Position numbers and translations under genes: made by a program. Source: Icerya purchasi (lineage: Eukaryota > Arthropoda > Insecta > Hemiptera > Monophlebidae). From it: DNA of 64,000 bases. The stretch covers positions 25,989,191 through 26,053,190 of the forward strand of contig CM077116.1 of the NCBI GenBank assembly GCA_039619475.1, written 5' to 3'. Under the pieces are notes generated by a model. That model did not search any database. It was not told the origin of the DNA and was given only the letters and a program-made list of their open reading frames with translations. Positions 1 through 64,000 of the stretch are shown here, one piece after another (the stretch's first letter is position 1; every line of letters starts with the position of its first letter).

Positions 1-1200
1 TTATAACTTACATGAGATCTTGATGACGAAGAAATATTCGTGATAACTTCACTGCCTTTTGATTAGCAAACATTTGAGTTGTACAGGGTTTAATAAGGGT
101 CTGTGCAATCGTATGATTTTTCATCAGCTCGAGATACATGTGAATTTACTAGATAAGCTTCTAGTATTTTTTCATTATTGGTTTTAGTAAGTGTTCTCAT
201 GGACTACTGTGAAATCAAAATTTCATTGCATTTCGTTTTTAAAAATTCAAACGATTTATTTCTTGAGATATGGTTTCTCTCGAAGTGACGTCTAGTTTGT
301 TAGGGAACATGGAGCTATTCGTTTATACATTTCCACAAACAATCCCAAATTTAAGTAACTTTTTTTATATTTTTGTTTTTTTTTTCAAAATTTTTTTCCT
401 AACCAAGAAAAATTGAATTTGGAGGTGAAAGATCATTTCTAGTTAATACGTAACCAGATGCTCTCCTTTTAGATTATTCTTTTGTCTTAATTTTAATTTA
501 AATTCGAGCGCCATTGTCGTCAGAAACGGTTTTAAATTATACTTATAGAGAATTTAGTTTTAAAAAAATTTAACAGTAGATGATTGAGTGCACAAGGGTG
601 CCTACAATAATGTCGTTTTGGACTGAGCAGTATGTTATCGCAGTATATTAAACTACATTACGACATTGATACGCTATCTTTCCACCGTATGTATCCGCGG
701 GTACCGTTGCTGGTCACTCTGTTCAAATTTATATAAAACAGCCAACATCGCACCCACATTGATTCGCACTTTACACGGCCCGGGCTCGGAAGCCTTTTAA
801 TTATTATATATATTAAACATTCTCGATCCCTAGAAAAAACTAACCTATTTAAAAAGATAATATTTTTTTACTTTGAATATGAAGCCGACTAAAATATTTT
901 ATCTTTTTTTTTTTTTTATTCCATTGTGGATTTCATGGCGTGACGGCAAACTTTGAGAATTTAAACTTAATGGTATCCTCATTTGAAATCGGCTAAATGC
1001 TTCTTTTTTTTTTCCTATTTTTTCTTATTCGACAAGAAGAAAAAAACCAGATTTTTTATATCTAGTTAAGAATACTTCTAATTTAAAAGTTAAAAAAAAT
1101 TTTTTTGCGGCCTAAATGGTCAGTTATTTTTTTTGTTTCCTCTAATAGGTTTGTTAACGAAGACATTAGCTTAAGAAATGGGAAGAAGGAGAAAATAACG
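1..1200. other. AT-rich non-coding sequence
   Basis: No coding pattern was recognised on either strand. The stretch is A/T homopolymer-rich and presumably lies in an intron of, or upstream of, the WDTC1-like gene whose last exons follow. No earlier WD40 or TPR exon could be identified here. Confidence 0.5.
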
Positions 1201-1381
1201 TTATATTCTTAAACGTTTGAGGGTAGAGGATAAAAATAATTTAAGGGCAGGAATAACGGGAGCAGAAGGAAATGAAAGAATGTAAGAAGCATTATGAGGA
1301 GTAGGAATATCGAGTTTCAATAGAAAAGAGTAGAAGGACGATTGTTTAGCAGAGAAGACCGCACATTCAAATGAAACATGA
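1201..1381 (-). pseudogene. 3' end of RNase H-bearing LINE, ORF2 C-terminus
   Basis: Read on the minus strand, about 56 codons run without interruption to a TAA at 1201-1203. The peptide has the tail pattern of this window's commonest LINE family: an H-x-x-F-E-C block, then a leucine-rich stretch, then SYILSFPSAPVIPAL and a basic end. The same blocks recur at 4956-5537, 13834-14124 and 30528-30785. It is a short dead fragment of a non-LTR retrotransposon (I/Jockey-like, family inferred from context) with no upstream RT attached. Confidence 0.6.
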
Positions 1382-1440
1382 TATCAAGGTCACAAGGAAT
1401 GTGTGGGGAGGAGGATGAAATGGTCATTGTTTTGGTCTCT

Positions 1441-2725
1441 GAAAAAATTAATTTAAAAGTAATGGCATCTATTACATTCATGAATTTTTTCAAGTAATTT
1501 TAATAATTAGAACATGGAGGGAAAAAAACACAAAGAATTTTTAGGCCCCTGACGTGGGGAAAATTTTTTGAGGTTTAGAAGTTTTCTCTTTTATTTTATA
1601 CCTGAACGACAACTTTCAATACTAAAAAAAAAAAAAAAAAAAAAGGATGTTTGACCTATTTTATACGGGAATACCCTTTAGACATAAATAGTATCAAAAA
1701 ATTTATATTTTATGCAATGTTAAATAAATCAAAGAAAAGACAGTTTTCCAACAGATCAATTGCTAGTTTGTTGGTATATAAATTTGTTTGTTTTGTTCGG
1801 TAGTTCTGCAGCATACTTAGCTTTAAATATAATTTTCATGAAATAATAAAAGTAATATTTCTTTTAAATCACTTAAATTTTTATTTTGTAAAAATTGATT
1901 TTAGATAAAGTTTCCCTTAATAAAAAGTAACATAATTTCTTTGGTATTTTTAATTATTTCTGACACTTACACCGATTTCTAATATTGAAAATCTATAATT
2001 TAGACAAATGAGTGCTCCTGATGTGCAAAGGTTTGAATTTTATTTACGGTTGAAATTTGTTTAATGTTAAAATCAGCATTAATATAAAGTAGAAGTACAA
2101 AATTACCCGATGTGATTTGAACAGAAAGATGAAAAAATTATGCATTTATAGTATATAACAGAGGTATAGTTAAACTTTATTGAGAAAAACGGCCTTTTCG
2201 GTTAAAGTTAAATCCATTCTCTTCATGATTATAAATTGAACTGAAAACTTTAATAAATTATATTCTGATTTATTATTATAAGTAAAACGTGATTACAGTT
2301 TGATAAAAGATTAACAAATGTATAGACAGTAAAGTGGACACAGACGGTAAATTAAATTTTATAATAAGCTTGAATATTAAAATATAAACACAAAACAATA
2401 AAAGTAACCAAACGGAGTATAATTAGACGGATAGATGTCTGTGAGCCTACTAATCTTTAGAATAAAATAATGAAAACTGCTATTAAACTCTGTGTAATTA
2501 ATAATCATGCGTTGCATAATGTCTTTTGCCGTTTCAATTACCTTCGCGTCCGAAATAAGGGAAAGGAATCATTATTACAAGACTCTCTTAATTTGATTCA
2601 GCACTTTAGAATTTATCCCAATAAAATGTCTGTTCTAAATCATATCGGAATCTACTTTGTTTATATGTATATTACTTATACAACAATTAAAAATTTCGTT
2701 AAAATATTTGTTTTATGTTATTTAG
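1441..2725. other. AT-rich non-coding sequence, probable intron
   Basis: It holds a run of about 20 A at 1624-1644 and no recognisable coding. It ends at the 3' splice acceptor of the WDTC1-like exon at 2726, so it is most simply intronic. Confidence 0.5.
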
Positions 2726-2918
2726 TAATGGGCAGTACATTGTCGCTGGTTCTGATGAAGGTTTCATCTATATTTGGAATCGCAGTACGGAAACTATTGT
2801 GCGAATACTTAACGGTGATAATTCTATAGTAAATTGCCTGCAGCCCCATAAAGAAATTTGTTTTTTAGCTACAAGCGGTATCGATCCAGTTATTCGACTA
2901 TGGGCTCCGAAATATAAA
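2726..2918 (+). CDS. WDTC1/adipose-like gene, penultimate exon (WD40 repeats)
   Basis: The exon encodes two WD40 blades: NGQYIVAGSDEGFIYIWNRS, with its GSD...IW signature, then SIVNCLQPH followed by LATSGIDPVIRLWAPK. The VNCLQPH...ATSGID...LW combination is typical of the C-terminal propeller repeats of WDTC1 (Drosophila adipose), a DDB1-CUL4-associated WD40/TPR protein linked to fat storage. The related DCAF6/DCAF8 proteins are less close. A pyrimidine-rich tract ending in TTTAG precedes the exon (AG at 2724-2725), and AAA|GTAAAA follows (GT at 2919). The exon is 193 nt, entering in phase 2 and leaving in phase 0, which fits the next exon. Upstream exons are outside the window or not recognised. 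Confidence 0.82.
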
Positions 2919-4859
2919 GTAAAAATAAAATAATATTTTATTAAGTATGAGTACATCACATGCGTAGATTTTGTTTCTTATATATTTTTGTGGTTAATAA
3001 TTTTATTTTAACATTTTTTTTTTGTATAGCGTCTGAAAATTGTTTTGATAAGAATATTTAGCTCTGACACTGTCGTTACGCTTAATTCTTTATAAAATAC
3101 AGTTGTTTAATTAATTTTAAAAAAAAGTTTCCTTATCTATAATTCGGTATTTCAATAAATTTGAATTAACACTAAGTGTGCACCGACTATTTTCATGATG
3201 TTAATGTGTACAATAATACTCAAATAATAACAGCGATAACAGTATACTGTCTATAAAAAAAACAACAAAAAAACAGTGATACTAATAGTGACACGTGAAT
3301 TAATAATAGAAAACTTAATTAAATAATGAATGTTATTGTGTAGTATAGTTAATAAAATAATAAGATAAAAACACTGTTTCAATTATAATTTTAGCACAGT
3401 GATAACAGAAAACAGCGCCAATAAATGGTTATTATAAGTTATGGCTAAAAATCAAAATATATTTTATTTCGTTTATAAAATAAATTATGGAATTATACTT
3501 AAGATATGTCGTAAAATTAGTTTTATTTGGAGTATCGTTTGTTTTTGGAACTTAAAGTTTAGGATAAACAGGCTACAAAGACACATTTTCGTATTTTTTG
3601 TCTGTTTTTAAGGTTAATAGTATCACTTGTCAAATCGCCTAATAAGATTGTAACTTTTGTAGTGGTACAGTATATTTTCTGCTGTTTCTATTTTTCCACA
3701 TAAACATACGTTGCAACCAAGTAATTGGTAATTATGTAAATATTAAAAAAGTTTACAAAATCCTGTTGACAGTTGTATGAAGTATAAAGGGGAACTGATT
3801 TTAACCGTATATAGTCTATGGTATATGGAATTGATAGGAATGTATGCCGCTCTGCCGTGTCATTTTTCCACATACCTTGCATTTATTACAGCAGTGTGCT
3901 TTTTGGTACATTGTTAATTTTCTTGAAAAAGGTTTGCATTGCAGTTGGAAATCGCGGAGTATTTTGACGAGAAAAGGTCATTTTTTTAAAAATCTGTTTA
4001 TTTTTATATTTAAAGTTGACGTAATTTTTTAAAATAATGAATACAGCTCAGTTTAAAATAATGCCGACAGGAAGAACTTTGTGTAAAACACTTGCTGCAC
4101 TGTATAAAATTGTTTTATGCGATCTACATGGTGTTTATCACAAATTTTCTTTGGACGGAAAATACTCTCATTTTGTACGTTTCAAGTTTTGTGTCTGAAA
4201 ATGCCCAAAAGTGCAGTAATCAAAAATACCCGTTACAACTACTTTATACAGTATGGATCTTAATTTTTGGCCAAATCCACAGTTTCTGTTAAATATGTAA
4301 TATTGAGTTTTGAAATTCTAGAGTCTAAGCGGTAATTGAAAGTGACTTTATTGTTTAAAATTGAGATTTTTAAGGATACCAACTTAAAATTTTCTGCTTA
4401 ACTGATATATATATGTTTTATTTTTAGTTTTAACGATTTTATAAAAAAATAATTTGGCTCTCATCGGTGGATAATTGCTGTTTGACTTGTCTGGTATTTC
4501 TAAAGTTTCATTTGCTATTATTTGAAGGTTTTGTTTAGTTTAATTTTCTTATAACTAGTAAGTCGTTTGCGTAAATACAGAAATTTACATTTTGGTTGAA
4601 ATTCAATTTAAATATTTTGTGAAAGAGAATTTTTCATAGCAGCGGTTTTAACATTCAACGCGATCCATGTTTATTATTTTGTTAGCGGATGCACTTGCTA
4701 ACTGTATTGTAATTCGTCTATTCTTAAGTGGGTCGTCTACTTGAGAGATTGTTTTTTTTGTCTATTTTTAAGAATTATTTGTAAGTAATCATAAGAACAT
4801 GATTTGTTGAAACTTTTACATCATATTTATTAATATTTTGGGAGTATTTAAAAAAAAAA
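2919..4859. other. Intron of the WDTC1-like gene, first part
   Basis: AT-rich intronic sequence between the two recognised exons. A weak cysteine-containing reading on the minus strand around 3690-3900 might be LINE C-terminus, but it is too decayed to call. Nothing else is supported here. Confidence 0.6.
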
Positions 4860-5990
4860 TTCGTTTTTTTAACCCCCTTTTTGGGCGCGCCAGCTAAGGA
4901 CCTACATCCAGAAACAGTAAGAAAGAAAAGAGCTGTCAGTTAAATTTTGATTCGGTCAGATATAGACAATATAAAGGAACCATGAAACAATTGAAAGCGA
5001 GGGAAAGGACAAAATATAAGATGCACAATAAGGAGCAGGAAGTTTGAGTTTCAGCAGACAATAATATAAAATAAAATGTTCGACAGAAAGGAATGGACAT
5101 TCACAAAAGATGTGATTGGCGTTGCAAACCACCGCTTCATTGGGGTAGAGAGGACAATTTGAAGAGGAGACAAGGAAATAGCGAAAACGAGAGGACGGGA
5201 AATCAGAATGGCCAAAACGCAAGGGAATCATAGAAATGACAACAGAACGGTAAAGTGAAGGAAACTCAAAGAACCAGGGATCAGACGGAAGACTAGGTTG
5301 TACAGACATATAAAATGATTGATCGTTACGAAAGGAGAAGGGGTAAATATCTGACGAAAGTTTGAGATGAAACTTAGTACATAGGGAACTCAAGTTAGAG
5401 GATGGAAATTTTTTAAAAAAGGAACGAGAGGAAGCAGCAACTCGAGCCAAGGAATCCGTCGTCTCATTACATGTCTGGGAACCCACAGCAAATAAACACA
5501 GATGGAGGAGTGAGAAGAAAGAAAATGGACAAGACACCGTATGCGAAGAATAATGAAATCGGAAGTGTGATTAGGAAAAGGGGAGCTAATCGCTTGAAGA
5601 ACACTCATGGAGTCTAAAATAACCAAATAATTAGAAAACAGACAACTGAAGGAAATGAAGTTAATGGAGCGTAGGATAGTCATCGACTCGGCTGTAAAGA
5701 TGGAGTAGAAAGAAGGAAGACGAAATGATTCAGATAAGTGGAAATCCGGAAGGATAAAAGAAGGTGCAACACCATGAGGTCCCCGGGAGCCATCTGTGAA
5801 GGTGGTTACATGCGATGGAAATTGGGAATTGATAATGCTGTAGAATTCCTGTTGAATTATTTCTTGAAGAAGGGATTTGGAAAGTGATGGTAAAAAAGAA
5901 ACTTTGGGAGCATGGTAGAAATCGGCAAAGCTAAAGGGAGAAAAAGGCAGATTATTATTTGAGATTGTGTAAGGCCAAAGCAGTTTACAT
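4860..5990 (-). pseudogene. LINE fragment: RNase H domain and ORF2 C-terminus
   Basis: Minus strand, inside the WDTC1-like intron and antisense to the gene. Going 5' to 3' on the minus strand I read an RNase H start around 5840-5700 (VTTFTDGSRG, then ESFRLPSFYSIF...AES). Next comes the middle of the domain (ILDSMSVLQAI) and its WVPRHV end within 5390-5683. A frameshift leads into the C-terminal cysteine/histidine region NCPLYPNEAVVCNANHIFCE, then SYILSFPSLSIVSWF, within 4956-5537. The 3' end abuts a T-rich tract near 4855-4885, consistent with a poly(A) tail. The RNase H lies across two frames, so the copy is dead. Confidence 0.75.
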
Positions 5991-6471
5991 TAATTAGAAA
6001 AAAGTTTTTATCAAATCAAATTTTTGCAGACTTTAACTTTTATAAATTTTGAACTTTTAGCTTACAGTGGTCCTCTTAATCATTTTATGCAACTACCGGA
6101 TTTTTCACTGTTTATACTTGAAGTATTTGACAGAAAATTTTTAAATAAAAGCATGGAACATATTTCTAAAACATAATTTTTCGAATATAGCCGTTTAGTA
6201 TTTTCGGGATTATTACATTTCATGTAATGTATGAAAGTTTAGACGTGTATTTGACTGCATGATTCGAAAGTACCATAAAAATAACGGAAATCTTAAAATA
6301 TTCAACATTTGTCGTAAAAATTTCAATTTATGGAAATAAATACATATCTGTTTTAAGTTTCTGTTGAATTTTCGTAATTAGAATTATACTGCTGTACTAG
6401 TTCTGCAAAATAAATGTAGCAGTCGTTTTTTCAAACAGATGTTAATTTTAATTTTTCACCCAAAACAACAG

Positions 6472-6642
6472 GATGATTGGATCAATGATAGTGTCGTTAA
6501 GGATGTACGAACCGCTGTAACGAATAATCATAGAAGACTGTTAAACGATCCGTTGGAAATAATTTTTAGAACCAGCAATAATAGCAATTCGTCGGATGAC
6601 TCTGCCGACCAACCGCCTATCTTAAGTTGTAGACCTAGCTAA
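6472..6642 (+). CDS. WDTC1/adipose-like gene, last exon and stop
   Basis: The exon encodes DDWINDSVVKDVRTAVTNNH, then RRLLNDPLEIIF, an acidic serine/asparagine linker, and ends in SCRPS before a TAG stop at 6640-6642. The VV-D...NxRR-x-DPLE block and the terminal CRPS match my memory of the conserved C-terminus of WDTC1 proteins. The acceptor CAACAG|GAT keeps phase 0 from the previous exon. Another acceptor at 6437-6438 (CAAACAG) is also in phase and would add 11 codons, but the shorter exon keeps the expected spacing between LWAPK and VVKD. The gene therefore ends here and its 3' UTR continues to the right. Confidence 0.82.
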   Translation, partial: DDWINDSVVKDVRTAVTNNHRRLLNDPLEIIFRTSNNSNSSDDSADQPPILSCRPS

Positions 6643-7557
6643 GTATCTCATTGCAGAAGAGTAAAATGAAGTGAAAATTGATATTATCTTAAAAAATGTG
6701 GTAAAATTCACTGTTACACATAATAGAAAGTCTAATTATTTCTGAAAAGTTACGGATTTACTTTTTCGTGATATTATATTTGTTTTGTTTTGTTTTGTTT
6801 TAATGATGTAAAAAAGTAAAATAATATTTTTGTTACGTTAAATTTTCGTGTATTCAGTTGTATTTTTACACATACAGTTTGCATTCATTGAAACAAGGCG
6901 GCGTGGAAAAAAAGCACATAAGATCTCCGGATAAAAATATATACGAAAAGAACTAAAGCTGATTTTACAATGATTTAGTTAAATTGTTTACTTTTGATTG
7001 GATACAAAGTCGAAGAACGTACGATAAATTTAAATATTTAGATAGTTGTAGCCATTGAACGAATAACTGGTGAGCTTACAATTTAATATATAAGCTGAAC
7101 TCTTGTTTAATAGTAATAATAATGATGTTTAAAAATTTTATTAAATATTCTTTAAACCTATACGCCATCCTGTGCACACAAAGATGAACTTTTTTGATCA
7201 CCAAGTTAATTATTAGAATTAATTATATTTCCTGGTAAAGTAATATTCGGTTTTTAGGTTAATCCCGGATAACAATAAACATTTAATAGACGTGTTTTTT
7301 ACAATTGGTGGCATTTATAATTTGGGCCATTTCTATGTATGTATTTGGAAAAAAAATTATGAATATGCTTAATTTAATATAATTTATTTTTATAACCAAC
7401 GAAAACGAAGTTAAGTTTAGGAACAGTCATAATGTTTGAAAAATAATTTTAAAAAATCCGAATGTGTACCTAAATTGTTTCACATAGATATGTTGAAAAG
7501 ATCTGCAAATGATATTTTAAAAGATATCAAAAAATTTTTTCATTTAAAAATGACTGG
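6643..7557 (+). other. Probable 3' UTR and downstream AT-rich sequence
   Basis: This follows the WDTC1-like stop codon. It contains a short TTTTG pentanucleotide run near 6781-6802 and an AATAAA near 7273 that could serve as a polyadenylation signal. No other coding sequence was recognised. Confidence 0.4.
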
Positions 7558-7935
7558 ATGAATATAAAAATTTTAAACTTGATGAAAATTAGGGGTATTT
7601 ATTATAAGCGCTGTAAAAATAATACAACAAACGCGAGGTATAAAAAGCTGTATAAAACATACGGAAATATGACTAAAACTGAAATCAGGAAAGCGAAATT
7701 GGAATATTACAATAAACAAATCAACAATACCAAAAAAGTATGGCAGATAATCAATAATATAGTATGCAATAAAAACAAATCTTCAATTGATTTGGTCATC
7801 TTGAAACATTTTGCAAGTGCAAGACATGCGGCGAATAAATTTATCAATCACTTCTCCCAACCAAAACAGCATTGTGCTCAAGTGAGTAATACACAATTAT
7901 TGAATAGCATTAATTTAGAGTTGACGCTCACGTAA
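7558..7935 (+). pseudogene. LINE ORF2 fragment (linker between endonuclease and RT)
   Basis: The 125-residue reading is Lys/Asn/Tyr-rich. It has the spaced pattern YKKLYKTYGN, AKLEYYNKQI, then KKVWQIINNIV, which is the usual link between the endonuclease and the RT fingers in Jockey/RTE-type LINEs. No RT catalytic motifs follow in frame. It is a fragment of a non-LTR retrotransposon, and the clade is uncertain. Confidence 0.5.
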
Positions 7936-8313
7936 TTTTACAATAGTTGCAAACAAACAAGTAGAACAAATAATTAACACATCGTGCGTGAAAATTATAA
8001 TAAAATAATTAAATAATGTTTTTGATCAGAGATTTTTTTTCCTTTCGGGATTCGTTATTAGATATTGTGAAGGATTTTTTTTGTAAAAGTTACATATTAG
8101 TGTAAAGAGTGGATGAAGTTTTGATTTTAGTATAATAGAAAAAAAAATAAAATAGAATAATTGTGTGAGAGAAATTTAATAAAAAAAAAAAAAATGTAAA
8201 AATAAAGTATCTTAGAACGAAACGTAGTATAGAAATCCCCATCTAAATTTATATTCCAAATAATAAGATTCGTACGTTTCCATCTGTCACCGAGTATTTC
8301 ATCCATTCCTCAC

Positions 8314-8466
8314 ATGAAAAATCGAGTGACCGCTGTCAGACGGTTGGCAGCAGCAGCAGCTAATTTTTGCAAAGAGTTAGATGCCAGCGTGCTGAAAATA
8401 ACGATAAGTTCAGTGGAGGAAACAGACGATATATTACCGCTAGTTATAAACATTTCGACAGGCTGA
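8314..8466 (+). CDS. Short unrecognised ORF (50 aa) in an inverted duplication
   Basis: An ATG at 8314 opens 50 codons ending in TGA at 8464-8466. The peptide includes TAVRRLAAAAANFCKELDAS. A second copy of that block lies inverted at 8462-8520 and reads TAVKRPATAAVNFCKELDVS on the minus strand. Conservation at the amino-acid level suggests both derive from real coding sequence, perhaps a Gag-like or transposon protein. I do not recognise it, and no promoter or intact partner exon is evident. Confidence 0.3.
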   Translation: MKNRVTAVRRLAAAAANFCKELDASVLKITISSVEETDDILPLVINISTG

Positions 8467-8520
8467 CATCTAACTCTTTACAGAAATTAACTGCTGCTGT
8501 TGCTGGCCGTTTGACAGCGG
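8330..8520. repeat. Imperfect inverted repeat, 59-bp arms
   Basis: The arm at 8330-8388 (starting CCGCTGTCAGACGG) pairs with the arm at 8462-8520 (ending TTTGACAGCGG), with about 73 bp between them. Both arms contain the TCTAACTCTTT / AAAGAGTTAGA block. The structure could be a local inverted duplication or a foldback remnant. Confidence 0.65.
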
Positions 8521-8949
8521 TTTTTTCTGTCGGTTCGGATTTACTGTGGCGCTTATTGTTCTCCTCCGGAAGTTTGTAAAATTTCTGTTCTTCATTATAT
8601 CGATATCTGATAGATTAAGTATTTTTTGTATTTTTGTACAATCTGGTAGGGTTGATGTTACTGTTAGCTCCAGTTCCGATATTGGTGTAGATGGGTGAGT
8701 GACGGCATCTGATGCATTTATAATAGATTGAACATCCATTTTCCATGCACACACTGATTTAAACTATACTGCTGTACGTGATTACATCAAATGCGAAGAG
8801 GAGTGGATTTTCCATGAATTTTGTACTTTTTTCATTCTTTGGATTCACATCCGCTGTAGTATCTGACTCACTATGTTAAAGTTTTTCCTCGTTTCATGTA
8901 TGTCATACAGGAACGTATGGTATACTTTAACACCATCTATCACTGTGGC

Positions 8950-11110
8950 GGATGTGTGCACGGGAATGGACGGTGTGCATTTGCGGCGGTCGAGACTTTG
9001 TTGGATTATATTTTAGAATTGGAGAAAAAATTAAAAAAACAAGAAGAACTGGAAAACATGTTTAGGTTAATTCTACAATATCTAAGCTCAAACAAAATAT
9101 TATATACTATCTGTAAAAGGGACGAAGGGGCATAGTGAATTAAGGTTCGATTCTGAGATTTTGACGAGAAAATAGTAATTAAACAAAATAATCGAAAGTG
9201 AAATAACTGACGGTAACGGTGTCGGGGACGTAAAAACGTATGCGCGGAAATGGATGTGTAAAAAATAAAAAAAACTTACGAATGGTAAAGTGATTAAAAG
9301 CGTAAAATTCTGTAATACTTAGGTTTGAAAAAGCAAAATGAATAACTAACGAAATCATAACTCTAGAAAATAAATAAATAAATAAAAATAATATTACGAA
9401 CGAATGTTAATTAAAGCTGAGAGGATAAGGGAGGGAAGAAAAAATTTTTAGAACCAGGGAAAATAAAAAATAAGCGGATTAATTTAAAATAAGATATGTA
9501 TGTGTTGTATAATCGTGACGGTGAATATATGTGTGGGGGTGGATAGTGGGCTTTTGTAACGGTTGGTGCGATCGGAGAACACGAAAAAAACAAATAAAAA
9601 TACGTATAATCCGTAAATTGATTGCAAGGGATAGAGGGAAATAAAGGTGATCTGTGAATATACGTTTTCAGTTAAATTTGTTAATTTGTAGTAAGATAAT
9701 ATATAATGTAGAAATGTGTGCAGGAACTAACGGTGGTACGCTTTTGCGGTAGACGAGGGTTTGATGAAATCGTAAAAATAAATGAAATATATCGTGAAAA
9801 AATCTGGGAAAAAAATGTTGGGAGATCGAAAAATAAAATATAATATTTAACTTGGGAAAATTATTACGAATTATAGGGAAATTAGCGGTAGAGGATGTGA
9901 GCGCGGGAATGGTTTACGCGCTTTTGTGGTAGCTGCGAGTGTTTATAATCATGAAAAATAGTACGAGGTAATTTGCGCAAGGCGGGTAGTGGTGGGAAGA
10001 AGGAATTTTTAAAACCGAGTAAAATAAAAAATACTCGAATTAATTTTTTTAATCCTTATGCTCGGAAAGAAATTTTTGGCGGCGAAAAAAAAATATACTT
10101 AGGCTTATTCTATATTACTTAGACTTGAAAAAAGTATTATGATTGATGACGAAATAATTGATAGTAGAGGAATGCGTGGGGGCGGGCGGTGTGCATTTGT
10201 GGTGGTTGGGACTTTGTCGGATTAAGTTTTAGAATTGGAAAAAAAATAAAAGAAAAACACGAAAGATCGATAAAACAAATGTTTTTGGTTTTAATTATTA
10301 TGAAAGAAAAGCAAACTAGCGGTAGCAAATGTGTGTGCTGGATCGCCCCCGCATGCTTTTGCGATGGGCGAGATGACAAAACCCTACATAATGTATCGGG
10401 TAAAGAAAAGTTTTAAGCGAATTGACCGAATAAAAATTTCGTGATCCTCGGAAATAACTGAGCGGTGTGCGAAAGTGTGTGTCGGTGTGTATGAGTTGGT
10501 GAAATAAAACAATGGAAATGATGCAGCGACTTGCGATATTGATTGAACGAAAAATCTTCGCGACTGTTGTGCGTGTGTGCATGAGCGTGTGTGTGTGTAT
10601 GCGTATAACGGTGATATAAGACAATTAAAAATTTAGCTACATCCGGTCGGGATGACCTATGCAAAGATGATGCAATCATCTGCACGCCTGATGAAAATAA
10701 CGTATTTTTTCTATACATCATGTAATGTACAAATTAAAATTAAAAAAAAAAAAAAATGCCGAAACGGAGCGCGACTCCGAAAATTCCGTTAAAATTCAGG
10801 TTCCATGTGTCAAATTTCGAACGTTTTTAGCACTTCGCCAAAATTTTGCACCTTTAATCCACCTAAAAATTTTAAAAATTACGCCGTGTCCATTAGATGA
10901 GGCGACTTGTATTGTACGCCTTTGTGACGAAAGTATGCAGCGTGCGCAGGCACATGAGTGCGTGGAACTGCGGGATGGAATTTGTTGAAACCCTGTTAGG
11001 ATACTTACGCCCGGAATTTTGAAAAAAAAACGTGGTAGCGAGCGGAGCGAGCATACGCGGGAATGGACGGTGCGCGTTCACTGCGCCCGCGGCTGGGATC
11101 GTCATACAGG
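8950..11110 (+). repeat. Degenerate repeat series with CGGTGTGCATTTG-type core
   Basis: Related segments recur at about 8958, 9721, 9898, 10178, 10335 and 11055. Each has a G-rich box such as GGGAATGGACGGTGTGCATT followed by TTTGCGGCGGTC-like text. The units at 8958 and 10178 also share a following TTTAGAATTGGA and an A-rich tract. Spacing is irregular, roughly 160 to 720 bp. This looks like an old, diverged tandem or satellite-like repeat. A short TG-rich microsatellite sits at about 10566-10605. The short ORFs across the region are not convincing genes. Confidence 0.45.
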
Positions 11111-11179
11111 GGCGCACTGTGGGGAAAAATTTGCTATAGTTTTCAGGCTCTTACTAGGCCTAATTAGCGCCGGTGGTAT

Positions 11180-11545
11180 CCTTTGTCCTCGATTTGGCTT
11201 TAATTACCCACTTCAGCAATAATCAATATGGCTTTATAAGAGGAAAAGGAACTGATAACGCATTATATGACTACATATCTTTTATTGTTGGAAATTTAGA
11301 AGTTAGTCTGTCTGTTACCGCTGTATACTTGGACCTCTACAAAGTTTTCGATATAATAAATTATGATTTTTTACTTCAGAAAATGAACAACTGCGGTTTC
11401 CGTGATTTTTCATTTAATTGATTCAGGTCATATCTTACTAACAGGGCTGTAAAAACAAAAATAAATGGACCGCACAGTGAACATTTCGTTCAAAAGTATG
11501 GAGTACCGCAAGGAACTATTTTTGGCCCTACTTTGTTCCTTTTAT
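11180..11545 (+). pseudogene. Jockey-like LINE RT fragment, 5' piece
   Basis: The frame encodes the RT palm motifs NQYGFIRGKGTDNALYDYI, then VYLDLYKVFDIINYDFLL, with the first catalytic Asp in LDL-YK-VFD. After one in-frame TGA at 11419-11421 it continues as FRSYLTNRAVKTKI and YGVPQGTIFGPTLFLLYI. These are the standard non-LTR RT blocks. The reading stops in a TA microsatellite where a GC-rich element is inserted, and resumes at about 11907. Confidence 0.78.
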
Positions 11546-11547
11546 AT

Positions 11548-11580
<33 letters not shown>

Positions 11581-11582
<2 letters not shown>

Positions 11583-11880
11583 CATGGGCGTCGCCAGCGG
11601 GGGGCAGGGAGGGGCAGCTGCCCCCCTCCCCCCTGGAGCCTTGAAACTTTTTAATCAACTAGCATTGATGAGTATTCATAGGCGCGTAATCATGGACAAT
11701 TTGGAATTCTTGTGTTTTAATTACCATTTTATTCTTGTTTAATAAAATATTTTAAGCCTTTACAACTTATAAATTTTTTTTTCCCTACAACTCATATCCT
11801 CTTTCTATCATCTTGTCCCCCCCCTGGCGGCTGGCAACTCATCTTGCCCCTCCCTGGCTCATCGGCCGGCGACGCCTTGT
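11581..11880. mobile_element. GC-rich non-autonomous DNA element (MITE) in a (TA)n tract
   Basis: The roughly 300-bp insert begins TACATGGGCGTCGCC and ends GGCGACGCCTTGTA, giving imperfect terminal inverted repeats flanked by TA repeats. Each end also carries a strongly G- or C-rich subterminal block, CAGGGAGGGGCAGC and GCCCCTCCCTGG. It encodes nothing and sharply breaks the local AT-richness. It interrupts a LINE RT reading frame, so it arrived after that LINE copy. The superfamily is undetermined; TA flanks would suit a TA-target element but cannot be told from the microsatellite. Confidence 0.6.
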
Positions 11881-11889
11881 ATATATATA

Positions 11890-12002
11890 TATATATATAC
11901 ATATATAAATGATTTATGTAAATTAAGTGGGCATAGAAAAAATTTTTGTTACTTTACTGATAAGTTCACGTTATCGATATATTTTACAGAGATTAGTAAA
12001 TA
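11890..12002 (+). pseudogene. Jockey-like LINE RT fragment, 3' piece
   Basis: After the MITE the RT reading resumes as YINDLCKLSGHRKNFCYFTD, followed by KFTLS and a stop. The position after INDL corresponds to the catalytic F/YADD box, here degenerated to YFTDK. This confirms that the 11180-11545 fragment and this one are halves of one dead LINE. Confidence 0.6.
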
Positions 12003-12753
12003 AGGATTTATTATACGGCTGGTTAGTTAAAAGTAAGCTAATATCAAATGTAAACAAATTTAAATTTTTGGTATACAACCATCAGCCATAAAACCTCTGG
12101 GATATTTTCGAGAGATGGCGACAATTACCTGTTTTAAAATTATGCGGTAGTTGTGCGTCGGTACATTAGGTTAGAGATAATTACGCGTTTATCTACTGAC
12201 ACTGATCGGTGAGGCGGTATCCGGGACGCTCGTTGTCTGTTCACTGATAAAATGATAACGGTGATATAGACGACGAGCTATCCGGTTTTATTCCGGTAAA
12301 ACGTTAATCGCTCTTACTGTTACGGAAATATAGTTTAGCTGCTACGTTAATAATTTCGTTCAGACCTTTTTCCGATTATAATCGAGTACTTTTTTCGTCT
12401 GCCACGATTTTGACTGCACAAGGTGCGTCATATGTGTTTAAAAAATATCTGAATAACATTTGCAGTTTGTTTTATAAATTTATCGAAGAATAAATGTTGG
12501 TTACCGTTTAATCCTTGTTGAAAACTCGCGTTGCTGGTGAATTGGTAAAAATGGACGTTTTTTTAATAATTGCATGGAGCGTTTCTTCACTGGCGCCCGA
12601 AAGATCGCGTTAATACAAGAAAAGCGAAGAGCGGAGAAGACGAAAAATTCGTTAAAAATTTATCTTTACACAGGCAAATCCGTTACAAATTGGGCCCCGA
12701 ACAGCGGACATAATAAAGTGACCCAAGTGCCATTTGTCGTTGATAACGTATAA
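12003..12753. other. Non-coding stretch, CpG-richer from about 12100
   Basis: No ORF was recognised. From about 12110 the sequence has noticeably more CG dinucleotides than its surroundings. The 8-bp target duplication of the hAT element (ACGTATAA, 12746-12753) ends it. The sequence right of the hAT element (14323-14450) is similar in texture, so the two were probably contiguous. Confidence 0.4.
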
Positions 12754-13332
12754 CAGTGGTTCCCAAACTTTTATGATCGCGGAACCTTTATAAAATCAAT
12801 TTTATTTTATGGAACCTTTAATGCCAAATGGAAACTTAATAAGTAATTGTTGATATGTAAACAAAATTTGATTGTTTTCTTTTTACTTACAACTTTTACC
12901 ATGATTCCACATTCTATTAACTTATAATAAAAGGTATCGCAATTTCAAATATGTAAATAAAAGTTATTTAATAAAAATTTTTAAACAAATTAATGTGAAG
13001 AATGAAATTGTTTTACTGTTTTGCTAATAATGGTTTTAAGTTTAATATCCGACAGTTATACGCATACATCCGGAATAGCATACAATTCGCTTCTGAATTT
13101 ATTTTTCATTTATGCATAAGTTGAAAAGCATGTTTGCCATCTATACGTAGTTATAAAAGAAAGCAGAGTTAAAATAGCCTTCTTGGCTACTTCAGGGTAT
13201 TCATTTTTAATACTAACCCAAAACTCGTCGAGTAGCATTGCTTTAAATGTGTATTTTAAAGCAGTTGAACTCTGAATATGAATGAGTGATCATATTCCAG
13301 CATTGATGAAGTTTCAGATTCATTTTTATTGA

Positions 13333-13515
13333 TTAATGGATTTTGTACCCAGTCGATGTCATTATCGGTAATCGGAGCAAGTATTCTGATAAAGATTTTA
13401 ACAGGGTCGCCAAATGTTCACTAATGATGTTTTGAATTTCAGTTGATAATTCTATCATATTTTTTTGTAGAATTTCAGTTAAAAGTGGGAAACATTGAAC
13501 ATTGTTTTTTTCCAT
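13333..13515 (-). pseudogene. hAT transposase fragment (ZBED5/SCAND3-like)
   Basis: The 60-residue open segment includes CFPLLTEILQ and ELSTEIQNIISEHLATLLKS, a pattern from the middle of ZBED5/SCAND3-like hAT transposases. The C-terminal dimerisation region continues in other frames toward about 13000. Frame breaks make this a pseudogene within the hAT element at 12754-14322. Confidence 0.6.
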
Positions 13516-13752
13516 GCAAGAAATCCAGAAATTTAGTTTCCTTTTTAGAGCTGTTATTTTGTCGCTCGCAGTAAATATGGTTGTTGCTTTTCCTTATAAA
13601 GATTTCTACAAGATAAGCTAATTTTATAAGTTAAAATAGACCCGTTGTTATAAAAAAAGTTACTTTAAGCGAAAAAAAAACCTCACCAAAACATGAAAAA
13701 GGAACGCAGTTTCTTTGTGACTACTCATAAGGCTTATCAGCAGTGTATTTGA

Positions 13753-13756
<4 letters not shown>

Positions 13757-13785
<29 letters not shown>

Positions 13786-14124
13786 GGCGAGCCAGCGGCA
13801 TTGACCCAACAACAACAGAAATTAAGGAAGGGGTTAAATAAAGAGACGATTAGAAATAGAGCTTAGGAAAGATTGGAGTACAGGGATTATATTTGGAGAT
13901 GGAAAGGAAAGGACAAAGGAAGAATTATACGGAGCAGGAAGACCCAGTGCCAAGATTTTCGAGTACAGAACAAAGCGCTCGGAATCAAGGGCAGGACATT
14001 CAAAGAAGATGTGGTTTGCATCACATATGAGAGGAGAGATGGAATTATGAAGGGGACAATCGGGCGAATGGGACATGGAAAAACGAAAACGTGAAGAGGG
14101 TAAGTAAATAAGGAAGGGCTTCAT
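13757..14124 (-). pseudogene. LINE 3' end nested in hAT element
   Basis: The minus-strand reading ends an RNase H-bearing LINE ORF2: SPDCPLHNSISPLICDANHI, FFECPALDSERFVLYSKI, then ALGLPAPYNSSFVLSFPS. A T run of about 28 (13757-13784) marks the poly(A) tail, preceded on the minus strand by the family's GGCTCGCCC 3' terminus. The fragment is 5'-truncated, as usual for LINE insertions, and lies wholly inside the hAT element. Confidence 0.75.
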
Positions 14125-14330
14125 AATTTATTATTGAGCGAAATATATTAAAACAACACTTTTATTTTTTAATTTAAACGTTTTTTTCTTATCATCTTTT
14201 GGCTATTCCTATTTCTTTCCCGTTTTACGAAAAATTTCTGGCTTATTCTCTGTTTCCCAGTTTTTCTAGTTGAAAGGCAAACCCTGATGATTTTCCTGTG
14301 GAATCCACTTTGGGAACCGCTGACGTAGAA

Positions 14331-17300
14331 AGTTGTCATCGCCGGTGCAGTAGTCGTCGTAGCTGTTTATCGATAATCGATGAGATAAGTGATTTTATTG
14401 TGTATTCGTTTATCGGTTTTGTATTCCTAGTTCCGATTTTATTCTGAATACGTAACATACGAGTACATCAATAAAAATTATAGAGAATAAATAATACAAG
14501 ATATTGATAAAAAAAACAAAAAACTAGTCAAACTACTCCTCGATAATTACGGAGAATTGGCTATATGAAATGGAAATATTGATTGTTTAATATAGACTAA
14601 TGGTGAGCCATTCAAGTGATTTTTTGTATTTATTCGCAGCTCCGATTTTGTTTTACAAAAAAAAAAGAAAAAATTTATATAGATACGTGACGCTACATTA
14701 GAATAATACGAAAAATACGTAGATAAATCTAGTTAGAACGGTTTTCGCAGGGGAAAAAATGTAGAACACACTTTGTCGTGGTATTCGCTCTAGTACATAA
14801 TTAAATTTCATTGCCAATAATTTGATTGTCTTAAGTTGATTTCCGTGGATTCTGTTTGTTTATATTCTTTCAGTTCCGTGTGTATCTACCTGTCCATTTC
14901 TTAATTTATCCAGCGTGTTGTCATAGTTTAAATATTCCTCAATAAACTGATCCATTCGACGCGATTAACTCTCGATAAATTAGATTTCTTTGTTTTGAAT
15001 TTAGTATTATGTAAATGGGAATTATGGTTATCTTTAATTTACCTTACGGAATGAAACATCATATTTGACTGAACTTGTTTTTATTATAAATTGATCAATT
15101 TTAGATAAAATACCCCATAATTTTATGGATAAAACATGTATACTATTTATGAAGGAAAATTATGTAAGCATCTCGAAAAATTTCTTTTTGAAAAGTTCGG
15201 AATGTAGCTAAACGATTGTTAAAACTGTATTATTCCGTATACTGTTTTTGCATTGATAAGAAGTTGAAAGTGATAGTACGTATATTATTTTAAACTCAAT
15301 ATGCAGAATTTGACTCGAATCAATTTATTTTTAAATTTTTTAAAATATTAAAAAAAATTATAAATTGACTCAGTCATGTTTAATTTTTGACAAAAAAAAA
15401 AAATGGTTTTCCTAAAGAACTATCGTGTACATAGCAAATTTTTAAAATTACATTTAATTATTGCTTTAATTCAAAAAATGAAGCTCTGTCATACCTTCTT
15501 AAATATTTTATTTCAAATTTAGCATCATTTATTTTTCCGAAAATATATTAGTCAAATAGGTGTGCTACCATGCTATTTAATGGCACAAATTTTTAAATTA
15601 TTCTCTCATCTTCTTTATTAACGAGTGAGAAAAAACTTGTTGAATATTGTTATTTTATTCGGTAAAATTGTGTATATGACAATTTAAAAAAAAAAAATTG
15701 TTTAGTAGTAATTTTCTGTTAATTTATTGGTATTAATAAGATTCGTAATTTTTTACTTTTATATTACCACTAAATTTTTTACTCTTATTAAATAGTAATA
15801 AGTATATCACTATAATAAATTTTGTTACAATATATGTCTAGCATTTTATTTTTTCTTCTGTGATTATATATCCTTATAGCCTATGCCTATTCTGACACTG
15901 ACGAATACAATTTATTTTGTTGACTGATCTACCAAAGTAATTATAAAGCAATCATTGTGTTTTCGATATTTGAAATGAAATAAGCATCATACTTTAAATA
16001 CAGAGGTTGCGATTATGAAGATAAGGTTCATTGTGTACAGTAAGCCAGCGACAATAAAAAAAATCAATTTTCGGTTGTCTCCGCTTTCTTAGACTTCTCT
16101 CTGTCTGATTATTTTAGAATTTGTGAGACCTGGGAACAAACCCAAGTTTAATAATCCATGATCTTAATTATTAAACTACACATGTAATTTACATGGAGTC
16201 TGAAAATTATAGCATTACATACTCCGTCATTTTGCATCGTAAAATCTCTTGTAAAACGATGAATTACAGTTTAAAAAAAATTAACTACAACAATTTTTTT
16301 ACTAATAATAAAATAATGTTTTTTTATTTTCTTAATATATGTAACGGGTACGCAAAAAAAAAAAAAATATATATATATATATACATGTATTTAAATAAAA
16401 CTATTAAAAGCAATCTGATCTGCAATTAATCATAAAATATTACAGCATATACGAGTTTAAGAATCCAGCAATTCGTGTTAACGCACCGCTTTCCTTACAT
16501 ACATACGTTACTATTTCCTTATTGGCTGTCTTGAGATCACTATTTAAATATAAAATAATTTTTGAAGTTTATTAGTGTGTATAGCTTATACAAAAATAAA
16601 ATAATATTAATTGTAAACCGCGGTAGGAACTTTAAATTTTACAAACATTTTTTTTTCTTAATTTTGTTGGGTTTTTTAGCGGCAGACGATTACACTTATC
16701 TCAATGGGGAAAATAGATGAAAAGAAAGAAAAGGAAATGGAAAGAAAAGTTATTCAGAGAAGAGTTGAGGTGGTTGAAACTAATGAGAGGATGAAAAAAG
16801 TAGTTTGTAGGTTAGAATCTGTAAAACTGGTAATCTAGGGAAAAGAAAAGCTTAGACAGACTAGGAAAGAAGAGCCCTTCTGTTCTTTTTAGATATTTAC
16901 ATATTTTGCGTTAGACAGCAGCTACATAAAATCGTATGCACAATAATCAACGTAGAGGAAAAGGATTCCCATACAGCTATAGAGCCGCGACTGTAGAGCT
17001 GTATCCATAATTTGAACCGCAAAAAGAAAAATGAATGATCATTTAGTTTTAAGCAGAAGCTGCAGAGAAGACAAACTTATAATATATTAATGAAATGAAA
17101 GGGAGTAACTATTTGTATAAATGAATGATTGGAATTCTCTGTTATTGGTCTAGGTACACCACTTGGATAAGAACCACCATGGCTACCAGTTGTATGTATA
17201 AAGAGTTCTGCAATGCATTAGGCCAAAGTGGTAAATGAACAAAAATACCAGGGAATAAGAAGAAACTGATCGAATTAATCAAATGTCACTGCGGCGATGT

Positions 17301-17400
17301 TTCAAGGAATAAAATTTAGCAATGGTGGGAATAACTATGGTAGATAAGATTTGATAGGTAGGTATAATGAACGAGGATTCATAAAGAAAATATTATAGAA
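14331..17400. other. AT-rich sequence without recognisable genes
   Basis: Apart from a CpG-richer start (to about 14450) and a TA microsatellite near 16365-16385, I see homopolymer-rich non-coding DNA. Short ORFs such as 16193-16429 are low-complexity and lack family motifs. Confidence 0.5.
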
Positions 17401-17438
17401 AGATTTTCAATTTTCAAACGGAATCTTTTCGGCTGCAC

Positions 17439-17696
17439 TTAGCAATTCAGATAAAAGAAATCGCTGACAAGACGCTTAGAAACGACAGTTGAAGGAGCAA
17501 GATAGTCTGCTTCCTTATTACGTTTAATACTAGTATGCCAAGGACTGAAAGGAAGCTTATATGGAATGAATATGAGCGAAATAGGGCAGCAATTTATCGA
17601 CTGAACATATAGGATAATTGAATCTGAAGAAGGACCATAGTATAGAGAGGACGTATAATTAAAGAAAATTTTAGAATCAGATATCAAAAGAAACAT
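17439..17696 (-). pseudogene. LINE RNase H domain fragment
   Basis: The reading starts LLISDSKIFF and runs to PFSPWHTSIKRNKEADYLAP. The ISDSK motif, a tryptophan-containing PWHTSIKRN loop and the following EADYLA correspond to the third and fourth catalytic blocks of LINE-type RNase H. No upstream domain is attached. It is probably the same family as the 27270-28301 copy, but more decayed. Confidence 0.6.
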
Positions 17697-18189
17697 TTAA
17701 TGGTACACTGCAAATGACTCTGTGTGCGGTAAATAGAGCAGAATTATGACAATTTAAATGTACTTGAATAATTAAGGGTGAAAATGGAGATAGATGTACC
17801 CACAGCAGTTTGGGGTAGATTAGTTATTTAGGAGTTAGTATTTAGTCACATGACCACACATCTTTTTACTGCTGGTCATCGGGTAATAGTTAATCATTAT
17901 GCTGATGTATTCTATAACAACTACAATCATTTTCCCATTGTGTACATATGTTTGCAGTGTTATGAACACAAAAACATCATAGTCTAGTAGCTCCCAAACT
18001 TCCTTGCATTCTAAATGCTTTCTCTGCAGATACCTTTGCGTGAATTCTACCATCAGTAACAGCACTCGAATATAACAGGGGTTAGAGGGAGGCTTTAACT
18101 AACTAATTTTAATAATTTTTCTAACCCATCCTAAGTTGTTTCATATATTTTCATGTTTCCAATATATTTTTGACGATACATTTATCATT

Positions 18190-18790
18190 GTGTAACCAGG
18201 GTTTTGATGGTCATTTTGTCAGACCGTGAAGCTTTGAGTAAACGGCACCGACATCAGATTTTGAAAGCCTTTAATTTTTGTTTATCTTGTACAGACAGTG
18301 CTCATGTTTCAGCTCCATATAAGGTCACTGGCCAAACATACGCTTTTATTATACATTTCCATATACGTAGGGGCATACTTTGTCGCATAATCAGAGTTAT
18401 CTTTTTCATGAATGCTGCTTTCACGATTGCAATTTTGGCTGAAATTTCTTTATGTCATGATATATCTTCCATAATCCACTGTCCTAAATATTTAAATACC
18501 TTCACCTTCCAGTTTTATATTAACCCCTTTAGAGTAGTTATTGGTTGGCTGTTTTTATTTTTCCATCTTACAAGCACACTTTATTTCATGTACACATTTT
18601 TCATTAAATACCTAATTTTCAGATTTTATTCATAAGTTCTAACTCTTTTCTGGCATATAATACGAACTCTATGGGTAATGCCAATTCTTGGCGCTCTATG
18701 TTTGGGTAATGCTTTCATTGCTACTTTTGATTCTTCTAAAAGTATCGGACTATCTTCTTTTACTCCAGTTTGTTTCATGACCTATTGAAT
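18190..18790 (-). pseudogene. LINE RT C-terminal fragment, RTE/CR1-like
   Basis: On the minus strand I read ILLEESKVAMKALPKHRAPR near 18740, resembling the 'NKAPG' start of an RT. A deletion is followed by VFKYLGQWIMEDIS (about 18500), then AKIAIVKAAFMKKITLIMRQ and KAYVWPVTLYGAET (about 18330). That order, FKYLG...AK.AF...K.YVW..LLYG.ETW, is the classic end of the RT and linker in RTE/CR1-type LINEs. Several stops make it dead. The open plus-strand frame at 18204-18635 is the shadow of this coding sequence. Confidence 0.65.
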
Positions 18791-19333
18791 ACTCTTTATT
18801 ATTTGAATATTCTCAGTTTGATAAAGCTCTAATACATATTGGCATTATCATTCCATTTATATGTCTTATTGAACCATCTCCATTTTCAGCATGCAAGCCT
18901 TGTGCTCTGAATGGCTACTAAGTAATATAACATGTTTACGTAATAGTTCATTCGATTTTTACGTTTAATTCTTCCAGTTTTTCATACTGATTGTTTCGCT
19001 AGCTTTTTTTTCTACTCAATATTGTTTAGTGATGCGATTTTTAAGTTTTACATATTTACACCGCGATGAAATATTTGTTTTTTATCCATTTATTTTAATA
19101 CATGTTGCGTTTTTCATGACTTTTTACTTATTTATTGTTTGTATTCTGAAATTTGTGCTACTGCATATTTCACATACATTTAATCAAAATAGCCACAGTA
19201 CTAATTTTTACTAGGGTTTTACTCATGTTCTCATTTAAAAATAACTAGCGAGATGTTACGCATATGGATAACCAGAGCGGACAACTGATAACGTTTACCG
19301 GGTTATCTATTATAATTATATGTTTCAAAGTTA
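18791..19333. other. AT-rich non-coding sequence
   Basis: No motif-bearing ORF was found. The 61-residue hydrophobic reading at 19029-19214 is Phe/Leu/Ile-rich without recognisable domains. Confidence 0.45.
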
Positions 19334-19404
19334 ATATTTGATCTGTTCTAATCAAAACTGATTAGCCCACCAAAATGTATCATTGATTAGAACAGATCGA
19401 ATAT
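19334..19404. repeat. 21-bp snap-back hairpin
   Basis: The arms 19334-19354 (ATATTTGATCTGTTCTAATCA) and 19384-19404 pair at 20 of 21 positions around a 29-bp loop. The hairpin lies about 20 bp outside the left end of the long-TIR transposon at 19423. Confidence 0.65.
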
Positions 19405-19422
19405 AAAGGGTCTAGCCGGATA

Positions 19423-22415
19423 AAATGTCCAAATCGGTCCTTAAGTCATTTGGAAAAGTAATTATATCATTATGTCCGGCATCAATAGAACGCCGATTCC
19501 CAAATTTTTAAACCCCTAAACCTTCATAGGGCTCTATAGGTCCCGATTTTGTGATTTTTAGTTTATTTTACAATATATCTTTCAGCTTTTGAACTTGGAA
19601 ATTTTTCCCATTCAAATTGTGCTGGATTCCAAGCTCTACGCAGTGGTTCTACTTTTAAAAAAATTGGGGCGAAATTCAAATTTTTATAGCGCTTAAAAAA
19701 TTTTAAAACTCGATTTCTTGAAAAACAAAATATTCTCGTATCTAAAAAAAATATTTTATTGAATTTTTTCTCTAAAAATATGTATAAATTTTTTCAGATT
19801 TTGCAAAAGTGGTGGAACGTACTCAAAAAACCTAAAAACCGCATATTTTCGATTTTTTGATCATAGTCAAGCCTTTAAGTCTTTCCTGGTAACCTACTTG
19901 ATACTCCAAATGCCATTTCTGACTTTATTCTATACTACCAAGATGATAAAACTTGTTTCTGTAGGGGCGCTTCACAGTAGAGTATTATTAAACCAATCAT
20001 TATCGAACAATCTAATTAATAAGTCTTAACGGCTTCGTGTATTAATACCGATTCTCAAGATTGATCATCATATTTCTATACATTTAGTCGATGATCGACC
20101 ACTTTTCGTCGTTTATTTGTATATCAGAAATTAATTTTAATTTCAAATCACACACTTTCACCCAGAAACATTACTATAAATCTCTTTTGATTTAGCATTA
20201 TAATAGTTTAATGGGATGTTTTTTTCCCAATCGCATTAGTTATTTTTGTGGATTTATAAAAATTTTTAAAGATATATCTACTAAATATATAGTTTTTTTT
20301 TTGGGAGGGGGTTATATGAAGACAAACCGTCAGCCATTATATAAAAATATAGTTATAGGAGCAATTATAAAAATCATGAAGCTATATATTTTGCTTGATA
20401 CTGGCGCTGTAGTCAACTTTGCGATCGCGAATGTGATCGAAACACGTACAATCAACAATTGAAACGCTCTGTCGTGTTGTGGCTAATTTTGAAAACACAA
20501 TGGATGGCAACAACGAATGATAACATTAAATGCTATATTCATACCCAAGGTGTTTCCAGACAAGATGTCCGTGCTGATTACTAACATTTGTTAATCACAG
20601 TCACCATGTCTACTACAAATGTTGGCGAAAAATGCGCAAGTTGTGGTGTATCCAAAAAAAAAAGATGGTCGGATCGAAAGAAATTGTCAGTACAGGCGAT
20701 GAAAAGCCAATACTTCCTCAGGTTGTTTTGCTAAGACAATTATAGTTGGTGATATTCTATGTAGCAGTTGCAGTGGCATTGCTCGTCTTACAAAGTCAAA
20801 ACAACGAAAACTTCAAGAAGCACAAAAGGTGGTAATAACTCCGCAATCCGAAAGTCAAGAGTCCAGTACATCTTCAGAACCACTATCATAGCCAGCTGAA
20901 AACGATCCACCTTATCAACCACCAAAAAAGAAAAAAGTTGAAAAAGAAATTATTGAGTTATCTTTTAGAAGAGTAGTTTGTACGCACAATTATTGTTTTC
21001 TGAGTGAACATAGTTCTGGATTCGTTGTGGTTCCTTTTGAAGCGCGTCAAGAAGTTTTTATTGAGAAACAAATATTTATCGGAAAGGATAATCGATACTG
21101 TCAAAATCATTTAACAAAGAAACGATTTTAACAGATGAAATAGAAAGTTTAAGAAGAGTTTCACATTCGAGTTCTGTAACGGCTGCAGATATAACTGAAT
21201 TATTTAAAAGTGTAACTTCAGATCGAGAATTACACGATAGAATCGGTTTGTCAGCAGAAAAAGCTAACAGGTCCTGCTGTGCCACGATGATTCGAGAGAT
21301 TGTGGAAGCTGTACATGGGGCTGTAGCTCAAAAACATACGTTTCTTCATCTTAGATAATCGTTGCCTAGCTGAAGCTGGTCTCTACGGTAAGATTGTTTG
21401 CTTTTTAATAAATAAATTTGGAAAACGATTAGTCTCGTCGAAGGCTTCTTCAGATGAAGAGATATTGAATTAGATTTTTTCAAAAGATAGCAAAGAAAAC
21501 AGTTTAGCTACAGAAGTGCAATCAGAAAGATGGAGCAGAAGAAGTAGTTTGTTTGAAAAATTTAAGCTTTCCGATGTGCTCGGGAAATGGATCTAGTAAA
21601 GATATTTACTGGAACTTATCAGTTGCAACAACTAATATCTTACTTAGCTGAAATGATAGATCAGAAAGTTGAAATATATTTAAGGTATTTCAAAGCATCA
21701 GTTGATATTCTCAAAATATAAGTGAGATCTAGGCACATGGAAACCACATTTTACAACTGCTACGTCCATTATAAAACCAGATACGAATACACGAAGCCGT
21801 TAAGACTTATTAATCAGATTGTTCGATAATATGGTTTTTATTGGTTTCATAATACTCGACTGTGAAGCGCCCCTACAGAAACAAGTTTTATCATCTTGGT
21901 AGTATAGAATAAAGTCAGAAATGGCATTTGGAGTATCAAGTAGGTTACCAGGAAAGACTTAAAGGCTTGACTATGATCAAAAAATCGAAAATATGCGGTT
22001 TTTAGGTTTTTTGAGTACGTTCCACCACTTTTGCAAAATCTGAAAAAATTTATACATATTTTTAGAGAAAAAATTCAATAAAATATTTTTTTTTAGATAC
22101 GAGTATATTTTGTTTTTCAAGAAATCGAGTTTTAAAATTTTTTAAGCGCTATACAAATTTGAATTTCGCCCCAATTTTTTTAAAAGTAGAACCACTGTGT
22201 AGAGCTTGGAATCCAGCACAATTTGAAGGGGAAAAATTTCCAAGCTCAAAAGCTGAAAGATATATTGCAAAATAAACTAAAAATCACAAAATCGGGACCT
22301 ATAGAGCCCTATGAGGGTTTAGGGGTTTAAAAATTTGGGAATCGGCGTTCTATTGATGCCGAACATAATGATATAATTACTTTTCCAAATGACTTAAGGA
22401 CCGATTTGGACATTT
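19423..22415 (+). mobile_element. DNA transposon with ~620-bp terminal inverted repeats
   Basis: The left arm (19423 to about 20043) and the right arm (about 21786 to 22415) are near-identical in inverse orientation, from AAATGTCCAAATCGG at the tips to GGCTTCGTGTAT at the inner edge. They differ by a few substitutions and small indels. The 1.7-kb core carries a broken plus-strand gene. Neither a clean target duplication nor the superfamily could be fixed. Long arms with this zinc-rich protein hint at a PIF/ISL2EU-like element. Confidence 0.8.
20606..21356 (+). pseudogene. Transposase-like gene remnant, Zn-binding N-terminus
   Basis: An ATG at 20606 opens GEKCASCGVSKKKRWSDRKK. A frameshift near 20730 leads to GDILCSSCSGIARLTKSK, giving a CxxC...CxxC pattern. 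After one stop, a lysine-rich segment ([10 protein letters not shown]) precedes [27 protein letters not shown] and a YCQNHL motif. Another frameshift gives ADITELFKSVTSDRELHDRI. Cys pairs followed by an 'VP..AR..VF...IF' block occur, as I recall, in N-termini of PIF/ISL2EU-like DDE transposases. Further downstream (about 21590-21750) FTGTYQLQQ...SYLAE and VRSRH are readable. The superfamily call is tentative, and the gene is broken in several places. Confidence 0.5.
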
Positions 22416-22439
22416 AGATTTATGCGAAACTAATTTATT

Positions 22440-23950
22440 AAGTTTATTAATTGTGAGGAAGGAAGGAAAAGACTAAAAATCGGGGAGAAAAACAATCAGA
22501 TTTGGAGAATAAATAGCGTCAGAAGAATAAAAGGAAAAGAATGTATGTTTGTCAAAAGAAATTTCGAACGAAGCAAATTTAATTAGAGGAGTAGAAACAT
22601 AATAATGAGTAGGAGTTTTATCAGAGGTAAGACCCTTATTCCGCAATAGGTGGGGTATGTAAATGAGCATGATTATTTGAGGTAATAAGAAGATACTGAA
22701 GAAGGAAGCAGGGAGTAAGGCTGGACAGAGAGAGGAGAAGGTTAGCTCGAGGAAGAATTGTAGGAATAGGACTGGACTTTAAAATATAGAAACATAAGTG
22801 GAAAGCTGTATTTCTGACAATATCTAATTTAGAAAATAGAGAATGGGACGCGTTGTCGTAGTAAAAGAAGGATCAAATTTAGGGCGCAAAATAGATTTAT
22901 AGAGCATAAGAAGTGTGACAGGGTCGCCACTTTAACTGAAAGAAGATAACACTTTTGGGATATCTAGACGTTTTGTTGTAGATGAATATTAATTTATTTA
23001 TTTTGAAAATGATGATTACTGTTAAGATGAATTCCGAAATATCAGAGGGAATTAACGGAAAATAAAGAAAGATCGTTAATAGATACCTGATTAATGCTGG
23101 ATTGTAAGGACGGTACGTGAAAATTGTAATAAGGACTTTAAAAAAAGTATCAGAAGATGATTTTCTGATAAGCAACCTTCGAGAATAAATAAGGAATCCT
23201 GCAAAATACGAGCATCTAAAAAGTTAAGAGCTGTGGAATAAAAACTAAAAAGGACCGAAGTAAAGGAAGCGAAGCACTTTTATGGGATTAAAAATTAAAG
23301 AGAATAGGGCCAAAATAAGAATCCCGTGGGAGATAAAAAAAAACCGTTTTTAAACCTGAGAAGGAAAATGATCTTAGATAAGTAGTTTTATTTTGGAGAA
23401 GATTTATGATTATAGAAGTGAAATAGGAAGGCAGATAAATGAAATTTCAAAGGGGGGAGATGAACGCTACCAAAGTCGTTGGAGAAGTTAACAAAAAGTC
23501 TAATGTGAACATCTTTTGGATAAATGACTTGCAGATATGATGCAGGAAAAAGCCAATGCAATCTAGAGAACCACGACTAAGACGAAAACTGTACATGTCA
23601 TTAGGCAATACATTGTTATTTCCAAGCCATTAAATAAGGCGCTTGTTTACTATAGTTTTAAATAGTTTCCGAAGACGGCTTATAGCGGTGATACAGCAGA
23701 AGGGCGAAGAAATTTTATCTTTAGAAATGAGAATGACGATAAAGGAATTCCACAATGGTAGAATGGAACTAGAAGAAGGAATGAAATTAAATTTGATTAA
23801 AAGGATTTTGTAGATTTTTTTAGGAAGCAGAAGATTTAAGCTTGAAGATGAGTTAGCATTATTTGGAAGAAAAGCATAGAGCTCACTAATAGTAAAAAGA
23901 GAAGTTGAGAAATATAACACAGAGTTTGCAAATGTGCAGTATTCGTCAAA
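22440..23950 (-). pseudogene. LINE RT region, heavily decayed
   Basis: The minus-strand readings look like the RT half of the RNase H-bearing LINE family. Near 23900-23630 comes SILPLWNSFIVILISKDK, ITAISRLRKLFKTIVNKRLI, matching the 'W..S.I..I.K...PISL....K..E.I...RL' fingers region. Further on, ALIRYLLTIFLYFPLI (22897-23175) and a terminal piece at 22473-22670 continue it. No intact catalytic YADD box was found. It begins right beside the long-TIR transposon. Confidence 0.5.
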
Positions 23951-25289
23951 CAGAAAGAGAATAGTTTTGGAAACTATCTCAAACCGAATTAGAATAAATT
24001 ATTAGAAACATTCACACTATTTGAAAATAACGATGACGAATAATAAATTATTAAAATATTAAAAAGAAAACATTACAACGTACTTTTCTAAATTGAGAAC
24101 TTTCATTTTTGCTAAAGATGCTATGAAATTTGAAATATAGTCGGACGAAGTCGAATACACATAAGAATATTGGTATCCTTCAAATCTAATCTTACTCGTA
24201 ATATACTTCTGAATTTCTTTGATTAAATCCTTTTCACTGAACTTTCGATTTAAATTCTAAATTAATGCATAAAAACAAAAAAATGTTATTAAAACCAAAA
24301 ATGTTTGCCTCTTATAATTACAGTAATAATAATAATAAATACGTTGATTTAATGCTTGAGGTGATAGTTTAATAAATCAACAAAACACAAATAATTTTAA
24401 ATATTGACTGTCGAATGTACAAGAAATCTAGAGCCTCTACCCAAGTTCGATGAAAAAACTCTACTTTCAATAGTGAATACATATTTCACAATTTAACTAA
24501 GTCGAGAACTTCTATGTACAATACACCGTTACTGACGAAAAGTTAGCTCGTTGCATAACCACATTCTTACTCGATTTTCACGAATCTCACACACTCTAAA
24601 ATTATCAGTATTCATCAGTCATTGAATATTATATACGAGTATTACGTATGATGAAAACTTTTTTTACTTCAGTTCAGCTACTATTATTATTATTATTTTT
24701 TAAAGTGTCGAGTAGCTTATTACTACGGTATCACGGCAAGATTGTTTTATCATGTGAAATAAACAAGTTGCTGAACGAAATTGAATAGTGTTTACAATAT
24801 TGGAAGGCGTGTTAGATAGTGGTGTCAAAATTATTGCGTTGGAAAACGAGAGAAGGACACTCCGATAATAGGTAATTTATTGAGGGAGCAAGAAAAAGAA
24901 CAAAAAGGACAGTGTGTGAAGAGATCAAGTTTAAGTAAAAATATGATCAATGCGTATGAGTTCTTGGAAAGTTTAAAGGAAGAAACCAGCGGTCGATTCA
25001 ATGTTTTATATCCTTAAGAAAGCAAGCTTGGTGGGAGGCCAAACTTACTCCTATCGGGACTATACATAACTGTTTAAAAGTTTTGCTATGTCTGAAGGAG
25101 GGAAAGGGGTACATTGCATTTGATATAACTGAGCTGATTTAGCATCAGTGTCTGCAGTAGTGTTATCCGAAAGACTAGTGTGGCTATACGCCTTAAAGAA
25201 ACTAATCTGATAGGAGGATGATGCCAGCTAGATAATCAAAGATTGAATTAATATGGTTATACTATTTGCCGTGTATGTTTTTTTTTTTT
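23951..25289. other. Unassigned AT-rich sequence
   Basis: No ORF with recognisable motifs. The stretch around 24840-25220 is less AT-rich, and its minus strand gives NTTADTDAKSAQLYQM-like text reminiscent of an RNase H end, but it is too weak to call. Confidence 0.4.
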
Positions 25290-27240
25290 TAATTCATTTA
25301 TTATAAAATACAATTTTATAATAGTAGTATTATGGCCTGGGGATCACTTTTTCTGTACTCGCTTACCAGTGTTCCGCCGGTCATCATAAATATATTAATT
25401 GAGTACGCGACTTAACGTTAATACCTAATTATTTAAATGTTCTTCTCTTTGTTTTTCATTATTTCATTTATATATTTCATAGTTATCTGTGTGTTTTTCC
25501 GGTTGGTAAATCATTTCTGATTGATTTCTTCTATTTTATGTTTTATGCTGATTTGACTGAAGCTTGGACATCTTAAAAAGGTATGATCCAGAGTATCTAT
25601 TATGTCTTTTTTACAGTTTGTGCATGTATCTTTTTCTGTTATTTTATATTTTTTGAGGTATTATCTAAAATTTCCATGTCCTTTTAAAAACTGAGTGAGG
25701 TAGAAATTAGGTTTTAGTGTCTTATTTTTAAGTCTTTCTTCTATATTTGGAATTAATTTAAAGGTTCTTCTTCTTGTTTTTTCAGCATTATACTCCTCTT
25801 GCCAAAGGTTGTTGTATTTAATTTTTATTTCTTTTATATTTTCTTTTTTTTTGTTTTTCGGTAATGCTTGATGATTCTGTTGCTTTAATTTCATTACTTT
25901 TCTGTATCTGTGAGTCAATAGGTAGCATTCCTGCAATTACATTGGTTGCAGTGTACGATACTGTTCTATATGCAGATATAATTCCCAATAATATTTTCCG
26001 TTGCTCTTTTCTAATCTTTTTTTGTCTTCTTTTTTCATTTTGGGGTAGTAGATTGTGCTGCCATATTCTATTGTGGACCTAAATAGCGCCGAGTATATAA
26101 TTTTTCTGTCTGTAGATTTGATGCCAAAGGTATATTGTATAGAGCAGTTATTTTGCTCTAAACCTATTTGATTTTTTCTACTATATGATTGATGTGACTA
26201 GTGAAATTGAGGTTTTCATCTAATATGATGCCCAGATACTTCATTTCCTTATTTAAAGATATGTTTGAATCTTCCAGTTTGAGTTTCCTTTCTAAGCCTT
26301 CTTTTATATTTTCTTTTTTGTGTTTCCTTGTTACTAAAATGCTGTTTATTTCTCAGGATTTATTTTTAGCTCTAATTGTTTCAAAGCGTTATTTATTGCC
26401 TTAATGATGATGGTGTTAATTGGTTTGATATCTTTAACATCCTGAATCCCTGCTATTAATAGAAGATCATCTGCATAGCTTATAAGTTCCATATTATTCC
26501 CGTTAAGGTCACATATATTATGTATCTTAGCCATCGCAATGTTGAAAATAGTTGGAGATAGTGCTGACCCCTGCGGTACTCCTGCTTTTAGTGTTTTTCG
26601 ATATATTATTGTTTCATTATTATAGAATCTTATTTCTCTGTTTAGTAGAAAACTTTTAATTGTGTTTAGCAAGTCGTCTTGAATATTGTTTTTTTTAAGG
26701 CAGTTCAATATGAAGGACCATTTAATTGCATCAAAGGCTCCGCTTATATCAAAACTGATCAGTAGTGTCATTTTCATTCTATTGTGTATTTTGTTGGTTT
26801 CTATTTTTTTAATACAGGTGTCTATTGCATTTTCTGTGGATTTCTTTTTTATATAGCCGAACTGATTTCTGTGTATCATTTTTCTTGTTATGACCTGTTC
26901 TTCTAATTTAAGTCGTATTATTTTTTCGTAAACTTTTTTTAAAATAGGGCAAGAGTGCAATAGGTCTGTATGAGTTTGGCATGGTCAAATTTTTCGCTGG
27001 TTTATTTAGTAGTTTTATTTTACACGTTTTCCAGAAATAGGGGAAATAATTAAGTTCAAGATATTTATTGTAAATCGTGAATAAAATGTCTGGGTAATTT
27101 TCATGAATTATTTTTATCATTTTATTTGATGTCCCATCTGGTCTGTTTGTTTTTATGTTGTATAAATTCTTGATTATGTGATAGATTTCATATATAGTTC
27201 GATGGATAATTGAGGATCTTCACTATTCAAGTTTTTAGGA
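25290..27240 (-). mobile_element. R1-like non-LTR retrotransposon, 5'-truncated and decayed
   Basis: The order on the minus strand is a complete LINE ORF2 second half. RT fingers come first (27120-26908: YPDILFTIYNKYLELNYFP, then SYRPIALLP). The palm follows (26960-26346), with QFGYIKKKSTENAIDTCI, FDISGAFDAIKW, AGVPQGSALSPTIFNIAMA and SYADDLLLIAG. Then come thumb and linker, a C-terminal basic domain (25936-25661) and a Cys/His end (CTNCKKD...DHTFLRCPSF, about 25620-25550). The catalytic Asp residues are present, but at least one frameshift joins fingers to palm and others lie downstream. The AT-rich 3' end is near 25290. Confidence 0.75.
26346..26960 (-). pseudogene. R1-like reverse transcriptase palm domain
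   Basis: The 204-residue open segment spans RT motifs A to C. Motif A is LISFDISGAFDAI, motif B is AGVPQGSALSPTIF and motif C is SYADDLLLI, so the three catalytic aspartates are intact. The fingers overlap in another frame at 26908-27120 because of a frameshift at about 26910-26960. It would have polymerised cDNA at nicked target DNA in the living element. This is the best-preserved RT in the window outside the LTR array, which itself lacks one. Confidence 0.78.
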
Positions 27241-27269
27241 TAATCTGGTAGAAATAGTTGAGGAATGAA

Positions 27270-28301
27270 TCAAGGCGGGCAGCAAAGCAAGTTAAAAAGT
27301 CGGCTCCGTCGCTGGTCATCTATTCCGGAATGACTGGGGATCCATAAAAAAATCATTAAGAATAGAACGGGAAGACTGCAAAGTGGAGGTAAAAGAACGA
27401 ATTGAGAGAATAGTACCATCAGAGGAATGGGAAGGAGGAGAGGATATAGCTTGAAGACGCCTTTAGAGTCCGAAATTATGAGGAATTGGGAAAGCCCGCT
27501 CGAAGGGAAAATAAAAGAGATAGTCTGAAGGATGGCGATCGACTCGGCAGAAAAGATAGAGCAGAAGGAAGGAAGCCGGAAGGACTCAGAATGCCGAAGC
27601 GACGGGGCAATAAATGCACCACCCACGCCATTCTCGTTCCTGGAATCATCGGTAATGATCAATACATGAGCAGGAAAAAAGGAAATCAATAAATGAAGAA
27701 ATTCATTGTTGACTGCATCGTGAGAGGAGGAATGGACCTGAAGTGGGAAAGAGGAGAACTGCCATAAGCTATTGAAATCATGAGAAAAGTAAGGGAGCGT
27801 GTTATAGGAAAAGACGACAGGAGAAAAATTAGAAAGACGGGCAGCAATGTGCGACAGAATTGGAATTTTATGAGGAAAAAAACGCCATTGGTTTTTGATA
27901 TAAAGATGAGAAGAAATAAGTTTGGACGAGAAGATGGGGAGACGTTGAATTAGTAAACGATACCCAAGCTGAGAACGGCGAATAAACAGTGGTTGGGTAA
28001 CCGACTCTGATAAAACTGTGGGAATGAAAGAGGATTTCCAGGCTCCAATGCACAAACGAGAATCACTTTCTCTACAATAAAGATCATAATAAACAAAGTT
28101 GCGAACGAAAACTGCGTTACAGTAAAAATTTTTGGAGTTACAGATAATTTTGGTATGGTTATTCCAAAGGAGTTCGCAGCTAATCTTCGAAGTATGGAAA
28201 TGAAATGTTTTAAGCGAGTTGCGAACTACTATTTTTGGAGCTGGTTGGGTTACTAAGAAGTTGCAAGTTGTTTGCTTTGGAAAATTTAAAAAATGTTTCA
28301 T
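27270..28301 (-). pseudogene. LINE ORF2 C-terminal half with RNase H (343 codons open)
   Basis: The reading has the post-RT block RLCIGAWKSSFIPTVLSESV, then QPLFIRRSQLGYRLLIQR, standard for I/R1-clade LINEs. It continues into RNase H with ITDDSRNENGVGGAFIAP (first Asp and glycines), FCSIFSAESIAILQ (Glu), FLIISDSKGVFK (Asp) and LWIPSHSGID (His). It loses frame right after SHSGID; the expected 'ADFL' block continues in another frame. No RT precedes it. RNase H would remove RNA from the cDNA hybrid. Confidence 0.75.
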
Positions 28302-29087
28302 TCCGTTAAAAATTTCATGGATAGAATAAGGAATATAATGTCGAAATTAATATTTCACTTTTCAGTTTTAAGCAGTATTAAATGTTCTACTGTATGCAGT
28401 AAAAAAAATATTAAAAAGTATAACCAAAAAAGAGCAAATAGGTGTACAGTATATACATTATTAATCATTATTCCTCAAATTTAATTAAGTGCTTTAAATT
28501 TACTAATATATTTACCTGTAAAAGTAATTCGCAAATAAAAGTGGCTCCACTTTGAAATGGCTTTAATAAATTAGAAATGAAAATTTGGAAGTTAGTTTCA
28601 CATTTTAAATAAATATTCGAAATTCCATCTGTCGAGATTATGTTCAATTCATCTAATGTTTGAATGGTTTTCTTAAATTCCTAAAAACAAGCAATTTCCA
28701 CATTGTTATCGTGACAATTATTGTGTTAATAGCAATAATAACCGTACTATTAATAGTGCTAATAAAATTATACATAATGAATTGTATTCCGCATTTTGTT
28801 TTTTTCCCCCCTTAAACTAAAGTGTATAGCGCGTTGTACAGACTTCCTGAAATAATCTTCTTTTGGCTTCTGATGTAGTTTAAAGCTGCTATAATGGCTT
28901 AGGAATAATTTCTCAGGCGAATAGTAAGGGGGCCAGAAGGGACAATGTTTCTCCAGGTAAATATTTTGCTCCTCTTAACAATTTAAAAAATTGCGCTATA
29001 AAAAATTAATTTAGAGGTAATTAATAAATTGTTAATTCAACAAGAACATTGATTAATAATTGATTCAAATGAAACAGAATATAAAGA
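28302..29087. other. AT-rich non-coding sequence
   Basis: No motif-bearing ORFs. The 63-residue plus-strand reading at 28293-28484 is Lys/Ser/Ile-rich and not recognisable. Confidence 0.45.
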
Positions 29088-29554
29088 TAAAATGTTTTTT
29101 ACAATAAATAAATACCGACTTCAAGGTTTATTATAAAAATTGAATAAAAATGCACTAAGAAGTAAAAAATAATTACTCCCGATAAGGAAATATATATCAG
29201 AGTGATATAACTTAAGGTGATATTGTAGTTCTTATACAACATTAATACTCATTAGAGTCGGCATCAAATTCGTATTACAATATCTAGGAACAATTTAATG
29301 AACATTTAATGCAGTTTTTAATTATTATTTTAATATGAATTTAATTTCGACTCCAAAAAGTTAATGTTGTATAAAAATTACGATATTACCTTAAGTTATG
29401 TCACTGATATATATTTTCTTATCGGGAGTAACTATTTTTTACTTTTTAGTGCATTTTTATTCAATTACTTTTTAATTTCTAATGCTTTTTTATTAAATTT
29501 TTATAATAAACCTTGAAGTCGGTATTTATTTTTTATAAAAAAACATTTTATTTT
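29088..29554. mobile_element. Palindromic MITE-like element
   Basis: The left half, from AAATGTTTTTTACAATAAAT and ATACCGACTTCAAGG, is an imperfect reverse complement of the right half ending CCTTGAAGTCGGTATTTATT. The pairing extends nearly to the centre (about 29320). The whole piece is one long imperfect hairpin without coding capacity. Its CGACTTCAA tip is echoed at 30341-30355. Confidence 0.65.
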
Positions 29555-30489
29555 ACAATTTTTAGCGTTATGCTTGAATTTTTTTCTTGTTAAAAATTAA
29601 TTTTTTTTCACATTATTCTCCATACTATATACTTAAAACAAAATCGATATCTTTATTTTGAACTGCATTTCCACGGTAAAAAGATCAAAAGCTACATTTC
29701 CATGGTAATTTGGCAAATTGATGATATTTTAAGTCAATCGCCTATACTAATAAAAAAGATGAAAAAAAAATTATCTAAAGAGGCCACATTTTTTCACGTT
29801 TTTTGACGAATATTCAGTTAATGTTCACCGATTTTCATCGGTATTCACATGGTACCTAAGATGAATGGTACTCTTTTTAATAAACAAAGGATCAGTAAAT
29901 GAATTATGCGCGAACAAACATAAAAAAAAAAACTAATCGCGACAAACGTATAACTTCTTTCTTTTTGGAAGTTGGTAAAGACAGGTGTAATTTCATTCTG
30001 ATTTAGGCTGGAATGCGTTTTTTCAGATTTTTCTGCAGATCTTCCAGATCTCTTTTCAACTGAAAACATTTAATTGGGTTATTTCAATCCCGGGAGCAAA
30101 ACAAAACGAAAAAAAAAAATGAGAATATCATCAATGTAGTCGAAGTCAATTAAATACGCATTATTAAGGATAACTCAAAAACTACTAGTCAGATCTTGAT
30201 CAAATTTAAATGGGACCACATGAGAAGCACCAAATTTCAAATAAAAGAAGAATCATCAAAATCAGTTTACCTAGAAAAAAGTTCTGAGGTAACATACATA
30301 AAAAAATAAAAAAATACAGTCGAATTGAGAACCCCCTCCTTTTTTTGAAGTCGGTTAAAAATGTAGATTGACAAATATCAACACCCTTTTTTATTATATT
30401 AAAAGACGCGTTAGAAATGTTTCTCGAATGAAGAATTTATTTTATAGCTGCAACACTAATAATAAGTTAACAAAATAAAAATAAAACGT
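29555..30489. other. AT-rich sequence with a dispersed-repeat end near 30320-30360
   Basis: Around 30312-30360 the text TCGAATTGAGAACCCCCTCC followed by a T run and GAAGTCGGTTAAAAA resembles the terminus of a repeat common in insect genomes (recalled, not verified). Its GAAGTCGG matches the tip of the palindrome at 29088-29554. No gene is seen. Confidence 0.4.
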
Positions 30490-30850
30490 TTACAACTATT
30501 ATTCGTCTACTCTTTAATCACACCTTATTGTCCTCTTCCCGCTATCGTCTTTCTTTGGCTTTCTCTCCTTATTGTCCTCTACATCCTAACGAAGCAATTG
30601 TCTGTGATGCTAATCACATTTTCTTTGAGTGTTCTGCTCTTTCTGCAGAACGCTCTTCTCTTTATTTATTCCTCCTAAAGTTAAGGCTTCCTGCTCTTTA
30701 TTGTGTTTCCTATATTTCCCCTCAGTCTATTGTCCTTACCAGTGGTTCCTTTATTTCAGCTATTTCCGATCGAGTTAAGTTTTAATTAGTTGACTCTTCT
30801 TCCTATCGTCTCTGGGTGAGGTGCCTGGTTGATAAGCCAAAAAAAAAAAA
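30490..30850 (+). pseudogene. LINE 3' end with poly(A), plus strand
   Basis: The plus-strand reading has PYCPLHPNEAIVCDANHIFF, ECSALSAERSSLYLFLLKLR, then LPALYCVSYISPQS and a stop. This is the Cys/His tail of the same LINE family as 4860-5990. It ends with GATAAGCC followed by about 12 A at 30839-30850. It is the only fragment of the family on this strand. Confidence 0.7.
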
Positions 30851-31471
30851 TTACGAATGATCATTGAACGAAAGAAGACGTGATAAATGTAAGTCTACTT
30901 ATTAATGAATAAATAAGGAGAATATGAAGTTGAAGGAGGAAAAATTGATCGCTTATTCGAAAAAAGGAAAGGAATAAATTGACCGAAATCTTACTGCTCA
31001 AATAATAGATGATTTTAGGAAACTGCAGAGAATCAAAAACTAGGATTGCTAAATAGAAAATCGAGTAATGGTTAGTTTACAGAAGTAAGAAAATATAGAA
31101 AACAATAATAACGTTAATATAAAGAAGAATTAAATGTAAAACGAATTTATCGAAAGTTATAGACTTATATATTTACTGGTCATACAAAAAATATAGGGAT
31201 AATTTAAGAAATGTGAAAAAGAAATTGAATTTTTTCATCAACTGGCAAAAGATATTATAAAATATAAATTTAGAGCTTGATTTAAGAGGTTAGTAGGCTG
31301 CCAGTGTGCTCAGAGCTACTAAATTTTTGAAGTTTTAGGCTGTTCCACTATTTAGAAATAATAAAAAAATTTCACATAAAATTTAGGGTGAATATTAAAT
31401 ATAATAAATGGGCTGAAACTTGGAAAAGATTAATAATTTTGGTAATCTTAGAACCGGGAAAAAGTTCAATA
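30851..31471. other. AT-rich non-coding sequence
   Basis: No recognisable coding sequence or structured repeat. Confidence 0.4.
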
Positions 31472-31549
31472 CAGTGGAAGCTCTTTAATCCGGCACGTCC
31501 GGGACCTTTGTCGTGCCGAATTAGCGATTGTGCCGGATTATCGAACGTC
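31472..31549 (+). mobile_element. Possible pogo/Tigger-type transposon end
   Basis: The sequence CAGTGGAAGCTCTTTAATCC, then GGCAC and further GTGCCGGATTA copies, resembles pogo/Tigger-family terminal repeats, which begin CAGT and have a CTC..TAATCC core. A TA precedes it. Only one end is seen and no transposase, so this is a solo end or an assignment by resemblance. Confidence 0.4.
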
Positions 31550-31769
31550 AATAATTTTAACAGGATACCAAAGATAAATCACTCTAGATAAAAATGCAGA
31601 CATTAAAACATGTATTTTACGTTCCTTAGAATACAGGAAACACTGTACTGAAATGAACACTGATAACTGATTACTGATAGTTAGTTACGATAAACACTGA
31701 ACGAGTTAAAACCGCGGGAATAAGAGTCCTTAATACTACCGTATAAACAAAGACGAACTGATGAGTCAC

Positions 31770-32740
31770 CTGTCCGGTACAGCCGGTGTAGTGGGGGACG
31801 TCGAATCCAGCCGAAAATACCCGAACACGGGCAGCTCATATTCCACCTGTATAGCGGATTTGCTAGTACTAAAGTCGACAGTAATCGCTACCTTTGCGGA
31901 TGATATCTGAATCCTTGTTCGGTACAAAAACCCAGTGTACGCATCCTTGTTAACACAAGAGCATTTAACCGCTATCCAGCAGTGGGCGCTCAAATGGAAG
32001 ATTAAACTAAACCACCAAAAAACCAGACAAGTAACTTTCACTTTAAATAAGCAAAACTGCTCCCCTAATACAATAAATAATCAGCACATAATCCAAGAAA
32101 ATCACATTAAATACCCGGGCATGATATTAGATCGAGGACTCACATGGAGAAGCCATATATCGTTCATCCGACAAAAAATGGTTTTAAGAACTAAGGCTCT
32201 CAGCAACATATTAGGCAATAAGTCACCAGCGAGTTTGAAATGCAAGAGGCTAGTTTATCTTTCAGTCATATCGCCAGTCTGGAGATACGGATTAGAAGTA
32301 TATGGAACCGCTGCGAAGAGTAACCTCTAAATAAAGTCCAACAGTTCTAATTGAAAACGTTGAGGTAACTGGTAGACGCTCCGTACTACGTATCGAATCA
32401 TACTGTACATACAGACTTAGATGTTTCATATGTAAACTATTTATATTTAAAGCAATATAAACACTTTTATGAGACACTTCAATTCAATCAAAATCCAGAG
32501 ATGTCGAACATTAGTCTCTGGGATCCGCCAAGGAGGTTCAAAAGAACATGGGCCGGTGATGCCCTAGGCGTCAGATGCGGTAGATAACATCGTCGCCAAT
32601 ATCTCAGCCGTCGAATGAACAAAATCCAGCTCTATAGTAACTAGTATTAGGTATCAGAAGCGGAAGATAACTCCGTCGCTAATATCTCGGCTGTCGAATG
32701 AACGAACTCCAGTTCTGTATTAATCAGTTTTCAGATCGAC
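31770..32740 (+). mobile_element. Jockey-like LINE fragment: RT C-terminus and 3' UTR
   Basis: In one plus frame I read TCIADLLVLKSTVIATFADD (catalytic F-A-D-D), a stop, then ILVRYKNPVYASLLTQEHLT, AIQQWALKWKIKLNHQKTRQ and HIKYPGMILDRGLTWRSHI. It continues with YLSVISPVWRYGLEVYG (to 32330). Past a frameshift come the LRLVDAPYYVSNHTVHTDL-like end motifs (about 32350-32420). These are RT motifs D-E, the thumb and the C-terminus of Jockey-clade LINEs. The coding part ends near 32590. Two related units of about 75 bp follow in the 3' UTR. Confidence 0.75.
32567..32725 (+). repeat. Two ~75-bp tandem units in Jockey-like 3' UTR
   Basis: The units 32567-32641 and 32652-32725 share TCAGA(T/A)GCGG(T/A)AGATAAC, then TCGTCGC-AATATCTC and GTCGAATGAAC. 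They differ at scattered positions. Duplicated units just downstream of the ORF are common in LINE 3' UTRs. Confidence 0.65.
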
Positions 32741-33066
32741 CAATGTTCATACTGCCGCTGGGTAGCTGAGAATAAAAAATAAAATAATATACATAATAGC
32801 CTCGTCAATTATGGTCTTAGAACCGGTGTGATGTAAAAAAAAAAAGTATTCTACTTGTTACCACGCCTCTTAAATCAGTATCTTTCTTTTCTCCGTCTAA
32901 TTTTTCACTTTCTAATTTTTTATAGGTGGGGGGATCTTTAATTAAAAGTCTTAAAAAAAGAATGAAAGTTTTAATAAAAGGGCTTAGTTATTCTAGAGAC
33001 TTTAATGAAAACAAGTCATCCATAAGCATGGGAGGGGGGTTGCCTGAAGTATCGAATTATATATAT
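32741..33066. other. AT-rich sequence between two transposable elements
   Basis: Nothing recognisable, apart from the tail of the Jockey-like element at its start and TA-rich DNA at its end. Confidence 0.4.
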
Positions 33067-33593
33067 AGGGTGATTTTTTAAGAGTTCAGTTTTTCAGGTT
33101 AGCAGCACTGGTTGGTATTGGCGTCCAAACGTCATCTGTCAAAGTGAAAAGTTTTCAGTATACTCTGCCATTTCATCATGGAAAGACTTACACAAACGAG
33201 CAACGATTGTGATATGGTTGAAATTTATTATCAAAATTCGTGCTCTGTGAAAAATGTGCATCGTTTGTATCGACCTGGTGAATCAACAATTCGTGCTGTT
33301 ATCACCAAATTTGGTGCGAAATTTGGTGATAACAGCACGAATTGTTGATTCACCAGGTCGATTATGACGACCATAATATGGTCGTAACAGCAAACGATGC
33401 ACATTTTTCACAGAGCACTGGTTTTTGATAATAAATTTCAACAATTTGCATTCGTTGCTCGTTTGTAAGTCTTTCCATGATGAAATGGCAGAGTATACTG
33501 AAAACTTTTCACTTTGACAGATATGACGTTTGGACGCCAATACCAACCCCAGTGCTGCCAACCTGAAAAACTTAACTCTTAAAAAATCACCCT
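33067..33593. mobile_element. Foldback element built from a transposase 5' end
   Basis: The outer repeats AGGGTGATTTTTTAAGAGTT (33067) and AACTCTTAAAAAATCACCCT (ending 33593) are inverse and flanked by TA-rich DNA. The two halves are inverted copies of the same segment, meeting at about 33310-33325. Each half holds the start of a transposase-like reading frame: MERLTQTSND...EIYYQNSCSVKNVHRL on plus, and MERLTNEQRMQIVEIYYQ plus, in another frame, NQCSVKNVHRLLLRPYYGRH on minus. This is the N-terminal helix-turn-helix (DUF4817-like, from memory) common in insect mariner-like transposon proteins. Confidence 0.78.
33283..33561 (-). pseudogene. Transposase N-terminal fragment (HTH, DUF4817-like)
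   Basis: The recognisable part is IKNQCSVKNVHRLLLRPYYG, then NRPGESTIRAVITKFRTKFG, the helix-turn-helix region of these insect transposon proteins. The true start, MERLTNEQRMQIVEIYYQ, is in another frame, so a frameshift separates the two. No DDE catalytic domain is present. The plus-strand half lacks the LLRPYYGRHN stretch through an internal deletion. Confidence 0.55.
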
Positions 33594-33617
33594 ATATATA
33601 CTCGTATGTGTATTAAT

Positions 33618-33671
33618 ATAATGTATATATATATATATATATATGTCTATCTCTATCTATCTATCTAATCT
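33618..33671. repeat. (TA)n / (TCTA)n microsatellite
   Basis: A run of TA dinucleotides is followed by TCTATCTATCTA-type tetranucleotides. Confidence 0.8.
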
Positions 33672-36600
33672 AATAACTTTAAATAAGCAATTCTTGTATA
33701 TAAATTTATTTCGCGTATTTCGGAAACGGCTATGACGATTTGGATATAATTTGCACACTAGAGGTATTTTGGGCCAATAAATCGATCTGTCAAGGTCTAA
33801 TCCATGGCAAAATTTGGTTTCGCGAGTTTTAAATGGGTTTTAATGTTTTGAGTAGTAAATCGCAAAAAACAATCATTTATTGAGATTTGCTGGCTATAGC
33901 GATTTCATTTTTAAAAACAATCATTTATTGATAAGAACAGTTCATTTTTTTTTTTTTTTTTTTGTATTAATTTTATATTTAAATAAGAAAAAAAAAACTG
34001 TTTTTTAATAGCTACTAAACAAAAAAATAAAAATAAAATCGGTTAATAAACAAACGAGAAAAGAGTACTGAACTGTTTTGTCTTTGCCTATTTATATACA
34101 GATATTAAATGTTTTGCGTATTTATATATTTGTTTGTGAAAGTGAATTGCTGAGAATATGTTGTGTCCATTTAAAAAACCCCCATTCTTATTACACTTTG
34201 CAGTGATTTAGTCGGAGATTTTTTCCAATTGGTTGGAAAATAGCTGATCACAGGTAAAATTACAAGACGCTTTTTATTTGTTTTTATAACGAATAAACCG
34301 ATAATAAAGCTGGCGACCCTATGTACTTAAAATTTAATTAGTATGGAAGGAAGTATTAGGTTAAGACCCGATTTCGTCATGGTAAAACTAAGTGTGTTCA
34401 AATATATACGTAATGATAGATAAACTTTAAAAAGGTACTACAATATAGCAAATTGTTTCTATTAAATTAATTGCAATCATGATTTTTTAATTTAAATAAC
34501 CAGTTCATATGTAGGTAAGATCGAAAAATATTCATATTTAATCAGTATGTGATTCGTATTTAAGTATATTTTCCGAAAAAACACGATTTTACAAAAAAAA
34601 ACTACTGAACGAAGCTCGGCCACCCAGGTACTATATATTGATATATGTACATGAAAATTACAACCTTTTCTTAAATATAATAAAAAACTTCATATATGTA
34701 TTTCTAAAATTACCTGTTCTTCAAAATGGGGATGGAAAACAAATTCGTTTTTGAAAATTAATCTGAAAAACTGATATGAACGAAATAATTTATCTATGAA
34801 AAAAAATTATATATATATTTAATGAAAACAGTTCGATAAATATAATTTTAAGTAGCATAGTATTTTTATTAATCAAAACTGTTACTTGATTTTATTGAAT
34901 ATTATTAATATATCGGTGCAGTACAATGTGCTTTTGTGTTTTTACTTATATCATTGCAACAACTTAAAAAGTTAGGCTTTTTTTGAAACTAATGTATTAT
35001 CATTAAAAGTTTTTACCATTGAGCTTTGCGAGCATAGTATTTCCGAACTACTATGAATTTTATTGATTTAGCCAGATATATTAATAGTCGCATTCTCTTT
35101 AATTTTACAAAGTTTATTAACTAACCGAAGTTTCATTGCAATCGATTTGAGAATAACAGGATGATCTTTTTTAATGAACTAAGAGTTAATAATTTGATTG
35201 TAGCTCGAGTGGTAAATAGTTTTATTGTAGGTTAGAACTTTCAGTGTCTTTTTTTATAGAAACTACACTTTATTTAGTATTTACTACACTCTTGATTTAC
35301 GATACATTATATTCTTAAGTTGAATGAGACCATTGGAAAATACAATTTAGTCATAATTAAAATAAAATTAGGTGCATATACTTATCGCGTTGGAAGTTGT
35401 ACTTCTTTCAAGTAACTAAAAAGAAAAATTTATTATGCATGCAAGTAATTTATGTAAGTAATAAAAACAATAAGGTGGCCAAAGAAATACATTAAATACG
35501 CTTAATAAAGGTTTGATTAAAGAACATAAATAATGTTTACTTTTATACAGTTTAAATAAAAAATATTAAAGTATTTATTACCTCATAAAACTGAATTAAA
35601 TATATTTAAATCAAATTCATTTATTTCCATTGTTTCTTCTAACGGGAATGAAATAGACATGCGAGTTACAAGTAGTTAGTAATAACTGAAATATGATACA
35701 AATAGTTTTGTAGGAACATTATTGCAGCGGCAATTTAGGGGAGGGGAGAATTTAGGAAATTCAGTAGTTTTCAGGATAGCCTAAAACTTTTCACAATTTT
35801 TTAACACGAGTTTCCGATTAAAATGCAAATAAATTTTTATAAAAATTAAGGGGAATATATGCATCGGCGCACCCAGGATTTGTCCCGAGGGGGCCAAAAG
35901 AGTAGCATATAGGTGTTGAAAAGTGCTAATGACTTCAATAGTATATGTCCAGAAGGGTCAACTAAATTATCTACAACCATTTTTCGATGATAAGTTTTTT
36001 GTTCAATCTTCAATAATCTGTGCTGATATTTGGTGAACATCACCAAGCAGTATCGTTTTGATAGTGGTTTTGTTTGACAGTAGATATAATTTCAAGAACA
36101 TACATATTTTAATGGCGGATCCAGGTGGAGGGGGTATGGGACATTTCCCCTCCCCAAAAGAATCAAATCCTCAATGAAAAAATTGTTTACAACAGAGAAA
36201 CTTAATTTATACTATAAAAAATTTGTATAAATGTTACCTATGGATTTAATTATAACTAATCTTTAATACCGTTTTTTTGTATAAGTATTAATGTTACGTT
36301 TTTATTCTGTTTTAAATGCAACTGTCATCGATCTTTTGTCTTTTTTATTTATTTTTAATTTCAATTTTGCAATATAAATGAAAATAGTTCAATGAGAAAT
36401 ATGTATATATCTGTTTTACCTGCTCACGGACAAACAATTCGGATCAGATTACTAACAAAAGTGAAAAAGAATTAAAGCCTAGTAAAAAATACTATCGTTC
36501 TAATTTTTCCAGTAATTTACTATTCAAATTCTAAACTAACATTTTAGCCACAATTTTATAATTTATTATTTTTCACCTAAAAATAAAACAAAAACTGTAA

Positions 36601-38382
36601 TAGTTGTGTATTTTAAAGAGGTCGCTGTTTGATTTTCTTTATGGAACAAGGCATTGACGCATCCAGAGGTGGGGTTACAAGGCTGCAGCCCCCCAGGGAG
36701 AATAAACGGCACTGTTAATAATCCCCAAATTTGTTATCGGCAAAATTTTTGACAGTAAAAATTAATATTTGATAAAAATATAAAATGTTTTTAAATAATA
36801 TATTTTACACAAAAATAAATATATAAATTAGTGAAGGGAGAGGTACATAGATATACAAAATAGGTTTGACCATCGCCTTTACATTTTCCTATATGATATT
36901 AAATCTCCGTACATGCTCACAAGAGGGTGTGTATTAATTTTAAAAAAATAGCTGATTTCTTAACTTATGATGGGATGTTAAGCTGTTACATTTCTTTGCT
37001 GATGCAAATGTGTTTGGATGCATCTTATATGTAATGCATTATTGACATTAACAAAAAAGATTAAATTTATTGTAGCGCCATTGCTGTATTTGTTTGTGAC
37101 CGTATCTGGAAAACAATGGATGATAACTAATAGACAATAGGAAAATTTTAACAATGGTTTACTATTGAAAACGTCTATATGCATATATTTGTTGAGTGAT
37201 AAAGTATTATTAGAAATCGATTACTTTCCATTATGAACAGTGGTATAGGCGTTTTCTTTTATCAATTTTTTTAAAAAATTACAACTAGCCCTTTCTATAA
37301 AAGAAAATGTACCATTATATGTTTATTGCTTAGTTTTTTATTTGATCAAACAACTTGTGGAAATTATATTAAGCTCTTGTAACATTTTATTTGTATATGT
37401 TGCACATTTTTTTTATATATTGCAGTAATACTTCTTCAAATATAATATCCTCTGCAGATCCATTTTTATCCATGTGCTTGTATTAAGGCGAATATAAATG
37501 TTCCTTTAAGATACAATTGAACTAGAAAAAATTTATTTACTACGAGTATTTTGTACAAGAATTATGGAATAATATGAACGTGCAAATATGGATATTGGTG
37601 TGTATACTTAGGTGTACTGCATCAGTATAACTTAATTTTAGAGTATTTGTTTTATTTGTTTTATGACATATGTAATAATATACAATATCATTTACCATTA
37701 AAACCATTTATCTGTATGGTGCATGTAACTCTTACGGCTCCTAAAATTATTGATTGTTACAGATGTTTATAATATTATTTATTTTCATGAATGATGATGT
37801 TTCAATTTTGTAGTATTATTTTTATCAAATAGTCGAATGAATAAATAGTTACATCAATATACTCCAGTAATCTCATTCTATTTCTTGGATGGGAAGCACA
37901 TACTTTTAGGGGAAAAAAAAAAAAAAATTCACATAAGTTGCTCCATGTTTCGAATGTGCCTTTTTCTGGTGTGTAGGTATTAGTACAATTAATAAACACG
38001 AGACATTTTCTTGACTTTCTCAATGAAACTATTTTCACATTGTTAATTTAAAGTGAATACAATGTGTGAAGTACAAGAAATATGCAGATGAAGCACATGC
38101 ATGGAGTAAAAAACAGTATAGACTGAAATAACCGGAATAGTGATGCAAAGTATGTTTCATGAATGACGTAAGTTTTTTTTTTTTTATTTTCTTTAAGGGA
38201 ATCATTGTAGGTTTCAAAATTCTTATTAATAAGGTTGCAGTAGTTCTATAAAATCGCAATTTACTTCTTATTTATTTATTTTAACGCTACCTGTAATTAC
38301 TCTGACAGTTGTGCCTTGAAAAAGTTTAACTTAATAAATAGTGAAAAGTTGTTTATTATACTTAAAAACATCAAATACATAC
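33672..38382. other. 4.7 kb of AT-rich DNA, no genes; left flank of the LTR array
   Basis: I found no supported gene. Three G/C-rich islets stand out: 35863-35900 (GGCGCACCCAGGATTTGTCC then GGGGGCC), 36113-36160 (TGGCGGATCCAGGTGGAGGG) and 36656-36710 (GACGCATCCAGAGGTGGGG then GCAGCCCCCCAGGG). They resemble the GC-rich ends of the MITE at 11581-11880 and may be termini of decayed non-autonomous elements. The stretch ends at ...AAATACATAC, immediately before the first LTR. Confidence 0.5.
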
Positions 38383-38416
38383 TGATACGGATTCGGTACT
38401 TGCAGCGCTATCTTTT

Positions 38417-38481
38417 AACGATGTCCGAGTTAGAAAATATTCTCTGAAATATCATTAATTCACGATCTCTCGGACATCGTT
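38417..38481 (+). repeat. 13-bp perfect inverted repeat near LTR left end
   Basis: AACGATGTCCGAG at 38417-38429 is the exact reverse complement of CTCGGACATCGTT at 38469-38481, with a 39-bp AT-rich spacer. It is repeated in every LTR (for example from 44582, 50705, 56828 and 62951). It could be a paired protein-binding site, perhaps for integrase or a regulator, or an RNA stem in U3. Confidence 0.7.
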
Positions 38482-38738
38482 CTTTTTAGCCGTCGCTTTG
38501 CCTTGTCAAGTATGCTTACTCGGCCAAAACCGAAAATCCCGTGCCTGTTCGTTCGATCAGTTGCACCGGGATGATACTGCACTAGTGTCTGTGTAGTGGT
38601 TGTGGTCGAGGGCTAAGGCAGTGACATGTGCTTGCGGCGAAAGCGCGCATCCGAACAGTGTGGCGAATGACATTGAGCGAGCGGAGATTTTTAATGTATC
38701 CCGCCAAAAGTCAGGCAGGGCAGTAAGTGCGGTGATCG

Positions 38739-38770
38739 ACGCAGAAGTATTCTTCTAGAAACTTCTGCGT
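38739..38770 (+). promoter_or_regulatory. Hairpin with a perfect three-unit heat-shock element
   Basis: The arms ACGCAGAAGT (38739-38748) and ACTTCTGCGT (38761-38770) are perfect inverse repeats around a 12-bp loop. Within it, 38753-38765 reads TTC-TA-GAA-AC-TTC, an exact match to the alternating TTCnnGAAnnTTC heat-shock-factor site. An additional GAA (38744) and TTC (38750) lie just upstream. The site recurs at 44918, 51041, 57164 and 63287. Heat-shock-factor sites in LTRs are known to make some plant and animal retroelements stress-inducible; here this is inference from sequence. Confidence 0.55.
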
Positions 38771-39060
38771 AGCCTTTATCGCCGTAGCACGGAACACATT
38801 GTTCGTTCGCTTATATTTCTAGTCGCCGTAGTCGTAATTGATAGTTACCACGTTATTGTTTTTTGTTCGTTCATCTAGTCGATCGATACCGTTTTTTCGC
38901 GCGTTACGAAGAGCGCCATGCGGTGAAGTTAACCTTTTTTCGGATATTTTATGTGCCGCATAAAGAATTATACGTGTTTTAAAAGCCTAATGCTCGTTAT
39001 ATTTTTTTTTATCTTCATCTCCGTGTGACTGGCTTACGGAAGAGAAAGACATCGAAGGGA

Positions 39061-39237
39061 AAAGTCAGGATTTGTGACTCTAGCTGCCCGGAAGCAGGGA
39101 CTTAGAAAAGTTAAAGAATTTGTTACACTGGCGAGCCCGAACTGCTAAAGAAAAGTCAATTTGTAACACGGGCACCCGAAATCAGGGACGCAATAGTCAA
39201 TTTGTAATACTGGCGCATCCGAACTGAGGGACTCGAA
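39061..39237 (+). repeat. Four degenerate ~44-bp repeats with primer-binding-site-like cores
   Basis: Units at 39061-39104, 39107-39150, 39152-39194 and 39195-39237 share AAGTCAATTTGTAACAC, then (C/G)GGC-CCCGAA and CAGGGAC. The second core, TGGCGAGCCCGAACTGC (39129), and the fourth, TGGCGCATCCGAACTGAGGG (39211), resemble a primer-binding site for lysine tRNA (TGGCGCCCGAACAGGGAC) with small insertions. The second sits right after the proposed LTR end and is the best candidate. The same block occurs in every unit. Confidence 0.6.
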
Positions 39238-39542
39238 GTGGACCCGGAAAAGAAAAATATTCAATTTCGATAGAAGAAACACAGCGAAGGAAACAGCCAA
39301 GCTGCAACAACAGATAAGCTTTTAAAGTTTTTATTGTCTCCCCGCGGCCTACTTCTTTAGGGTGTATTATACCTATTTTGTTTACGTATTTACGTTAAAT
39401 TTTTTATGAAATGTTATTATCTGACATATAAATCGTTTTTTGTTTTTTTGGTTCGTAGTGATTATCGTATTATTAATATTATTTGTCTGTAGATAAGCCC
39501 AATTACGTAATTTTATCTCGTGAATATACCCTGCCTGAGAAA
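39128..39542 (+). other. Untranslated leader of unit 1
   Basis: It lies between the proposed LTR end and the first in-frame ATG. It has the primer-site-like repeats at its start and ends in two T-rich tracts followed by CGTAG (39455-39459) and TTTGTCTGTAG (39482-39492). Both look like 3' splice acceptors, the second ending just inside the open frame. An in-frame stop at 39474-39476 means the unspliced frame cannot extend further left. Confidence 0.5.
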
Positions 39543-42236
39543 ATGGACGATAGGGATCTATCTAGAGTGGTGACAACTAGGGGAGATTATAGAAACCCCA
39601 AACCCGTCCTCGCCGATACGAGCGACGAAGAGAAGGGAGAGATAGAAGACCCGGACGGTTCAATAGCAGAAAGCTATGACCCACCCAGTCCGCAGGAAAG
39701 AGGATTTACTGATCCAGGTCCATCTTTCCTAGTAAAAAAAAAAACAACTGATACGGAAGAGAGTATACCCGACATGAGGGATATTTTAAAAATGATCGAA
39801 CATCAAAATAAAAAAATGTTCGAACATCTGGATAAAAAATCCGACGAAAATAAAAAAATGTTCGAACATCTGGATAAAAAATCCGACGAAAATAAAAAAA
39901 TGTTCGAACATCTGGATAAAAAATCCGACGAAAATAAAAAAATGTTCGAACATCTGGATAAAAAATCAGACGAATTAAGAGATGGGATGCAAAGGAGCAT
40001 TCGAGAATTTAAAGAGGATTTAACGAGAGAGATTAATAAAATTGAAAAAAAATATGAAGTAGTAAGTAATAAAGTGGAACAAGTAGAGGAAAAAAACAGA
40101 AATTTAACCTCTTATGTCAAGGAGTTGGCTGTAAAGGTGAAGAGAGTAGAGGATGTGGAAAGCAGTTCAAATGAAAAAATAGGGGGTTTGTCGTCCGCCG
40201 TGGTACGAATAAAAAAAAATTTAGAGGAAGAGAAAGAACGTTGGTCAGAGCTTGGCGAGAACGTGGAGAATCTCGAAAATAAAATGAAATCGGTAGAACA
40301 AAATGAGCTAAATTTCGTGGGATATCGATTAACTACATCGGGAGTGTCTATGCAGTCGGAAAAGATAGCGAAAATAAAAAATTTTCCTCCTCCAAACAAT
40401 CGAGATCAGGTCATGTCATTCCTCGGCATGTGCAATTTTTACTGTAAATTTATAAAGTCATATGCAGAGATTATCCAACCTATATCAGTATTAGTTAGTA
40501 ATAAGGTCCCGTTTGTCTGGGACGAGGAACATGATCGAGCGTTTCAGCAATTCAAAGATGCGTTCGCTGAACACATTAAATTACAAACTCCTGATTATAA
40601 GAAAGAATTCATTGTATGTTCTGACGCGTCCGACCGAGCGGTTGGTGGCTCGCTATCGCAATTAGACGAGCAAGGTGATCCGCGGCCGATCATGTTCGTG
40701 AGTCGGCTGCTAACAGGTGCAGAGAGAAACTACTTTACAACTGAAAAAGAGTTGTTGGCCACTATTTTCTGTTTAAAAAAGTTTCGCATAATCATTGAGG
40801 GATATCCGATAATAATAATGACTGACCATAAAAGTTTAAAGTTTTTAAAAGAATCTCGGTGGCAAAATGCACGCCTAACAAGGTGGACTCTTTATCTACA
40901 AAACTTCGATTTGAGACTGGAGTATGTTCCCGGGAAAGAAAACGTTGTCGCGGATATGCTAACACGAAATCTAGGTAATATTCCCGAGATAAACAGTGAT
41001 GTTGCGTTAATTGCCTTTTTCAACAAGTCTACTCAAAGTATAATTAAGGAATTGTTCCGTAATCTTGCAGAGGACCAGCGAGCAGATAAATCTTGGGGAT
41101 GTGTTATAAAAAATATTGAATGTATAGAGAAATTGCGCAGATTTTATCGCATACATAAGGATTTATTATTTTTCCGCAGTAGAGTAAGTGAATTGTGGCG
41201 GATATGTATACCTAGTGCACATGTCGAGGAGCTGATCTGGTTTACACATACTAAATACGCGCACCCTGGACAGCTCCGTACTTATTTGCTGATCTCCCGT
41301 ACATGTCATTTTTTAAAGATGCGAAATACGATCAATAAAGTAATTAAACGTTGTGAATTATGCAAAAAAACAAAACCATATACGGCGAAATCCATCGGTC
41401 CTTTAACAAGCTACTCCCCGCAAGGTCCACTTGACATCGTTGCGGTTGATGTTTTTGGCCCGTTGCCCATTGTAAAAGGGATGAACCAAATATTTGTACT
41501 ATATGACACTTTTTCAAAATACGTTAAGTTCTACCCAATGAAGAGGCTAACGAGTGTAAATTTAATATCGAAGGTGAATCATTTTATCAGTACAGTAGGA
41601 AAAATGAACACTATCGTTTCGGACAACGCCACAGTATTTACTAGTCAGCGCTGGTACGCCTTTTTCGAGAGTAGGGACATCGAAGTGCGGCATATAGCCG
41701 CCTATTGCCCGAAAAACAATCCGGCCGAAAGGGTCAACTTTGAATTAGGTAAGTCAATCAGGTGTTTGTGTCATAAACGTCACACCAACTGGCTGACACA
41801 TCTCGCGGGAATCGAGGCATGTTTCAATAACATCCCGAGTACTATTACCGGATATATTCCGAGTGAGGTGATTTATAGAGAGAATCATTGTCATCTCATT
41901 AGCGAAGTAATTGCGTTTCCGGAGGTGGAGGATAGACAAACTCATGAGAGTATCATAGAAACAATAAAAGCTCGATTAGAACGCCTCAATAATGCGCGCC
42001 GAAAAAAGCAGGTAGAAAAGAATAACATAAGGGAATATAACGTAGGAGATCATGTATATATAAAGAACCATGTCCTATCTAATAAGGCGAAAAAACGCAT
42101 GAGAAAATTGGAGTTATTGTACATAGGGCCTTTTGAAATCATAGACCGTATGCATAACAACGCATATTACCTAAAAGATCTTACTCGCGAAAACAATTAC
42201 GTAATACGCAATATCATCGATTTAAGACCCGCATAA
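39543..42236 (+). CDS. Gag-like coiled-coil / RNase H / integrase fusion protein, RT catalytic domain absent (unit 1)
   Basis: A single 897-codon frame. The open frame reaches back to a TTG at 39483, but the first ATG (AAAATGGAC) is 39543. Residues 1-80 are acidic and disordered-looking. Residues 80-255 form a charged coiled coil with four perfect 14-residue repeats (89-144). At about residue 257 the sequence switches to FVGYRLTTSGVSMQSEKIAK, then FLGMCNFYCKFI, the end of a Ty3/gypsy RT. RNase H follows with D361, E403, D428 and D471. Integrase has H569/H574/C604/C607, catalytic D636, D694 and E729 (D-34-E, as in NP-x-ERVN-type insect elements) and a C-terminal GPF motif. Capsid, zinc knuckle, protease and the RT palm (YVDD) are missing. 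It should hydrolyse RNA in hybrids and join DNA ends, but cannot make cDNA. Confidence 0.9.
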   Translation: MDDRDLSRVVTTRGDYRNPKPVLADTSDEEKGEIEDPDGSIAESYDPPSPQERGFTDPGPSFLVKKKTTDTEESIPDMRDILKMIEHQNKKMFEHLDKKSDENKKMFEHLDKKSDENKKMFEHLDKKSDENKKMFEHLDKKSDELRDGMQRSIREFKEDLTREINKIEKKYEVVSNKVEQVEEKNRNLTSYVKELAVKVKRVEDVESSSNEKIGGLSSAVVRIKKNLEEEKERWSELGENVENLENKMKSVEQNELNFVGYRLTTSGVSMQSEKIAKIKNFPPPNNRDQVMSFLGMCNFYCKFIKSYAEIIQPISVLVSNKVPFVWDEEHDRAFQQFKDAFAEHIKLQTPDYKKEFIVCSDASDRAVGGSLSQLDEQGDPRPIMFVSRLLTGAERNYFTTEKELLATIFCLKKFRIIIEGYPIIIMTDHKSLKFLKESRWQNARLTRWTLYLQNFDLRLEYVPGKENVVADMLTRNLGNIPEINSDVALIAFFNKSTQSIIKELFRNLAEDQRADKSWGCVIKNIECIEKLRRFYRIHKDLLFFRSRVSELWRICIPSAHVEELIWFTHTKYAHPGQLRTYLLISRTCHFLKMRNTINKVIKRCELCKKTKPYTAKSIGPLTSYSPQGPLDIVAVDVFGPLPIVKGMNQIFVLYDTFSKYVKFYPMKRLTSVNLISKVNHFISTVGKMNTIVSDNATVFTSQRWYAFFESRDIEVRHIAAYCPKNNPAERVNFELGKSIRCLCHKRHTNWLTHLAGIEACFNNIPSTITGYIPSEVIYRENHCHLISEVIAFPEVEDRQTHESIIETIKARLERLNNARRKKQVEKNNIREYNVGDHVYIKNHVLSNKAKKRMRKLELLYIGPFEIIDRMHNNAYYLKDLTRENNYVIRNIIDLRPA
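39807..39974 (+). repeat. In-frame 42-bp repeat, four copies in unit 1
   Basis: Each 42-bp unit encodes NKKMFEHLDKKSDE, at 39807-39848, 39849-39890, 39891-39932 and 39933-39974. The first three are identical in DNA, and the fourth differs by TCA for TCC. Units 2-4 of the array have three copies, with the last Lys changed to Asn (HLDNKSD). The 14-residue length is two heptads, so copy-number changes keep a coiled coil in register. Confidence 0.9.
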
Positions 42237-44547
42237 AAAAAAAAAAAAAAAAAGAAAATATATATATATAAAAGTGAAAATACTTCCCTCGTAAATAAAT
42301 TTTCTAAACGAATTTTTATTTTTTTAGAATTTTCTTCCGTATAATTTTTTTTGTTATTTGCCTTGTCCTGTTTGACAATACCAATTAAGGGAGCTCGCGG
42401 TTTCGCGGAGCTATTTACGTATATCACTATCGGGAACAATCGGCGTGCTCGTCAAATATAAAGTCCTGTTAGAAAGGCGATCCTATTCATCTATAATATC
42501 TGGCGGCTGCGTAGGATTTGTAAATCCTTTAAAGGTAGTCCATGTCTTCTATAACATCTGGCCGCGACCGTGGTGCGTCTGGGTACGTGTGAATCAGTGC
42601 GACTCGGAAAGTCAAGTTTTTCCACGTTTTCACAGAGTTTTTTCTTAACATCCCTTTGTTGTGCTCTGGCGTCATAAAGTCGGTTTATTGTTCCGGGTGA
42701 TAGTCGGTGTACGGGGGGTAGTTTCCGGGGTCGCGAGATCCTAGCATGATTGGTATCTGTTGAGATCGTTTACAGGACAGATTTGGCAAACAGGGAAGTC
42801 ATTATTTATATATTCGCTAGTATTATATTCACGCATTAATGCATGTACAAGTTTGCACGGGAAGTTTTGTTTACTTGTTCCAGTTTATTTTCACTCTGTA
42901 AGTCTCGATTCTTCACGTTCAATTTAAGTTCTGCTCGCGAACATTTTACAGAATAAAATTGTATTCACATCCATGTATGAGCAAAATTGATGCCGTTAAT
43001 CATGGAGTTTGTTTATTTACATCGACTTAATCGAGGCAATGCGCATCCGATTGGTGAATGTGTACTCGACTTGTCGAATTTTCGTCCGTTAGACATTTAT
43101 TAATCTTGAGAAATAATAAAAATAACAATTAAGAGAAGAGGTATGTATCATCTGGGCATTTTGCTTCGGATAGCGGTCTTGCAGTTTTTTCCGGAAAAAA
43201 AAAAAAAAAAAAAAAAAAACTTGCTTTTCTTCCGTCATTATTGTCTAAACATCTTTGAGTCAAAGTTACTCACGGGTCATCACTCTGGATCCTATTTCCC
43301 GAGTATAAGTGAGGTGTGGGTGAGAATTAATGGAATGTCGCCATATTATTTTTAACACCTCGGCACCGTAAATCGTTCACTATATGCGGCGTAGGGAATT
43401 GTAAATTTTCGTTACGTTACGGTAAACATTTATAGTTAGTTTGTTTATATTTATTTTGGTGATTGCGGTCAATATTATGTATAGGTGAATTGTTTTGTTG
43501 AACCTCCGATGTCGCAGGCAGATCGGCGGGTAGCGGAACGTGTTAATGACGTCTTAATATAATGTATAATTTTTCAGGAATTTTCTTGTTGTGTTATTGT
43601 GCGAGTGTGAGTGCCCACGACTAGAAATGCAATTTTGCTAATTATTCAGACATTTTTTTTTTTGTTTTGTTTGTCTTGTTTTGTTGGTTTTTAATTTAAT
43701 TTCCGGTGGCATGCGCCGTGGGAAGGCATGCTAGGTAATGGTAGGAAGTTGGTTTTCATCTGATATGTAGGGGTGTCTGTCTGGGATAAGCCAATTGGGG
43801 GGTCCCATGTGTCGGACGTGGCCGCGCACCACCTCTACAATTATATACAGGGTGGCTCGGTTACACGTTCGTGCATGTTTGGTCAGGGGTGTCGAAAGGG
43901 GGGCTCTCATTTTCTCTTGTGGTAGGCCAATGGGGGTGTTTCCGCACTTCGCATGGTATCCGAGTGCACCATTTTGGGCCGTGGTGGCATAGTATTTTTT
44001 TTAGGAATTGATTTTCGGTGGCTCGGGTACATGCAAGGCTTGTGATCTTTCTGTTGTCTTAATGATGGTTATTTTGAAATTTCACCGTACACTTCAGTTT
44101 ATTGAAGATGGTCTTAGTACTTCGTTTTGATAATATGACTTGAGGTCATTATTAGCCCTATTCAAGTATCGTTTGTTATTAATAGATTTTGTTGGAGTTT
44201 CGTCCACCGTTGTAGTCATGGGCGATAATAATCTTTTTGATATTTTCTGAATTAATGTTGTTAGTAGATATTCGTTTGGTCCCTGTGAGGACATGCATAG
44301 CTCTAGTCGTGTGGAGATTCTGATTTTTTCCGCAATTTTATTTATTTATTTGTTTGTATTTGTTTAGTCGTTCCAATGCCGTTGTGCGGTATGCGTGTGG
44401 TATGTTTGAGGAATGGGTGAATCTGAACGGTAGCGTTATGTTTAGAGCTCTGTGGTTCAACACTGGATGCTCCGAATCCGTAAATTCTTTCACACCTTGG
44501 TCTTCATCCAAAAACTTCCGTTTTGGATGGAAATTGGGGTGGGGCAG
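42237..44547 (+). other. 3' non-coding region and polypurine tract of unit 1
   Basis: It begins with an A run immediately after the stop codon and has a second A run near 43196-43219. It holds only short ORFs without domain motifs (for example 42445-42648, 43143-43355, 43795-43992 and 44354-44623). Elements of this class carry env or nothing here. I see no signal peptide, furin site or transmembrane helix to support env. The last bases, GGATGGAAATTGGGGTGGGG then CAG (44525-44547), are a polypurine tract abutting the next LTR. Confidence 0.6.
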
Positions 44548-45292
44548 TGATACGGATTCGGTACTTGCAGCGCTATCTTTTAACGATGTCCGAGTTAGAA
44601 AATATTCTCTGAAATATCATTAATTCACGATCTCTCGGACATCGTTCTTTTTAGCCGTCGCTTTGCCTTGTCAAGTATGTTTACTCGGCCAAAACCGAAA
44701 ATCCCGTGCCTGTTCGTTCGATCAGTTGCACCGGGATGATACTGCACTAGTGTCTGTGTAGTGGTTGTGGTCGAGGGCTAAGGCAGTGACATGTGCTTGC
44801 GGCGAAAGCGCGCATCCGAACAGTGTGGCGAATGACATTGAGCGAGCGGAGATTTTTAATGTATCCCGCCAAAAGTCAGGCAGGGCAGTAAGTGCGGTGA
44901 TCGACGCAGAAGTATTCTTCTAGAAACTTCTGCGTAGCCTTTATCGCCGTAGCACGGAACACATTGTTCGTTCGCTTATATTTCTAGTCGCCGTAGTCGT
45001 AATTGATAGTTACCACGTTATTGTTTTTTGTTCGTTCATCTAGTCGATCGATACCGTTTTTTCGCGCGTTACGAAGAGCGCCATGCGGTGAAGTTAACCT
45101 TTTTTCGGATATTTTATGTGCCGCATAAAGAATTATACGTGTTTTAAAAGCCTAATGCTCGTTATATTTTTTTTTATCTTCATCTCCGTGTGACTGGCTT
45201 ACGGAAGAGAAAGACATCGAAGGGAAAAGTCAGGATTTGTGACTCTAGCTGCCCGGAAGCAGGGACTTAGAAAAGTTAAAGAATTTGTTACA
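44548..45292 (+). repeat. LTR 2, shared between units 1 and 2
   Basis: It serves as the 3' LTR of unit 1 and the 5' LTR of unit 2. It differs from LTR 1 at one site I noticed (TATGTTTACT versus TATGCTTACT at 38511-38520). It carries the heat-shock-element match at 44918-44930. Confidence 0.72.
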
Positions 45293-45707
45293 CTGGCGAG
45301 CCCGAACTGCTAAAGAAAAGTCAATTTGTAACACGGGCACCCGAAATCAGGGACGCAATAGTCAATTTGTAATACTGGCGCATCCGAACTGAGGGACTCG
45401 AAGTGGACCCGGAAAAGAAAAATATTCAATTTCGATAGAAGAAACACAGCGAAGGAAACAGCCAAGCTGCAACAACAGATAAGCTTTTAAAGTTTTTATT
45501 GTCTCCCCGCGGCCTACTTCTTTAGGGTGTATTATACCTATTTTGTTTACGTATTTACGTTAAATTTTTTATGAAATGTTATTATCTGACATATAAATCG
45601 TTTTTTGTTTTTTTGGTTCGTAGTGATTATCGTATTATTAATATTATTTGTCTGTAGATAAGCCCAATTACGTAATTTTATCTCGTGAATATACCCTGCC
45701 TGAGAAA

Positions 45708-48359
45708 ATGGACGATAGGGATCTATCTAGAGTGGTGACAACTAGGGGAGATTATAGAAACCCCAAACCCGTCCTCGCCGATACGAGCGACGAAGAGAAG
45801 GGAGAGATAGAAGACCCGGACGGTTCAATAGCAGAAAGCTATGACCCACCCAGTCCGCAGGAAAGAGGATTTACTGATCCAGGTCCATCTTTCCTAGTAA
45901 AAAAAAAAACAACTGATACGGAAGAGAGTATACCCGACATGAGGGATATTTTAAAAATGATCGAACATCAAAATAAAAAAATGTTCGAACATCTGGATAA
46001 AAAATCCGACGAAAATAAAAAAATGTTCGAACATCTGGATAAAAAATCCGACGAAAATAAAAAAATGTTCGAACATCTGGATAATAAATCAGACGAATTA
46101 AGAGATGGGATGCAAAGGAGCATTCGAGAATTTAAAGAGGATTTAACGAGAGAGATTAATAAAATTGAAAAAAAATATGAAGTAGTAAGTAATAAAGTGG
46201 AACAAGTAGAGGAAAAAAACAGAAATTTAACCTCTTATGTCAAGGAGTTGGCTGTAAAGGTGAAGAGAGTAGAGGATGTGGAAAGCAGTTCAAATGAAAA
46301 AATAGGGGGTTTGTCGTCCGCCGTGGTACGAATAAAAAAAAATTTAGAGGAAGAGAAAGAACGTTGGTCAGAGCTTGGCGAGAACGTGGAGAATCTCGAA
46401 AATAAAATGAAATCGGTAGAACAAAATGAGCTAAATTTCGTGGGATATCGATTAACTACATCGGGAGTGTCTATGCAGTCGGAAAAGATAGCGAAAATAA
46501 AAAATTTTCCTCCTCCAAACAATCGAGATCAGGTCATGTCATTCCTCGGCATGTGCAATTTTTACTGTAAATTTATAAAGTCATATGCAGAGATTATCCA
46601 ACCTATATCAGTATTAGTTAGTAATAAGGTCCCGTTTGTCTGGGACGAGGAACATGATCGAGCGTTTCAGCAATTCAAAGATGCGTTCGCTGAACACATT
46701 AAATTACAAACTCCTGATTATAAGAAAGAATTCATTGTATGTTCTGACGCGTCCGACCGAGCGGTTGGTGGCTCGCTATCGCAATTAGACGAGCAAGGTG
46801 ATCCGCGGCCGATCATGTTCGTGAGTCGGCTGCTAACAGGTGCAGAGAGAAACTACTTTACAACTGAAAAAGAGTTGTTGGCCACTATTTTCTGTTTAAA
46901 AAAGTTTCGCATAATCATTGAGGGATATCCGATAATAATAATGACTGACCATAAAAGTTTAAAGTTTTTAAAAGAATCTCGGTGGCAAAATGCACGCCTA
47001 ACAAGGTGGACTCTTTATCTACAAAACTTCGATTTGAGACTGGAGTATGTTCCCGGGAAAGAAAACGTTGTCGCGGATATGCTAACACGAAATCTAGGTA
47101 ATATTCCCGAGATAAACAGTGATGTTGCGTTAATTGCCTTTTTCAACAAGTCTACTCAAAGTATAATTAAGGAATTGTTCCGTAATCTTGCAGAGGACCA
47201 GCGAGCAGATAAATCTTGGGGATGTGTTATAAAAAATATTGAATGTATAGAGAAATTGCGCAGATTTTATCGCATACATAAGGATTTATTATTTTTCCGC
47301 AGTAGAGTAAGTGAATTGTGGCGGATATGTATACCTAGTGCACATGTCGAGGAGCTGATCTGGTTTACACATACTAAATACGCGCACCCTGGACAGCTCC
47401 GTACTTATTTGCTGATCTCCCGTACATGTCATTTTTTAAAGATGCGAAATACGATCAATAAAGTAATTAAACGTTGTGAATTATGCAAAAAAACAAAACC
47501 ATATACGGCGAAATCCATCGGTCCTTTAACAAGCTACTCCCCGCAAGGTCCACTTGACATCGTTGCGGTTGATGTTTTTGGCCCGTTGCCCATTGTAAAA
47601 GGGATGAACCAAATATTTGTACTATATGACACTTTTTCAAAATACGTTAAGTTCTACCCAATGAAGAGGCTAACGAGTGTAAATTTAATATCGAAGGTGA
47701 ATCATTTTATCAGTACAGTAGGAAAAATGAACACTATCGTTTCGGACAACGCCACAGTATTTACTAGTCAGCGCTGGTACGCCTTTTTCGAGAGTAGGGA
47801 CATCGAAGTGCGGCATATAGCCGCCTATTGCCCGAAAAACAATCCGGCCGAAAGGGTCAACTTTGAATTAGGTAAGTCAATCAGGTGTTTGTGTCATAAA
47901 CGTCACACCAACTGGCTGACACATCTCGCGGGAATCGAGGCATGTTTCAATAACATCCCGAGTACTATTACTGGATATATTCCGAGTGAGGTGATTTATA
48001 GAGAGAATCATTGTCATCTCATTAGCGAAGTAATTGCGTTTCCGGAGGTGGAGGATAGACAAACTCATGAGAGTATCATAGAAACAATAAAAGCTCGATT
48101 AGAACGCCTCAATAATGCGCGCCGAAAAAAGCAGGTAGAAAAGAATAACATAAGGGAATATAACGTAGGAGATCATGTATATATAAAGAACCATGTCCTA
48201 TCTAATAAGGCGAAAAAACGCATGAGAAAATTGGAGTTATTGTACATAGGGCCTTTTGAAATCATAGACCGTATGCATAACAACGCATATTACCTAAAAG
48301 ATCTTACTCGCGAAAACAATTACGTAATACGCAATATCATCGATTTAAGACCCGCATAA
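45708..48359 (+). CDS. Coiled-coil / RNase H / integrase fusion protein (unit 2)
   Basis: 883 codons from the ATG (903 from the TTG at 45648). It is identical in protein to unit 1 except for one fewer 14-residue repeat (45972-46097 has three) and Lys to Asn in the last repeat. All RNase H and integrase catalytic residues are kept and there is no frameshift or stop, unlike every LINE in the window. This implies recent spread or selection on the protein. The TAA stop runs directly into a homopolymer A tract. Confidence 0.9.
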   Translation: MDDRDLSRVVTTRGDYRNPKPVLADTSDEEKGEIEDPDGSIAESYDPPSPQERGFTDPGPSFLVKKKTTDTEESIPDMRDILKMIEHQNKKMFEHLDKKSDENKKMFEHLDKKSDENKKMFEHLDNKSDELRDGMQRSIREFKEDLTREINKIEKKYEVVSNKVEQVEEKNRNLTSYVKELAVKVKRVEDVESSSNEKIGGLSSAVVRIKKNLEEEKERWSELGENVENLENKMKSVEQNELNFVGYRLTTSGVSMQSEKIAKIKNFPPPNNRDQVMSFLGMCNFYCKFIKSYAEIIQPISVLVSNKVPFVWDEEHDRAFQQFKDAFAEHIKLQTPDYKKEFIVCSDASDRAVGGSLSQLDEQGDPRPIMFVSRLLTGAERNYFTTEKELLATIFCLKKFRIIIEGYPIIIMTDHKSLKFLKESRWQNARLTRWTLYLQNFDLRLEYVPGKENVVADMLTRNLGNIPEINSDVALIAFFNKSTQSIIKELFRNLAEDQRADKSWGCVIKNIECIEKLRRFYRIHKDLLFFRSRVSELWRICIPSAHVEELIWFTHTKYAHPGQLRTYLLISRTCHFLKMRNTINKVIKRCELCKKTKPYTAKSIGPLTSYSPQGPLDIVAVDVFGPLPIVKGMNQIFVLYDTFSKYVKFYPMKRLTSVNLISKVNHFISTVGKMNTIVSDNATVFTSQRWYAFFESRDIEVRHIAAYCPKNNPAERVNFELGKSIRCLCHKRHTNWLTHLAGIEACFNNIPSTITGYIPSEVIYRENHCHLISEVIAFPEVEDRQTHESIIETIKARLERLNNARRKKQVEKNNIREYNVGDHVYIKNHVLSNKAKKRMRKLELLYIGPFEIIDRMHNNAYYLKDLTRENNYVIRNIIDLRPA

Positions 48360-50670
48360 AAAAAAAAAAAAAAAAAGAAAATATATATATATAAAAGTGA
48401 AAATACTTCCCTCGTAAATAAATTTTCTAAACGAATTTTTATTTTTTTAGAATTTTCTTCCGTATAATTTTTTTTGTTATTTGCCTTGTCCTGTTTGACA
48501 ATACCAATTAAGGGAGCTCGCGGTTTCGCGGAGCTATTTACGTATATCACTATCGGGAACAATCGGCGTGCTCGTCAAATATAAAGTCCTGTTAGAAAGG
48601 CGATCCTATTCATCTATAATATCTGGCGGCTGCGTAGGATTTGTAAATCCTTTAAAGGTAGTCCATGTCTTCTATAACATCTGGCCGCGACCGTGGTGCG
48701 TCTGGGTACGTGTGAATCAGTGCGACTCGGAAAGTCAAGTTTTTCCACGTTTTCACAGAGTTTTTTCTTAACATCCCTTTGTTGTGCTCTGGCGTCATAA
48801 AGTCGGTTTATTGTTCCGGGTGATAGTCGGTGTACGGGGGGTAGTTTCCGGGGTCGCGAGATCCTAGCATGATTGGTATCTGTTGAGATCGTTTACAGGA
48901 CAGATTTGGCAAACAGGGAAGTCATTATTTATATATTCGCTAGTATTATATTCACGCATTAATGCATGTACAAGTTTGCACGGGAAGTTTTGTTTACTTG
49001 TTCCAGTTTATTTTCACTCTGTAAGTCTCGATTCTTCACGTTCAATTTAAGTTCTGCTCGCGAACATTTTACAGAATAAAATTGTATTCACATCCATGTA
49101 TGAGCAAAATTGATGCCGTTAATCATGGAGTTTGTTTATTTACATCGACTTAATCGAGGCAATGCGCATCCGATTGGTGAATGTGTACTCGACTTGTCGA
49201 ATTTTCGTCCGTTAGACATTTATTAATCTTGAGAAATAATAAAAATAACAATTAAGAGAAGAGGTATGTATCATCTGGGCATTTTGCTTCGGATAGCGGT
49301 CTTGCAGTTTTTTCCGGAAAAAAAAAAAAAAAAAAAAAAAAACTTGCTTTTCTTCCGTCATTATTGTCTAAACATCTTTGAGTCAAAGTTACTCACGGGT
49401 CATCACTCTGGATCCTATTTCCCGAGTATAAGTGAGGTGTGGGTGAGAATTAATGGAATGTCGCCATATTATTTTTAACACCTCGGCACCGTAAATCGTT
49501 CACTATATGCGGCGTAGGGAATTGTAAATTTTCGTTACGTTACGGTAAACATTTATAGTTAGTTTGTTTATATTTATTTTGGTGATTGCGGTCAATATTA
49601 TGTATAGGTGAATTGTTTTGTTGAACCTCCGATGTCGCAGGCAGATCGGCGGGTAGCGGAACGTGTTAATGACGTCTTAATATAATGTATAATTTTTCAG
49701 GAATTTTCTTGTTGTGTTATTGTGCGAGTGTGAGTGCCCACGACTAGAAATGCAATTTTGCTAATTATTCAGACATTTTTTTTTTTGTTTTGTTTGTCTT
49801 GTTTTGTTGGTTTTTAATTTAATTTCCGGTGGCATGCGCCGTGGGAAGGCATGCTAGGTAATGGTAGGAAGTTGGTTTTCATCTGATATGTAGGGGTGTC
49901 TGTCTGGGATAAGCCAATTGGGGGGTCCCATGTGTCGGACGTGGCCGCGCACCACCTCTACAATTATATACAGGGTGGCTCGGTTACACGTTCGTGCATG
50001 TTTGGTCAGGGGTGTCGAAAGGGGGGCTCTCATTTTCTCTTGTGGTAGGCCAATGGGGGTGTTTCCGCACTTCGCATGGTATCCGAGTGCACCATTTTGG
50101 GCCGTGGTGGCATAGTATTTTTTTTAGGAATTGATTTTCAGTGGCTCGGGTACATGCAAGGCTTGTGATCTTTCTGTTGTCTTAATGATGGTTATTTTGA
50201 AATTTCACCGTACACTTCAGTTTATTGAAGATGGTCTTAGTACTTCGTTTTGATAATATGACTTGAGGTCATTATTAGCCCTATTCAAGTATCGTTTGTT
50301 ATTAATAGATTTTGTTGGAGTTTCGTCCACCGTTGTAGTCATGGGCGATAATAATCTTTTTGATATTTTCTGAATTAATGTTGTTAGTAGATATTCGTTT
50401 GGTCCCTGTGAGGACATGCATAGCTCTAGTCGTGTGGAGATTCTGATTTTTTCCGCAATTTTATTTATTTATTTGTTTGTATTTGTTTAGTCGTTCCAAT
50501 GCCGTTGTGCGGTATGCGTGTGGTATGTTTGAGGAATGGGTGAATCTGAACGGTAGCGTTATGTTTAGAGCTCTGTGGTTCAACACTGGATGCTCCGAAT
50601 CCGTAAATTCTTTCACACCTTGGTCTTCATCCAAAAACTTCCGTTTTGGATGGAAATTGGGGTGGGGCAG
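48360..50670 (+). other. 3' non-coding region and polypurine tract of unit 2
   Basis: The same content as in unit 1, with A instead of G at 50140. The polypurine tract lies at 50648-50670, next to LTR 3. Confidence 0.6.
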
Positions 50671-51415
50671 TGATACGGATTCGGTACTTGCAGCGCTATC
50701 TTTTAACGATGTCCGAGTTAGAAAATATTCTCTGAAATATCATTAATTCACGATCTCTCGGACATCGTTCTTTTTAGCCGTCGCTTTGCCTTGTCAAGTA
50801 TGTTTACTCGGCCAAAACCGAAAATCCCGTGCCTGTTCGTTCGATCAGTTGCACCGGGATGATACTGCACTAGTGTCTGTGTAGTGGTTGTGGTCGAGGG
50901 CTAAGGCAGTGACATGTGCTTGCGGCGAAAGCGCGCATCCGAACAGTGTGGCGAATGACATTGAGCGAGCGGAGATTTTTAATGTATCCCGCCAAAAGTC
51001 AGGCAGGGCAGTAAGTGCGGTGATCGACGCAGAAGTATTCTTCTAGAAACTTCTGCGTAGCCTTTATCGCCGTAGCACGGAACACATTGTTCGTTCGCTT
51101 ATATTTCTAGTCGCCGTAGTCGTAATTGATAGTTACCACGTTATTGTTTTTTGTTCGTTCATCTAGTCGATCGATACCGTTTTTTCGCGCGTTACGAAGA
51201 GCGCCATGCGGTGAAGTTAACCTTTTTTCGGATATTTTATGTGCCGCATAAAGAATTATACGTGTTTTAAAAGCCTAATGCTCGTTATATTTTTTTTTAT
51301 CTTCATCTCCGTGTGACTGGCTTACGGAAGAGAAAGACATCGAAGGGAAAAGTCAGGATTTGTGACTCTAGCTGCCCGGAAGCAGGGACTTAGAAAAGTT
51401 AAAGAATTTGTTACA
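50671..51415 (+). repeat. LTR 3, shared between units 2 and 3
   Basis: Same sequence as LTR 2 as far as I compared. Heat-shock-element match at 51041-51053; 13-bp inverted repeat from 50705. Confidence 0.72.
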
Positions 51416-51830
51416 CTGGCGAGCCCGAACTGCTAAAGAAAAGTCAATTTGTAACACGGGCACCCGAAATCAGGGACGCAATAGTCAATTTGTAATACTG
51501 GCGCATCCGAACTGAGGGACTCGAAGTGGACCCGGAAAAGAAAAATATTCAATTTCGATAGAAGAAACACAGCGAAGGAAACAGCCAAGCTGCAACAACA
51601 GATAAGCTTTTAAAGTTTTTATTGTCTCCCCGCGGCCTACTTCTTTAGGGTGTATTATACCTATTTTGTTTACGTATTTACGTTAAATTTTTTATGAAAT
51701 GTTATTATCTGACATATAAATCGTTTTTTGTTTTTTTGGTTCGTAGTGATTATCGTATTATTAATATTATTTGTCTGTAGATAAGCCCAATTACGTAATT
51801 TTATCTCGTGAATATACCCTGCCTGAGAAA

Positions 51831-54482
51831 ATGGACGATAGGGATCTATCTAGAGTGGTGACAACTAGGGGAGATTATAGAAACCCCAAACCCGTCCTCG
51901 CCGATACGAGCGACGAAGAGAAGGGAGAGATAGAAGACCCGGACGGTTCAATAGCAGAAAGCTATGACCCACCCAGTCCGCAGGAAAGAGGATTTACTGA
52001 TCCAGGTCCATCTTTCCTAGTAAAAAAAAAAACAACTGATACGGAAGAGAGTATACCCGACATGAGGGATATTTTAAAAATGATCGAACATCAAAATAAA
52101 AAAATGTTCGAACATCTGGATAAAAAATCCGACGAAAATAAAAAAATGTTCGAACATCTGGATAAAAAATCCGACGAAAATAAAAAAATGTTCGAACATC
52201 TGGATAATAAATCAGACGAATTAAGAGATGGGATGCAAAGGAGCATTCGAGAATTTAAAGAGGATTTAACGAGAGAGATTAATAAAATTGAAAAAAAATA
52301 TGAAGTAGTAAGTAATAAAGTGGAACAAGTAGAGGAAAAAAACAGAAATTTAACCTCTTATGTCAAGGAGTTGGCTGTAAAGGTGAAGAGAGTAGAGGAT
52401 GTGGAAAGCAGTTCAAATGAAAAAATAGGGGGTTTGTCGTCCGCCGTGGTACGAATAAAAAAAAATTTAGAGGAAGAGAAAGAACGTTGGTCAGAGCTTG
52501 GCGAGAACGTGGAGAATCTCGAAAATAAAATGAAATCGGTAGAACAAAATGAGCTAAATTTCGTGGGATATCGATTAACTACATCGGGAGTGTCTATGCA
52601 GTCGGAAAAGATAGCGAAAATAAAAAATTTTCCTCCTCCAAACAATCGAGATCAGGTCATGTCATTCCTCGGCATGTGCAATTTTTACTGTAAATTTATA
52701 AAGTCATATGCAGAGATTATCCAACCTATATCAGTATTAGTTAGTAATAAGGTCCCGTTTGTCTGGGACGAGGAACATGATCGAGCGTTTCAGCAATTCA
52801 AAGATGCGTTCGCTGAACACATTAAATTACAAACTCCTGATTATAAGAAAGAATTCATTGTATGTTCTGACGCGTCCGACCGAGCGGTTGGTGGCTCGCT
52901 ATCGCAATTAGACGAGCAAGGTGATCCGCGGCCGATCATGTTCGTGAGTCGGCTGCTAACAGGTGCAGAGAGAAACTACTTTACAACTGAAAAAGAGTTG
53001 TTGGCCACTATTTTCTGTTTAAAAAAGTTTCGCATAATCATTGAGGGATATCCGATAATAATAATGACTGACCATAAAAGTTTAAAGTTTTTAAAAGAAT
53101 CTCGGTGGCAAAATGCACGCCTAACAAGGTGGACTCTTTATCTACAAAACTTCGATTTGAGACTGGAGTATGTTCCCGGGAAAGAAAACGTTGTCGCGGA
53201 TATGCTAACACGAAATCTAGGTAATATTCCCGAGATAAACAGTGATGTTGCGTTAATTGCCTTTTTCAACAAGTCTACTCAAAGTATAATTAAGGAATTG
53301 TTCCGTAATCTTGCAGAGGACCAGCGAGCAGATAAATCTTGGGGATGTGTTATAAAAAATATTGAATGTATAGAGAAATTGCGCAGATTTTATCGCATAC
53401 ATAAGGATTTATTATTTTTCCGCAGTAGAGTAAGTGAATTGTGGCGGATATGTATACCTAGTGCACATGTCGAGGAGCTGATCTGGTTTACACATACTAA
53501 ATACGCGCACCCTGGACAGCTCCGTACTTATTTGCTGATCTCCCGTACATGTCATTTTTTAAAGATGCGAAATACGATCAATAAAGTAATTAAACGTTGT
53601 GAATTATGCAAAAAAACAAAACCATATACGGCGAAATCCATCGGTCCTTTAACAAGCTACTCCCCGCAAGGTCCACTTGACATCGTTGCGGTTGATGTTT
53701 TTGGCCCGTTGCCCATTGTAAAAGGGATGAACCAAATATTTGTACTATATGACACTTTTTCAAAATACGTTAAGTTCTACCCAATGAAGAGGCTAACGAG
53801 TGTAAATTTAATATCGAAGGTGAATCATTTTATCAGTACAGTAGGAAAAATGAACACTATCGTTTCGGACAACGCCACAGTATTTACTAGTCAGCGCTGG
53901 TACGCCTTTTTCGAGAGTAGGGACATCGAAGTGCGGCATATAGCCGCCTATTGCCCGAAAAACAATCCGGCCGAAAGGGTCAACTTTGAATTAGGTAAGT
54001 CAATCAGGTGTTTGTGTCATAAACGTCACACCAACTGGCTGACACATCTCGCGGGAATCGAGGCATGTTTCAATAACATCCCGAGTACTATTACCGGATA
54101 TATTCCGAGTGAGGTGATTTATAGAGAGAATCATTGTCATCTCATTAGCGAAGTAATTGCGTTTCCGGAGGTGGAGGATAGACAAACTCATGAGAGTATC
54201 ATAGAAACAATAAAAGCTCGATTAGAACGCCTCAATAATGCGCGCCGAAAAAAGCAGGTAGAAAAGAATAACATAAGGGAATATAACGTAGGAGATCATG
54301 TATATATAAAGAACCATGTCCTATCTAATAAGGCGAAAAAACGCATGAGAAAATTGGAGTTATTGTACATAGGGCCTTTTGAAATCATAGACCGTATGCA
54401 TAACAACGCATATTACCTAAAAGATCTTACTCGCGAAAACAATTACGTAATACGCAATATCATCGATTTAAGACCCGCATAA
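51831..54482 (+). CDS. Coiled-coil / RNase H / integrase fusion protein (unit 3)
   Basis: 883 codons from ATG, with the same protein as unit 2. Three 14-residue repeats lie at 52095-52220. It serves as the consensus copy: intact coiled coil, gypsy-type RT tail, RNase H, HHCC zinc finger, D-D-E core and GPF motif in one frame. As in the other units, a 3' acceptor-like TTTGTCTGTAG precedes the frame. Confidence 0.9.
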   Translation: MDDRDLSRVVTTRGDYRNPKPVLADTSDEEKGEIEDPDGSIAESYDPPSPQERGFTDPGPSFLVKKKTTDTEESIPDMRDILKMIEHQNKKMFEHLDKKSDENKKMFEHLDKKSDENKKMFEHLDNKSDELRDGMQRSIREFKEDLTREINKIEKKYEVVSNKVEQVEEKNRNLTSYVKELAVKVKRVEDVESSSNEKIGGLSSAVVRIKKNLEEEKERWSELGENVENLENKMKSVEQNELNFVGYRLTTSGVSMQSEKIAKIKNFPPPNNRDQVMSFLGMCNFYCKFIKSYAEIIQPISVLVSNKVPFVWDEEHDRAFQQFKDAFAEHIKLQTPDYKKEFIVCSDASDRAVGGSLSQLDEQGDPRPIMFVSRLLTGAERNYFTTEKELLATIFCLKKFRIIIEGYPIIIMTDHKSLKFLKESRWQNARLTRWTLYLQNFDLRLEYVPGKENVVADMLTRNLGNIPEINSDVALIAFFNKSTQSIIKELFRNLAEDQRADKSWGCVIKNIECIEKLRRFYRIHKDLLFFRSRVSELWRICIPSAHVEELIWFTHTKYAHPGQLRTYLLISRTCHFLKMRNTINKVIKRCELCKKTKPYTAKSIGPLTSYSPQGPLDIVAVDVFGPLPIVKGMNQIFVLYDTFSKYVKFYPMKRLTSVNLISKVNHFISTVGKMNTIVSDNATVFTSQRWYAFFESRDIEVRHIAAYCPKNNPAERVNFELGKSIRCLCHKRHTNWLTHLAGIEACFNNIPSTITGYIPSEVIYRENHCHLISEVIAFPEVEDRQTHESIIETIKARLERLNNARRKKQVEKNNIREYNVGDHVYIKNHVLSNKAKKRMRKLELLYIGPFEIIDRMHNNAYYLKDLTRENNYVIRNIIDLRPA

Positions 54483-56793
54483 AAAAAAAAAAAAAAAAAG
54501 AAAATATATATATATAAAAGTGAAAATACTTCCCTCGTAAATAAATTTTCTAAACGAATTTTTATTTTTTTAGAATTTTCTTCCGTATAATTTTTTTTGT
54601 TATTTGCCTTGTCCTGTTTGACAATACCAATTAAGGGAGCTCGCGGTTTCGCGGAGCTATTTACGTATATCACTATCGGGAACAATCGGCGTGCTCGTCA
54701 AATATAAAGTCCTGTTAGAAAGGCGATCCTATTCATCTATAATATCTGGCGGCTGCGTAGGATTTGTAAATCCTTTAAAGGTAGTCCATGTCTTCTATAA
54801 CATCTGGCCGCGACCGTGGTGCGTCTGGGTACGTGTGAATCAGTGCGACTCGGAAAGTCAAGTTTTTCCACGTTTTCACAGAGTTTTTTCTTAACATCCC
54901 TTTGTTGTGCTCTGGCGTCATAAAGTCGGTTTATTGTTCCGGGTGATAGTCGGTGTACGGGGGGTAGTTTCCGGGGTCGCGAGATCCTAGCATGATTGGT
55001 ATCTGTTGAGATCGTTTACAGGACAGATTTGGCAAACAGGGAAGTCATTATTTATATATTCGCTAGTATTATATTCACGCATTAATGCATGTACAAGTTT
55101 GCACGGGAAGTTTTGTTTACTTGTTCCAGTTTATTTTCACTCTGTAAGTCTCGATTCTTCACGTTCAATTTAAGTTCTGCTCGCGAACATTTTACAGAAT
55201 AAAATTGTATTCACATCCATGTATGAGCAAAATTGATGCCGTTAATCATGGAGTTTGTTTATTTACATCGACTTAATCGAGGCAATGCGCATCCGATTGG
55301 TGAATGTGTACTCGACTTGTCGAATTTTCGTCCGTTAGACATTTATTAATCTTGAGAAATAATAAAAATAACAATTAAGAGAAGAGGTATGTATCATCTG
55401 GGCATTTTGCTTCGGATAGCGGTCTTGCAGTTTTTTCCGGAAAAAAAAAAAAAAAAAAAAAAAAACTTGCTTTTCTTCCGTCATTATTGTCTAAACATCT
55501 TTGAGTCAAAGTTACTCACGGGTCATCACTCTGGATCCTATTTCCCGAGTATAAGTGAGGTGTGGGTGAGAATTAATGGAATGTCGCCATATTATTTTTA
55601 ACACCTCGGCACCGTAAATCGTTCACTATATGCGGCGTAGGGAATTGTAAATTTTCGTTACGTTACGGTAAACATTTATAGTTAGTTTGTTTATATTTAT
55701 TTTGGTGATTGCGGTCAATATTATGTATAGGTGAATTGTTTTGTTGAACCTCCGATGTCGCAGGCAGATCGGCGGGTAGCGGAACGTGTTAATGACGTCT
55801 TAATATAATGTATAATTTTTCAGGAATTTTCTTGTTGTGTTATTGTGCGAGTGTGAGTGCCCACGACTAGAAATGCAATTTTGCTAATTATTCAGACATT
55901 TTTTTTTTTGTTTTGTTTGTCTTGTTTTGTTGGTTTTTAATTTAATTTCCGGTGGCATGCGCCGTGGGAAGGCATGCTAGGTAATGGTAGGAAGTTGGTT
56001 TTCATCTGATATGTAGGGGTGTCTGTCTGGGATAAGCCAATTGGGGGGTCCCATGTGTCGGACGTGGCCGCGCACCACCTCTACAATTATATACAGGGTG
56101 GCTCGGTTACACGTTCGTGCATGTTTGGTCAGGGGTGTCGAAAGGGGGGCTCTCATTTTCTCTTGTGGTAGGCCAATGGGGGTGTTTCCGCACTTCGCAT
56201 GGTATCCGAGTGCACCATTTTGGGCCGTGGTGGCATAGTATTTTTTTTAGGAATTGATTTTCGGTGGCTCGGGTACATGCAAGGCTTGTGATCTTTCTGT
56301 TGTCTTAATGATGGTTATTTTGAAATTTCACCGTACACTTCAGTTTATTGAAGATGGTCTTAGTACTTCGTTTTGATAATATGACTTGAGGTCATTATTA
56401 GCCCTATTCAAGTATCGTTTGTTATTAATAGATTTTGTTGGAGTTTCGTCCACCGTTGTAGTCATGGGCGATAATAATCTTTTTGATATTTTCTGAATTA
56501 ATGTTGTTAGTAGATATTCGTTTGGTCCCTGTGAGGACATGCATAGCTCTAGTCGTGTGGAGATTCTGATTTTTTCCGCAATTTTATTTATTTATTTGTT
56601 TGTATTTGTTTAGTCGTTCCAATGCCGTTGTGCGGTATGCGTGTGGTATGTTTGAGGAATGGGTGAATCTGAACGGTAGCGTTATGTTTAGAGCTCTGTG
56701 GTTCAACACTGGATGCTCCGAATCCGTAAATTCTTTCACACCTTGGTCTTCATCCAAAAACTTCCGTTTTGGATGGAAATTGGGGTGGGGCAG
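54483..56793 (+). other. 3' non-coding region and polypurine tract of unit 3
   Basis: Same as in unit 1. Polypurine tract at 56771-56793. Confidence 0.6.
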
Positions 56794-57538
56794 TGATACG
56801 GATTCGGTACTTGCAGCGCTATCTTTTAACGATGTCCGAGTTAGAAAATATTCTCTGAAATATCATTAATTCACGATCTCTCGGACATCGTTCTTTTTAG
56901 CCGTCGCTTTGCCTTGTCAAGTATGTTTACTCGGCCAAAACCGAAAATCCCGTGCCTGTTCGTTCGATCAGTTGCACCGGGATGATACTGCACTAGTGTC
57001 TGTGTAGTGGTTGTGGTCGAGGGCTAAGGCAGTGACATGTGCTTGCGGCGAAAGCGCGCATCCGAACAGTGTGGCGAATGACATTGAGCGAGCGGAGATT
57101 TTTAATGTATCCCGCCAAAAGTCAGGCAGGGCAGTAAGTGCGGTGATCGACGCAGAAGTATTCTTCTAGAAACTTCTGCGTAGCCTTTATCGCCGTAGCA
57201 CGGAACACATTGTTCGTTCGCTTATATTTCTAGTCGCCGTAGTCGTAATTGATAGTTACCACGTTATTGTTTTTTGTTCGTTCATCTAGTCGATCGATAC
57301 CGTTTTTTCGCGCGTTACGAAGAGCGCCATGCGGTGAAGTTAACCTTTTTTCGGATATTTTATGTGCCGCATAAAGAATTATACGTGTTTTAAAAGCCTA
57401 ATGCTCGTTATATTTTTTTTTATCTTCATCTCCGTGTGACTGGCTTACGGAAGAGAAAGACATCGAAGGGAAAAGTCAGGATTTGTGACTCTAGCTGCCC
57501 GGAAGCAGGGACTTAGAAAAGTTAAAGAATTTGTTACA
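56794..57538 (+). repeat. LTR 4, shared between units 3 and 4
   Basis: Same sequence as LTR 2 and LTR 3 as far as compared. Heat-shock-element match at 57164-57176. Confidence 0.72.
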
Positions 57539-57953
57539 CTGGCGAGCCCGAACTGCTAAAGAAAAGTCAATTTGTAACACGGGCACCCGAAATCAGGGAC
57601 GCAATAGTCAATTTGTAATACTGGCGCATCCGAACTGAGGGACTCGAAGTGGACCCGGAAAAGAAAAATATTCAATTTCGATAGAAGAAACACAGCGAAG
57701 GAAACAGCCAAGCTGCAACAACAGATAAGCTTTTAAAGTTTTTATTGTCTCCCCGCGGCCTACTTCTTTAGGGTGTATTATACCTATTTTGTTTACGTAT
57801 TTACGTTAAATTTTTTATGAAATGTTATTATCTGACATATAAATCGTTTTTTGTTTTTTTGGTTCGTAGTGATTATCGTATTATTAATATTATTTGTCTG
57901 TAGATAAGCCCAATTACGTAATTTTATCTCGTGAATATACCCTGCCTGAGAAA

Positions 57954-60605
57954 ATGGACGATAGGGATCTATCTAGAGTGGTGACAACTAGGGGAGATTA
58001 TAGAAACCCCAAACCCGTCCTCGCCGATACGAGCGACGAAGAGAAGGGAGAGATAGAAGACCCGGACGGTTCAATAGCAGAAAGCTATGACCCACCCAGT
58101 CCGCAGGAAAGAGGATTTACTGATCCAGGTCCATCTTTCCTAGTAAAAAAAAAAACAACTGATACGGAAGAGAGTATACCCGACATGAGGGATATTTTAA
58201 AAATGATCGAACATCAAAATAAAAAAATGTTCGAACATCTGGATAAAAAATCCGACGAAAATAAAAAAATGTTCGAACATCTGGATAAAAAATCCGACGA
58301 AAATAAAAAAATGTTCGAACATCTGGATAATAAATCAGACGAATTAAGAGATGGGATGCAAAGGAGCATTCGAGAATTTAAAGAGGATTTAACGAGAGAG
58401 ATTAATAAAATTGAAAAAAAATATGAAGTAGTAAGTAATAAAGTGGAACAAGTAGAGGAAAAAAACAGAAATTTAACCTCTTATGTCAAGGAGTTGGCTG
58501 TAAAGGTGAAGAGAGTAGAGGATGTGGAAAGCAGTTCAAATGAAAAAATAGGGGGTTTGTCGTCCGCCGTGGTACGAATAAAAAAAAATTTAGAGGAAGA
58601 GAAAGAACGTTGGTCAGAGCTTGGCGAGAACGTGGAGAATCTCGAAAATAAAATGAAATCGGTAGAACAAAATGAGCTAAATTTCGTGGGATATCGATTA
58701 ACTACATCGGGAGTGTCTATGCAGTCGGAAAAGATAGCGAAAATAAAAAATTTTCCTCCTCCAAACAATCGAGATCAGGTCATGTCATTCCTCGGCATGT
58801 GCAATTTTTACTGTAAATTTATAAAGTCATATGCAGAGATTATCCAACCTATATCAGTATTAGTTAGTAATAAGGTCCCGTTTGTCTGGGACGAGGAACA
58901 TGATCGAGCGTTTCAGCAATTCAAAGATGCGTTCGCTGAACACATTAAATTACAAACTCCTGATTATAAGAAAGAATTCATTGTATGTTCTGACGCGTCC
59001 GACCGAGCGGTTGGTGGCTCGCTATCGCAATTAGACGAGCAAGGTGATCCGCGGCCGATCATGTTCGTGAGTCGGCTGCTAACAGGTGCAGAGAGAAACT
59101 ACTTTACAACTGAAAAAGAGTTGTTGGCCACTATTTTCTGTTTAAAAAAGTTTCGCATAATCATTGAGGGATATCCGATAATAATAATGACTGACCATAA
59201 AAGTTTAAAGTTTTTAAAAGAATCTCGGTGGCAAAATGCACGCCTAACAAGGTGGACTCTTTATCTACAAAACTTCGATTTGAGACTGGAGTATGTTCCC
59301 GGGAAAGAAAACGTTGTCGCGGATATGCTAACACGAAATCTAGGTAATATTCCCGAGATAAACAGTGATGTTGCGTTAATTGCCTTTTTCAACAAGTCTA
59401 CTCAAAGTATAATTAAGGAATTGTTCCGTAATCTTGCAGAGGACCAGCGAGCAGATAAATCTTGGGGATGTGTTATAAAAAATATTGAATGTATAGAGAA
59501 ATTGCGCAGATTTTATCGCATACATAAGGATTTATTATTTTTCCGCAGTAGAGTAAGTGAATTGTGGCGGATATGTATACCTAGTGCACATGTCGAGGAG
59601 CTGATCTGGTTTACACATACTAAATACGCGCACCCTGGACAGCTCCGTACTTATTTGCTGATCTCCCGTACATGTCATTTTTTAAAGATGCGAAATACGA
59701 TCAATAAAGTAATTAAACGTTGTGAATTATGCAAAAAAACAAAACCATATACGGCGAAATCCATCGGTCCTTTAACAAGCTACTCCCCGCAAGGTCCACT
59801 TGACATCGTTGCGGTTGATGTTTTTGGCCCGTTGCCCATTGTAAAAGGGATGAACCAAATATTTGTACTATATGACACTTTTTCAAAATACGTTAAGTTC
59901 TACCCAATGAAGAGGCTAACGAGTGTAAATTTAATATCGAAGGTGAATCATTTTATCAGTACAGTAGGAAAAATGAACACTATCGTTTCGGACAACGCCA
60001 CAGTATTTACTAGTCAGCGCTGGTACGCCTTTTTCGAGAGTAGGGACATCGAAGTGCGGCATATAGCCGCCTATTGCCCGAAAAACAATCCGGCCGAAAG
60101 GGTCAACTTTGAATTAGGTAAGTCAATCAGGTGTTTGTGTCATAAACGTCACACCAACTGGCTGACACATCTCGCGGGAATCGAGGCATGTTTCAATAAC
60201 ATCCCGAGTACTATTACCGGATATATTCCGAGTGAGGTGATTTATAGAGAGAATCATTGTCATCTCATTAGCGAAGTAATTGCGTTTCCGGAGGTGGAGG
60301 ATAGACAAACTCATGAGAGTATCATAGAAACAATAAAAGCTCGATTAGAACGCCTCAATAATGCGCGCCGAAAAAAGCAGGTAGAAAAGAATAACATAAG
60401 GGAATATAACGTAGGAGATCATGTATATATAAAGAACCATGTCCTATCTAATAAGGCGAAAAAACGCATGAGAAAATTGGGGTTATTGTACATAGGGCCT
60501 TTTGAAATCATAGACCGTATGCATAACAACGCATATTACCTAAAAGATCTTACTCGCGAAAACAATTACGTAATACGCAATATCATCGATTTAAGACCCG
60601 CATAA
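57954..60605 (+). CDS. Coiled-coil / RNase H / integrase fusion protein (unit 4)
   Basis: 883 codons from ATG. It differs from unit 3 by Glu to Gly at residue 843 (GAG to GGG, 60480-60482), six residues before the GPF motif of the integrase C-terminal domain. All catalytic residues remain. The change lies in the DNA-binding/targeting part of integrase rather than its active site, so its effect is unknown. Everything else, including the three 14-residue repeats (58218-58343), is unchanged. Confidence 0.9.
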   Translation: MDDRDLSRVVTTRGDYRNPKPVLADTSDEEKGEIEDPDGSIAESYDPPSPQERGFTDPGPSFLVKKKTTDTEESIPDMRDILKMIEHQNKKMFEHLDKKSDENKKMFEHLDKKSDENKKMFEHLDNKSDELRDGMQRSIREFKEDLTREINKIEKKYEVVSNKVEQVEEKNRNLTSYVKELAVKVKRVEDVESSSNEKIGGLSSAVVRIKKNLEEEKERWSELGENVENLENKMKSVEQNELNFVGYRLTTSGVSMQSEKIAKIKNFPPPNNRDQVMSFLGMCNFYCKFIKSYAEIIQPISVLVSNKVPFVWDEEHDRAFQQFKDAFAEHIKLQTPDYKKEFIVCSDASDRAVGGSLSQLDEQGDPRPIMFVSRLLTGAERNYFTTEKELLATIFCLKKFRIIIEGYPIIIMTDHKSLKFLKESRWQNARLTRWTLYLQNFDLRLEYVPGKENVVADMLTRNLGNIPEINSDVALIAFFNKSTQSIIKELFRNLAEDQRADKSWGCVIKNIECIEKLRRFYRIHKDLLFFRSRVSELWRICIPSAHVEELIWFTHTKYAHPGQLRTYLLISRTCHFLKMRNTINKVIKRCELCKKTKPYTAKSIGPLTSYSPQGPLDIVAVDVFGPLPIVKGMNQIFVLYDTFSKYVKFYPMKRLTSVNLISKVNHFISTVGKMNTIVSDNATVFTSQRWYAFFESRDIEVRHIAAYCPKNNPAERVNFELGKSIRCLCHKRHTNWLTHLAGIEACFNNIPSTITGYIPSEVIYRENHCHLISEVIAFPEVEDRQTHESIIETIKARLERLNNARRKKQVEKNNIREYNVGDHVYIKNHVLSNKAKKRMRKLGLLYIGPFEIIDRMHNNAYYLKDLTRENNYVIRNIIDLRPA

Positions 60606-62916
60606 AAAAAAAAAAAAAAAAAGAAAATATATATATATAAAAGTGAAAATACTTCCCTCGTAAATAAATTTTCTAAACGAATTTTTATTTTTTTAGAATT
60701 TTCTTCCGTATAATTTTTTTTGTTATTTGCCTTGTCCTGTTTGACAATACCAATTAAGGGAGCTCGCGGTTTCGCGGAGCTATTTACGTATATCACTATC
60801 GGGAACAATCGGCGTGCTCGTCAAATATAAAGTCCTGTTAGAAAGGCGATCCTATTCATCTATAATATCTGGCGGCTGCGTAGGATTTGTAAATCCTTTA
60901 AAGGTAGTCCATGTCTTCTATAACATCTGGCCGCGACCGTGGTGCGTCTGGGTACGTGTGAATCAGTGCGACTCGGAAAGTCAAGTTTTTCCACGTTTTC
61001 ACAGAGTTTTTTCTTAACATCCCTTTGTTGTGCTCTGGCGTCATAAAGTCGGTTTATTGTTCCGGGTGATAGTCGGTGTACGGGGGGTAGTTTCCGGGGT
61101 CGCGAGATCCTAGCATGATTGGTATCTGTTGAGATCGTTTACAGGACAGATTTGGCAAACAGGGAAGTCATTATTTATATATTCGCTAGTATTATATTCA
61201 CGCATTAATGCATGTACAAGTTTGCACGGGAAGTTTTGTTTACTTGTTCCAGTTTATTTTCACTCTGTAAGTCTCGATTCTTCACGTTCAATTTAAGTTC
61301 TGCTCGCGAACATTTTACAGAATAAAATTGTATTCACATCCATGTATGAGCAAAATTGATGCCGTTAATCATGGAGTTTGTTTATTTACATCGACTTAAT
61401 CGAGGCAATGCGCATCCGATTGGTGAATGTGTACTCGACTTGTCGAATTTTCGTCCGTTAGACATTTATTAATCTTGAGAAATAATAAAAATAACAATTA
61501 AGAGAAGAGGTATGTATCATCTGGGCATTTTGCTTCGGATAGCGGTCTTGCAGTTTTTTCCGGAAAAAAAAAAAAAAAAAAAAAAAAACTTGCTTTTCTT
61601 CCGTCATTATTGTCTAAACATCTTTGAGTCAAAGTTACTCACGGGTCATCACTCTGGATCCTATTTCCCGAGTATAAGTGAGGTGTGGGTGAGAATTAAT
61701 GGAATGTCGCCATATTATTTTTAACACCTCGGCACCGTAAATCGTTCACTATATGCGGCGTAGGGAATTGTAAATTTTCGTTACGTTACGGTAAACATTT
61801 ATAGTTAGTTTGTTTATATTTATTTTGGTGATTGCGGTCAATATTATGTATAGGTGAATTGTTTTGTTGAACCTCCGATGTCGCAGGCAGATCGGCGGGT
61901 AGCGGAACGTGTTAATGACGTCTTAATATAATGTATAATTTTTCAGGAATTTTCTTGTTGTGTTATTGTGCGAGTGTGAGTGCCCACGACTAGAAATGCA
62001 ATTTTGCTAATTATTCAGACATTTTTTTTTTTGTTTTGTTTGTCTTGTTTTGTTGGTTTTTAATTTAATTTCCGGTGGCATGCGCCGTGGGAAGGCATGC
62101 TAGGTAATGGTAGGAAGTTGGTTTTCATCTGATATGTAGGGGTGTCTGTCTGGGATAAGCCAATTGGGGGGTCCCATGTGTCGGACGTGGCCGCGCACCA
62201 CCTCTACAATTATATACAGGGTGGCTCGGTTACACGTTCGTGCATGTTTGGTCAGGGGTGTCGAAAGGGGGGCTCTCATTTTCTCTTGTGGTAGGCCAAT
62301 GGGGGTGTTTCCGCACTTCGCATGGTATCCGAGTGCACCATTTTGGGCCGTGGTGGCATAGTATTTTTTTTAGGAATTGATTTTCGGTGGCTCGGGTACA
62401 TGCAAGGCTTGTGATCTTTCTGTTGTCTTAATGATGGTTATTTTGAAATTTCACCGTACACTTCAGTTTATTGAAGATGGTCTTAGTACTTCGTTTTGAT
62501 AATATGACTTGAGGTCATTATTAGCCCTATTCAAGTATCGTTTGTTATTAATAGATTTTGTTGGAGTTTCGTCCACCGTTGTAGTCATGGGCGATAATAA
62601 TCTTTTTGATATTTTCTGAATTAATGTTGTTAGTAGATATTCGTTTGGTCCCTGTGAGGACATGCATAGCTCTAGTCGTGTGGAGATTCTGATTTTTTCC
62701 GCAATTTTATTTATTTATTTGTTTGTATTTGTTTAGTCGTTCCAATGCCGTTGTGCGGTATGCGTGTGGTATGTTTGAGGAATGGGTGAATCTGAACGGT
62801 AGCGTTATGTTTAGAGCTCTGTGGTTCAACACTGGATGCTCCGAATCCGTAAATTCTTTCACACCTTGGTCTTCATCCAAAAACTTCCGTTTTGGATGGA
62901 AATTGGGGTGGGGCAG
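60606..62916 (+). other. 3' non-coding region and polypurine tract of unit 4
   Basis: Same as in unit 1. Polypurine tract at 62894-62916. Confidence 0.6.
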
Positions 62917-64000
62917 TGATACGGATTCGGTACTTGCAGCGCTATCTTTTAACGATGTCCGAGTTAGAAAATATTCTCTGAAATATCATTAATTCACGAT
63001 CTCTCGGACATCGTTCTTTTTAGCCGTCGCTTTGCCTTGTCAAGTATGTTTACTCGGCCAAAACCGAAAATCCCGTGCCTGTTCGTTCGATCAGTTGCAC
63101 CGGGATGATACTGCACTAGTGTCTGTGTAGTGGTTGTGGTCGAGGGCTAAGGCAGTGACATGTGCTTGCGGCGAAAGCGCGCATCCGAACAGTGTGGCGA
63201 ATGACATTGAGCGAGCGGAGATTTTTAATGTATCCCGCCAAAAGTCAGGCAGGGCAGTAAGTGCGGTGATCGACGCAGAAGTATTCTTCTAGAAACTTCT
63301 GCGTAGCCTTTATCGCCGTAGCACGGAACACATTGTTCGTTCGCTTATATTTCTAGTCGCCGTAGTCGTAATTGATAGTTACCACGTTATTGTTTTTTGT
63401 TCGTTCATCTAGTCGATCGATACCGTTTTTTCGCGCGTTACGAAGAGCGCCATGCGGTGAAGTTAACCTTTTTTCGGATATTTTATGTGCCGCATAAAGA
63501 ATTATACGTGTTTTAAAAGCCTAATGCTCGTTATATTTTTTTTTATCTTCATCTCCGTGTGACTGGCTTACGGAAGAGAAAGACATCGAAGGGAAAAGTC
63601 AGGATTTGTGACTCTAGCTGCCCGGAAGCAGGGACTTAGAAAAGTTAAAGAATTTGTTACACTGGCGAGCCCGAACTGCTAAAGAAAAGTCAATTTGTAA
63701 CACGGGCACCCGAAATCAGGGACGCAATAGTCAATTTGTAATACTGGCGCATCCGAACTGAGGGACTCGAAGTGGACCCGGAAAAGAAAAATATTCAATT
63801 TCGATAGAAGAAACACAGCGAAGGAAACAGCCAAGCTGCAACAACAGATAAGCTTTTAAAGTTTTTATTGTCTCCCCGCGGCCTACTTCTTTAGGGTGTA
63901 TTATACCTATTTTGTTTACGTATTTACGTTAAATTTTTTATGAAATGTTATTATCTGACATATAAATCGTTTTTTGTTTTTTTGGTTCGTAGTGATTATC
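62917..64000 (+). mobile_element. LTR-retroelement array, unit 5 (partial, cut by window end)
   Basis: It contains the fifth LTR (62917-63661) with the heat-shock-element match at 63287-63299, and the leader with primer-site-like repeats. The window ends just before the splice-acceptor-like site and the ORF, which would open at about 64017. The array therefore continues past the window, and its right edge, the true LTR right boundary and any target-site duplication are not visible. Confidence 0.88.

What the first reader, a model, noticed from the sequence alone, without database searches (positions are those of the whole stretch)
39543..42236. Ty3/gypsy-derived protein that lost RT, protease and capsid but keeps RNase H and integrase in one clean frame
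Seen: the coiled-coil region runs directly into the 'FVGY...G...FLG..N.Y.KFI' tail of RT at about residue 257, with no YVDD, no DTG/DSG protease and no zinc knuckle upstream. RNase H (D361, E403, D428, D471) and integrase (HHCC, D636, D694, E729) are complete. Known non-autonomous LTR elements usually lose all of pol or keep gag alone. An in-frame fusion that keeps integrase and is the unit being amplified is unusual, and could be a trans-mobilised element, a dominant-interfering element, or an integrase-driven DNA mover.
Basis: partly seen in the sequence, partly recalled or inferred. Interest (0 to 1): 0.88.

Follow-up and report, generated by a model that had tools for sequence, protein, structure and literature searches.

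The report
RT-less retrotransposon mobilised by helpers
A jumping gene of what appears to be a scale insect lost its copying enzyme and shell protein in one deletion, yet has spread recently and outnumbers its complete relatives, most likely by borrowing their machinery.

Summary
The ORF at 39543-42236 joins a coiled coil to the RT thumb, RNase H and a complete integrase; no capsid, protease or RT was found elsewhere in the unit. It belongs to a Ty3/gypsy-type LTR element in a genome whose size and scaffold N50 match Icerya purchasi. The window holds four units of a seven-unit LTR-sharing tandem array inside one 4-bp target duplication.

Four full-length relatives exist in the same genome. Against F1 the deletion is 2654 bp, between a 10/11-matching direct repeat. 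Gag and pol overlap in a -1 arrangement, so losing 2654 bp (2 mod 3) fuses the frames; that explains the clean ORF. I found 26 dispersed loci with the junction plus the array, against four RT-bearing copies. Target duplications and near-identical LTRs show recent retrotransposition. Sub-lineages with broken integrase also multiplied, and haplotypes are mosaics sharing alleles with full-length copies. This is best read as trans-mobilisation of a non-autonomous element.

Private ORF mutations look neutral; shared ones are depleted in amino-acid changes, so a function of the fusion protein during spread is not excluded. A full-length Gag carries a domain resembling Oskar's OSK domain.

The parts
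38379..38382 (.). Left target-site duplication ATAC of the whole array (right copy follows the last LTR outside the window, in L066)
38383..39209 (+). LTR of unit 1, 827 nt, TGATACGG...TTTGTAATA; further LTRs start at 44548, 50671, 56794 and 62917
   Evidence: LTR starts; LTR end from the right ends of dispersed copies
39210..39226 (+). PBS-like sequence directly after the LTR; the primer tRNA was not identified
   Evidence: sequence after the LTR end; naming it a PBS is inference
39543..42236 (+). Unit 1 fusion ORF, 897 aa: Gag coiled coil - RT thumb - RNase H - integrase
39805..39974 (+). 42-nt (14-codon) tandem repeats in the coiled coil, 4 copies in unit 1 and 3 in units 2-4 of the window
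40302..40312 (+). Deletion junction AATGAGCTAAA; 2654 bp present in full-length copy F1 are missing here
42237..44547 (+). 3' region without recognised coding domain, ending in a polypurine tract directly before the next LTR
45648..48359 (+). Unit 2 ORF (903 aa from TTG as listed, 883 aa from the ATG)
   Evidence: L017
51771..54482 (+). Unit 3 ORF
   Evidence: L014
57894..60605 (+). Unit 4 ORF; the array runs on past the window to seven units
   Evidence: L016

Best explanation
A non-autonomous Ty3/gypsy-type LTR retrotransposon. One internal deletion of 2654 bp, from the end of the Gag coiled coil to the RT palm/thumb border, removed capsid, an OSK-like Gag domain, protease and the RT fingers and palm (shown against F1). 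The short direct repeat at its edges suggests template switching by a reverse transcriptase (inferred). The length is 2 mod 3 and gag and pol overlap in a -1 arrangement, so the two frames became one ORF (shown). The RNA keeps LTRs, PBS-like site, leader, gag start and PPT, so it is probably packaged and copied by proteins of full-length relatives and inserted at ATAT-like sites with 4-bp duplications (duplications shown; supply in trans inferred from the missing RT, the amplified integrase-broken lineages and the mosaics). In the window one such insertion grew to seven tandem units, most simply by unequal exchange between LTRs, units 2-7 descending from one unit (single duplication and shared derived base shown; mechanism inferred).
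For: Junction and 2654-bp difference against F1, same spacing in F3 and F4, one base more in F2; missing piece encodes capsid-like, OSK-like, protease and RVT_1 domains. 26 dispersed loci cross the junction; no indel at the junction in the 23 whose ORFs were aligned. RT query: exactly four complete copies at 99% or more among 40 scored of 128 candidates. 4-bp duplication at one fixed offset in 28 of 30 copies with a readable LTR end, 32 looked at. LTR pairs differ at 0-6 of 800 positions, 0 in 12 of 26. 65-nt integrase deletion shared by five loci, 512-nt deletion shared by two and the same break in three more. Four-gamete pairs 150 of 378, at least nine recombinations; alleles shared with full-length copies. 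Array inside one ATAC duplication; LTR position 133 T in units 2-7, C in unit 1 and all 23 dispersed copies.
Against: No transcript, particle or mobilisation data. Shared ORF changes are depleted in nonsynonymous ones (10 N: 18 S, p 8.6e-5), and those not seen in F1-F4 too (8 N: 10 S, p 0.017), which a pure passenger needs recombination with full-length donors to explain; some donors would have to be lost or unsampled. One search scored only 40 of 182 candidates, so copy numbers are lower bounds. Many duplications lie in (AT)n, where a 4-bp match is weak evidence. X1 and F2 had no readable LTR end, L023 and L025 no duplication.
Confidence: 0.87

Rival explanations
1. Functional fusion protein: the deletion created a coil-thumb-RNase H-integrase protein that joins Gag particles through the coiled coil, brings extra integrase and RNase H or poisons the full-length element, and is kept by selection while the element spreads.
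For: Catalytic residues complete; frame intact in 10 of 23 dispersed copies and 7 of 7 array units; shared changes depleted in N (10:18, p 8.6e-5; 8:10 not in F1-F4, p 0.017); shared nonsynonymous density 0.5% against 3.4% synonymous and 1.2-2.6% non-coding.
Against: Lineages with 65-nt and 512-nt integrase deletions multiplied; 13 of 23 dispersed copies carry frameshifts; recombination with full-length copies can import selected segments; youth alone keeps frames open. No expression data.
Confidence: 0.18
2. Integrase-driven DNA mover: the retained integrase moves the element or its circles as DNA without reverse transcription.
For: Integrase is complete and 4-bp duplications show integrase-type insertion.
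Against: The element has LTRs, PBS-like site and PPT, LTR pairs within a copy are nearly identical, copies recombine with RT-bearing relatives, and integrase-broken lineages spread.
Confidence: 0.02
3. Local DNA amplification only: the deleted element was multiplied as a tandem satellite and never moved after the deletion; or the array is an assembly artefact.
For: Seven near-identical units in tandem at one site.
Against: 26 dispersed loci on two contigs with differing flanks and private changes. The units differ from each other; the matching published assembly is from HiFi reads at mean depth 31 (PMC11183206, passages). Exact unit number remains unchecked by reads.
Confidence: 0.02

Closest known systems
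Non-autonomous/autonomous LTR pairs such as Dasheng and RIRE2 in rice (title seen in the reference list of PMC5491270; rest recalled)
   Same: A defective LTR element spreads with a complete partner in the same genome that shares its terminal sequences.
   Different: As recalled, Dasheng keeps no pol; here RNase H and integrase remain in one frame with the Gag coil, and the parent is nearly identical outside the deletion.
TR-GAG, LARD and TRIM elements (passages of PMC5818461, and PMC3532108)
   Same: Non-autonomous LTR elements that keep PBS and PPT and are thought to move in trans.
   Different: LARD and TRIM lack coding regions and TR-GAG lacks POL; this element lacks most of gag and RT but keeps the end of pol.
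Non-autonomous pararetrovirus eRTBVL2 with partner eRTBVL (passages of PMC5491270)
   Same: Defective partner kept similar to its helper by recombination between them.
   Different: Plant pararetrovirus, similarity confined to non-coding regulatory regions; here coding segments recombine too.
Full-length gag-pol elements of aphids and others, P0002 (Aphis craccivora) and P0003
   Same: 36% and 34% identity over the RT thumb to integrase tail; they carry a helical-looking stretch before the capsid region (by eye).
   Different: They are complete (RVT_1 and protease motif present) and lie in other genomes; the capsid-to-protease part is N-rich instead of OSK-like.
Ty3 of yeast
   Same: Best-scoring solved relative of the RT thumb-RNase H-integrase stretch by sequence (7q5b, residues 230-886).
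   Different: Distant (fold match 21% identity); Ty3 is autonomous and the 7q5b structure shows it at a tRNA gene.

Membership tests
Ty3/gypsy LTR retrotransposon | Pol order protease-RT-RNase H-integrase in the full-length form | tested here: met
   F1 pol piece has protease then RVT_1 (protease below cut-off), followed by the RNase H-integrase piece with no indel against the window
Ty3/gypsy LTR retrotransposon | Direct LTRs with PPT before the 3' LTR and PBS after the 5' LTR | tested here: met
   the PBS is PBS-like only, tRNA not identified; LTR starts TG but ends TA, not CA
Ty3/gypsy LTR retrotransposon | Target-site duplication of fixed length | tested here: met
   4 bp in 28 of 30 readable copies
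Non-autonomous LTR retrotransposon (general) | Lacks genes essential for movement but is dispersed, with a complete relative in the genome | tested here: met
Non-autonomous LTR retrotransposon (general) | Mobilised by proteins supplied in trans | not testable with these tools
   Inferred from mosaics and integrase-broken lineages; no mobilisation data
LARD / TRIM | No coding capacity | tested here: not met
   897-aa ORF, open in 10 of 23 dispersed copies and 7 of 7 array units
TR-GAG | Keeps gag, lacks pol | tested here: not met
   Capsid region deleted, RNase H and integrase kept
Integrase-bearing DNA transposon (Ginger type, recalled) | Terminal inverted repeats and no LTRs | tested here: not met
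   Direct LTRs at both ends of the copies

The most novel reading that the evidence does not exclude
The deletion gave birth to a new protein: Gag's coiled coil fused to RT thumb, RNase H and integrase. It enters particles made by full-length relatives, raises the success of its own RNA or taxes the parent, and is kept by selection during spread. The element would then be a satellite that brings its own integrase, not a passive passenger.
Probability: 0.2. Interest if true: 0.78.

Novelty: new variant of a known kind. Interest (0 to 1): 0.52.

Why it matters
It is a natural case of an animal LTR element that lost capsid, protease and RT in one mapped event and then overtook its parent, with parent copies, junction, nested deletions and recombinants all preserved in one genome. 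It makes directly testable whether a deletion-made Gag-integrase fusion acts as passenger, helper or inhibitor. It also shows how a deletion can turn an overlapping gag/pol pair into one open frame by arithmetic alone, a caution against reading clean fused frames as a sign of selection.

Tried and rejected
A protein search with the coiled-coil half gave no match at E up to 10, so its Gag origin rests on the full-length copies. Viral contigs and plasmids held no relative. My first LTR end (745 nt, 39127) was wrong; right ends of copies moved it to 827 nt. Rfam and tRNA scans of the window were empty. The structure model has mean pLDDT 65.3 and pTM 0.35 with no confidence in the coil; the Foldseek matches to foamy virus and Ty3 integrases have rmsd above 20 over their length and add little. 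A tree was not built because recombination makes one tree misleading. A census with the junction alone did not complete, nor a genome census of the OSK domain. Rows dropped before counting: the N/S counts leave out 44 repeat codons (79-122), array units 2-7 and X1-X4; the alignment used 12 of 20 relatives. Literature searches on tandem LTR arrays gave nothing I used beyond passages of PMC7004042. A dominant-interfering role could be neither supported nor excluded.

Full report
WHAT IS IN THE WINDOW. The reported frame 39543-42236 is open for 897 aa. Pfam finds RNase H (PF17917, PF17919), the integrase zinc-binding domain, the integrase core (31.4 bits, cut-off 32.6) and an SH3-like tail, and lists nothing for RT, protease, capsid or zinc knuckle. 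In an alignment with 12 of the 20 relatives found, the catalytic and zinc-binding residues are invariant and E729 nearly so. Against the window, the homology of 16 of 20 full-length or partial relatives starts at 40278-40314 in unit 1, and no other part of the unit matches them at tblastn E 0.01. Ten ORFs of the 2.3 kb after the stop gave no Pfam match except two weak ones in one ORF.

THE UNIT AND THE ARRAY. The window holds four such ORFs at a period of 6123 nt, the first step being 6165 because unit 1 carries one more 42-nt repeat in its coiled coil. Apart from that indel, unit 3 differs from unit 1 at two positions, from unit 2 at two and from unit 4 at one. Each unit starts with TGATACGG after a polypurine tract, except the first, which starts after host DNA. 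The right ends of other copies show that the LTR is 827 nt long (38383-39209), followed by a PBS-like sequence. The genome search places seven units in a row, matches from C2:26028673 to 26068187. The array begins after ATAC and ends before ATAC, one 4-bp target duplication around all units. Units 2-7 have T at LTR position 133, where unit 1 and all 23 dispersed copies compared have C, so they descend from one unit. This fits growth of one insertion by unequal exchange between LTRs; insertion of a ready-made concatemer is not excluded.

HOST. The genome has 1,103,370,081 bases with contigs of 601,656,059 and 497,304,701. The published Icerya purchasi assembly has 1,103.38 Mb, scaffold N50 601.66 Mb and two chromosomes, from HiFi reads at mean depth 31 assembled with Hifiasm (PMC11183206, passages seen). 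The identification rests on these numbers.

THE DELETION. A search with the ORF DNA gave 52 matches, 40 of 182 candidates being scored. Four places (F1-F4) match from the junction onward; F1 also has its N-terminal part 2.6 kb upstream, and the upstream pieces of all four carry the missing part. In F1 the left edge reads AATGAGTTAAA and the right edge AATGAGCTAAA; the window has AATGAGCTAAA at 40302-40312, so the switch lies in AATGAG, and 2654 bp are missing. F3 and F4 have the same spacing, F2 one base more. The missing piece of F1 encodes a Ty3 capsid-like domain (29.1 bits, at its cut-off), an OSK-like domain, an aspartic protease (25.5 bits at best, below cut-off) and RVT_1 (103.6 bits). 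Its gag and pol open frames are 0 and 2 and overlap by 25 nt, a -1 arrangement; a run of six T in the overlap is a possible slip site (sequence; inference). Losing 2654 bp, which is 2 mod 3, puts the Gag start and the pol end into one frame, so the clean frame needs no further explanation. In the pieces read, gag and pol are open in F1, F3 and F4, while F2's gag is interrupted.

DISPERSED COPIES. Twenty-six dispersed loci cross the junction without interruption (L010, L011, L018-L038 and three places called X1-X3); a further one, X4, lacks the stretch around the junction and cannot be judged. In the 23 dispersed copies whose ORFs were aligned no indel lies at the junction. A search with the RT region found four complete copies at 99% or more; the next were a 90% partial match, other partial matches including a 96% fragment of 270 nt, and other families at 77% or less (40 of 128 candidates scored, best first). 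RT-less copies thus outnumber RT-bearing ones by at least 26 loci plus a seven-unit array to four. Of 32 insertions examined (27 dispersed RT-less, the array, F1-F4), 30 had an LTR end in the fetched piece, and 28 of these show a 4-bp duplication at one fixed offset, mostly ATAT but also ACAG, ACAT, ATAC, ATTT, ATGT, ATAA and ATAG. The exceptions are L023 (no normal end) and L025 (preceded by the polypurine tract of another unit); X1 and F2 had no readable end. The two LTRs of a copy differ at 0-6 of 800 positions: 30 differences in 26 copies, none in 12 of 26; X1 could not be compared.

WHO SUPPLIES THE ENZYMES. RT must come from elsewhere. Intact integrase is not needed in cis either: a 65-nt deletion with a 7-nt repeat at its edges, damaging the integrase tail, is shared by five loci (L032-L036), and a 512-nt deletion that removes E729 is shared by L037 and L038, with the same break in X1, X2 and X4. 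All five 65-nt loci, and L037, L038, X2 and X4, have target duplications. RT-less copies are mosaics: 150 of 378 pairs of shared sites show all four combinations, at least nine recombination events. L021 carries F3/F4 alleles at ORF positions 414, 1220, 1407, 2049, 2070 and 2115. Template switching between co-packaged RNAs is the usual source of such mosaics in retroviruses and LTR elements (recalled); gene conversion between genomic copies is not excluded.

IS THE ORF USED? Ten of 23 dispersed copies and 7 of 7 array units have no frameshift or stop; 13 of 23 are damaged. Changes private to one copy are 66 N: 27 S against 2.52: 1 expected from their own spectrum (p = 0.91), so the ORF is not conserved after insertion. 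Changes shared by two or more copies are 10 N: 18 S (p = 8.6e-5). Those not found in F1-F4 are 8 N: 10 S (p = 0.017), two of the eight lying in one codon; F1's coil and a stretch of all four (ORF about 760-850) were not in those rows. Shared nonsynonymous density is 0.5% against 3.4% synonymous and 1.2-2.6% in LTR, leader and 3' non-coding DNA. Either the segment is refreshed from full-length copies, where pol is selected, or the fusion protein itself is under selection while it spreads. Recombination is shown and loss of integrase is tolerated, so I prefer the first and keep the second as the novel case. The counts come from related copies and are not independent events.

NOVELTY. Papers seen as passages describe defective LTR elements without coding regions (LARD, TRIM) or without pol (TR-GAG) (PMC5818461; PMC3532108), and a defective pararetrovirus kept similar to its partner by recombination (PMC5491270). 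Searches for a case keeping RNase H and integrase without RT listed none that I recognised from titles and abstract starts; most subscription papers are not in that library. I rate it a new variant of a known kind.

Noticed in passing
L071:748-1395 (Gag tail of full-length relative F1): Pfam OSK domain (PF17182, of the Oskar protein) at 26.1 bits, E 5.8e-6, just under its cut-off of 27, where Gag usually has its nucleocapsid; no solved structure matched by sequence. An Oskar-like fold in a retrotransposon Gag would be worth a structure.
   Followed up: partly
target sites of L010-L038, X2-X4, F1, F3, F4: Insertions prefer ATAT-like sites, often inside (AT)n runs, with 4-bp duplications; similar preference is recalled for Drosophila 297 and 17.6.
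   Followed up: partly
   Followed up: partly
39805-39974 and the same place in dispersed copies: The 14-codon coil repeat varies in number between copies, mostly by multiples of 6 nt (18, 24, 42, 66, 84) that keep the frame.
   Followed up: partly
L011 and L037, LTR ends: Both LTRs seem to have a longer end with a repeated stretch (extra partial match).
   Followed up: no
19423-22415: Large inverted repeats, 347 nt (95%) and 254 nt (99% complementary), around a 1.8-kb centre.
   Followed up: no
26346-26984 (-): RVT_1-bearing open frame, probably a non-LTR retrotransposon; not related to this element.
   Followed up: partly
43195-43219 and just after the stop at 42236: A25 run and an A-run after the stop codon in the 3' region; possible scars of captured polyadenylated RNA.
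   Followed up: no
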